Assembly: GCA_026416375.1 (NCBI GenBank)
Contig: JAOAFI010000045.1
Coordinates: 1-36,060 of the forward strand
Source of the DNA: Patescibacteria group bacterium
Lineage (GTDB): Bacteria > Patescibacteriota > Microgenomatia > UBA1406 > GWC2-37-13
Direction of reading: 5' to 3'
DNA: 36,060 bases
Both the position numbers and the translations under genes were made by a program. The notes beneath the pieces are model-generated. The model saw only the letters and a list, made by a program, of their open reading frames with translations. It did not search any database and was not told the origin of the DNA. This document shows, in pieces, positions 1 to 36,060 of the stretch. Numbering within the stretch: the first letter of the stretch is position 1; each line of letters begins with the position of its first letter.

Positions 1-592
1 TGCTAGAAGATATTGGAAAGAATATTTTTCTCAATTAGGAGTTAATCAAAATAGAAGAGAAAACAATGAAATACAAAAAACTCTTAATGCTGTTTCAAAA
101 TTTATTAGCGGAATAATTCTAAGATGGATTTTGTATCATAATTTAAGTCCTTATCATGGTTTTTTACATGAACCAACCAATTATCCATCATTAGTATACG
201 ATCTAATGGAACCTTATAGAGGATATTTTGATAAAATTGTTTTTGATATTTATAAAAAAAACATAGATTCATCAAATAATCAAGAAAAAAATCAAACTTT
301 GCTTTTACCTAAATCAATAGAACAAATAAAAGATTTTTTAGATAAAAAAATATATGTTCATTCAACTCGCCAAATAGCTACTTTTCAGGAAATTCTTCAT
401 GGAATAGTTTTAGCTTTAAGAGTTTATTTAAATAAAGAAACAAAAAGATTTATTGTTCCTTTTCCAGAAAAACCAAATGGAGGAAGGCCGATCAATGCTG
501 GATTTAAACTTTATGGACATACTGCTGGAGTTACTGATTTTTGGACTCAAGCAAAGAAAATAAGTCTTGATTTTTTAACAATTCAAGATTAA
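1..592 (+). CDS. cas1: CRISPR-associated endonuclease Cas1, C-terminal part (5' end outside window)
   Basis: This is the 3' part of cas1. The reading frame is open from base 2, so the real start lies left of the window; a TTG at 131 is only an internal codon. Cas1 is the metal-dependent integrase of the Cas1-Cas2 complex that inserts new spacers. The visible protein starts with ARRYW, which in Cas1 follows the catalytic Glu (just off the window). Then come GFLHEP with the catalytic His and SLVYDLMEPYR with the catalytic acidic residue, in the usual Cas1 order. The 3' end runs into the oppositely oriented cas12d and overlaps it by 62 nt. No cas2 or cas4 is visible. The family call is firm; whether the full gene is intact cannot be judged. 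Confidence 0.92.
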   Translation, partial: ARRYWKEYFSQLGVNQNRRENNEIQKTLNAVSKFISGIILRWILYHNLSPYHGFLHEPTNYPSLVYDLMEPYRGYFDKIVFDIYKKNIDSSNNQEKNQTLLLPKSIEQIKDFLDKKIYVHSTRQIATFQEILHGIVLALRVYLNKETKRFIVPFPEKPNGGRPINAGFKLYGHTAGVTDFWTQAKKISLDFLTIQD

Positions 593-3500
593 TTTTTTTA
601 TTGTTTAGATAATTTATGGTTTCTTCAAAAATATTTAAATCTTTTCTATCTTTAAAAATATCTTTTATAAAACCTCTAATTGACATAATAAAAGCAGCCT
701 GAAGATCAGCATCAAAGACATGACCGCAATCTTTAAAAGGACAAACAAATACAGCTGAATTTCCTCTTTCTTTTTTTATTTTTTTAAGAATTTTTTTATT
801 TAATTTTTTAAAAGAAATTAAAACTTCGCTTTTTTCAAGAGGTGGACGAGTGAAACTTTTAATTATTTTTATAAATTCATTTTTTGATTCTTTAGTTTTT
901 TCAAATTGATAATTTTCTATAAATTTATTATCTCTTGTATATCCATAAATAATTCCATAATTAGTTTTTATTTCAATTATATTTTTTATATTGTTACTAT
1001 TTAGTTTTTTTAAAACAAGAATATTATCTTTTTCAAAATTTTCGAATAAAGAATATATGCTTTTACCACAAGCAGAACAAGTATAACTTGAACCATAAGC
1101 TGAAAGATTTTTACCTATTTTTCCTGATTCAAGAAAATCAACTCCCCAAATATGTTTAATAACTAATTTGTCGGCGTCATTATCGGGGATTGTGTCGGAT
1201 TTTTTTATTGAATCATAAATCTTAGTAATTCTGCCACTTCCAGTTTCAAAATTACTAATCGAATATTCGTATATTATTGGTGATTGATATTTAATATATA
1301 AATTATGAATTTTATTTCTTATTTCGTTTATTGAATTTTCTCTTATTTCTTGAAGAATTGATGTTGATGATAAAAATAATCCTTTTTTGGCTCTTTCTTG
1401 AATTTTATGATAATGATCTTTTATTTTTCTTATATTTTTACTTTTTATGTAATTAGCTTCAATTATTTTTGGATTTTGTTGAGAAAAATCAGTTAAGCAA
1501 TAAGCTATTCCATACTCTCCAGCATCAATGCCTAAATAAAGTTTATGATTAATAAATTGATTTATTTTGATTTCATTTTCTTTTACTTGTATATTAAAAG
1601 GAATTGAAATAAAAATTTTTTTGTCTTTTACCTCAAAATTTATTTGGTTTTTTTCAATATCAAAATTTATTTTATTTTTAACTTCTAAAATAAAAGAAGG
1701 TTCAGATATTGATATTTTTATATTTTGCCAATTTTTGGGTCTGTATATTAATTTTTCTAAAAATTGAATCTGATAAAATGAAGACGATATCTTGAAAATT
1801 AAATCTTCATTAATTTTTTCTATTTTTATAGGAAATATCATTTCTTTATCTATTAAAAAATAAGAAGTTTTTTCTTCAGGATTTTTGATTTTTTTATATA
1901 CAAAATCATTATCTAAAATAACAAAATAATGATGATTTTTATTTATTACTTTTTTATTATTAATTATTAATTCTCTATAACTTATTTGATCATTTAAAAA
2001 TTTAATAATAATAGGAAATTTTTCTTGACTTTTTATAATTTGAAGAGTGTATTTATTTGTTTCAAATTTTTTAGAGTAAATATTAAGTGTTCCTTTTAAA
2101 TCAGAAAAAAAATATTGATTAATTATTTTATTAAATTCTTCATTATTATAAGATTCTTTTTTTTGAGTATTAATAAAAGAAATAACTTTTTCAAAGTTTT
2201 TAAATTTATCTTTTCCAATGTTAAATAATTTTTTTTGACTGTTTTCAATAAAAAAAGATATAAGGGATTTTGAAATTTCTAAATATTCAAGAGCTATTAT
2301 TGGATTGTGATAAAAATTTTTATTTTGATTTGATAATTCTTTAAGCAAAAAATAAAAATCATATAAAAAATCTTTTATTGAGTTTTGTTTTTCTATGTTT
2401 TCAACTGTTTTTATAATTTTTTTATTTTGTTTTTCATAGGAGTTTTTATAAAAAGCATATTTATCTGGTTTTTCAAATATTTTATCTATATTTTGATCTT
2501 TGTTTATATATTTTTTTAAAATTTTCTTATATTCTTTTACTAAATAATTTGAAGTTATTGTTTTTTTTGCTAATTTATCAAAAAAAAGATCAAGAAGTTC
2601 ATATATATTTTTTTTATAATTTGATGATTTTAAATTATTAAATTCTTCTAATAATTCTTTTACTATTTCAAAACCATTTTTTATTTTTAAACCTGTAAGG
2701 TTAATTATTTTTTCTAGGAATTCTTTTTTTGATTGACCATAAAAATTTATTGGCTTTTCAATTTTTTTAAATAAAAATCCAAAAATTTTATTATTTTTTA
2801 TTTGATCTTCTTCATTTTTTTTAAGATATTTTTGAAAATAATAATTAACATTTGTTTTTATTTCTGATAAATAATCTGAAAAAATAGGAAATTTTTGGGT
2901 ATTTTCAAAAATATCTTCATTTTTATCTATTAATTCTTTTAATGAATTTGATATTGATAATATTTTTAATTCTTCTTTTATTCTTAAATTTTCAATATTG
3001 ATATTATTATTTTGTTTTTTTAAATTATCAATTAATTTTTCTAAGCCTTCTTTGAAATTTTTATAATTTTCTTTTGATTTAATTATTCTATTTATATAGT
3101 TTGAATACCAACTTTGAATTTTACCTCCAAAAATAGAGCGATATTCTTGCCAATTTTGATTTATAAATAAAGGTTTTCCTAAATTTTTTGCTTTTTTTGA
3201 AAGAAAAATTAAAGCTTGTTTTATTTTTTCTATTTCTAAAGAATCTAAATTTACTATTTCTAAATAAGCATTTATAATATCATCATATTTTTCTTCTAAT
3301 AAAAAATTAAAAAAAATATTTAGATAATTTGATAAAGAATTAAAGTTATTGCCTAAACCTATTAAAGATTCAGTTATTTTATATTTATTATTATTATTAT
3401 TAATTTTTTCTAAAAATTCTTTAGCTAATTTTATTCTTAAATTTATTAATTCTTCTAATGTTATTTGTTCATTTATTTTTATTAATTCAGGGATGATAAA

Positions 3501-4166
3501 ATTTGTAATTTCTCCTATTTTGTTTTCACCCTCTTTTTTTAATAAATTTTTATCTATATTAAAATTTTCTTTCCAAAATTTATTTTGTTCGTTAGTTGTT
3601 TCTAAAATAAGACTCCCTTTTTCATCATAAAAAGAATTAATTATTAAATCAATAATTGATTTTGCTTCATTATTTAAAATTTTTTTTGACTTTTTATCTA
3701 TATAATTATCTTTTAATATATTTATTAAAAGATTTAAAAATCCTTGTTTTGATGATCCTGATCTTTTTGAATCGGAGAGAATGATTTTTTCAATAAATTC
3801 TCTTTTTTTAAAATATGTTTTTATTTTTTCATTAGAATTATCAAAAATTTTTTCTGCCGTTGTTTTTTCGTTTCTAATTATTTTTATAAGATCAACAAGT
3901 GTTTTTGATGTTGGTTGAAATATTATTCCTGCCTTAAGCGAATCAACCCAAAAATCTAAAAGACTATAATTTTTTTTGTTTTTATAAAAATCTATAATAT
4001 TACTTATTCCTCTGGTTTTTTGATCGTCGTTAATGAAATTATTAAAAATAAAATTATAATTATTTTCTTGATTTTTTTCGTAAGAAGTTAAAGGATATTT
4101 TATAGTTCTTATTATTTTTCCTTTAGTTTTCTTAATTCTTTCTATATGAATTTTATAACCTTTCAT
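531..4166 (-). CDS. cas12d: CRISPR RNA-guided nuclease Cas12d (CasY), type V-D effector
   Basis: A 1211-aa protein whose length fits Cas12d. The N-terminus (KGYKIH, IRTIKYPL, YSLLDFWVDSLKAGII) and the motif YEYSISNFETGSGR closely resemble CasY proteins as I remember them. A split RuvC nuclease lies in the C-terminal third: RuvC-I with Asp881 (LGIDAGEYGIAY), RuvC-II with Glu967 (IIYEYS) and RuvC-III with Asp1154 (FDADLQAAF). Between II and III sit CSACGK and CPFKDCGH, a probable zinc-binding pair. All three catalytic acids are present, so it should be an active DNA nuclease guided by crRNA plus scoutRNA. The middle part is Lys/Asn/Ile-rich, like the rest of this AT-rich genome. Translation starts about 12 nt after a structured leader RNA, with no Shine-Dalgarno sequence. 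The last codons overlap the end of convergent cas1. The array that would supply crRNA is not in the window. Confidence 0.95.
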   Translation of the reverse strand: MKGYKIHIERIKKTKGKIIRTIKYPLTSYEKNQENNYNFIFNNFINDDQKTRGISNIIDFYKNKKNYSLLDFWVDSLKAGIIFQPTSKTLVDLIKIIRNEKTTAEKIFDNSNEKIKTYFKKREFIEKIILSDSKRSGSSKQGFLNLLINILKDNYIDKKSKKILNNEAKSIIDLIINSFYDEKGSLILETTNEQNKFWKENFNIDKNLLKKEGENKIGEITNFIIPELIKINEQITLEELINLRIKLAKEFLEKINNNNNKYKITESLIGLGNNFNSLSNYLNIFFNFLLEEKYDDIINAYLEIVNLDSLEIEKIKQALIFLSKKAKNLGKPLFINQNWQEYRSIFGGKIQSWYSNYINRIIKSKENYKNFKEGLEKLIDNLKKQNNNINIENLRIKEELKILSISNSLKELIDKNEDIFENTQKFPIFSDYLSEIKTNVNYYFQKYLKKNEEDQIKNNKIFGFLFKKIEKPINFYGQSKKEFLEKIINLTGLKIKNGFEIVKELLEEFNNLKSSNYKKNIYELLDLFFDKLAKKTITSNYLVKEYKKILKKYINKDQNIDKIFEKPDKYAFYKNSYEKQNKKIIKTVENIEKQNSIKDFLYDFYFLLKELSNQNKNFYHNPIIALEYLEISKSLISFFIENSQKKLFNIGKDKFKNFEKVISFINTQKKESYNNEEFNKIINQYFFSDLKGTLNIYSKKFETNKYTLQIIKSQEKFPIIIKFLNDQISYRELIINNKKVINKNHHYFVILDNDFVYKKIKNPEEKTSYFLIDKEMIFPIKIEKINEDLIFKISSSFYQIQFLEKLIYRPKNWQNIKISISEPSFILEVKNKINFDIEKNQINFEVKDKKIFISIPFNIQVKENEIKINQFINHKLYLGIDAGEYGIAYCLTDFSQQNPKIIEANYIKSKNIRKIKDHYHKIQERAKKGLFLSSTSILQEIRENSINEIRNKIHNLYIKYQSPIIYEYSISNFETGSGRITKIYDSIKKSDTIPDNDADKLVIKHIWGVDFLESGKIGKNLSAYGSSYTCSACGKSIYSLFENFEKDNILVLKKLNSNNIKNIIEIKTNYGIIYGYTRDNKFIENYQFEKTKESKNEFIKIIKSFTRPPLEKSEVLISFKKLNKKILKKIKKERGNSAVFVCPFKDCGHVFDADLQAAFIMSIRGFIKDIFKDRKDLNIFEETINYLNNKKINLELLKNQDLFSLLESKNQ

Positions 4167-4174
4167 TTTTATTT

Positions 4175-4274
4175 GATGCGCTCAGGCAGTAAAGACTTTT
4201 AAAGTCTAAAGGCAACCTCAAAATTAAATAATTTTGAGGGGAAAACCACCTGAGCGCTTGGGTTAGGGACCCAA
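4175..4274 (-). ncRNA. Probable Cas12d scoutRNA, also forming the cas12d 5' leader
   Basis: A roughly 100-nt region between cas12d and its promoter folds strongly. Reading the minus strand: a 5' hairpin (TTGGGT/ACCCAA, 4274-4258) is followed by a closing stem of nine pairs (GCGCTCAGG at 4257-4249 with CCTGAGCGC at 4186-4178 as cited from the plus strand ends). This closing stem encloses a 10-bp hairpin (4239-4216, four-base loop) and a short AGACTT/AAGTCT hairpin (4207-4193), giving a three-way junction. The unpaired junction segment at 4213-4209 reads GCCTT. Published Cas12d repeats, as I recall them, end in AAGGC, its exact complement, and scoutRNAs of Cas12d carry an essential conserved five-base segment. 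Position next to cas12d, own promoter, fold and this segment together support a scoutRNA. No terminator separates it from the cas12d start, so read-through would make it the mRNA leader. A plain regulatory leader is the main alternative. Confidence 0.75.
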
Positions 4275-4278
4275 ATAA

Positions 4279-4307
4279 AATATATAAAATTTATCTTCAT
4301 ATGTCAA
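4279..4307 (-). promoter_or_regulatory. Promoter for scoutRNA/cas12d
   Basis: On the minus strand TTGACA (4307-4302) and TATATT (4284-4279) are separated by 17 nt, a near-consensus housekeeping sigma promoter. The predicted transcript start is near 4272, at the beginning of the folded RNA, so the RNA is transcribed in the cas12d direction. Confidence 0.75.
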
Positions 4308-4357
4308 TATATTATTATTTAATTAATTGACTTAATTAATTTTTAAAAAAATTCCTC

Positions 4358-4385
4358 TTGACAAATGGAAAAAATATAGAATAAT
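4358..4385 (+). promoter_or_regulatory. Promoter for the ATP-grasp gene pair
   Basis: TTGACA at 4358-4363 is followed after 16 nt by AATAAT at 4380-4385. This gives a 5' UTR of about 17 nt before the ATG at 4409. It is divergent from the scoutRNA/cas12d promoter; about 50 AT-rich bases with no other visible feature lie between them. Confidence 0.6.
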
Positions 4386-4408
4386 TTTTTTTATATTAAA
4401 AAAATAAC

Positions 4409-5836
4409 ATGAAAAAAAACACTTCAAAAAAGAAACAAAAAAAACCACCATTAGGAAATGGAAAAAATAATGAAATAATTGTCTACATATTTAATGTTGT
4501 TGAAGATGAATGGTCTTTTTTATCAACAGTCCAACCTATTGAAAAAAGATATGAAAAAATAAATAGTAGCAATATGGCAGCTGAATGTTATTTGTTTGCC
4601 AATGCTTCTGCTGATAATTTTTTTTATATCTCACCTATTGAAATTCCTGAAAATTTTAAAAATTATTTTTTAGAGGTAGTTGGTAAAAAAAATTTTGAAA
4701 TTTTTGTTCCTCAGATGAAAACTGGACTTATTTGTAAAGATTTATATACTGATAAATCATTATTTTCTGATTTGATAAATAAATTAAGAAGATATGAAAA
4801 AATAAAATTAATAAGTTATGCTGTTTCTCCTGAATTTTTAGAATTAAAAGAAAGATTAATCCAATTAGGATTAAATGTTATTACTCCTGAAGCTCCTGAT
4901 TTAGAAAATGCTTGGACAGTTAATTTTTATGGAAGTAAATCTGGTATAAGACAATTGGCTCAACAAAGTAAAGCTGATGAACCTGATTTTATTATGCCTG
5001 AAGGAATTATCTGTGTTGGCAGACTTGATGCAGCAAAAATTGCTGCTAATACTTATCTTAATGATAAAGGAGTAGTTTTAAAAACAAATAAAGGATCAGG
5101 AGGAGATGGAGTTTTAATTTTTAGAGAAGGAGAACTTCCAAATGATTATAAAATGTGTGAAAAAAGAATTTATGAACTTTTATCAGAAGATGGATATTGG
5201 GAAAGATATCCGATAATTATTGAAAAATTAATTAATGTTGATTATCGCTCATTTGGAGCTTTTCCAAATATAGAATTTAAAATTCATAGAAATGGCAAAA
5301 TTGAAATGCTTTATTATTGCGTAATGATGGTAACAAAAGAAGGTAAATATTATGGACTTGATATTCATGAGGATGTTTTAAATGAAAGAATTGCTACTCG
5401 TATTACTGATACAGGTTATTATATTGCGGAAAAATATGCAGAAGAAGGATACAGAGGGCATTTTGATGTAGATATGATTTCTGCGAAAGGCGGAAAAATA
5501 TATGTTTCAGAATCAAATACAAGAAATACTGGTGGGACTGATATATATAAATTAACAAAATATCTTTTTGGAGACGATTTTTTTTCTGATGTTTATGTAT
5601 TAAATAGAAATAATTATAAATTTAAAACTAAAAAAAATTATTTAACTTTTGAAAAAATTTTAGAGATAACAAAACCAATTTTATTTAATAAAAAAACTAA
5701 AGAAGGATTGGTTATTTCTTCATCCATTTCTATTATTGAAAATAAAAAACTTCTTTATACAATATATGGAAAAAATAAAAAAAGAGCTTATCAATTAGAA
5801 CAAGAACTTTTTAAACTTTTAGAAAAAATTAATTAA
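4409..5836 (+). CDS. ATP-grasp ligase, PGM1-like
   Basis: 475 aa. The protein starts with a Lys-rich tail, then a pre-ATP-grasp-like region, then an ATP-grasp core. Visible core features are a Gly-rich loop (TNKGSGGDGVLIF), a strand with PIIIEKL, and the metal-binding end GHFDVDMI followed by ESNTRNTGGT (the Glu-x-Asn type pair that binds Mg-ATP). ATP-grasp enzymes activate a carboxylate as acyl phosphate and join it to an amine or thiol. The pattern resembles peptide ligases of the PGM1 group, but the substrate is unknown. No signal peptide is seen. The next gene, also an ATP-grasp ligase, starts on the base after this stop codon, so the two are almost certainly co-translated and may act in one pathway. 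Family call good, function open. Confidence 0.75.
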   Translation: MKKNTSKKKQKKPPLGNGKNNEIIVYIFNVVEDEWSFLSTVQPIEKRYEKINSSNMAAECYLFANASADNFFYISPIEIPENFKNYFLEVVGKKNFEIFVPQMKTGLICKDLYTDKSLFSDLINKLRRYEKIKLISYAVSPEFLELKERLIQLGLNVITPEAPDLENAWTVNFYGSKSGIRQLAQQSKADEPDFIMPEGIICVGRLDAAKIAANTYLNDKGVVLKTNKGSGGDGVLIFREGELPNDYKMCEKRIYELLSEDGYWERYPIIIEKLINVDYRSFGAFPNIEFKIHRNGKIEMLYYCVMMVTKEGKYYGLDIHEDVLNERIATRITDTGYYIAEKYAEEGYRGHFDVDMISAKGGKIYVSESNTRNTGGTDIYKLTKYLFGDDFFSDVYVLNRNNYKFKTKKNYLTFEKILEITKPILFNKKTKEGLVISSSISIIENKKLLYTIYGKNKKRAYQLEQELFKLLEKIN

Positions 5837-6859
5837 ATGAAAAAAACAATAGTTCTTCTTTATAACCAACGTCATGTATATCCTGATCCAAATGATTATC
5901 GAAATCAAATTGAAGCTGATTTTGATGACCCACAAACAACATCTTGGCAAATAAAACACTTAAAAAATTTGGGATTTAATGTTATTCCTATTGAAGCCAA
6001 TGAAAAAGCATATTTTAAACTTTATCGTTTAAGAAAAAAAATAGACTTAGTTTTTAATATTTCAGAAGGAATATATGGTCTTGATCGCGAAGCTCAATTG
6101 CCAGCAATACTTGAAATGCTTCAAATTCCCTATCTTGGTTCTTCTCCTTTAACTCAAGCAATAGTCTTAGATAAAGCAAAAACAAAAGAGATTTTAACTG
6201 CTTATAATATTTCAACTCTTTCTTTTCAAATTTTTAAAAATGAAAATGAAAAATTAAATAAAAAATTAAAATTCCCTCTTATTGTCAAACCTTTATCTCA
6301 AGGATCATCAGCTGGAATAACTAATGAGAGCGTTGTTTTTAATGAAAAAAAACTTAAGAATCAAATAAAAAAAATTATTAATGCCTTTAATCAGCCGGTT
6401 TTAGTTGAGTCTTTTTTAAAAGGAAGAGAATTTTCTGTGGCAATGATTGGCAATCCTCCAGAAATTTTGCCAATAATTGAACCAAATCATAAAATACTTC
6501 CTAAAAATTATTTGCCTTTTGATTCTTTAGAGGTTAAGTGGTATCTTGAAGAAAACGAAAAATTTAAAAATTATCTTCAGTGCCCAGCAAAAATTTCAAA
6601 AAAATTAGAGAAAAAAATAAAAAATATTTGTTTTAACACATGGAAAGCTTTAAATATAAGAGATTGGTGTCGAATAGATATAAAATGTGATAAATTTGAA
6701 AATCCTTATGTCTTAGAAGTAAATAGCCCTCCAGGAATTATTCCGCCTGAAGTATCTATGACTTCTTATTTTCCTTTGGCTGCTAGAGTAAAAAATATTA
6801 ATTATGAAGAACTTTTAAAAAAATTGATAGAAGTTGCTTTTAAAAGATACAAAAAATAA
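5837..6859 (+). CDS. D-alanine-D-alanine ligase-like ATP-grasp ligase
   Basis: 340 aa, close to the usual length of D-Ala-D-Ala ligase. The N-terminal domain has the Ddl-like stretch NISEGIYGLDREAQLPAILE then PYLGSS and LDKAKTKEIL, where Ddl has its first substrate site and the conserved Asp-Lys. The ATP-grasp part shows PLIVKPLSQGSSAGI (Lys and the flexible loop), a VESFLKGREFSV strand, and the C-terminal metal site RIDIKCD with LEVNSPPG (Glu and Asn). It could be the cell's Ddl, supplying D-Ala-D-Ala for peptidoglycan, and a class A PBP is present at 29936-32494. The tight tandem with another ATP-grasp gene instead suggests a dedicated dipeptide or modified-peptide pathway. ATP-grasp of Ddl type is certain; the product is not. 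Confidence 0.75.
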   Translation: MKKTIVLLYNQRHVYPDPNDYRNQIEADFDDPQTTSWQIKHLKNLGFNVIPIEANEKAYFKLYRLRKKIDLVFNISEGIYGLDREAQLPAILEMLQIPYLGSSPLTQAIVLDKAKTKEILTAYNISTLSFQIFKNENEKLNKKLKFPLIVKPLSQGSSAGITNESVVFNEKKLKNQIKKIINAFNQPVLVESFLKGREFSVAMIGNPPEILPIIEPNHKILPKNYLPFDSLEVKWYLEENEKFKNYLQCPAKISKKLEKKIKNICFNTWKALNIRDWCRIDIKCDKFENPYVLEVNSPPGIIPPEVSMTSYFPLAARVKNINYEELLKKLIEVAFKRYKK

Positions 6860-6863
6860 AAAA

Positions 6864-6938
6864 TGGTGGGCACGGATAGAATCGAACTATCGGTCTCTTC
6901 TTTATCAGAGAAGTGTTTTACCATTAAACTACGTGCCC
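6864..6938 (-). tRNA. tRNA-Ile (anticodon GAU)
   Basis: A 75-nt tRNA gene on the minus strand with the 3' CCA encoded (6866-6864). The acceptor stem is GGGCACG/CGTGCCC, the anticodon stem is CTTCT/AGAAG around the loop CTGATAA (anticodon GAT), and the T arm is GATAG-TTCGATT-CTATC. It lies antisense to its neighbours, a few bases after the Ddl-like gene. It is not next to the 16S gene, where tRNA-Ile often sits in bacterial rRNA operons. Confidence 0.95.
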
Positions 6939-6947
6939 TTTAAAAAA

Positions 6948-6956
6948 ATTATAGCA
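6948..6956 (-). promoter_or_regulatory. Extended -10 promoter of tRNA-Ile
   Basis: On the minus strand TGCTATAAT (6956-6948), an extended -10 element, lies about 10 nt before the mature tRNA 5' end. The divergent -10 of the next plus-strand gene is only about 20 nt away, so the two promoters share the spacer. Confidence 0.6.
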
Positions 6957-6974
6957 TATTTAAAAAAATAATTG

Positions 6975-6980
6975 TATAAT
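6975..6980 (+). promoter_or_regulatory. -10 element giving a leaderless transcript
   Basis: A perfect TATAAT ends six bases before the ATG at 6987, so the predicted transcript start coincides with the start codon. No good -35 is seen. Confidence 0.55.
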
Positions 6981-6986
6981 ATTTTT

Positions 6987-8204
6987 ATGCTTTATTTTTC
7001 AGAATTATATAATAAAAAAGTATATACAAAAGATAAATTAGAATTAGGTAGATTAAAAGATTTTATTTTTTTAGCTTCTGAAAACTCTTTAATTACCAAA
7101 ATAGTTATTGAAAATAAAAAAAAAGAAAAAGAAATAATATCATCAGAATATTTAATAAAAATTGATGAAGATATATTTATTGAAAAAAATTACTTGACTT
7201 CTTATTTAGAAGAAAATGAACTTTATTTAGTAAAAAATCTTCTTGATAAACAAATAATTGATATTAAAGGAAATAAAATTGTTAGAGTAAATGATGTTGT
7301 TATAAATAAAAATAATAATCAATTTTTTATTTTTGGAGTTGATATTGGTTTTATTGGTATTTTAAGGAGAATAAGAATTTTTAATGTTTATAAAATTTAT
7401 AATTTATTAAGCCGTTTAAATATTAGATTAACTTCAAAATTTTTATCTTGGGCTGATATTCAGCCTCTTGAACTTGCTAGAGGTCAGGTAAAACTTAAAA
7501 GAAAAGAAGAAAAATTAAAAGAAATAAGACCAGAAGATTTAGCAGATTATCTTGAAAGAATCAATTTGGTTAATACTAAAAAGATTTTAAAAATTTTAGA
7601 TATAGAAAAAGCCGCCGAAGTAATAAGTAATTTAAATATCAATTATCAGACAGCTTTATTTAGAAATTTTAAACCAGAAACATCAGCTAAATTTTTAAAA
7701 TATATTGATCCTGATGAAGCAGTTGATGTTTTTTTAACTTTATCTAAAAAAAAGCAAGAAGCAATATTGGAATTTCTTGATAAAAATACAAAAAATAATA
7801 TTTTGAAATTATTGGAACTTTCTAAAAATCCTATAGGAGCATTGATTACTACAGAATATTTGTATGTTTATTCTGATAATAGCGTTAGACAAGTGATAGA
7901 TAAAATAAAAAAAGAAACAAAAAATTTTTCTGTTTTAGATTATATATATGTTGTTAATAAAAAAGATGAATTAGTAGGTGTATTTAGTCTTCATGAGATG
8001 ATTCTTAAAGATTTAGACACTCCTGTTTATAAATTTATGATACAAAATGTTATTGTTATTCATTTGACAACCCCTCAAAATATTGCTATAAAGAAAATGT
8101 TAAAATATAAATTATATGCTTTGCCGGTAATTGATGAAAATAAAAAAATTTTAGGTATAATTACTTTAGATGATTTAACAGATAATATATTAGAAAAAAT
8201 TTAA
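6987..8204 (+). CDS. MgtE intracellular-domain/CBS protein without a channel domain
   Basis: 405 aa if started at the ATG at 6987. A TTG at 6972 would also be open, but it lies upstream of and inside the TATAAT promoter. The N-terminal ~150 aa (LYNKKVYTKDKLELGRLKD, then VNDVVINKNN) look like two PRC-barrel-like units. A middle alpha-helical superhelix (EDLADYLERI, AAEVISNLN, ETSAKFLKYIDPDEAVDVF) matches the MgtE N domain. Two CBS motifs follow (VYVVNKKDELVGVFSLHEMI and ALPVIDENKKILGIITLDDL). In MgtE these parts form the cytosolic Mg2+ sensor that gates the channel, but the membrane domain is absent here and the stop codon is natural. It may be a stand-alone Mg2+/nucleotide sensor. It is followed 10 nt later by a SAM-hydrolase family gene, probably in the same transcript. 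Confidence 0.8.
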   Translation: MLYFSELYNKKVYTKDKLELGRLKDFIFLASENSLITKIVIENKKKEKEIISSEYLIKIDEDIFIEKNYLTSYLEENELYLVKNLLDKQIIDIKGNKIVRVNDVVINKNNNQFFIFGVDIGFIGILRRIRIFNVYKIYNLLSRLNIRLTSKFLSWADIQPLELARGQVKLKRKEEKLKEIRPEDLADYLERINLVNTKKILKILDIEKAAEVISNLNINYQTALFRNFKPETSAKFLKYIDPDEAVDVFLTLSKKKQEAILEFLDKNTKNNILKLLELSKNPIGALITTEYLYVYSDNSVRQVIDKIKKETKNFSVLDYIYVVNKKDELVGVFSLHEMILKDLDTPVYKFMIQNVIVIHLTTPQNIAIKKMLKYKLYALPVIDENKKILGIITLDDLTDNILEKI

Positions 8205-8214
8205 TAAAAATAAT

Positions 8215-9039
8215 ATGAAAAAATTAATTGTTATTGCTGATTGGGCTAGTGATAGTTTGACTTGCGGTGAAGTAAAAATAGCTGTTGATGGTTATCTTAA
8301 AGATTTTTTAAAATCTGATATCTTTTTTATTTCTTCTACTCCATCAACTATTCATACAAGTTTTCTTTTAAATCAAATTGTTGAAGATGTAGAAAGATTT
8401 GGAAGACCGCAAGAAACTGTTATATTTCAAAATACTGATCCACGTCTTGATTATCAAGGACCAACAAAAAAAGCTGAAGGAGCAAAACCAATTATTATTC
8501 GTTTAATTTCTGGCATTTATTTATTGGGTCCGAATAGCGGTTATGATTTTTCAATGATTAGAAATAAAATTGAAAAAGTTTATAAATATGTTGGATTAAA
8601 TGAGGAAGGTCAATTTCACTCTAGAGATTTATATGCAAGAATTTCTGCTCATTTAATGGATTATTTAGAAGATGAACTTGAATTAGAAGAAATTTCAATA
8701 AACGAAATTCCTTATTTAAAAGGTTATTATATTGGTCATATTGATAATTTTGGAAATATGAAAACAACTATTACTCATGAGGATTTTAAAGGCAAATATG
8801 AGTATGGTGATGTTATAACAATTAAAATAAACAATATTATTAAAAAAGTTAAATATGTTTCAAATTTGTTTGGCGGTATTCCTGGAGAATTAGTTATTTA
8901 TCCTGGATCATCTGGGAAAAATGATAATAGATTTTTAGAGATTTCTGTTTGGAGATATTTTACAGAAGAAAATCCAACAACAGGTATTCATGAATTCAAT
9001 TTTCCTAAAATAGGATCTCCTATAGAAATATTAAAATAA
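8215..9039 (+). CDS. S-adenosylmethionine hydroxide adenosyltransferase family protein (DUF62)
   Basis: 274 aa, the usual length. Family landmarks appear in order: an N-terminal strand with Asp followed by GEVKIAVDGYLK, NTDPRLDYQGP in place of the usual DPGVG-type segment, LLGPNSGYDFSMI for the VGPDNG region, QFHSRDLYARISAHL for the FHGRD-type motif, and GHIDNFGNMKTTIT for the DRFGN-type motif. The second, smaller domain ends the protein. Most family members hydrolyse SAM to adenosine and methionine; chlorinases and fluorinases are specialised relatives. Several signature positions are changed here (Ser for Gly in FHSRD, Asn for Arg in DNFGN), so activity should not be taken for granted. It is cytosolic and co-directional with the CBS protein upstream. 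Confidence 0.8.
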   Translation: MKKLIVIADWASDSLTCGEVKIAVDGYLKDFLKSDIFFISSTPSTIHTSFLLNQIVEDVERFGRPQETVIFQNTDPRLDYQGPTKKAEGAKPIIIRLISGIYLLGPNSGYDFSMIRNKIEKVYKYVGLNEEGQFHSRDLYARISAHLMDYLEDELELEEISINEIPYLKGYYIGHIDNFGNMKTTITHEDFKGKYEYGDVITIKINNIIKKVKYVSNLFGGIPGELVIYPGSSGKNDNRFLEISVWRYFTEENPTTGIHEFNFPKIGSPIEILK

Positions 9040-9194
9040 ATTTATTAAAAAATAAAAATTTAGTAAATAATTAAGTTTTTTTTAGAAGACTTTTTATATT
9101 AATGAAGTTTTTTTAAGGCTTTCTTATATTATATCAAATTTAATTTATTTTTTCAAATTTAGTCTATAAAACGGGTTAGGATAAATAAAAAAAG
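9040..9194. other. AT-rich spacer between the SAM-hydrolase-like gene and 16S
   Basis: No gene is seen. The plus strand has several T-runs and the minus strand A-runs, so no clear intrinsic terminator for 16S (minus) is visible. The right end holds one arm of the 16S processing stem (9153-9181). Confidence 0.5.
9153..9181 (-). promoter_or_regulatory. 3' arm of the pre-16S processing stem
   Basis: This arm is complementary to 10776-10805: a 16-bp core (TCCTAACCCGTTTTAT side) plus an 11-bp outer stem (ACTAAATTTGA side), separated by a small internal loop. Such stems around 16S are normally cut by RNase III, and rnc is present at 25683-26378. Confidence 0.8.
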
Positions 9195-9271
9195 AAAGGA
9201 GGTGATCCAACCGCTCCTTCCAGAACGGTTACCTTGTTACGACTTAACCCCCATCGCCGACAATATTCTCT

Positions 9272-9286
9272 CCCGACTAAGTCGGG
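9272..9286. repeat. 16S palindrome copy 1 (helix 44 tip)
   Basis: CCCGACTAAGTCGGG on the plus strand, about 1,431 nt from the 16S 5' end, at the distal end of helix 44. It forms a 6-bp stem with a 3-nt loop. Confidence 0.9.
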
Positions 9287-9550
9287 ATTCAAATATCATC
9301 GACTTTGTTGGCTTGACGGGCGGTGTGTGCAAGAGGCAAGAACGTATTCACCGCGGCATGACTGATCCGCGATTACTACCAATTCCGCGTTCATGAGGTC
9401 GAGTTGCAGACCTCAATCCCCACTGAGAGATGGTTTAAGAGATTTGCTTCATCTTGCGATGTTGCAAAGCTCGTTGCTCATCCCATTGTAACATGTGTGT
9501 AGCCCAGGGTATAAGGACCATGCTGACTTGACGTCTGCCCCTCCTTCCTT

Positions 9551-9565
9551 CCCGACTAAGTCGGG
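9551..9565. repeat. 16S palindrome copy 2 (helix 40 region)
   Basis: Identical 15-mer between the GAGACTG and GGAAGGAGGGG segments, where E. coli helix 40 has its short tip. Confidence 0.9.
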
Positions 9566-9865
9566 TCAGTCTCTTGTGACAGATTTAACACAAGACAGGG
9601 GTTGCGCTCGTTGTCCCACTTAAGGGCACTCCTCACGGAACGAGCTGACGACAGCCATGCAGCACCTGTCCCGATGTCCTTGCGGAAGATCTCATTTCTG
9701 AGACTGTCATCGGGATGTCAAACCCTGGTGAGGTTCTTCGGTTTGTATCGAATTGAACCACATGTTCCACTGGTTGTGTGCCTCCCCGCCAATTCCTTTG
9801 AGTTTTAACCTTGCGGTCGTACTCCCCAGGCGGTCTGCTTAACGGGTTACCTTCGCTACACCTAT

Positions 9866-9880
9866 CCCGACTAAGTCGGG
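9866..9880. repeat. 16S palindrome copy 3 (helix 26 region)
   Basis: Identical 15-mer about 837 nt from the 16S 5' end, at the variable tip corresponding to helix 26. Confidence 0.9.
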
Positions 9881-10245
9881 AAAAATGCGGCTAGCAGACA
9901 TTCGTTTACGGCTAGGACTACGCAGGTCTCTAATCTGCTTCGCTCCCCTAGCTTTCGTGTCTCAGTGTCAGTCATCTTCCAGGAATTCGCTTTCGCCACT
10001 GGTGTTCCCCAAGGTATCAACGCATTTCACTACTCCTCCTTGAGTTCCAATTCCCCTAAAGATGACTCTATTCTATCAGTCTTTTATCCCTTTCTATGGT
10101 TAAGCCATAGGATTTGAGATAAAACTTAATAGAACACCTACACGACCCTTTACGCCCAGTAAAACCGGATAACGTTTGGGGCCCACGTATTACCGACGCT
10201 TCTGGCACGCAGTTAGCGGCCCCTTTCTAGTAGAGTACTGTCAAC

Positions 10246-10260
10246 CCCGATTAAATCGGG
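10246..10260. repeat. 16S palindrome copy 4, variant (helix 17 region)
   Basis: CCCGATTAAATCGGG, a compensated variant: both changed bases keep the stem paired. It lies about 457 nt from the 5' end, in the V3 helix region. Confidence 0.9.
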
Positions 10261-10516
10261 ACTTCCTCCCCTACTACAGTAGTTTACACTCTGTAAGAGC
10301 TTCTTCCTACACGCGGCGTCGCGCGGTCAGGCTTTCGCCCATTGCCGACTATTCCTGATTGCTGCCTCCCGTAGGAGTGGGGGCCGTGTCTCAGTCCCCC
10401 TCTGGCTGACCACCCTCTCAGGCCAGCTACCCGTTATAGGCTTGGTAGGCCATTACCCTACCAACTACCGTGATAGGCCGCAGGCTCATCCCTTTCCGAG
10501 AAGTTACTCTCTTTAT

Positions 10517-10531
10517 CCCGACTAAGTCGGG
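10517..10531. repeat. 16S palindrome copy 5 (V2 helix region)
   Basis: Identical 15-mer about 186 nt from the 16S 5' end, in the helix 8-10 area. Confidence 0.9.
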
Positions 10532-10710
10532 AACCATGGACAATTACCCCGCCTTTCGGCGGACTATGGTCCAGAAAGGGGTAGATTCCTACGTGTTACT
10601 CAGCCGTCCGCCGCTGAATCCTAATCCATCTTGCGACTTCATAGGACTTCGCTCGACTTGCATATCTCAGGCACGCCGCCAACGTTCATCCTGAGCCAGG
10701 ATCAAACTCT

Positions 10711-10743
10711 TAAAAAAATCAGGCACGATTCTGCACCTGATGT
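10711..10743 (-). terminator. Terminator-like hairpin directly before mature 16S
   Basis: On the minus strand a hairpin (ATCAGGTGC/GTGCCTGAT, one wobble pair) is followed at once by seven T residues that touch the 16S 5' end. A second hairpin (10775-10746, GATTCAGATGCC side) precedes it. It has the shape of an intrinsic terminator, but as it sits in the rRNA leader it may instead be a pause or processing structure. Confidence 0.5.
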
Positions 10744-10775
10744 TTAAGAATCAGATACCAAAAAAGGCATCTGAA

Positions 10776-10805
10776 TCCTAACCCGTTTTATCAAACTAAA
10801 TTTGA
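10776..10805 (-). promoter_or_regulatory. 5' arm of the pre-16S processing stem
   Basis: Pairs with 9153-9181 (see that entry) and brings the two ends of 16S together. The leader hairpins at 10711-10775 lie inside the stem. Confidence 0.8.
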
Positions 10806-10857
10806 ATTTGGCTTTTATCAAATTTTAAAAGTGCTTTAAAGTTAAAGATAGAAAATA

Positions 10858-10886
10858 ATTCTATAAAAAAAATTAATAAAAATCAA
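10858..10886 (-). promoter_or_regulatory. 16S rRNA promoter
   Basis: On the minus strand TTGATT (10886-10881) and TAGAAT (10863-10858) are spaced 17 nt apart, with AT-rich DNA upstream. The predicted start is near 10851, giving a ~130-nt leader. The -35 begins only 4 nt after the mreB stop codon, so mreB read-through into 16S is also possible. Confidence 0.6.
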
Positions 10887-10889
10887 TAT

Positions 10890-11942
10890 CTAAATTATTA
10901 TTTTAGCAAGCTTATCTTTATTTTTTGATAAAGATATTATTCCTCTTATTGTTGCGTATTGATTTATATCTTCTTGAATAATATCAATTTTTAGTTGATT
11001 TTTAAAAAAATCTCCAAGACCACTTATTTTTGACATTCCACCAGTTAAATATATTCCTTGATTGTTTATTTCGTCAATTATTTCAGGAGGAGAAATTTCT
11101 AAAAGTTCTTTTATATTATCAATAATTTGATTAAAATTGTTTATTAGAGCTTCTTTTATTTCTGAACTTTTGACTTTTATTGATTTTGGAAGTCCTGATT
11201 CAAGAGATTTTCCTTTAACAGTAATAATTTTTTCTTCATTATTAAAATTTAATAAATTTTTTTTTAATTGTTCACAAGTTAATTCTCCTAAAATTACTCC
11301 ATATTTAAGATAAATATAATTAAAAATTGTTTTATTCATACTTTCGCCAGCATTTTTTAAGGTTTTTTGAGCAATAATTCCTCCGCTTCCAACAATAGCT
11401 ATCTCAATTAATCCTCCTCCAATATCAACAATTAAAGATGGCTTATGAGAAAAAATATTTATTCCACAACCGGAAGCAGTAGCTAAAGCTTTTTCAATTA
11501 AAAATACTTTATTAATTCCATTTTTATATAAAGCTTCTTTAAGAGCTTTTTGTTCAATTTCAGTTGCAATATAAGGTATAACTGATATTCCTGTTAAAGC
11601 AGGTTTAATAATTTGATTATTAAAATAAATATAAACAGATTGCTCTAAATATCTTTTTATCAAACTAACCTGAGAATCAAAATCAACAATTACTCCATGA
11701 TTTATTGGTTTTATAATTTTTATAAATTCAGGATTTTTTCCAATTATTTCTGAAGCTTCTTTGCCAAAAAAAATATATTCATTTGTTCGATTATTTTTTG
11801 CTATTATTGTTGTTTCTCTTAATATTATTCCTTTATCTTTAATAGCAATTTTTGTTTCAGTTGTTCCAAAATCAAAATATACTTCAAAATTGGTAAAAAA
11901 AGGAATTTTTATTTTCGAAAAAAAATTAGTAAAATTAAACAT
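10890..11942 (-). CDS. mreB: MreB-like rod-shape actin homologue
   Basis: 350 aa, the normal MreB length. Actin-fold motifs are visible: phosphate-1 FDFGTTETKIAIKDKGI (about 24-40), GKEASEIIGKNPEFIKIIKPINHGVIVDF (the MreB stretch ending in GVIxDF), phosphate-2 VDIGGGLIEIAIVGSGGI, and the adenosine-binding TGGMSKISGL near the C-terminus. MreB forms membrane-bound filaments that guide lateral wall synthesis; the N-terminal MFNFTNFFSKIKIPFF may be the membrane-binding amphipathic part. The sequence is divergent from textbook MreB, so a different MreB paralogue is possible. No mreC/mreD follows; downstream is the 16S gene. Its ATG abuts the ATG of the divergent membrane gene, with TATTAT six bases upstream, suggesting a leaderless mRNA. 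Confidence 0.85.
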   Translation of the reverse strand: MFNFTNFFSKIKIPFFTNFEVYFDFGTTETKIAIKDKGIILRETTIIAKNNRTNEYIFFGKEASEIIGKNPEFIKIIKPINHGVIVDFDSQVSLIKRYLEQSVYIYFNNQIIKPALTGISVIPYIATEIEQKALKEALYKNGINKVFLIEKALATASGCGINIFSHKPSLIVDIGGGLIEIAIVGSGGIIAQKTLKNAGESMNKTIFNYIYLKYGVILGELTCEQLKKNLLNFNNEEKIITVKGKSLESGLPKSIKVKSSEIKEALINNFNQIIDNIKELLEISPPEIIDEINNQGIYLTGGMSKISGLGDFFKNQLKIDIIQEDINQYATIRGIISLSKNKDKLAKIII

Positions 11943-11960
11943 ATGAAAATAATAGATAAA
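11930..11960. promoter_or_regulatory. Divergent leaderless promoters with back-to-back start codons
   Basis: The start codons of mreB (minus) and the Wzy-like gene (plus) form the palindrome CATATG at 11940-11945, with no spacer. Each gene's -10-like element lies in the other's coding sequence: TAAAAT at 11930-11935 for the plus gene and TATTAT (minus strand, ending six bases from the mreB ATG) for mreB. No clear -35 elements are seen. Confidence 0.5.
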
Positions 11961-14018
11961 ATTATTGGTTTTTTATTTCATTTTCTTTTTTTTGTTCTTC
12001 CCCTTTTTTTTCTTTTTAATACTTCTGAACTTTTTGAATTTAATAAAATGCTTCTTATTTATGCCTTAACTTCAATAATAGGTTTTTTTTGGTTTCTAAA
12101 AATGATTTTAACAAAAAAAATTTTGATTAAAAAGAGTTTTTTAGATATTCCTTTAATTTTATTTTTAATTTCTCAAATTATTTCAACAATTTTTTCTATT
12201 GATCCTCATACTTCTTTTTTTGGTTATTACGGCAGATTTAATGGCGGTTTATTATCTATTATTTGTTATATTTTTCTTTATTATGCTTTTATTTCAAATA
12301 ATATTAATGTTTATTCAGTTTTAAAAATTTCTCTTATTTCTTCGTTTTTTGTTATTTTATATGCTATTCCTGGAAAACTAGGCCATGATCTTACTTGTTT
12401 TTTAGCTTCAAAAGGAGAAATTATTGACAATTCTTGTTGGGATAATAGCATTCTTCAATTTCAACCTCATATTAGAGCTTTTTCTACATTAGGCCAGCCA
12501 AATTGGTTTGGGGCTTATTTGGCAGTTAATTTTTTTATAGGAATTTATTATTTATTTCAAAATTCAAATATCAAAAATCAAAAATTTATATCAAATATTA
12601 AATACTTTTTTATTTTAGTTTATTTATTTTTTAATTTTTCCTTTATCTTATTTACTCGTTCTAGATCAGCATTTTTAGCTGTTTTTATTGGGATTTTATT
12701 ATTTATTATTCATTATTTGTTTTTTATTAAAAAAAATTTTATAAAAATCGTTGTTATATTTTTATTTATTATTTTGATACCGATTTTTATTTTTAAAACA
12801 GGAATTGAAAAAATAGATAGATATTTATTTGTTTTAAATATTAAAAAAGAATCAAACATAGATAAAAAAATCAATGAAACAAAAAAACAACAAAATGAAA
12901 ATATCAATATTACTGATTCAGCCGATATTAGAAAAATTGTTTGGAAAGGAGCGCTTGAGCTTGGTTTAAAATATCCTTTTTTTGGTACAGGTGTTGAAAC
13001 TTTTGCTTATTCTTATAATTTTGTTAGACCAATTGAACATAACTATACTTCAGAATGGGATTTTGTTTACAACAAAGCTCATAATGAATATCTAAATTAT
13101 CTGGCAACAACTGGTTTTTTTGGGTTATTTTCTTATTTATTTTTAATTCTTAGTTTTGTTTTTTATTTTATATCAAACATTTTTGCTAAATCAAAAATTA
13201 AAAAAAAAGAAGACATTTTATTTTTAAAAATTTCTCTTTTTATTTCTTATATTACAATTTTAATTACTAATTTTTTTGGTTTTTCAATAACCGTTATAAA
13301 TTTATTTTTTTATCTTATTCCAGGATTTATTTTTTTATTAAAAAACAAAAAAGAAGAACAAATAAATAATTATTATTTAAATATAAAAAATATTTCTTTT
13401 TTTCAATTTTTTTCAATTTTAATTTTTTCTGTTTTTCTCTTTTATTTATTATTCTCTGTTTTTAATTATTATAAAGCAGATGTTTATTATTCATTAGGAA
13501 ATAATTATTTAAAACTTTTTTCTCCAGATTATAAAAAATCTACTGAATATTTTCAAAAAGCCTTAAAAAAAAGATTTGAACATGTTTATCAAGATAAACT
13601 TTCTTCAAATTTTGCTTATTTTTCAGCTTTAACTGGATTTCAAAAAGACTCAACTTTATCTTCCCAATTTATCAATATAAGTTATTATTATAATCAAAAA
13701 TCTTTAGAATTTTCTCCAAAAAATATTTTTTATTTAAAAACAAAAGCAAAAAATCAATATTATTATTATTTAGCTACTTCTGATGTTTCTTATCTTTTTG
13801 AAGCAATAAATGTTTTAAATATTTCAAGAAAACTAGCTCCTACCGATCCAAAAATTCCTTATAATTTGGCAGTTTTTTATCTTGAGATTGAAAAAAATGA
13901 AAAAAATCAAGAAAAGAAAAAATATTATCGCCAAAAAGCAATTGAAGAAATAAAAAACTCTCTTTTTTTAAAAAAAGATTTTATAGATGCTAAAAATCTT
14001 CTAACATCTAACAACTAA
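11943..14018 (+). CDS. O-antigen ligase/polymerase (Wzy/WaaL-like) membrane protein with C-terminal helical repeats
   Basis: 691 aa. The first ~470 aa hold many hydrophobic segments typical of the O-antigen ligase-like family. Characteristic features are the SIDPHTSFFGYYGRFNGGL loop near the second segment, TLGQPNWFGAYLA, TRSRSAFLAVFIGI, and a large periplasmic loop with GTGVETFAYSYNFVRP and the NKAHNEYLNYLATTGFFGL motif. The last ~180 aa after another membrane segment carry TPR-like repeats (YYSLGNNYLKLF, STEYFQKALKKRF, NLAVFYLEIEKNEKN). Such proteins join or polymerise sugar chains on lipid carriers, or glycosylate proteins such as pilins. The pilin genes start just downstream, so pilin glycosylation is conceivable but unproven. 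The last codons (LLTSNN) lie in the 7-bp repeat array that follows. Confidence 0.8.
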   Translation: MKIIDKIIGFLFHFLFFVLPLFFLFNTSELFEFNKMLLIYALTSIIGFFWFLKMILTKKILIKKSFLDIPLILFLISQIISTIFSIDPHTSFFGYYGRFNGGLLSIICYIFLYYAFISNNINVYSVLKISLISSFFVILYAIPGKLGHDLTCFLASKGEIIDNSCWDNSILQFQPHIRAFSTLGQPNWFGAYLAVNFFIGIYYLFQNSNIKNQKFISNIKYFFILVYLFFNFSFILFTRSRSAFLAVFIGILLFIIHYLFFIKKNFIKIVVIFLFIILIPIFIFKTGIEKIDRYLFVLNIKKESNIDKKINETKKQQNENINITDSADIRKIVWKGALELGLKYPFFGTGVETFAYSYNFVRPIEHNYTSEWDFVYNKAHNEYLNYLATTGFFGLFSYLFLILSFVFYFISNIFAKSKIKKKEDILFLKISLFISYITILITNFFGFSITVINLFFYLIPGFIFLLKNKKEEQINNYYLNIKNISFFQFFSILIFSVFLFYLLFSVFNYYKADVYYSLGNNYLKLFSPDYKKSTEYFQKALKKRFEHVYQDKLSSNFAYFSALTGFQKDSTLSSQFINISYYYNQKSLEFSPKNIFYLKTKAKNQYYYYLATSDVSYLFEAINVLNISRKLAPTDPKIPYNLAVFYLEIEKNEKNQEKKKYYRQKAIEEIKNSLFLKKDFIDAKNLLTSNN

Positions 14019-14279
14019 CATCTAACTTATACCTTCTATCTTCTATCTTCTAATGTATAACGTATAACATCAAATATTAATTTTTAATTTTAAATTTTAA
14101 ATTTTTAATTATTAAATTATTAATTTATTAATTATTGAATGAAAATTAATTTATTAATTTATTAAAAATTATTTTTTTCAAGTTTATTATTTAGTTTATG
14201 AGTTTAGAAGGTTTGACGAGTTTTGTTGGTTTAGGAGAATTTTGTCCGCTAGCTGTCAGATTTGATTTTTGAGTGATTA
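14005..14279 (+). repeat. Modular intergenic repeat, copy A (7-bp units)
   Basis: It begins inside the last codons of the Wzy-like gene. Successive 7-bp units read TAACATC, TAACAAC, TAACATC, TAACTTA, TACCTTC, TATCTTC, TATCTTC, TAATGTA, TAACGTA, TAACATC. Then come AT-only units (AATTTTT, AATTTTA), and finally a GTTTAGAAGGTTT-type block and GTCCG. No gene is seen in this stretch. It separates two convergent transcription units. Confidence 0.8.
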
Positions 14280-14762
14280 TTATGGATTAGTATTTGGGCT
14301 TGATATTCCCCAAATACATTTTACACTGTTTCCATTATTATCTTTACAATATCTATTACAATTAAAATTTTGAGGATTGGTCGTATAAGGCAAGATTTGT
14401 TGATCATTTTCAAGGCATGCATAAAGTTTATAATAAGTTCCATTTATATTAGACTCATAAAAATAATTTCCAGAAGAAGGATCATTTGGTACTTTCATCA
14501 TGTATATCTTATCGTTTTGGGTATCTGCAAATTGTTCTCCAAAAATAAAACCATTTTGTCCGTTTGGGGTTGGATAAGCTCTTTTATCTTCATAATAAAG
14601 CTCAAGCGCTTTTCTAATTTGCTCAAGGTCAGATTTTCTTCTTGCATCTCTTCCTTTTTTAAGAGAAGAAAAAAAATTGCTAGTGATAAATGTTGCTAAA
14701 ATTCCCAAAATAATTATTACCAAAAGAAGTTCTATTAAAGTAAAACTTTTTAAAGACTTCAT
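14280..14762 (-). CDS. Type IV prepilin (major pilin-like)
   Basis: 160 aa. A short positive leader is followed by the prepilin motif KSFTLIELLLVIIILGILA, with the conserved Glu at +5 and processing before Phe. A long amphipathic helix follows (KKGRDARRKSDLEQIRKALELYY), as in pseudopilins of the GspG/PilE group. The globular part has DPSSG and three to four Cys residues near the C-terminus. The mature protein should be pulled from the membrane into the pilus by PilB and PilC. It is the last gene of the minus-strand pilus group, about 10 nt after another prepilin gene. The Cys pattern (CLEN, CNRYCKDN, KCIW) resembles the plus-strand pilin at 20043-20471, suggesting duplication. Confidence 0.88.
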   Translation of the reverse strand: MKSLKSFTLIELLLVIIILGILATFITSNFFSSLKKGRDARRKSDLEQIRKALELYYEDKRAYPTPNGQNGFIFGEQFADTQNDKIYMMKVPNDPSSGNYFYESNINGTYYKLYACLENDQQILPYTTNPQNFNCNRYCKDNNGNSVKCIWGISSPNTNP

Positions 14763-14771
14763 TAAAATTAT

Positions 14772-15278
14772 TTATTTTATGCAATAATAACAGTTACTTG
14801 CTGGATTACCTGTTGGACAACCTGTTGCCAAAGTTCCATTTTTATTATATTTAGTATTAGGATTGCTTGCAAAAGATTTTGAAACTGGTTTATAGCACAC
14901 AGACACAACTGGAGGATCGTTAGTACCAGTAACAAAAATGTTAGAAAGTTGTCCTCCTGCAAGTTGAACAAAATCTGATTTTAATTCTCCGGTTGTTATA
15001 ATACTATTTATTACTGTATTTTCTAAAGTATTTGCTGCTGCTTCATTAGGATTATTGCAGTTATTAGCATCAGTACACCAAGGCATAAAATTTTTTATAG
15101 CATAATATCTGATAGTTGCTCCATGAAGTTCAGAAACTGTATTTCTTATTCCTGTATCAGTACCTTTTTTAAGTTGTTCAAAAGGATCAAGAGCAGCCAA
15201 AAGTCCAACTGCCAAAGCTCCAAGAAGAGCAATTACTATTAAAAGTTCGATTAATGTAAAAGCCTTATTTTTTCTCAT
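14772..15278 (-). CDS. Type IV prepilin
   Basis: 168 aa. The N-terminus RKNKAFTLIELLIVIALLGALA is a standard class III signal with Glu at +5. After the helix, a globular domain holds CTDANNC and ends with a Cys-rich CPTG-CYYC tail, which could form disulfides outside the cell. It lacks the KKxRDxxRKSDLxQI helix seen in its neighbours, so it may be a minor pilin or a different subunit type. It has its own promoter upstream and is followed within 10 nt by the next prepilin gene. Confidence 0.85.
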   Translation of the reverse strand: MRKNKAFTLIELLIVIALLGALAVGLLAALDPFEQLKKGTDTGIRNTVSELHGATIRYYAIKNFMPWCTDANNCNNPNEAAANTLENTVINSIITTGELKSDFVQLAGGQLSNIFVTGTNDPPVVSVCYKPVSKSFASNPNTKYNKNGTLATGCPTGNPASNCYYCIK

Positions 15279-15286
15279 ATAAAATT

Positions 15287-15314
15287 ATTATGAATAAAAA
15301 AAACAAAATTGTCA
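15287..15314 (-). promoter_or_regulatory. Promoter for the two minus-strand prepilins
   Basis: On the minus strand TTGACA (15314-15309) and CATAAT are spaced 16 nt apart, and the -10 ends about eight bases before the ATG. The pilin pair can thus be made independently of pilB-pilT-pilC, fitting the need for more pilin than machinery. Confidence 0.6.
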
Positions 15315-15335
15315 ATAAGTATTTTGATTAAAAAA

Positions 15336-16535
15336 TTATTTAAAAGAACTTGTCAGATTATAAATCGGTGTTATAACCGACATTACCAAAAACCCTACTC
15401 CAAAACCTAAAATTACCAATATTGCCGGTTCAATTAGAGTTGTCATTGATTTTATAGCAATTTCTGATTCAGATTCAAAATATTTTGAAAGCCTCATAAG
15501 AGTGTCATCTAAATTACCAGTTTGCTCTCCAACAGTTGTCATTTGTACTAATATTGGAGGAAAAACTTCCTCTTGTTCAAGCGATAATCCCAGCGATTGT
15601 CCTTTTTCTACTTTTTGATATATATTTTTAAAAGATTCTTTAAATATTATATTTTCAGAAGTATCAATTACAATATTTAAAGAATCAAGAATAGATACTC
15701 CAGCACCAGTTAATACTGCTAATGTTCTAGTTGAATTTACAAGAGAAGATATAGATATTACTTTTCCTAAAATTGGTAGTTTTAAAAGTATTTGATCAAT
15801 TGTTTTTTTACCTTTTTCAGTTTGAGAATATTTTTTAAAACTATAAAAACCTATTACAATAAAAATGATTATTAATGGCCAAAATTTTACCATAAAATCA
15901 GAAATCATAATTAATATTTGAGTGGTCAAAGGCAAAGCTACATTAAAGTCTTTATAAAGATTCAAAAGTTTTGGTATGACAAAAGTTATCATTATAAACA
16001 TTACTATAAACATAGCAATTAATATAACAACTGGATATATCAAAGCTCCTTTTAATTTATTTTTAAATTCTCTCTCTTTCTCTAAATTATCAGCTAATTT
16101 AAGAAGGATTTCATTTAATTTTCCAGAAGCTTCTCCTGATCTTACTAATGCAATGTATAAATTTGAAAAATGATTATTATATTTTTTTAGTGCTGAAGAT
16201 AAAGAATTTCCTGATTTTATTTCATTATCTATTTTATTTATCATTTTTTGCATTTCTGGCTTCATCATTTGTTTTTTTAAAATTTCAAGACTCTCGACAA
16301 TTGTTAATCCAGCATTGAGCATTATTGCCATTTGTCTTGTAAAATCAACAATATCATTAAAACTTATTCTATTACTTATTAAGTCTAAAATACTATTTTT
16401 ATTTTTTATTTCATCTATTGATATTGGTATATAATCATTTTTTTGAAGATATTCAACAACAGATTTTATTGAATTAGCTTCAATTTTTTTTTCAAAAACA
16501 ACACCATTTTTAATTGCTTTATATTTAAAAAACAT
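15336..16535 (-). CDS. pilC: Type IV pilus inner-membrane platform protein PilC (GspF family)
   Basis: 399 aa, normal for PilC. There are two GspF domains: the first has DFTRQMAIMLNAGLTIVESL and SGEASGKLNEILLKLADNLE, the second has LVNSTRTLAVLTGAGVSILDSL and TVGEQTGNLDDTLMRLSKYFE. Hydrophobic segments follow the first domain (LKGALIYPVVILIAMFIVMF), in the middle, and at the C-terminus (EPAILVILGFGVGFLVMSVI). PilC couples the cytosolic motor ATPases to pilin assembly. It lies 23 nt after pilT on the same strand, in the order pilB-pilT-pilC. Confidence 0.95.
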   Translation of the reverse strand: MFFKYKAIKNGVVFEKKIEANSIKSVVEYLQKNDYIPISIDEIKNKNSILDLISNRISFNDIVDFTRQMAIMLNAGLTIVESLEILKKQMMKPEMQKMINKIDNEIKSGNSLSSALKKYNNHFSNLYIALVRSGEASGKLNEILLKLADNLEKEREFKNKLKGALIYPVVILIAMFIVMFIMITFVIPKLLNLYKDFNVALPLTTQILIMISDFMVKFWPLIIIFIVIGFYSFKKYSQTEKGKKTIDQILLKLPILGKVISISSLVNSTRTLAVLTGAGVSILDSLNIVIDTSENIIFKESFKNIYQKVEKGQSLGLSLEQEEVFPPILVQMTTVGEQTGNLDDTLMRLSKYFESESEIAIKSMTTLIEPAILVILGFGVGFLVMSVITPIYNLTSSFK

Positions 16536-16558
16536 TTATTTTAAAATTTCTAAATTAA

Positions 16559-17617
16559 TTAAATTATAAATTTTTCTATTTCTTTTGGTCTTATAGCAAA
16601 AGAAAATGCAGTTTCTTTGCTTATTAGTCCTTGTCTATATAGATTAGCCAAACTTTTTTCAAATATTATTTGTCCTTCCCTTTCTGATGTTTCTAAAATA
16701 TTATTTATTAAATGAGTTTTTCCTTCTCTTATATTATTAGCAATAGCTGAATTATTTATTAATATTTCTACAGCTGGTATTCTTTCAAAACTATTTATTT
16801 TTGGTATCAATCTCTGGCTAATTATCATTCTTAAAACCGAAGAAAGCTGATTTCTTATCTGATTTTGTTGATGAGGTGGAAAAATATCAATGATCCTATC
16901 AATTGATTCAGGAGCAGAGTTTGTATGAAGAGTTGAAAAAACTAGGTGTCCAGTCTCAGCTGCTGTTAAAACAAGAGAAATAGTATCAAAATCTCTCATT
17001 TCTCCAACCAATATTACATCAGGATCTTCTCTTAATGCTGATTTTAAAGCTACAGTCCATGAATGAGTGTCTTGATGAAGTTCTCTTTGAGAAATAATTG
17101 ATTTTGAAAAAGGATAAATATATTCTATTGGATCTTCGATTGTAATAATATGTTTAGAGTATTTATTATTTATTTCATTAATAATAGAAGCTAAAGTAGT
17201 TGATTTTCCTTCTCCAGTTGGTCCAGTGATTAATACTAATCCTTGTTTTAAATCTATTGTTTTTTTTATTATTTGAGGAAGATTTAGTTGTTCAAGGGTT
17301 TTTATTACAGAAGGAATAAGTCTAAAACTAGCACATAAATTATTTTGAGAATAATAAATATTTGTTCTAAAGCGATAATTATTATAACTTATTGCCAGAT
17401 CTATTTCTTTATTAGCAAGAAGAAGTTCTTTTTGATCTTCTCTTAAAAATTCAAAAATTATATTTTTTGATATTTCAGGAGTTATTTTTTCTAGATTTTT
17501 TATTTGAATTAATTCTCCGGCAATTCTTATTGTCGGATAATAATTGGGAATAATATGAATATCTGATCCTTGTCTATCAATTAATATTTGTAAAATTTGT
17601 TGATAATTATAAATCAT
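16559..17617 (-). CDS. pilT: Type IV pilus retraction ATPase PilT
   Basis: 352 aa, the usual PilT size. It has the N-terminal GSDIHI motif, Walker A GPTGEGKST at about 132-140 (Glu where most relatives have Ser), the Asp box TIEDPIEYIY, Walker B DPDVILVGEMRD and the His box GHLVFSTLHTNSAPE. PilT hexamers power pilus retraction, needed for twitching and for DNA uptake in competent bacteria. The canonical C-terminal AIRNLI-type retraction motif is not obvious; the end reads SFAIRPKEIEKF. It starts 5 nt after the pilB stop. It could be a PilU-like paralogue, but it is the only PilT-like gene here. Confidence 0.93.
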   Translation of the reverse strand: MIYNYQQILQILIDRQGSDIHIIPNYYPTIRIAGELIQIKNLEKITPEISKNIIFEFLREDQKELLLANKEIDLAISYNNYRFRTNIYYSQNNLCASFRLIPSVIKTLEQLNLPQIIKKTIDLKQGLVLITGPTGEGKSTTLASIINEINNKYSKHIITIEDPIEYIYPFSKSIISQRELHQDTHSWTVALKSALREDPDVILVGEMRDFDTISLVLTAAETGHLVFSTLHTNSAPESIDRIIDIFPPHQQNQIRNQLSSVLRMIISQRLIPKINSFERIPAVEILINNSAIANNIREGKTHLINNILETSEREGQIIFEKSLANLYRQGLISKETAFSFAIRPKEIEKFII

Positions 17618-17622
17618 ATTTT

Positions 17623-19338
17623 TTATATTTCAGCAACTCTTAACACTTCCTCAATTGTTGTTATTCCTTCAATTGCTTTTAAATATCCATCCTGTTTCAT
17701 AGTTATTAATCCTTGTTTTTTTGCTTCTTCCTCAATTGCTTTAGCTGATTCTTGTTTTAATATCATTTTATTCAAATTTTGATTTATTTTTAAAACTTCA
17801 AAAATAGCAATTCTTCCAAAATATCCTGTCTGATTGCATTCTTTGCATCCTTCTCCTTTATATAAATATAAAGGTTCATTTTCATATCTTTTAGGAAAAA
17901 GATCTCCTAAAATTAATTTTATATTTTCCTCTATCTGTTTTATTGGTTGATATTTTGTTTTACAATATGGGCATATTTTTCTGCATATTCTTTGAGCTAT
18001 TACAGCAGTTAAAACTGAAGCGATTAAAAAAGCTTCGGCTCCAAGATCAATAAGACGAGGAATAGCAGTTGCTGAATCATTGGTATGAAGGGTTGAAAAA
18101 ACTAAATGACCAGTTAAAGCAGCTTGAATTGCTAATTGAGTTGTTTCTTTATCGCGGATTTCTCCAACAAGAATTATATTTGGGTCTTGTCGCAAAAAAC
18201 TTCTAAGTCCTGTGGCAAAAGTTAAACCAGCCTGAGGATTGATCTGTACTTGATTTATGCCAGGAATTTGATACTCAACCGGATCCTCAAGAGTCATTAT
18301 ATTAACACTTGGCTTATTAAGACGGCTTAAAATTGAATAAAGAGTAGTTGTTTTTCCAGATCCAGTTGGTCCAGTAATAAGAATTATTCCATATGGTTTT
18401 AAGATTGATTCTTCAACATCTTTTAATTGAGGTCCCCGAAGTCCTAAGTCGGCAAGATCAGGTATTCCTCCGGTTTTTTTCAAAAGTCTCATAACTATTT
18501 TTTCTCCATTAACAGTTGGCAGAGTTGACACCCTAAGATCAACTTCTTCATTATCAACTTTAAAATTAAATCTTCCATCTTGAGGAATTCTTTTTTCATC
18601 AATTTTCATATCTGATAATATTTTTATTCTTGAAACAAGTGCTTCATGAATAGATTTTGGAAGAGAAAGCTTTTCTTGAAGTATTCCATCTATTCTATAT
18701 CTTACTTTTGAACGATTTTCTTCTGGTTCAATATGTATATCAGAAGCCCGGCTTTTAATAGAAAACTCAACAATAGTTGAGACTATTTTAGCTATTGGAG
18801 CTTCATCAATTGATTGTGTGTTTAAATTATTTTGTGATAAATTATTTTTATTTTTAGGCATATATTCTTTTAAAGCTTGTTTTACCTCAGGAGAAAGTCC
18901 TTGACTGTAAGCAATATTTATATTTTTTTTAATAGTTTCTTCATTTGCTAAAGCAAGAATAATTTTATGATTTGTTTTTTTTTCTAAAAAATCAATTAAG
19001 CTTACATCTTCAGGTTGATTTGAAGCAATATATATAGTAGATGTTTCTTGATCAAATTTATAAGGTAAAATATTATATTTTCTAGCAATTGTTTCTGATA
19101 TAAATCCTATCGCTTGTGAATCAATCGGAAGCAGGTCTAAATTCACATAATTTATATTTTTTATTTCAGCAATTATTTTTAATATTTTTTCTTTATCTAT
19201 ATTTGATTTTTCAATAAGGATTTTATCAATAGGAATATTTCTTTGAAGAGATAAAACTTCATAATGATCAGCTTCACTTTGAGACAAATCTCCATTTTCA
19301 ATTAATTTTTCTAAAATTTTTTTTCCAATATAGTTCAT
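17623..19338 (-). CDS. pilB: Type IV pilus extension ATPase PilB (GspE family)
   Basis: 571 aa from the ATG at 19338. An upstream in-frame TTG at 19374 is rejected because it forms the -35 of the promoter. An N-terminal MshEN-type domain (GKKILEKLIENGDLSQSEAD, then LPIDSQAIGFISETIARKYNILP) precedes the ATPase: ASDIHIEPEE, Walker A GPTGSGKTT near residue 323, TLEDPVEYQIPGINQVQIN, Walker B DPNIILVGEIRD and GHLVFSTLHTNDS. A four-Cys zinc site (CRKICPYCK and GCKECNQTGYFGR) is typical of PilB. It drives pilus polymerisation. It heads the minus-strand pilB-pilT-pilC group and is divergent from the delta-prime-like gene, with only 41 bp between start codons. Confidence 0.95.
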   Translation of the reverse strand: MNYIGKKILEKLIENGDLSQSEADHYEVLSLQRNIPIDKILIEKSNIDKEKILKIIAEIKNINYVNLDLLPIDSQAIGFISETIARKYNILPYKFDQETSTIYIASNQPEDVSLIDFLEKKTNHKIILALANEETIKKNINIAYSQGLSPEVKQALKEYMPKNKNNLSQNNLNTQSIDEAPIAKIVSTIVEFSIKSRASDIHIEPEENRSKVRYRIDGILQEKLSLPKSIHEALVSRIKILSDMKIDEKRIPQDGRFNFKVDNEEVDLRVSTLPTVNGEKIVMRLLKKTGGIPDLADLGLRGPQLKDVEESILKPYGIILITGPTGSGKTTTLYSILSRLNKPSVNIMTLEDPVEYQIPGINQVQINPQAGLTFATGLRSFLRQDPNIILVGEIRDKETTQLAIQAALTGHLVFSTLHTNDSATAIPRLIDLGAEAFLIASVLTAVIAQRICRKICPYCKTKYQPIKQIEENIKLILGDLFPKRYENEPLYLYKGEGCKECNQTGYFGRIAIFEVLKINQNLNKMILKQESAKAIEEEAKKQGLITMKQDGYLKAIEGITTIEEVLRVAEI

Positions 19339-19344
19339 AATTTT

Positions 19345-19374
19345 AATATACATTAATTTTTTGTTAAAATTCAA
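19345..19374 (-). promoter_or_regulatory. pilB promoter, leaderless
   Basis: On the minus strand TTGAAT (19374-19369) and TATATT (19350-19345) are spaced 18 nt apart. The -10 ends six bases before the ATG, so transcription should begin at or next to the start codon. Confidence 0.65.
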
Positions 19375-19379
19375 GTTAT

Positions 19380-19991
19380 ATGATGCCTTTAATTTTTATT
19401 AATTCTGAAAAAGAAGAGATATTTAATTATTTAAAAAAAAATATCAAAAAAGATTATATTATTTTTGAAGTTTTTCCTAAAGAAAAAAAATTTTCAATTG
19501 ATGATATAAAATCTATTATTAAAGAAACATCAGTTTATTATGAAAAAATAAGAGTTTATCTGTTTTTAAATTTTCATCTTTCTTCTATTGAAGCTCAAAA
19601 TGCTTTTTTAAAGATTCTAGAAGAACCACCGTCAAATGTTCTTTTTATTCTTACTTGTGACAATCAATATAAATTATTGCCGACAATTCTTTCCAGATCA
19701 ATAATATTAAATTTTTTAAAACAAAAAATACAAATCACCAAAAAAAAAGAAGAAATTATCAATAACTTTTTAAAAAGCAATATTTTAGATTTGAATATTA
19801 GTCAACAGATCTCAATAGACGATTTAATTATTTTTCTTAAAAAAAATATTATTTCTTTAAATAACAAAGAATATTTTTCTATCCTAAAAAAATCCTTAGA
19901 AATAAAAAACCTTATTGAAAAAAACAATCTCAATCCTCAGCTTTCTCTTGAATATTTATTAATCTCAATAAAAAAATTAAATAAAAAATGA
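19380..19991 (+). CDS. DNA polymerase III delta-prime-like clamp-loader protein, short
   Basis: 203 aa. The recognisable part is a clamp-loader AAA+ stretch: a probable beta strand (KIRVYLFLNFHLSSIEAQNAFLKILEEPP) followed by NVLFILTCDNQYKLLPTILSRS. This matches the sensor-1 and SRC-like region of delta-prime and DnaX proteins. No Walker A is present, as in delta-prime, and the lid and C-terminal collar domains are short. Delta-prime is part of the complex that loads the beta clamp. The protein is much shorter than the ~330 aa typical for HolB. It stands at the head of the plus-strand pilus group but probably reflects chromosome housekeeping rather than a pilus role. The start could be either of two adjacent ATGs. 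Confidence 0.7.
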   Translation: MMPLIFINSEKEEIFNYLKKNIKKDYIIFEVFPKEKKFSIDDIKSIIKETSVYYEKIRVYLFLNFHLSSIEAQNAFLKILEEPPSNVLFILTCDNQYKLLPTILSRSIILNFLKQKIQITKKKEEIINNFLKSNILDLNISQQISIDDLIIFLKKNIISLNNKEYFSILKKSLEIKNLIEKNNLNPQLSLEYLLISIKKLNKK

Positions 19992-20004
19992 TTTTTATAT
20001 TCTA

Positions 20005-20033
20005 TTGATTTTTTTGTTTAGAATTAATACTAT
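20005..20033 (+). promoter_or_regulatory. Promoter for the plus-strand prepilin group
   Basis: TTGATT (20005-20010) and TACTAT (20028-20033) are spaced exactly 17 nt apart. The predicted start is 2-3 nt before the ATG at 20043. Confidence 0.55.
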
Positions 20034-20042
20034 TAAATTATA

Positions 20043-20471
20043 ATGAAAAGAAAATTTTTTACTTTAGTTGAGCTTTTGGTTGTTATTGCTATTATTGGCA
20101 TGCTTTCTGCTCTTCTTCTTCCTAATTTTATGGGTGCAAGAGAAAGAGCTCGAGATTCTCAAAGAAAATCAGATTTAAAACAAATTCAAAAAGCTTTTGA
20201 AATGTACAAACAAGATCAATCTCCTCCCTCATACCCCTCTCAGCTTCCCCAATCAGGCCAAGAATTTAGCTATAATGGAATTATTTATATGAACAAATTT
20301 CCTACAGATCCCAATCCAGGAGGTCAATATTTTTATTCGGTTAATAATCAAGATCTAACTTATACTTTATGTGCATGTCTTGAAAATAAAGCTGATAAAG
20401 ATGGTGTTTCTTGTTATCCGCCATGTACTTGTCAGTCAAATTCAAAATGTTATATAGTTAATCAGCCATAA
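20043..20471 (+). CDS. Type IV prepilin, Cys-rich C-terminus
   Basis: 142 aa. The N-terminus [20 protein letters not shown] has the prepilin site with Glu at +5. The helix [24 protein letters not shown] is shared with the minus-strand pilin at 14280-14762. The end carries [16 protein letters not shown] and KCY, i.e. seven to eight Cys in about 35 residues. The middle has [12 protein letters not shown], comparable to DPSSGNYFYES in that paralogue. It is likely a structural pilin with disulfide stabilisation. First of six consecutive prepilin-like genes. Confidence 0.88.
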
Positions 20472-20479
20472 TTTAAAAT

Positions 20480-20926
20480 ATGAGAAAAACATATCTAAAA
20501 AAAGCTTTTACCCTTCTTGAGATGCTTGTGGTTATTGGTATCATTGGAGTTATTGTTTCGATAGGTTTTGTTTCTTATTCAACAGCTCAAAAAAAATCCC
20601 GCGATGCTAAAAGAAAAAACGATTTAAAATCAATTCAAAATGCTTTTGAACAATATTATTCAATTTGCGATTACAAATATCCCTCATCTCTTCCTCTTGC
20701 TGGAAATAAGCTAATAGCCACATTAGCTGATTGTCCTTCTTTGTCTTCTCCGGTTGATTTAATTACAATGCCTTCTGATCCTTTAGGAGGAAGTTATCAA
20801 TGTGGCGGAACTTGCGATCCTTCAGGCTATACTATTTGTCCAAAAAATTTAGGTGGAGGTAAATATTTAGAAACAGAAAATTGCAATTCAACCAATAAAA
20901 GTTGTTGTATTTCAAATCTTCAATGA
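20480..20926 (+). CDS. Type IV prepilin
   Basis: 148 aa. Prepilin N-terminus KKAFTLLEMLVVIGIIGVIV with Glu at +5, then KKSRDAKRKNDLKSIQNAFEQYY. The globular part contains SDPLGGSYQCGGTC and a C-terminal CNSTNKSCC. It belongs to the same GspG-like subfamily as its neighbour. It begins 8 nt after the previous gene and overlaps the next start by 4 nt (ATGA), so the group is probably co-translated. Confidence 0.87.
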   Translation: MRKTYLKKAFTLLEMLVVIGIIGVIVSIGFVSYSTAQKKSRDAKRKNDLKSIQNAFEQYYSICDYKYPSSLPLAGNKLIATLADCPSLSSPVDLITMPSDPLGGSYQCGGTCDPSGYTICPKNLGGGKYLETENCNSTNKSCCISNLQ

Positions 20927-21321
20927 AAAAATTTTTTACTTTAATTGAAATTTTAGTTGTTGTCACTGTTATTGCTTTGCTTGCTTCTGTAGTTACTGTT
21001 TCATATGTTCAGCTTAATAAAGAAGGAAGAAACAATAAAAGAAAAGCTGATGTAGAACAAATAAGAACTGCTTTAGAAATGTATAAAAGCAATAACGATC
21101 AATATCCAGACAGCTTATCATCTCTTGTTTCTCCTGTTGTTTATATGTCATCTATTCCTTCTGATCCAAAATCATCTTATTTCTATCGTTATTCTAAAAT
21201 TTCAAACTTTGATTATGTTATAGGAGTTTATTTAGAAGGGATTTCTTCATCTTGTTCAATATCATTAAATTGTGGTTCTGCTCAATGCAATTATTGCTTA
21301 GGTCCATATGGAACAAAATAA
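20923..21321 (+). CDS. Type IV prepilin
   Basis: 132 aa from the ATG at 20923, chosen because MKKFFTLIEILVVVTVIALLA starts there; an earlier in-frame start would place the signal motif too far in. Glu at +5, then RKADVEQIRTALEMYKSNNDQYPDS and SDPKSSYFYRYS. The end has CSISLNCGSAQCNYC. It overlaps the gene before by 4 nt and the gene after by 14 nt. Confidence 0.87.
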   Translation: MKKFFTLIEILVVVTVIALLASVVTVSYVQLNKEGRNNKRKADVEQIRTALEMYKSNNDQYPDSLSSLVSPVVYMSSIPSDPKSSYFYRYSKISNFDYVIGVYLEGISSSCSISLNCGSAQCNYCLGPYGTK

Positions 21322-21802
21322 TAAAAAAACATTTACTATTATTGAAATTTTAATTATAGTTTCTTTTATTTCTATTTTTTCTTTTTTTGGAATTGTTAAT
21401 TATTACAATTACAATGAGGACATAAAATTAAAAAATGAAGCAAAAAAAATTTCAGAAGTTTTTAATTTAACAAAAAAAAGAGCAATTTCATCATTTTTAT
21501 ACGATAAAAATTGTCTTAATTTCTCTGGTTATCAGATAACCATTGATTCATCTTCAAAAAAATACGAAGTTTATTTTGGATGCAATCAAAATTATTCAAA
21601 AATTGATAATTATTCTCTTCCTCAAAATATTTTTTTTACAACCCAAGCTGTTTATAATTTTTATTTTTCTCCTATGGGTCAAAATATAACTATTCCTATA
21701 AATAATTTAAGATTAAAAAACTCATCAACAAATAGATGTATTGATATTTTTATAAGAGATAAAGCAATAATTGAGATTAATAAATCTTTATTTTCTTGTT
21801 AA
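21308..21802 (+). CDS. Minor prepilin, FimT/GspH-like
   Basis: 164 aa. N-terminus NNKKTFTIIEILIIVSFISIF, then a helix without the RKSDLxQI pattern, LKNEAKKISEVFNLTKKRAISSF, and a beta-rich end (YQITIDSSSKKYEVYFG, then VYNFYFSPMGQNITIP). The position before PilV- and PilW-like genes and the layout match the FimT/GspH minor pilins that help start pilus assembly; FimT in some bacteria binds DNA. Stop and next start are adjacent. Confidence 0.75.
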   Translation: MEQNNKKTFTIIEILIIVSFISIFSFFGIVNYYNYNEDIKLKNEAKKISEVFNLTKKRAISSFLYDKNCLNFSGYQITIDSSSKKYEVYFGCNQNYSKIDNYSLPQNIFFTTQAVYNFYFSPMGQNITIPINNLRLKNSSTNRCIDIFIRDKAIIEINKSLFSC

Positions 21803-22240
21803 ATGAAAAAAAGTTTTTCTTTAATTGAAATTTTAGTTTTTATTTCTATTTTGTCTGTTTTTTTTATTGCTGTTCTTTCTGTTTCAGTATTTTTTTTGAG
21901 AAATTTTAAAACTCAACAGTACAAAATTTTAGCAACTCATCTTCTTGAAGAAGCTATTGAATGGATAAGATTTGAAAAAGACTTTGATTGGTATTATTTT
22001 TCTCAAAAATCATCCTTATCAGGAAAAACATATTGTCTAAATGAATTAAATTGGAACAATCAATTTCCTTGCGGAGAAAATTATTCTCTTGGTATTCCAA
22101 ATATTTTTAAAAGAGAAGTAATTTTAAGAAATCTAGATTCATCGGCAACAAAAATAGAAGTTATTATTAATGTTTTTTGGTTTGATTTAAATAGTACAAA
22201 CAAAGTTAGTTCAAAATTTATTTTGGCAATTAATCAATAA
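21803..22240 (+). CDS. Minor prepilin, PilV/GspI-like
   Basis: 145 aa. N-terminus KKSFSLIEILVFISILSVFF (Glu +5), followed by LATHLLEEAIEWIRFEKDFDWYYF, the A-x-x-L-x-E-A-x-E segment typical of PilV/GspI. The rest is beta-rich with REVILRNLDSSATKIEVIINVFW, a common end of PilV-like proteins. It begins directly after the previous stop codon. Probable part of the minor pilin priming complex. Confidence 0.75.
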   Translation: MKKSFSLIEILVFISILSVFFIAVLSVSVFFLRNFKTQQYKILATHLLEEAIEWIRFEKDFDWYYFSQKSSLSGKTYCLNELNWNNQFPCGENYSLGIPNIFKREVILRNLDSSATKIEVIINVFWFDLNSTNKVSSKFILAINQ

Positions 22241-22241
22241 A

Positions 22242-22802
22242 ATGAAAAAACTTTTTACCTTAATTGAGATAATAATAGTTTTAGGTGTTTTAGGTTTTTT
22301 TCTTCCAATAATTTTTTCAATTATTTTTACAATTTCAAGAGAAAGTATTAAGATAGATCGTATTTCTTTGATAAAACGTCAAGGCGATTATATAATAAAT
22401 GAGCTTTCTTTGCTTATTAAAAATTATGCTTTAAATATTTATTCTTCTGAGCCTCCTATTGATACATTTTTAATTTGTAAAAATTCGGATGATTTTTTTA
22501 TTTCTTCAGAAAAAATGATTTTTGAAGACAAAGAAAAAAACTGGTTTAAAATATATTTAAATGGTGATAAAATTTCATCTTATTCTTCTTTTCTTGATAA
22601 AAACATACATTTAAATACCAATGACACAAAAATTTATAATTTTTTTATTTCTTGTGAAAACAAATCTTTTTATTCTTCTCCAATAGTTAATATAAGATTT
22701 AATATTTGTTACAAAGGGAACTCTAATGATTGTATTTTAAATTCTCAAGAAGAGATTTCTGATTTTCTTTATCAGACAAAAATTAAACTTAGAAATTATT
22801 AA
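22242..22802 (+). CDS. Minor prepilin, PilW/GspJ-like
   Basis: 186 aa. N-terminus KKLFTLIEIIIVLGVLGFFLPIIFSIIF (Glu +5), then RISLIKRQGDYIINELSLLIKNY, similar to the PilW/GspJ helix. It is the largest prepilin of the set, as expected for that class, and contains two pairs of Cys. Last of six consecutive prepilin-like genes; pilM follows after 35 nt with its own promoter. Confidence 0.72.
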   Translation: MKKLFTLIEIIIVLGVLGFFLPIIFSIIFTISRESIKIDRISLIKRQGDYIINELSLLIKNYALNIYSSEPPIDTFLICKNSDDFFISSEKMIFEDKEKNWFKIYLNGDKISSYSSFLDKNIHLNTNDTKIYNFFISCENKSFYSSPIVNIRFNICYKGNSNDCILNSQEEISDFLYQTKIKLRNY

Positions 22803-22831
22803 TTGATATTTTTTAAAAATTATTTTATATT
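22803..22831 (+). promoter_or_regulatory. pilM promoter, leaderless
   Basis: TTGATA (22803-22808) and TATATT (22826-22831) are spaced 17 nt apart, and the ATG begins six bases after the -10. Confidence 0.65.
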
Positions 22832-22837
22832 GATTTT

Positions 22838-23866
22838 ATGTCTAATAATTTTTTTTCTTTGGAATTTTCAGAAAAATATATAAAAATAATTGATTTAAAG
22901 AAAACGGATAATAATCAATATGAAATTGATTATATTGGAAAAATTAATATTGTTGATGGTTTTTATACTTCTGATTTAGAAGATAAATTAATTCTTCAAT
23001 CAGAAGAAATAAAAAAAATAATTTCAAGCTTAGGAATTAATAAAAAAAATGTAACAATTTCTTTATCCGATAATTTTGCTTATCATCAAATAATAGAAAT
23101 GCCTATATTAAAAGAAAAAGAGCTTATATCAGCTATTAAATATCAAGCTGATCAATTTATTCCTATACCAGTTCAAGAGGCAAATATTGATTTAGAAATT
23201 ATCAAAGAAGATAAAAAAAATAAAAAATTATCTATTTTTGTTGTTGCAGCATCAAAAAAAATTATTGAAAAAATTCAAAACACTATTGAACTTTCTGGTT
23301 TTATTCCTGAATCAATAGAAACTCAAACTTCTTCTTTGTCTCGATTTGTTAGTTCTTTTTATAAAGAAATATTAAATAATTATTCTTATATTAAAGATTT
23401 TCTTATTATTAATTTAAACAATAGTTTTTCTAATTTTTGTTATTTTGATGAAAATCCTATTATTCTTAAAAAAATTTATGATATTTCAATAGGATATGAT
23501 TTGTTTTTAAAAGAAATTATGATTAATCTAAATTTGAATAAAGAAAAATCAATAAATATTTTAAAAAATTATAAAATTAATCAACAATCAAGTTATCCTG
23601 TTGATAAAATCATAAATCCTATATTAAATGAATTTATTTTAGAAATAAATCGTTTTTTCGCTTATAAAAAACCTTCAGGAATATTTTTTGTAGGAAATAT
23701 TATGGATTTTCCTTCTCTGATTGATCTTTTAACAATTAATCTTAAAGATAAAACTCCAGTATCAATAATTAATCCAATGATTCTTTTTAAAAAAAACTCT
23801 ATTCTTGAAACTTTAAAAGATGAATTGCCTTTTTATTTTTCAGTTATGGGAACTAATTTAAGATGA
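22838..23866 (+). CDS. pilM: Type IV pilus assembly protein PilM
   Basis: 342 aa, the usual size. It is an actin-like cytosolic protein: LEFSEKYIKIIDLKK at the N-terminus, then PILKEKELISAIKYQADQFIPIP (the PilM-typical stretch around F-I-P), EANIDLEII, VVAASKKIIEKIQ, and FLIINLNNSFSNFCYF for the second phosphate loop. PilM binds the cytosolic tail of PilN and forms the ring linking the motor to the envelope complex. The third actin loop (GIFFVGNIMDFPSL) is weakly conserved. It overlaps pilN by 4 nt. Confidence 0.9.
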   Translation: MSNNFFSLEFSEKYIKIIDLKKTDNNQYEIDYIGKINIVDGFYTSDLEDKLILQSEEIKKIISSLGINKKNVTISLSDNFAYHQIIEMPILKEKELISAIKYQADQFIPIPVQEANIDLEIIKEDKKNKKLSIFVVAASKKIIEKIQNTIELSGFIPESIETQTSSLSRFVSSFYKEILNNYSYIKDFLIINLNNSFSNFCYFDENPIILKKIYDISIGYDLFLKEIMINLNLNKEKSINILKNYKINQQSSYPVDKIINPILNEFILEINRFFAYKKPSGIFFVGNIMDFPSLIDLLTINLKDKTPVSIINPMILFKKNSILETLKDELPFYFSVMGTNLR

Positions 23867-24453
23867 GAAAAAAAACAATTAATCTTATTATTAATCGTGA
23901 AGACTATCAAAAATACGAAAATTTTTTTATTCTTTTTAAAAAAATTGTTTTTGTTTTTTTTATTATTTTTATTATTGTTTTTTTTTATTTTTTTATTAGA
24001 TTAATAAATCTTAATAAACAAATCAAAGATTATAATTCAGAAAAAATAAATCTTTTAAAAATTATTAATGAAAATACAGAAAAATTTGTCAAAATAAATT
24101 ATTTGAGATCAAAATATTATGATTTTAAAAATTTTATAAAAGAAGACTCTAATTCTTATTTTTATTACTCACTTCTTAATGATGCATTAACAAAAAGTTC
24201 AGAATCTGCAAACATAAAAGAATTTAATATTGATAAAAATAGAAATGTAGATTTTACAATTGCTTTTAATGATTTTGAAAGTTTACGAGATTTTTTTCAA
24301 TTTATTGAATCTGATATTTTTTTAAAAAATTTTGAAAAAATATTTTTAAAAAATTTTTTAGTTATTGGAGCAACAGAAAACAGAAGTGAAAATTATCAGC
24401 TTTCTTTTTATGGAAAATTTTTTCCTTATGAAAAAATTTTAAATAACAATTAA
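23863..24453 (+). CDS. pilN: Type IV pilus protein PilN
   Basis: 196 aa. A short cytosolic N-terminus with TINLIINREDYQKYE (the position of the PilM-binding INL motif), one strong membrane segment at about 25-48, a coiled-coil-like region, and a ferredoxin-like periplasmic domain. Identity rests on the INL motif, topology, and the place between pilM and a PilO-like gene. Size and order are as in other pilMNO groups. Confidence 0.82.
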   Translation: MRKKTINLIINREDYQKYENFFILFKKIVFVFFIIFIIVFFYFFIRLINLNKQIKDYNSEKINLLKIINENTEKFVKINYLRSKYYDFKNFIKEDSNSYFYYSLLNDALTKSSESANIKEFNIDKNRNVDFTIAFNDFESLRDFFQFIESDIFLKNFEKIFLKNFLVIGATENRSENYQLSFYGKFFPYEKILNNN

Positions 24454-24457
24454 AAAT

Positions 24458-25162
24458 ATGAAAATAAAAATAAAGCCATATCTTTATAACTTAATAAAGC
24501 TAAATATTTTTTATATTTTTTCTTTTATTTTTTTATTTTTTCTTTTTCTTTTTGTTTTAATATTTTCAACTATTAGAATAATTAATTTAAATAATTATTT
24601 AAACAATTTAAAAAATGAAGTTAATGATTTAAATAACAAAGTTGTTTTTTATAATTATGATGAAAATAAAAAAGAAAGAATAGAAGAATCAATAAAAATT
24701 TTAAATACTCTTCTTCCAAACATAGAGGATTATTTTTCTATAATTTATTCTCTTGAAAGATTGTCTATAAAGACTGGTTTTACAATTGTTAATTATTCAA
24801 TCGATACTTCTCAAATATTTTCAAATAGATTAAAAATTTCCGCTGAAGGAATTGGAGACAGTCAATCTTTTTTAAATTTTTTAAACGAATATAATTTTTC
24901 AGGAGCCAGACTTATAACATCAGATAAGGTTGAATTTAACAATGAAAAAAGCGGCTTAATAAAAATCAATCTTACTTTTTATCATAAAAACAATAAACAA
25001 AACTTTCAAAATACTGATCAACAATATTCTAATTTAGAAAAGAATATAGATAATATATTGATAGATATTGAAAAGATAAAACAAAAAGTTAATTTTGATT
25101 TTTTAGCAAATGAAGAAAATATAATTGTTAATCCTCCTAAAAAATCTAATCCATTTGAATAA
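24458..25162 (+). CDS. pilO: Type IV pilus protein PilO-like
   Basis: 234 aa. Short N-terminus, membrane segment at about 13-40, then coiled coil (NNYLNNLKNEVNDLNNKVVFY) and a periplasmic domain with TLLPNIEDYFSIIYSLERLSIKTGFTIVNYSI, the common PilO pattern of paired regions before a beta domain. The C-terminal ~60 residues are Asn/Gln/Lys-rich and probably disordered. PilO pairs with PilN across the periplasm; these cells may lack an outer membrane, so the partner complex could differ from that of Gram-negatives. No PilP or PilQ follows. Confidence 0.78.
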   Translation: MKIKIKPYLYNLIKLNIFYIFSFIFLFFLFLFVLIFSTIRIINLNNYLNNLKNEVNDLNNKVVFYNYDENKKERIEESIKILNTLLPNIEDYFSIIYSLERLSIKTGFTIVNYSIDTSQIFSNRLKISAEGIGDSQSFLNFLNEYNFSGARLITSDKVEFNNEKSGLIKINLTFYHKNNKQNFQNTDQQYSNLEKNIDNILIDIEKIKQKVNFDFLANEENIIVNPPKKSNPFE

Positions 25163-25170
25163 TTTTTTGT

Positions 25171-25176
25171 TATAAT
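25171..25176 (+). promoter_or_regulatory. -10 element for rpmF-nusB-rnc
   Basis: TATAAT ends eight bases before the rpmF ATG, giving a leaderless or nearly leaderless mRNA. No clear -35. Confidence 0.5.
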
Positions 25177-25184
25177 TTTATTAT

Positions 25185-25334
25185 ATGACACCATTACCAA
25201 AAAGAAAATTTTCAACTCAGCGAAGCGGAAAAAGAAAAAATACCAGAGCAAGATCTCTTCCTAATTTAATAAAATGTGGAAATTGCGGTAAGATGAAGAT
25301 TCCTCATCGTATTTGTAAATATTGTAATAAATAA
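25185..25334 (+). CDS. rpmF: 50S ribosomal protein L32
   Basis: 49 aa, too short for many ORF filters. It starts MTPLPKRKFSTQRSGKRKNT, the basic L32 N-terminus (normally AVPKRKTSxSR), and has the zinc-ribbon pair CGNCG and CKYC with PHRIC between. L32 sits on the large ribosomal subunit near the peptidyl transferase region. It ends one base before the nusB start. Confidence 0.95.
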   Translation: MTPLPKRKFSTQRSGKRKNTRARSLPNLIKCGNCGKMKIPHRICKYCNK

Positions 25335-25335
25335 A

Positions 25336-25686
25336 ATGGATCCGCGCCATAAAAAAAGAATAAAAATTGTTCAACAGCTTTATAGCGAGGAATTTTATCC
25401 TCAACAAAATCTTTTATTAAAAACAAAAAATATTATTAAAAATGAAAAAAAAATAATTGATGTTATAAAAAAAATTACTTTAAAATTTCCTATAGAAAAA
25501 ATTGCAAAAATTGATATGGCTATTTTAAAATTAGCTATTTACGAAATTCTTATTGAAAAAAAACAGCCTAAAAAAGTAATTATCAATGAAGCTATTGAAT
25601 TAGCTAAAGAATTTGGCGGAGAAAAATCATATGCATTTATTAATGCAGTTTTAGGCAAAGTTATTGCAGAAAAAAACAACATATGA
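25336..25686 (+). CDS. nusB: Transcription antitermination factor NusB
   Basis: 116 aa, short compared with the ~140 of E. coli NusB. All-helical pattern with RIKIVQQLYSEEF, FPIEKIAKIDMAILKLAIYEIL and PKKVIINEAIELAKEFGGEKSYAFINAVLGKV, the last being the best conserved NusB segment. NusB with NusE binds boxA in rRNA leaders and supports antitermination. Overlaps rnc by 4 nt. Confidence 0.93.
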   Translation: MDPRHKKRIKIVQQLYSEEFYPQQNLLLKTKNIIKNEKKIIDVIKKITLKFPIEKIAKIDMAILKLAIYEILIEKKQPKKVIINEAIELAKEFGGEKSYAFINAVLGKVIAEKNNI

Positions 25687-26378
25687 AAGATTATTTAGAA
25701 TTACAAAAAAAAATTAATTATATTTTTAAAAATATTTCTTTTTTGAAAAATGCTTTTGTTCATCGTTCATATTTAAATGAAAACAAAAATTATCCTCTTC
25801 CTTCAAATGAAAGACTTGAATTTTTAGGAGACAGTGTTTTATCTCTTATTACTTCAGTTTATCTTTTTAAAAATTATCCTCATTTAAAAGAAGGAGAATA
25901 TACAGAGATAAAAAGTATTATTGTCAAAACTGAAAGTTTAGCTCAAGCAGCTTTGTCTATTGGTTTAAATGAATATTTGCTTTTGTCAAAAGGAGAAGAA
26001 AAAATGGAAGGTCGTAAAAACAAAAATATTTTAGCTGATTGTTTTGAAGCTTTGATTGGTGCAATTTTTCTTGATTCAAATTTTGAAAACAGTTATCAAT
26101 TTGTAGTCAAATTTTTATTTGATAAAAAGCTTGATGAGATTATAATAAGCAAAGAATATCAATCTTTTAAAACTCGTCTTCAAGAAAAAATTCAAGCAAA
26201 ATATAAATCTCTTCCTAAATATGAAGTTCTTGAAGAAAAAGGGCCAGAACACAAAAGAGTTTTTAAAGTTGGCGTTTTTTTTAATGGAAAAAAATATGCT
26301 GAAGGAATTGGATATTCTAAAAAAGAAGCTGAAGAGCAGGCAGCTAAAAAAGCCTTTGTAAATTTTAAAAATTTATGA
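25683..26378 (+). CDS. rnc: Ribonuclease III
   Basis: 231 aa. The signature NERLEFLGDSVLSL (about 42-55) with catalytic Glu and Asp is followed by DCFEALIGAIFLD, which carries the second Asp and Glu. A dsRNA-binding domain (SFKTRLQEKIQAK to SKKEAEEQAAKKAF) ends the protein. It should process the pre-16S stem at 9153/10776; Cas12d systems with scoutRNA are reported not to need it for crRNA maturation. Ends with TGA. Confidence 0.97.
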   Translation: MKDYLELQKKINYIFKNISFLKNAFVHRSYLNENKNYPLPSNERLEFLGDSVLSLITSVYLFKNYPHLKEGEYTEIKSIIVKTESLAQAALSIGLNEYLLLSKGEEKMEGRKNKNILADCFEALIGAIFLDSNFENSYQFVVKFLFDKKLDEIIISKEYQSFKTRLQEKIQAKYKSLPKYEVLEEKGPEHKRVFKVGVFFNGKKYAEGIGYSKKEAEEQAAKKAFVNFKNL

Positions 26379-26390
26379 TATATTTATATT

Positions 26391-26651
26391 ATGGCTACAG
26401 CAATTAGACTTTATCGGATTGGAAAAAAAGATCAACCTTATTACAGAATTGTTGTTGTTAATAAGCGCTATAAAGCTAATGGTAAGTATATTGAAGAAAT
26501 TGGTAAATATCATCCTTTAAAAGAACCAGCTCTAATTGAGCTTAATCAAGAAAGATTTGATTATTGGGTTAATTGTGGAGCGATTATTTCTGAAGGTTTA
26601 GCTAAAGTTTTAAAATATAAAAAATCCTTAGAAAAGAAAAAATCCCCTTAA
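26391..26651 (+). CDS. rpsP: 30S ribosomal protein S16
   Basis: 86 aa. The N-terminus TAIRLYRIGKKDQPYYRIVV and GKYIEEIGKYHPLKEP are typical of S16. It has its own -10 (TATATT at 26379-26384 ending six bases before ATG), so it may be leaderless, and it starts 13 nt after rnc. The last codons (KKSP) run into repeat copy B. Confidence 0.97.
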   Translation: MATAIRLYRIGKKDQPYYRIVVVNKRYKANGKYIEEIGKYHPLKEPALIELNQERFDYWVNCGAIISEGLAKVLKYKKSLEKKKSP

Positions 26652-27002
26652 CTTATAACCTCCAACTTCTATCTTCCATCTTTAACCTTCTATCTTCCAC
26701 CTTCTAATGTATAACATATAACACTAACTATTAATTTTTAATTTTAAATTTTTAATTTCTATTAAATTATTAATTTATTAATTATTAAATATTAAATAAA
26801 AATTAAAAATTAATTTATTAAAAATTAGTTTATAAAGTTTAGCGGGTTTTGAAAGTTTTGCTGAAGACTGTTCTTGGGAGGACTGTCCTTAGTTTATTTA
26901 GCGGGTTTAGAGGGTTTTGAAAGTTTTGTCCGTTAACTGGCGGATGAGTTTTGAGTTATTATTAGTTTCTTTGAGATTTAATATTTATGATTTAATATTT
27001 CT
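26648..27002 (+). repeat. Modular intergenic repeat, copy B (7-bp units)
   Basis: It begins at the rpsP stop. 7-bp units read CTTATAA, CCTCCAA, CTTCTAT, CTTCCAT, CTTTAAC, CTTCTAT, CTTCCAC, CTTCTAA, TGTATAA, CATATAA, CACTAAC. AT-only units follow, then GTTTAGCGGGTTT blocks, a palindromic AGGACTGTCCT, GTCCGTTAACTGGCGGA and a GAGTTTTGAGTTATTATTAG end. No gene is seen. It lies between convergent rpsP and recG. Module order is the same as in copies A and C. Confidence 0.82.
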
Positions 27003-29057
27003 TTAATCCTTGCTTATTTTTTCCAATTCAAATTTAGAAAGCCTTTTTTTTAATTCTTCAAAATTATCAAGTTTTTTATGATTAAAAAAATAATTAATAG
27101 CGTTTTTTGTTTTTTCAATAAGGCTAAAATCAGAAAAAGAAGCAATTTTTAAATCAACAAATCCATGCTGTTTTGTCCCATATATATCTCCTGGGCCTCT
27201 TATTTCCAAATCTTTTTGAGCAAGTTCGCTTCCGTTTGATATTTTGGCAAAAAGTTTAAGCCGATTGACAATATTTTTATCTTCTTTTTCAGTAAAAAGA
27301 AAACAATATGATTGTTTATCATTTCTTCCCACTCTTCCTCTTAATTGATGAAGCTGAGCTAAGCCAAATCTCTCCCCTGCTTCAATCAAAATTATTGTTG
27401 CTCCGGGAATATCAACGCCAACCTCAACCACAGGCGTTGTCACTAAAATATCAAATTTTTTTTGAGCAAAATTTTTCATTATTTCTTCTTTTTCTTTTGA
27501 TTTCATTTTTCCATGAAGAAGAGCCAGCCTAAATCCGGAAAAAATCTTTAAAAGCGCTTGGTATTCTTTTTTAGCAGCTTTTACTGAGCGCATTGTTTCA
27601 ACTTCTGATTCTTCAATTAGGGGGCAGACAATAAAAACTTGAGCTTTAAAATTTTTTATTTGATTTTTAATCCATTGATAGCAGTTTTCTCTTTTTGATT
27701 TTGGCACGTAAAAAGTTTTTATTGGCAGTCTTCCTTTTGGCATTTGTAAAATAGTTGAAAAATCAAGCTCTCCGTACAAGGTTAAAGCGACTGTTCTGGG
27801 AATAGGAGTGGCTGTCATTGTTAAAAGATGAGGATTTAGTCCTTTTGCTTTTAATTCAGCTCTTTGTTTTACTCCAAATCTATGCTGTTCATCAACTATC
27901 ACAAGCGACACTTTTTGATATTGATTTTTTTTTGAGATTAAAGCATGAGTTCCTATTACAATATCAGAGTTAATTTTTTCTTTGATTTTTTTATTAATTA
28001 TTTTTTTACTGCTTGTCAAAAGAGATATCTTTGGTTTTTCATTATCCGGCAGGTAGCTAAAAATTTTTTCAAAAGTTTGGTAATGCTGTTGAGCCAAGAT
28101 TTCAGTTGGCGCCATAAAAAGAGTTTGGAAGCCGTTTAAAAAATTAAAATAACAAGCTAGGCCAGCGACAATAGTTTTTCCGCTTCCGACATCTCCTTGA
28201 AGAAGCCGATTCATAGGAGATGATTTTTGAAGATCAAAAAGTATTTCTTTCCAAACTTTTTGCTGATCAGATGTTAATTTAAATGGAAGCCGGCTGATAA
28301 AAAAGTTTATTTTTTCTTTGATTTTTTCATCAAAAACAAACTGTTGATTTACTCTTTCTTTTTTCCAATTTTCTTTGACCAAGGCTGAAGAAAGCTGAAT
28401 TAAAAAAAACTCATCAAAAGCAAGTCTTTTTCTTGCTTTTTTAAGATTTTCTTTTGATGAGGGAAAATGAATTTGTTGATAAGCCTGATTTTCAGCTATT
28501 AAATCATTAAAATTGATTATTTCTTCAGGCAAAATTTCAGGTATTATTATTGATTCCAAAACAGTTTTTATTTTTTCTCTAATTGTTTTTGAGGATAAGC
28601 CTTTTTTTTCAGGATATATTGGGATGATTCTTCCAGTGTGGATTTTGCTTTCTCCAAGTTCATATTCAAAAGGCGCAAGAGTGATTTTTCTGCCGTATTT
28701 TTCTACTTTTCCGCTGATTGAAACTATTTGATTTTTTTTAAAGAGATTTAATAAATAAGGCTGATTGTAAAAGATTGCTTCAATTTTTCCAGTATCATCT
28801 TCAATAATAAATATTTGAATTTTTAAACCAGAGCGGGCAATATTTTGTTTAATATCAATGATTTTTCCGCAGATTGTTATTTTTTCTTCAGGCTGAAGAA
28901 AAGCAATTTTTGAAACAATTGAATAATCCTCATAACGGAATGGAAAATAATTAATAAGATCAAAATAAGTATTTATTCCAAGAGATTTTAATTTTTTTAT
29001 TGTCAGCGGACTTGTTTTTGGAAGAGACTCAATTTTTATATTTTCTTCTTGAATCAT
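27003..29057 (-). CDS. recG: ATP-dependent DNA helicase RecG
   Basis: 684 aa, normal length. The N-terminal wedge/OB domain contains ITICGKIIDIKQNIARSGLK. The helicase core has Walker A GDVGSGKT, DEQH box VVDEQHRFGVKQR, TATPIPRTVALTLYG, and GVDIPGATIILIEAGERFGLAQLHQLRGRVGR of motif V/VI. RecG reverses stalled forks and branch-migrates Holliday junctions. The C-terminus has the usual DLEIRGPGDIYGTKQHG segment. It follows the 36-aa membrane peptide gene closely. Confidence 0.96.
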   Translation of the reverse strand: MIQEENIKIESLPKTSPLTIKKLKSLGINTYFDLINYFPFRYEDYSIVSKIAFLQPEEKITICGKIIDIKQNIARSGLKIQIFIIEDDTGKIEAIFYNQPYLLNLFKKNQIVSISGKVEKYGRKITLAPFEYELGESKIHTGRIIPIYPEKKGLSSKTIREKIKTVLESIIIPEILPEEIINFNDLIAENQAYQQIHFPSSKENLKKARKRLAFDEFFLIQLSSALVKENWKKERVNQQFVFDEKIKEKINFFISRLPFKLTSDQQKVWKEILFDLQKSSPMNRLLQGDVGSGKTIVAGLACYFNFLNGFQTLFMAPTEILAQQHYQTFEKIFSYLPDNEKPKISLLTSSKKIINKKIKEKINSDIVIGTHALISKKNQYQKVSLVIVDEQHRFGVKQRAELKAKGLNPHLLTMTATPIPRTVALTLYGELDFSTILQMPKGRLPIKTFYVPKSKRENCYQWIKNQIKNFKAQVFIVCPLIEESEVETMRSVKAAKKEYQALLKIFSGFRLALLHGKMKSKEKEEIMKNFAQKKFDILVTTPVVEVGVDIPGATIILIEAGERFGLAQLHQLRGRVGRNDKQSYCFLFTEKEDKNIVNRLKLFAKISNGSELAQKDLEIRGPGDIYGTKQHGFVDLKIASFSDFSLIEKTKNAINYFFNHKKLDNFEELKKRLSKFELEKISKD

Positions 29058-29066
29058 GAATATGTT

Positions 29067-29177
29067 TTATCGCAAAAATAAAGGCAAAATTGATGATGCG
29101 ATAAGCAAAACCGATGAGATAATAATAATTATTTTTAATAGCATTTCTTTTGTTATTTTTTTCTTAAATATTTTCAT
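29067..29177 (-). CDS. 36-aa single-span membrane peptide
   Basis: A small frame between the nuclease gene and recG: a basic N-terminus (MKIFKKKITKEMLLK) and one hydrophobic segment (IIIIISSVLLIASSILPLFL), ending in Arg. It begins 13 nt after the thermonuclease stop and ends 10 nt before recG, so it fits an operon. The composition is that of a real inner-membrane peptide with positive-inside topology. No function is recognised; small membrane proteins like this are easily missed in AT-rich DNA, and a chance frame is not excluded. Confidence 0.5.
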   Translation of the reverse strand: MKIFKKKITKEMLLKIIIIISSVLLIASSILPLFLR

Positions 29178-29190
29178 TTTTTATAAATAT

Positions 29191-29880
29191 TTAATTTGCT
29201 GGACAATCTTTTGATTTTTTAAAACCAGCCTGCTGAGCTTCTTTTTCAGTACAAAACCAGCGGTCGCTTGTTCCCCTTTTAATAGTTATTTTATCATAAT
29301 TATAGCAGTCTGGAGTATGATAAATTCTAGTGTTATCTGCTTCCCGATAGTTTCCTTTAATAAGACATCCTTGTTTTTCTGTCTGGCACAAACTTGACCA
29401 GACTCCTCTTTTTAAATCTTTTGCCTTTTTTTCTGCTTTTTCAATTAACAGCAGTTCTTTGGATGGATTTTTTTTATCATTTTCAAAATAAGCAAATCCT
29501 TCCTCAACAACTGTTTCGTTGATAAAAATATCATCATTTGTATATACTTGAGCGATAATTCTTCCAAAATTGTCTTTAGCAATTTTTCTATAAAGAATTT
29601 CTTTGTTTAAGACTAGTTCTTCAACTCTTTTTTTTGCTTCTTCAGACAAGCATTCTTCAGGATATTCTGGCGCATTTACTCCATAAAGTCTGAGTTTTTC
29701 TTGACTTTCTGTCTCAATTGTGTCTGCGTCAATGACTCTTGTAATTTTTGTTTTTTCAAAGTTTTGAGGATTTGATTTATTTTTTGTTTTTAAAAGATTA
29801 AATAGAAAATAAAGATTAATGCTTAAACTTATCAAAAGAAAAACTGCCAAAACCCAAATAATTATTTTCTCTTTCTTCAT
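29191..29880 (-). CDS. Membrane-anchored thermonuclease with C-terminal Cys-containing domain
   Basis: 229 aa from the ATG at 29880; an upstream in-frame start at 29931 is rejected because a TATAAT (29893-29888) sits seven bases before this ATG. An N-terminal membrane segment (IIIWVLAVFLLISLSINLYFLF) is followed by a staphylococcal-nuclease domain: TRVIDADTIE, EKLRLYGVNAPE (Arg and Asp/Glu site), and FGRIIAQVYTNDDIFINETVVEEG. The catalytic Arg in RLYG and the Arg in FGR are present. A ~55-aa end (GNYREADNTRIYHTPDCYNYDKI to WFCTEKEAQQAGFKKSKDC) matches the small domain often fused to such nucleases in other bacteria. It probably degrades DNA or RNA outside the membrane, perhaps for nucleotide supply or with the pilus during DNA uptake. 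Confidence 0.88.
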   Translation of the reverse strand: MKKEKIIIWVLAVFLLISLSINLYFLFNLLKTKNKSNPQNFEKTKITRVIDADTIETESQEKLRLYGVNAPEYPEECLSEEAKKRVEELVLNKEILYRKIAKDNFGRIIAQVYTNDDIFINETVVEEGFAYFENDKKNPSKELLLIEKAEKKAKDLKRGVWSSLCQTEKQGCLIKGNYREADNTRIYHTPDCYNYDKITIKRGTSDRWFCTEKEAQQAGFKKSKDCPAN

Positions 29881-29935
29881 ACTCAAAATTATAATAAAAA
29901 AAATAACATATAAAAAGAGGACAGTTCTCAAGAAC

Positions 29936-32494
29936 TTAAGGAGTTGGAGAAGGAGTGTTTATTGGTTCTTTATAGTCCCAAGGTTTATTAACCCCAAATT
30001 TTATTGTTGATTCTGCGCTTTTATCTTTTTCATTGACAGCAATAACCTGAAGTTCATATACTCCATCAGCAAGATTGACTGATTCGCTTATTTCTTTTCT
30101 GTCGCCGTCAAGTGATTTTATTTCATTGCCATTAATTTTTATTTTTACATTTTTGATCTTAGCTATACTTATTATTTTTGCTTTTATATCAAAATTATTT
30201 GAAGAGACTGTTGTTTTACCCATAGGATTTTTGATTGAGACAACAATATCTTCAGAAGAAGCATCTGAAAGTTCTTTTGGCGGATTGTATTTTTCATCTT
30301 TTTGTTCTCTAGCCCAAGCATCAATTGCCTCCTGCCAGCGGTTTTTTCCATCAGAAGATACCGGGTCATTTTCAGTGATAACAATATATTCTTTTTCTTC
30401 AAAATTGCCGTTTTTTATCTCAACATCATTAGCTAATTTGCCGTTTGATTTTGAAATTTTTATTTTTTTATAAAATGGAGAGATGTCTTTTGGTTCAGTT
30501 CCTTCAATAAAATATTCGCTTCGAGTAGGATAGCCGTCTTTTGGTAGTCCGCCCAAAAAAGCATCAATTGTCACTGCCTTGACCTTATCAGGTTTTGGCA
30601 TAATTCCGTCTTCATATTTTTTTAAAAGTTCCCGCATTAGTTTATAAAAAATTGGTGAAGCGCCTGTTGCACCTGAGGCAATTCGTGGATCCATTTTAGA
30701 ATTATCATTATTTCCTACCCAAACACCGACAGTAATTGATTTAGTATATCCTACAGCCCAGTTATCTCGTTTATCATCAGTTGTTCCAGTTTTGACAGCA
30801 ACAGTTTTTCCTGGAATATTAAGATAAGAATTTGGACCAAAAACATCAATTCTGGCATTATTATCAGACAAAATATGAGAAATTAAAAAAGCTACTTCCG
30901 GTGATATTACTTGCTTTTTTTTAGTTTTTACTTGTTTAAAAATTTTTTTTCCTTTAAAATCAGTTATTTCTAAAATTGAAGAGACATCTTTTTTTTGTCC
31001 TTGATCAGCAAAAACAGTAAATGAAGAAGTTAGATCCAAAAGAGTTGTTTCGCCTCCGCCAAGAGTCAAAGAAAGACCAAAACGCTTGAGATTTTCTTCT
31101 GTTGGTGCAAAATGAGAAAGCCCCATATCATAAGCTTTTTGCATAAATTCTTTTAAACCGACAATTGCCAACATCTTAACAGCAGGAATATTAGCTGAAT
31201 TTCCCAGAGCAAAACGAATTTGCATTGGACCTCTAAATTTGCCATCATAATTGACTGGAATATATGGTTTTTCAGAATTTAAGCCGGTTGTAAATTCTGT
31301 TTTAACATCCATTAAAACACTTGCTGGCGTATAGCCTTTTTCAAAAGCTAAAGCATAAGTAATTGGCTTGACAGTTGAGCCTGGCTGACGAAGACCTAAA
31401 GAAGCATTAAATTTTCCGTATTTTTCATCATTAAAATCATAAGAACCCACCATTGCCAAAATCTCGCCGGTTTTTGAATCAAGGACAATAATTGATGCAT
31501 TAGTAACATTGTAGTTCTTTAAATTTTTTATTTCTTCTTTGACAATTTTTTCAGCGGTTTGTTGAATTGATAAATCCAAAGTGGTTTTTACTTTTATTCC
31601 TTGATCAACTAGTTTTTCGCCGTATTCTTTTTCAATAATTTCTTTAGCATAAAAAACAAAATGAGGAGCAGAAATAGTCAATTTTGGCGAAGAAAAACGA
31701 TATTTTTCAAGATCTTTTAAGGTTTTTGATTCTTGTTCTCTTGTAATATAGCCGTCTTCTCTCATTCTTCGCAAAACATCTTTTGTTCTTCCCCGCCAAG
31801 CGTCATTTTTGCCAATATACGGCGAATAAGCAGAGGGAGATTGAGGCAATCCAGCCAAAATTGCTGATTCAAGAAGATTTAAATCTTTTACATCTTTGCC
31901 AAAATATCCTTTTGAGGCTGAACCAACTCCCCAAAAAGTACCGCCATATGGAGCTTCATTTAAATACATAAGCAAGATTTCATCTTTGCTGTAGCGCCGT
32001 TCCACTTCATAAGCTAAGATAATTTCTTGGACTTTTCTTGAAATTGTCCGGCGCGAAGTCAAAAGAACATTTTTAATTAATTGCTGAGTGATAGTTGAGC
32101 CTCCTTGAAGACCTTTACCTAAAACAATATTGATAAAAGCACGCAAAATTCCAAATTGAGAAATACCTTTGTGTTTATAAAAATTTTTATCTTCAATAGC
32201 AATTGTTGCTTTTTTTAAATAATCAGGAAGATCAGAAAAAGAGACTGGTATTCTATTTTTGTCTTTATACATATCATATAAAACTTTTTCATTTCTGTCT
32301 AAAAAAACAGTTGAGTAGCCGGAAACTGAAGAAAGTTTTGAAGGAGAAGGAAGATCTTTAGCATACCAGGCAAAGATTAAAAAAGAAATGATAAAACCAA
32401 AAATAAAAACTACACTTAAACCAATAATTAAATAAAAAATAAATTTTTGTTTTAAATGCCTATGTCTAAAAATAAATCTTCGAATATAACGCAT
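29936..32494 (-). CDS. Class A penicillin-binding protein (transglycosylase/transpeptidase)
   Basis: 852 aa. Cytosolic basic tail, membrane anchor at about 18-42, then GT51 glycosyltransferase with the catalytic Glu101 (TIAIEDKNFYKHKG) and GGSTITQQLIKN. The transpeptidase domain has QPGSTVKPITYA with active Ser373, GNSANIPAV (SxN type) and KTGTTDDKRDNWAVGY. The C-terminal ~170 aa include a beta-sandwich-like region (VSIKNPMGKTTVSSNNFDIKAKII) and a Pro-rich end. It polymerises and crosslinks peptidoglycan. A -10 (TATACT, 32508-32503) lies eight bases before the ATG. Confidence 0.96.
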   Translation of the reverse strand: MRYIRRFIFRHRHLKQKFIFYLIIGLSVVFIFGFIISFLIFAWYAKDLPSPSKLSSVSGYSTVFLDRNEKVLYDMYKDKNRIPVSFSDLPDYLKKATIAIEDKNFYKHKGISQFGILRAFINIVLGKGLQGGSTITQQLIKNVLLTSRRTISRKVQEIILAYEVERRYSKDEILLMYLNEAPYGGTFWGVGSASKGYFGKDVKDLNLLESAILAGLPQSPSAYSPYIGKNDAWRGRTKDVLRRMREDGYITREQESKTLKDLEKYRFSSPKLTISAPHFVFYAKEIIEKEYGEKLVDQGIKVKTTLDLSIQQTAEKIVKEEIKNLKNYNVTNASIIVLDSKTGEILAMVGSYDFNDEKYGKFNASLGLRQPGSTVKPITYALAFEKGYTPASVLMDVKTEFTTGLNSEKPYIPVNYDGKFRGPMQIRFALGNSANIPAVKMLAIVGLKEFMQKAYDMGLSHFAPTEENLKRFGLSLTLGGGETTLLDLTSSFTVFADQGQKKDVSSILEITDFKGKKIFKQVKTKKKQVISPEVAFLISHILSDNNARIDVFGPNSYLNIPGKTVAVKTGTTDDKRDNWAVGYTKSITVGVWVGNNDNSKMDPRIASGATGASPIFYKLMRELLKKYEDGIMPKPDKVKAVTIDAFLGGLPKDGYPTRSEYFIEGTEPKDISPFYKKIKISKSNGKLANDVEIKNGNFEEKEYIVITENDPVSSDGKNRWQEAIDAWAREQKDEKYNPPKELSDASSEDIVVSIKNPMGKTTVSSNNFDIKAKIISIAKIKNVKIKINGNEIKSLDGDRKEISESVNLADGVYELQVIAVNEKDKSAESTIKFGVNKPWDYKEPINTPSPTP

Positions 32495-32499
32495 ATACT

Positions 32500-32690
32500 A
32501 ATAGTATAACATCTAATAGTTTTTAAAATAAGGACAGTCTTCAGGAGGACAGTTCTCAGTAAAACCCTCTAAACTCTCTAAACCCGCTAAACTAATTTAA
32601 TAAAATAATAAGTAGTTATATGTTATACATTAGAAGGTGGAAGATAGAAGGTAGAAGGTGGAGGTTAGAAGTTAAATGTTAGTTGTTAGT
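32500..32690 (-). repeat. Modular intergenic repeat, copy C (7-bp units)
   Basis: On the minus strand it starts within the last rplT codons and runs away from the gene. Units read TAACAAC, TAACAAC, TAACATT, TAACTTC, TAACCTC, CACCTTC, TACCTTC, TATCTTC, CACCTTC, TAATGTA, TAACATA, then GTTTAGCGGGTTTAGAGAG and GGACTGTCC-type palindromes. No gene is seen. The PBP promoter occupies its far end. Confidence 0.82.
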
Positions 32691-33029
32691 TGTTTTCTCA
32701 ACAATTTTTTTAAAGATATTTGGATGTTCAACAGCTATTTTTGAAAGAATTTTTCTGTCAACCTCAATTTTTTTATCTTTAAGAGATTTGATAAATGAAG
32801 AATATTTTAATCCCAATTCTCTTAAAGCTGCATTAAGCCTGATTATCCAAAGTCTTCTAAAATCTCTTTTTTTTCTTTTTCTTCCGGCAAAAGCATATTC
32901 TCCTGCATGAAGAACCGCCTCCATTGCTTTTTTAAATTGTTTATGGCGGGTCATCCAATAACCTTTAGCCATTTTTAAGATTTTTTTATGTCTTTTTCTT
33001 GTTTGAACTCCTGGTTTTATCCTTGTCAT
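32679..33029 (-). CDS. rplT: 50S ribosomal protein L20
   Basis: 116 aa. Typical L20: RIKPGVQTRKRHKKILKMAKGYWMTRHKQF and AFAGRKRKKRDFRRLWIIRLNAA. It is essential for early 50S assembly and in many bacteria represses its own operon. It lies six bases after rpmI in the thrS-infC-rpmI-rplT order. The last residues (TTNN) come from the invading repeat. Confidence 0.97.
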   Translation of the reverse strand: MTRIKPGVQTRKRHKKILKMAKGYWMTRHKQFKKAMEAVLHAGEYAFAGRKRKKRDFRRLWIIRLNAALRELGLKYSSFIKSLKDKKIEVDRKILSKIAVEHPNIFKKIVEKTTNN

Positions 33030-33035
33030 ATTTTT

Positions 33036-33242
33036 TTATTTTTTTCCAAGCATTTTTAATAATTTTTGTTTTAAAGTTCCAAAAACAGGTTTTAATTGTT
33101 TTGCTCTTCTTAGCCATCTTTTGTTTTTTTTGCTTCGAAGATGCCTAAAACCTTGTGAACGATGAAGCACCTTGCCTTTTTTTGTTATCTTAAATCTTTT
33201 AACAGCTGATTTTTTGGTTTTCTGTTTTTGTTTTTTTGCCAT
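33036..33242 (-). CDS. rpmI: 50S ribosomal protein L35
   Basis: 68 aa. KKQKQKTKKSAVKRFKITKKGK and HRSQGFRHLRSKKNKRWLRRAKQL are the L35 signatures. A -10 (TATACT, 33255-33250) ends seven bases before ATG, so besides read-through from infC it may have a leaderless transcript of its own. Confidence 0.97.
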   Translation of the reverse strand: MAKKQKQKTKKSAVKRFKITKKGKVLHRSQGFRHLRSKKNKRWLRRAKQLKPVFGTLKQKLLKMLGKK

Positions 33243-33285
33243 AAAAAATAGTATAACACAAAAATATAAAAATTCAAAATATTTT

Positions 33286-33822
33286 TTACTTTTTTTTAGT
33301 AATTACTGTTCTTATTACTCTTCCTTCAAGCCGGGGAGGCTTAGACAGATTAATTTCGCCTAAAGAGGCTATAAATTTATTGACAAGTTCAAAAGCCATA
33401 TTTTTTTTTGCAATTTCTCTTCCTCTTAAAGTTAGGTTTAGCCTTAATTGATAGCCTTCGTTTAAAAATTCTTTTCCCTTGTTTATTAGTCTCTCCAGAT
33501 CAGCCGAAGCAATAAAAAGATTAAAATTAATATCTTTTGTTGTCCCTTTTTTTATGCCTTTTTTTGCTTCTTTGGCTTTTTTTTCTTCCTGATACAAAAA
33601 TTTTTTGAAATCAATGATTTTGGCAACAGGTGGATTAGCAGATGGAGCAATCAGCACCAAATCAAGACCTTCGTCTTGAGCTTTTTTTAAAGCATCGTTT
33701 TTTGAAAGAATTCCTAATTGTTCGCCTTTTTCATTTATTACCCGCAAAGTTGGCGCGTTTATCCGCCAATTTGTTTCGTAGAATTTTTTTTGCTGATTTT
33801 TTGGTTTATGAAAAATTCTCAA
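33286..33822 (-). CDS. infC: Translation initiation factor IF-3, non-ATG start
   Basis: 178 aa. The N-domain has WRINAPTLRVINEKGEQLGIL and LDLVLIAPSANPPVAKIIDFKKFLYQ; the C-domain has YQLRLNLTLRGREIAKK. IF-3 checks start-codon pairing and keeps subunits apart. The frame has no ATG before the conserved N-domain; the start is TTG at 33822 (overlapping thrS by 17 nt) or another non-AUG codon just after. E. coli infC also uses a rare start (AUU) for self-control by IF-3. Confidence 0.95.
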   Translation of the reverse strand: MRIFHKPKNQQKKFYETNWRINAPTLRVINEKGEQLGILSKNDALKKAQDEGLDLVLIAPSANPPVAKIIDFKKFLYQEEKKAKEAKKGIKKGTTKDINFNLFIASADLERLINKGKEFLNEGYQLRLNLTLRGREIAKKNMAFELVNKFIASLGEINLSKPPRLEGRVIRTVITKKK

Positions 33823-35554
33823 TTTGAGATTTTAAACTATCAATAAATTCATAAAAATTAATCTCTCTTAAATCTTTCCCTTCTCTTGTTCTAACAGATA
33901 TTTTTTCCGGCAATTCTCTTTTTAATTCTTTTACCTCTTTATCTCCTATTATAATCATATAGGGAATTTTTTGCAAGGTTGCCCATCTGATTTTTTTGCT
34001 TAAAGTTTCATTATTATCAAGATGAACAGTTCTAAAATTTTTTTCTTTTAAATATTGATAAATTTTTCTAGTTATTAAATTAAATTTATCTGATACAGGA
34101 AGAACTGCTATTTGTATTGGCGAAAGCCACAAAGGAAAAGCGCCAGCATAATGTTCAATCAAAAGCCCGATAAAACGCTCAAGAGATCCAAGAGGCGCAC
34201 GATGGATAACAACAGGTCTTTTAATTTGATTATTTTCATCTATATATTCCAAATTAAAACGTTCAGGAAGCATAAAATCAACTTGAATTGTTCCAGCCTG
34301 CCAATTTCTACCCAAAGAATCTTTAATAACTACATCAAGTTTTGGTCCGTAAAAAGCAGCATCTCCTTCGCTTTTTAGATAATTTATTCCTTCTTTTTCA
34401 ACAGCCTGAACAATTTTTTCTTCAGCTTTATTCCAGATTTCATCGCTTCCTAAATATTTTTCTTTTTTGCTTCTAAGGCCAAGCCTTAAATAATAGTCAT
34501 TGATTTTAAAGATTTTTAGCAAAAATTTTATATAATCAAAAACTGCCAAAAATTCATCAACCACTTGATCTTCCCGGCAAAAAATATGAGAGTCATCTTG
34601 AGTAATATGTCTGACTCTAAGCATTCCAGAAAGTTCGCCTGTCTGTTCGTATCGGTAAACTGTGGCATTTTCAGCAATTCTTATTGGCAGATCGCGATAG
34701 CTTCGAGGTTTTGATTTATAAACCATCATATGCATTGGGCAGTTCATAGGTTTGATTAGATATTCTTCGTTATCAATTATCATTGGCGAGTACATTTTTT
34801 CCCGGTATAAGTCCCAATGCCCTGATGTCTGCCAAAGAGATTTTTTACCGATATGAGGCGAATATACATGCAAGTATCCTCTTTTTGTTTGTTCTTTAAT
34901 AATAAGATTTTCAATCTCTCTTCTTATTGTGGCTCCTTTTGGCATCCAGATAAGTAGTCCTTGGCCAATCTCTTCAGGTATTAGAAAAAGTTGCAATTCT
35001 TTGCCGATTTTTTTGTGATCTCGCTTTTTTGCTTCCTCTAGTTGCCATAAATATTTATCAAGCTCTTCTTTGGTTGGAAAAATCGTTCCGTAAATTCGGG
35101 TTAACATTTTGTTTTTTTCATCTCCTCGCCAATAAGCTCCAGCAATTTTTAAAAGTTTGAAATATTTTATTTCTTTCTTTGGATTTTCTATGTGTCCGCC
35201 CCGACAAAGATCAATAAAATCTCCTGATTGATAAATAGTTATTTTTTCGCCTCTTTTGACGATTTCATCAATAAGTTCAAGTTTATAAGGATTATCAGCA
35301 AAAAGTTTTTTTGCTTCATTTTCTTTTAGTTCTTTTCCTTCAATTTTTTCCCAAGATTTGATTATTTTTTTCATCTCTTCTTCTATTTTTGGCAAATCAG
35401 AATCAGATATTTTAACATCTTCAAAATCAATATCATAATAAAATCCGTTTTCAATCGGCGGTCCAAGAGTGATTTTAGCTTTTGGATAAAGCTTTAATAC
35501 TGCAGCAGCCAAAAGATGAGAAGTAGTATGGCGCAAATTATCTAAATTATTCAT
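33806..35554 (-). CDS. thrS: Threonyl-tRNA synthetase without the TGS domain
   Basis: 582 aa, about 60 shorter than the E. coli enzyme because the N-terminal TGS domain is missing. The protein opens directly with the editing-domain motif LRHTTSHLLAAAV (HxxxH). Class II motifs follow: motif 2 around MRVRHITQDDSHIFC, zinc ligands in KPMNCPMHMM and nearby His, and motif 3 with IHRAPLGSLERFIG. The C-terminal anticodon domain (IAVLPVSDKFN to VRTREGKDLREI) is complete. It charges tRNA-Thr. First gene of the translation operon. Confidence 0.96.
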   Translation of the reverse strand: MNNLDNLRHTTSHLLAAAVLKLYPKAKITLGPPIENGFYYDIDFEDVKISDSDLPKIEEEMKKIIKSWEKIEGKELKENEAKKLFADNPYKLELIDEIVKRGEKITIYQSGDFIDLCRGGHIENPKKEIKYFKLLKIAGAYWRGDEKNKMLTRIYGTIFPTKEELDKYLWQLEEAKKRDHKKIGKELQLFLIPEEIGQGLLIWMPKGATIRREIENLIIKEQTKRGYLHVYSPHIGKKSLWQTSGHWDLYREKMYSPMIIDNEEYLIKPMNCPMHMMVYKSKPRSYRDLPIRIAENATVYRYEQTGELSGMLRVRHITQDDSHIFCREDQVVDEFLAVFDYIKFLLKIFKINDYYLRLGLRSKKEKYLGSDEIWNKAEEKIVQAVEKEGINYLKSEGDAAFYGPKLDVVIKDSLGRNWQAGTIQVDFMLPERFNLEYIDENNQIKRPVVIHRAPLGSLERFIGLLIEHYAGAFPLWLSPIQIAVLPVSDKFNLITRKIYQYLKEKNFRTVHLDNNETLSKKIRWATLQKIPYMIIIGDKEVKELKRELPEKISVRTREGKDLREINFYEFIDSLKSQIENFS

Positions 35555-35569
35555 AGTTATATATTTTAA

Positions 35570-35770
35570 TATAAAACATCAAATATTAAATATCAAATTT
35601 TAAAACACATTTTTTTCTAAGGACTGTCCTTGGAAGGACTGTCCTCCTGAGGACTGTCCTTAGTTTGTTTAGCGGGTTTAGCGAGTTTTATTGTTTTTTT
35701 AGTTTTAAGTTTTAAGTTATTTTTAGTTTTTTTGAGATTTTGAGATTTATGATTTTTTAATTTTAATTTT
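35570..35770 (+). repeat. Modular intergenic repeat, copy D (partial)
   Basis: Between divergent thrS and the last gene. It holds three tandem AGGACTGTCCT palindromes (35619-35658, ~15-bp steps), GTTTAGCGGGTTTAGCGAG, AGTTTTA units, and the GAGATTTATGATTTT end also found in copy B. The pyrimidine-rich CTTCTAT section of copies A-C is missing. No gene is seen. Confidence 0.72.
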
Positions 35771-35785
35771 GCTTATAATATCAAT

Positions 35786-35846
35786 CTAAAAGACAAACAG
35801 TGTCTTAATTATTGTTTCGATCGGAACAAGAATTAAGCGGTTTTTG
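35786..35846 (+). ncRNA. Possible short RNA ending in a terminator hairpin
   Basis: A TATAAT at 35774-35779 precedes ~60 nt containing an AAGACA/TGTCTT hairpin partly overlapping a 15-step stem (35804-35818 with 35823-35837, one mismatch, loop GATC). CGG and five T residues follow. There is no open frame. It could be a small RNA, or only a terminator remnant; a -35 is not evident. Confidence 0.3.
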
Positions 35847-35890
35847 ATTATTATTGATTTATTAATTTATTGAATATTGACTTAATTTAT

Positions 35891-35919
35891 TTGATTTCCC
35901 TATAGTTTTATGCTATAAT
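35891..35919 (+). promoter_or_regulatory. Strong promoter for the right-edge gene
   Basis: TTGATT (35891-35896), 17-nt spacer, TATAAT (35914-35919) with the extended -10 TGC just before it. Predicted transcript start near 35926. Confidence 0.75.
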
Positions 35920-35928
35920 ACTTGCTAG

Positions 35929-35974
35929 ATCCTAAGGTTTTTCTAATTTTTAGAAAAGCTTTAGGATTTTTTTT
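35929..35974 (+). terminator. Intrinsic terminator/attenuator directly before a start codon
   Basis: A continuous stem of 17 pairs (35929-35945 with 35951-35967, two G-U pairs, five-base loop) is followed by eight T residues (35967-35974). The next base is the A of the ATG at 35975. It stands between the promoter and the gene it serves, so it looks like an attenuator rather than the end of an operon. Confidence 0.75.
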
Positions 35975-36060
35975 ATGAGAAAAATAATCTTTTTAATTTT
36001 TATTACAGGATTTATATTTTTTATTTTTGTAAAAAAAGTTCATGCTCAAAATATTGCCAG
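35975..36060 (+). CDS. Secreted protein, N-terminal fragment (cut by window edge)
   Basis: Only about 28 codons are visible: MRKIIFLIFITGFIFFIFVK followed by KVHAQNIA. This is a standard Sec signal peptide with a likely cut after VHA. The mature protein is outside the window, so its function is unknown. Its regulation looks special, with a strong promoter and a terminator hairpin abutting the ATG. Confidence 0.7.
   Translation, partial: MRKIIFLIFITGFIFFIFVKKVHAQNIA

Follow-up and report, generated by a model that had tools for sequence, protein, structure and literature searches.

We suggest that the structured RNA encoded directly ahead of cas12d (positions 4272–4178, minus strand) is very probably the second RNA, in addition to the guide, on which Cas12d depends. 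Judging from comparison across cas12d loci, we put at close to 0.9 the probability that it is a trans-acting guide-RNA cofactor of Cas12d, expressed from its own promoter and contacting the CRISPR repeat in two places, one a five-base dock in the body of the RNA and the other a 9-nt anti-repeat at its 5' end. The name scoutRNA stands for repeat complementarity of 3–5 nt, as cited in PMC9522604. Because the second anti-repeat extends over 9–12 nt in the loci that carry it, the RNA counts in this sense as a tracrRNA, and we name it here the Cas12d guide-RNA cofactor (scoutRNA/tracrRNA).

The cas12d locus and its array

The window, by which we mean the whole stretch of DNA analysed, is the entire contig C2 (36,060 bases) of a 764-kb genome. 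Its cas12d gene (CasY; 531–4166, minus strand, start ATG at 4166) encodes a product of 1211 aa that matches NF033951 with 1140 bits (cut-off 250) and the PADLOC Cas12d model with E = 9e-117, and the RuvC-like acidic residues D881, E967 and D1152/D1154 are kept across nine relatives; the locus has the effector of type V-D. The C-terminal part of cas1 (2–592, plus strand; Pfam Cas_Cas1) is truncated by the contig end, and the array beyond it lies on contig C18, at that contig's end. In G018, a genome of the same genus, the two genes of the C18 end are followed by the array, cas1, cas12d, the RNA and then the genes of the window, and this synteny shows that C18 and C2 come from either side of a single locus, with the break between the contigs at or near the array.

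The original prediction had expected an array to the left of the window with a repeat ending in AAGGC, and such an array is what the C18 end holds. Its repeat, CGCCGAAAGTTAGGGACAAAAAGGC, is 25 nt long with a period of 43–44, giving the short repeat-spacer units of type V-D, and it ends in AAGGC (AAAAAGGC), so that the predicted complementarity of the junction GCCTT holds for the genome's own repeat. One spacer, CTTTCTCAGTTTTAGGAG, occurs twice in a five-repeat stretch at the contig end (G000:C18:42867-43058; L027 12867-13059), which hints that part of the array has collapsed in the assembly.

In family searches, ten more genomes proved to carry Cas12d; a single-protein search of genome contigs gave no match. 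A scan with alignment queries returned 22 named Cas12d loci, mostly from Patescibacteria, plus two records, one cyanobacterial and the other propionibacterial; none was found among the viral contigs and plasmids searched. The cyanobacterial locus (L048 3668-3850, Cyanobacteria REEB446) is Cas12d-like and lies outside Patescibacteria, and its array ends with a last repeat followed by an inverted copy of that repeat's own 3' half (GCCTTGTTCTCCC), together a perfect 13-bp hairpin. The propionibacterial one (L049 3380-4902, Propionibacteriaceae TD116_bin66, an actinobacterial bin) has a Cas12d-like protein and a 36-repeat array (CCCCGGTTCATGGAGGTCAAAAGGC), with no helper RNA located in it, and could reflect horizontal transfer or a binning error. 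In G010 (L007/L020, KatS3mg092) cas12d is split into two frames by a stop and a frame change at about residue 900, with the RNA and a 30-repeat array intact; this recalls the fragmented CasY described by Chen et al. 2019 (PMC6509639).

Structure and conservation of the RNA

The 126-nt segment containing the RNA folds with an MFE of -43.5 kcal/mol (z = -7.7 against dinucleotide shuffles), and none of 200 such shuffles folded as well. Read on the minus strand, to which all of the following elements belong, the RNA begins with a 5' hairpin (GGGUCCCUAACCC, 4260–4272) whose loop presents the anti-repeat (4262–4270), followed by the 5' strand of stem 1 (GCGCUCAGGUGGU, 4245–4257), the stem 2 hairpin (4216–4239), the dock GCCUU (4209–4213; 6 bp when position 4208 is included), the stem 3 hairpin (4193–4207) and the 3' strand of stem 1 (ACUGCCUGAGCGC, 4178–4190). 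The three-way junction of the original prediction is thus part of the window's MFE structure, but it is no feature of the family, as stem 3 is missing from G023 and G053 and the junction is therefore not essential. No Rfam family matches the region.

Stem 1 closes just before the cas12d ATG, as predicted, with its 3' end at 4178 rather than 4175 and 11 nt between it and the ATG at 4166, and no terminator was found in this interval, again in line with the original prediction. Stem 2 scores as terminator-like, but its tail, TTGCCTTT, carries the conserved dock, and we rejected it as a terminator. We also rejected a reading of the same DNA on the plus strand: since hairpins are mirrored on the opposite strand, it folds almost as stably there (-40.9), yet the promoter, the sense of the motif and the gene order all favour the minus strand.

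The claimed promoter TTGACA-17-TATATT was recovered at 4307–4279 of that strand, with its -35 box at 4302–4307 and its -10 box at 4279–4284, 17 nt further on, giving a predicted RNA start at about 4272. Promoters of this quality were found twice, against 2.6 expected in shuffles of this AT-rich region, so that the weight of this one comes only from its conserved position in relatives. Of the 11 loci compared, all but G096 have a -10 box with a score of 5 of 6 or better, placed 5–7 nt ahead of the anti-repeat segment, so that transcription should start at the anti-repeat itself. A promoter-like site TTGACA-16-AATAAT on the plus strand (4358–4385) points away from the RNA and precedes an ATP-grasp gene at 4409.

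The same RNA recurs upstream of cas12d in seven further Microgenomatia-type loci and in three from Dojkabacteria. When a covariance model was trained on three close loci (the window, G010 and G018), it matched G023, G053, G373 and G409, always upstream of cas12d, with E-values of about 2e-8 to 2e-7. Scanned across 96 whole relatives, it matched only genomes with cas12d, and no orphan copies of the RNA were detected by the model in relatives that lack the gene. A structured non-coding RNA is in this sense a conserved part of the cas12d locus. Compensated changes occur at several pairs of stem 1, and five compensated pairs in three loci support stem 2; the counts for stem 1 were made on hand-cut segments, and the model was drawn from three close loci, because a MAFFT alignment of eight of the RNAs misaligned the 3' half.

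GCCTT is present in all 18 loci checked, where it pairs over 5–8 bp with the repeat 3' end and almost always directly follows stem 2; the repeat ends in AAGGC in all loci used. This is the conserved run of five bases, complementary to the crRNA repeat, that characterizes a scoutRNA, and we take it to be the five-base segment of published Cas12d scoutRNAs. As GCCTT also turns up by chance in 8.75% of shuffled leaders, the dock taken alone is weak evidence, and the case rests on comparison. With a matching repeat in its own genome and covariance-model matches confined to cas12d loci, the proposed identity of the RNA as a scoutRNA candidate has gained support from each of the suggested checks that were run. 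Its description as the leader of cas12d applies to the window and is not universal, since the RNA of L044 has the array on one side and cas1 on the other.

The 5' anti-repeat

The dock had been recognized in the original prediction, which missed a stronger contact. The loop of the 5' hairpin and its flanks have the sequence GUCCCUAAC (4270–4262), which is exactly complementary to a mid-repeat segment, GUUAGGGAC. Where relatives carry the repeat GUUAGGAAC, the sequence in the RNA is GUUCCUAAC. The longest perfect match between anti-repeat and repeat is 9–12 nt in all 11 loci of the clade described below, compared with a shuffle mean of ~5 (p = 0.0075 for the window; each of the ten others has p = 0.0025, the lowest value that the test can give). 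When every anti-repeat was set against every repeat, the table was block-diagonal, with long matches only within the own repeat class; as in a tracrRNA, each anti-repeat matches the repeat of its own system.

Across the 11 loci, 89% of cells in the intermolecular pairing are paired and 9 of 12 pairs have changed on both sides, although the loci are related and hold three main repeat variants, so that these co-changes amount to a few events rather than eleven. The covariation score is 0.645, against 0.23 for shuffled and at most 0.19 for slid pairings, in an alignment where the register of the Dojkabacteria rows was set by where the segments had been hand-cut.

A blind test was offered by three Dojkabacteria loci (L015, L032 and L038) without an array on their own contigs. 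Their RNAs begin with CACCACCUAAAU or CACCACCUAAAG after a TATAAT box, and if these 5' ends are read as anti-repeats, the corresponding repeats must hold TAGGTGG shortly before AAGGC. Arrays with TAGGTGGTGAAAAGGC were found in all three genomes, as predicted blind, along with two scattered single matches, whereas a reversed-pattern control in the same genomes gave no match. The repeats are CACCGAATTTAGGTGGTGAAAAGGC and close variants, pairing over 10–12 bp. A similar array search in G655 returned scattered matches only, fewer than the control, and its short contig shows no array; we therefore left G655 unclassified.

The 5' hairpin is modest when free (-6.8 kcal/mol for the 19-mer) in comparison with the duplex that the 9-mer forms with the repeat (-15.5), which makes it plausible that the loop pairs and the hairpin then opens, an order of steps that we infer from these energies.

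Outside the clade the match is not significant in L013, L036, L043 and L046, reaches p = 0.02 in L034 and p = 0.03 in L047, and spans only 6 nt in L044, so that not all Cas12d depend on this contact. In L036 (Parcubacteria), ~110 nt upstream of the main dock and upstream of the core of the RNA, GCCTTTTCTCCC is a 12-nt exact complement of the repeat 3' end, possibly a second or alternative anti-repeat.

Possible origin of the trans contact

In a Cas12d tree rooted at the midpoint only, all sampled loci with a strong anti-repeat (10 rows) form one clade with 100/100 support. Most loci outside it have repeats that fold as a hairpin (-3.4 to -8.1 kcal/mol; weaker in L043), while most repeats inside it have little or no hairpin, and the repeat positions contacted by the anti-repeat correspond to the hairpin's 3' arm in other loci. 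A hairpin in cis seems to have been replaced in the clade by a helix in trans. A strict one-to-one trade between the two was rejected: G698 has both, and L043 has neither strongly.

Where the RNA could be located outside the clade, the array runs towards it. It directly follows the array in L013 and L034 and lies further downstream in L036, L043, L044, L046 and L047. In L034 a degenerate terminal repeat (TCACCGAAATTA), spaced one period beyond the last complete copy, makes up the 5' end of the RNA (ATCACCAAAATT), which can pair over 9 nt with the remaining repeats. The L013 array passes from its terminal repeat into the RNA without a gap, and the AAAGGG of that repeat could serve as the 5' strand of stem 1. 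Together these two arrays suggest that the trans strand comes from the 5' arm of a terminal repeat.

We tentatively propose, on a comparison of sequences that leaves us about evenly divided and if anything slightly on the doubtful side, that one Cas12d clade turned a scoutRNA of short complementarity into a two-contact tracrRNA by this route. The 5' arm of the terminal repeat would have become the 5' end of the RNA and gained a promoter of its own, thereby providing in trans the strand of the helix that in other Cas12d repeats comes from a cis hairpin, after which the repeats' own hairpin may have decayed. L013 and L034, which adjoin the clade, look like intermediates whose scoutRNAs begin in the terminal repeat. 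This proposal draws on few loci, with exceptions such as G698, which keeps both hairpin and anti-repeat.

Alternative explanations and proposed mechanism

It could be argued that the dock alone is functional and that the 5' hairpin is a degenerate remnant of a repeat, or else a hairpin protecting the 5' end as a cap. In favour of this, anti-repeats of tracrRNAs generally derive from repeats, the L034 RNA begins with a degenerate terminal repeat one period past the last one, and the 5' segment does fold as a hairpin by itself. A relic, however, would be expected to drift, whereas each anti-repeat still matches its genome's repeat without a mismatch over 9–12 nt and covaries with it, and the Dojkabacteria segment forms no hairpin and yet remains a 10–12-nt complement. 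We consider this explanation improbable.

We give even less credence to the possibility that the RNA is mainly a regulatory leader, by which Cas12d would bind its own mRNA and repress its translation or processing, with or without a scoutRNA role. The position of the RNA on the same strand, 11 nt before the ATG and with no terminator between, would suit such a leader, and G010 and G018 share the arrangement. The distance to the start codon is much larger in G373 and G409, however, the RNA of L044 is not in front of cas12d at all, and the complementarities to the repeat call for a role in trans.

In the reading that we prefer, of a trans-acting cofactor with two repeat contacts, the RNA would be expressed immediately before cas12d by a promoter of its own, possibly with read-through into the gene. 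The 5' anti-repeat, offered in the hairpin loop, would pair with the middle of the repeat in a 9-bp helix, and the dock, as GCCUUU between stems 2 and 3, would pair with the AAAGGC that abuts the spacer. Both contacts would fix the crRNA on a scaffold of stems 1 and 2, which Cas12d may then bind for target recognition and probably also for processing of the crRNA 3' end. In this model Cas12d would need the RNA for its activity.

Discussion

There is no solved structure to inform guide design for Cas12d: a PDB search returned none for this effector, and Cas12c2 was its only clear sequence match. From the covarying second contact we would expect an efficient single-guide RNA to require the 5' anti-repeat, and scoutRNAs and crRNAs from separate repeat classes to be incompatible. 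The clade, with trans helices where most loci outside it have hairpin repeats, offers a phylogenetic case for the origin of a tracrRNA-type system, and suggests that such systems may arise from ones with a crRNA hairpin.

ScoutRNAs are reportedly known for types V-C and V-D through the work of Harrington et al. in 2020 in Mol Cell, where the V-D one is said to be a non-coding RNA beside cas12d with a conserved five-base segment complementary to the repeat 3' end. The RNA of the window resembles it in adjoining cas12d and in carrying such a segment, and differs from a scoutRNA, a name that denotes short complementarity, by the added 5' anti-repeat of 9 bp (9–12 bp in the clade). No second V-D anti-repeat is described in the literature examined, a partial set that does not include the 2020 study and that, in the excerpts covered, mentions V-D scoutRNAs only in passing.

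The closest parallel is the tracrRNA of the type V-C effector Cas12c2, which according to Kurihara et al. 2022 (PMC9522604) has one repeat:anti-repeat duplex (R:AR-1) 5' of stem 1 and a second (R:AR-2) that corresponds to the dock. In that study the structure overturned an earlier prediction, which had only short complementarity, and the authors argue that the RNA should be named a tracrRNA; our comparison suggests that the V-D "scoutRNA", like the V-C one, is really a tracrRNA. The Cas12c2 tracrRNA shares with the RNA of the window the order of 5' anti-repeat, stem 1, stem 2 and a dock before the 3' strand of stem 1. It differs in that R:AR-1 has 4 bp rather than the 9–12 bp of the Cas12d clade, and in that its stem 3 comes after stem 1, whereas the optional stem 3 of the window RNA lies inside the junction. 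Like the tracrRNAs of types II, V-B and V-E, the Cas12d guide-RNA cofactor is trans-encoded in the cas locus and carries an anti-repeat; unlike theirs, which forms one long duplex, its anti-repeat is divided into two short segments.

Follow-up and report, generated by a model that had tools for sequence, protein, structure and literature searches.

A palindromic hairpin recurring at unrelated helix tips of structured RNAs in a Roizmanbacteria genome suggests copying between RNA genes

In the genome of a member of Candidatus Roizmanbacteria (Patescibacteria), one hairpin caps many unrelated RNA arms and some relatives repeat the pattern with hairpins of their own, which suggests that helix tips have been copied between RNA genes. 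The hairpin recurs at many non-homologous tips, its sequence depends on the genome, and the lengths of the helices are kept. It is a 15-nt palindrome (CCCGACTTAGTCGGG), recognized in the window, by which we mean the whole stretch of DNA analysed (the 36,060-nt contig JAOAFI010000045.1). The genome under study is referred to below as G000 and its relatives by other G-numbers.

The single 16S rRNA gene of the window is complete, lies on the minus strand at 9195..10717 (RF00177, 1349.9 bits, model positions 1-1533) and contains all five copies of the hairpin found in 16S rRNA. On the same strand, exact CCCGACTTAGTCGGG forms the tips of h44 at 9272..9286 (E. coli 1443-1457), of h40 at 9551..9565 (E. 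coli 1162-1174), of h26 at 9866..9880 (E. coli 840-846) and of h9, in V2, at 10517..10531 (E. coli 185-200), and the variant CCCGATTTAATCGGG forms the tip of h17 at 10246..10260 (E. coli 463-477). The E. coli positions come from an alignment to E. coli rrsB; the names h9 (V2), h17, h26, h40 and h44 follow the usual helix nomenclature. The preliminary description had reported four exact copies and one compensated variant at V2, h17, h26, h40 and h44, and both the coordinates on the minus strand and the assignment to sites agree with the gene as analysed here. Allowing up to three mismatches to CCCGACTTAGTCGGG, a search of both strands of the window returned 10 matches against 0.04 expected, a level equalled in none of 100 shuffles, so that chance is excluded as the origin of the 16S copies. 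The same search bore out that the window holds no copy outside rRNA. The compensated variant does belong to the 16S gene, but it is not unique to h17, since CCCGATTTAATCGGG recurs in a T-box leader of G000 (C7:1716-1730).

A count of the 15-mer over the whole genome and in 23S rRNA, proposed in the preliminary description, adds six exact copies outside 16S. The G000 genome (764 kb in 63 contigs) has 10 exact copies and none of a reversed control: four in 16S, four in 23S (contig C37, matched at full model length), one in a cobalamin riboswitch (C32) and one in the rplJ leader, where the hairpin stands in the opposite orientation (C18:15991) between the L31 gene and the genes for L10 and L7/L12. 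With up to three mismatches, the genome offers 23 distinct places. Structured RNAs account for 21, namely 16S rRNA (five), 23S rRNA (nine), 5S rRNA (one), T-box leader (two; the T-box leader match has an Rfam E-value of 3e-7, yet falls under its gathering score), cobalamin riboswitch (two), rplJ leader (one) and a stretch upstream of rho, possibly itself a structured RNA (fold z -1.85). The two places outside structured RNAs are a GTCATTCC..GGAATCT repeat (C25:3553) and, in a CRISPR-like array, a stretch that resembles a spacer (C12:124). Seventeen places match the degenerate pattern CCCG-N7-CGGG, each a near-palindrome of the CCCGACTTAGTCGGG kind; 16 of these lie in structured RNAs (five in 16S, seven in 23S, the others in 5S, T-box, cobalamin riboswitch and rplJ leader) and the remaining one in a GTCATTCC..GGAATCT repeat. 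Fourteen distinct 12-mers occur more than once in the 16S and 23S genes of G000, and all 14 overlap the hairpin; E. coli, the one control beyond the order for this count, has two repeated 12-mers in these genes, both from one 13-nt match unrelated to the hairpin.

Several features of the same genome were recorded alongside. A second, stronger cobalamin riboswitch was located at L132 1021-1192 (RF00174, 98.7 bits). The CRISPR-like array (C12:1-260, L132) is built of ~37-nt repeats ending in GTTTAAATTGGATTGCGAC and spacers of ~42 nt, one of which contains a CCCCGCTTAGGCGGG hairpin. The window itself encodes, at 531-4166 on the minus strand, a 1211-aa type V effector of the Cas12d/CasY kind (NCBIfam NF033951, 1140.5 bits); no repeat array was seen beside this gene in window positions 1-900 or 4100-4500.

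Relatives among Candidatus Roizmanbacteria, metagenome-assembled genomes included, were retrieved with a conserved neighbour gene, which by reading we take to be MreB/FtsA-like. The nearest are KatS3mg092 (G010) and SKYG101 (G018), both Candidatus Roizmanbacteria (Microgenomates), whose 16S identity to G000 (92% and 90%) marks a distance too great to isolate one event; a masked 16S tree groups G000 with these two. Within the order, 59 genomes had a 16S match, and 52 of them (44 complete, 8 partial) were aligned and seven left out. The five 16S helices occur in nearly all 52 aligned genomes at about the same length and with variable tips. Tips invariant in all relatives had been named in the preliminary description as an outcome that would speak against it; the relatives' tips in fact differ at the same sites. 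Exact CCCGACTTAGTCGGG stands at h40 in G008, G013, G014, G015 and G017, at h17 in G009 and at h44 in G010. Other genomes have hairpins of their own: G061 carries CCTCCGATTCGGAGG at h17, h40 and h44 and twice more in 23S (five exact copies, all five in rRNA), G003 and G019 carry CCCGCCTTTGGCGGG, or a sequence close to it, at three 16S tips, G069 has CCAGCTTAGCTGG at two 16S tips, and G026 has its own recurrent hairpin at two. At the nine 23S tip sites of G000, the sisters G010 and G018 bear mostly different hairpins, and the 23S tips of G017 include CCCCGCTCTGCGGGG twice, its inner part once more, and also CCCGCTTAGCGGG. As to gain and loss of single copies, which the preliminary description had proposed to follow, the scattered exact h40 tips (G000, G013, G015, G017) are readable as gains or as losses alike.

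Among 36 relatives, 12 carry exact CCCGACTTAGTCGGG, with 27 copies in all and no copy outside the family in that set. Known RNAs account for seven copies in 16S, two in 23S (G009), one in an FMN riboswitch (G009) and one in a cobalamin riboswitch (G017). The others were assigned by reading, and presumably comprise two in group-I-intron-like stretches (one in G005, one in G020 inside its 23S match), two in terminator-like hairpins, four in GTCAT-type repeats, six in other intergenic hairpins and two in tandem tRNA-Arg(UCU)-like units of G012 (C85; L021 / L135). In these units ACCCCGACTAAGTCGGGGT stands where the anticodon arm would be, and in tRNA-like units of G048 and G026 (L136, L162) that position is taken by a CCCGCC-hairpin. 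We further noted long insertions in G058 (L112), G080 (L110) and G006 (L071) at 16S/23S helix tips that elsewhere bear the hairpin characteristic of a genome (its house hairpin), and, in G021, seven copies of a dispersed repeat with nested hairpins, ACCCACCGTAT[CCCGCCTTTGGCGGG]AGTACGGAGGGT (L151, L157, L163, L171, L172, L174, L175).

Sharing of tips within genomes was compared with shuffles in which tips were exchanged between genomes site by site, a null that retains the preferences of each site. For the five 16S sites this comparison covered 51 genomes (G058 was dropped for the long inserts in its tips, as were tip segments shorter than 14 or longer than 48 nt). Pairs sharing at least 13 nt numbered 16 against 3.0 expected (p=0.001), with 11 against 4.4 in the genus only (p=0.003) and 5 against 1.0 in the genomes outside it (p=0.005). 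At least three of the five 16S tips were alike in 3 of 51 genomes against 0.106 expected (p=0.0005) and in 2 of 17 genus genomes against 0.355 (p=0.03); at the threshold of at least two like tips, the genus genomes showed no excess (3 against 3.5 expected, p=0.80), and the 16S-only evidence inside the genus is marginal. A broader comparison used 48 variable hairpin sites located automatically in 16S and 23S, a pair being two different sites that share at least 12 nt, in nine genomes (eight of the nine genus genomes with a 23S match, the partial G019 being left out, and G061). It gave 61 within-genome pairs against a null of 16.7 (sd 3.8, maximum 33 in 300 shuffles) and, when G000 was removed, 25 pairs against 8.5, in both cases with p=0.0033, the lowest value attainable with 300 shuffles; the sister G018 had zero sharing pairs. 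A count free of any choice of sites, in seven genomes with full 16S and full or partial 23S, gave G000 a value of 37 within the genome and at most 13.5 with any other, G061 10 within and at most 4 between, and G017 8 within and at most 5 between. For G006, G009, G010 and G018, the within-genome values do not top their highest between-genome values, and G009 is more like G000 (13.5) than like itself (5). Copying between helices, as put forward in the preliminary description, thus gains from these comparisons: the sharing is genome-specific and exceeds the level to be expected from the tips that relatives have at those sites.

A different route to the same pattern would start from a mobile palindrome of the REP kind, possibly akin to the GTCAT..ATCT repeats, which a transposase placed at helix tips and which was amplified afterwards. 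We regard this as unlikely, although it has several observations on its side: CGTC-tagged REPs without a known transposase are described in PMC3733652, Y1 transposases (PF01797, mostly open frames of ~220 aa) are present in 15 of the 20 genus genomes, and GTCAT..ATCT nested-hairpin repeats match in 18 of the 20, with 0 to 116 matches each (116 in G008, 13 in G000; reversed control near zero). Moreover, CCCGACTTAGTCGGG caps repeats of the GTCAT type in G005, G006, G008 and G017; the one such repeat examined in full starts with TGTC. An inserted element would, on the other hand, lengthen its site, and among the 14 rRNA tips of G000 no length gain was found (13 segments fall within the relatives' range, one is one nt shorter, and those at h40 and h17 equal the genus median). 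Nor do the RNA copies, with stems of 6-11 pairs and a 3-nt loop, fit a CGTC end tag with an 8-9 bp stem and a 4-5 nt loop; GTAG directly at the stem is absent from the flanks of 17 G000 copies, so that neither fixed tag stands beside the RNA copies. Y1 transposase has no match in G000 (assembly 93% complete) or in G003, both genomes with like tips, and RAYT/Y1 was accordingly rejected as the mover in G000. With no length growth, no Y1 and nearly all copies (21 of the 23 places) at helix tips of structured RNAs, not in spacers, the inserted element that the preliminary description had considered becomes less likely. The tips of the GTCAT..ATCT repeats vary and, among the matches listed, some equal rRNA tips of the same genome; also among the matches listed, GTCCCGCTTAGCGGGAC occurs in the repeats of G017 and G006, and CCCGCTTAGCGGG is found at rRNA tips of both. 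Exchange therefore seems to extend past RNA genes, a point in favour of a process acting on DNA.

Independent convergence, with many tips reaching the same sequence because short GC-rich stems and U-rich triloops are selected, appears rather improbable as the whole explanation. The loop of the rRNA copies is always UUA-like, and U-rich loops are widespread in 16S tips of the order (TTA 33 against TAA 2; TTT 44 against AAA 0); since they are general, the orientation reflects an RNA loop preference and not necessarily the copying route. RNA-mediated copying, considered as a cause of the fixed orientation, was dropped as needless, the loops being general and the rplJ leader copy reversed. Loop asymmetry is general in rRNA according to PMC8794818. 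A common sequence preference clearly contributes, as seen from these loops and from the recurrence of CCCGCCTTTGGCGGG in several genera. Taken by itself, convergence less readily accounts for the within-genome excess over shuffles that retain site preferences; sisters, too, carry different stems at the same sites, and in a phylum-wide sample of 379 genomes exact CCCGACTTAGTCGGG occurs in just five, G000 included (reversed control in 1). If the hairpin were the place where one protein or RNA docks on the surface of the ribosome, its exact repetition among 16S and 23S tips could be explained, and a shared contact of this kind had been offered in the preliminary description; against it stand the occurrence of the same hairpin on helices of riboswitch, T-box, 5S and rplJ leader (the last in opposite orientation) and the other sequences that near relatives bear at those tips. 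We consider it very improbable, and a shared ribosomal ligand was dropped on the same two grounds, the capping of non-ribosomal RNAs and the differing relatives. An assembly or binning artefact, conceivable in a genome fragmented into 63 contigs, is hardly credible: the 16S and 23S models are full-length, every copy has its own unique flanks, and independently assembled relatives give similar patterns, which in practice excludes the artefact raised in the preliminary description. The idea of an uptake sequence was set aside, the copies being too few (10 exact in 764 kb).

Overall, we consider it likely that the tips have been copied, by whatever route, and we lean towards the replacement of terminal hairpins of structured RNAs by copies that originate in other RNA genes within the genome, via ectopic template switching or conversion. 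The DNA-level copying step, its mechanism and its direction are what we infer from the distribution of the tips; no swap was caught between strains. In such an event, a strand that had stalled within a GC-rich hairpin would shift template to another hairpin, pair with its short arm (TCCCG-like), copy that tip and go back by way of the complementary arm; the site would thereby keep its outer stem and exchange its tip. Selection would retain swaps whose RNA still folds and has a U-rich triloop, and repeated swaps would make the peripheral tips of one genome alike, until point and compensated changes wore the copies down. The tips of G010 at h9, h17, h26 and h44 resemble eroded copies, and part of the pattern may represent an older, decaying burst.

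More tentatively, helix tips might be a mobile sequence class in Patescibacteria, moved without a transposase among rRNA, riboswitches, T-boxes, leaders and extragenic repeats, with a house hairpin per genome and with rRNA variable regions evolving partly by swapping and not by point change. Sites in rRNA are usually handled as mutually independent positions that share a common descent. Should the non-homologous tips of one genome overwrite each other, the V2, h17, h26, h40 and h44 regions would carry a concerted, non-vertical signal in these groups, which would bear on 16S trees and covariation analysis, and regulatory RNAs would have a new route to change parts.

No earlier report of one hairpin common to different rRNA helices was found in the open-access literature searched. 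In eukaryotic rRNA, expansion segments coevolve through compensatory slippage, and different variable segments become alike species by species. That process is simple-sequence slippage, whereas the G000 hairpin is a non-repetitive palindrome that also occurs in riboswitches and other unlinked RNAs. Among mobile palindromes, the GTAG- and CGTC-tagged REP elements, which in PMC3733652 include Neisseria dRS3 and Rickettsia RPE-4/6, resemble it in being short, GC-rich and genome-dependent and, for the CGTC class, in having no dedicated transposase; by that same account they are mostly extragenic and tagged, in contrast to the untagged G000 copies at functional RNA helix tips with no length gain. 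The GC clusters of yeast mtDNA are likewise short mobile palindromes, for which PMC4478555 reports more loop changes than stem changes and proposes RNA-mediated copying; they differ in being organellar, mainly intergenic and gained by insertion, and the double-hairpin elements of Allomyces, as cited there, are grouped with them as short mobile palindromes gained as insertions. Another close process is local template switching, tested on rRNA hairpins by Monttinen and Loytynoja (2022, PMC8794818), in which replication-linked copying creates and repairs perfect stems within RNA genes. It shares with the G000 case a copying process that shapes the hairpins of RNA genes; there copying acts within one stem-loop, with longer distances mentioned by these authors as a possibility only, whereas in G000 the hairpin is common to unlinked genes and contigs.
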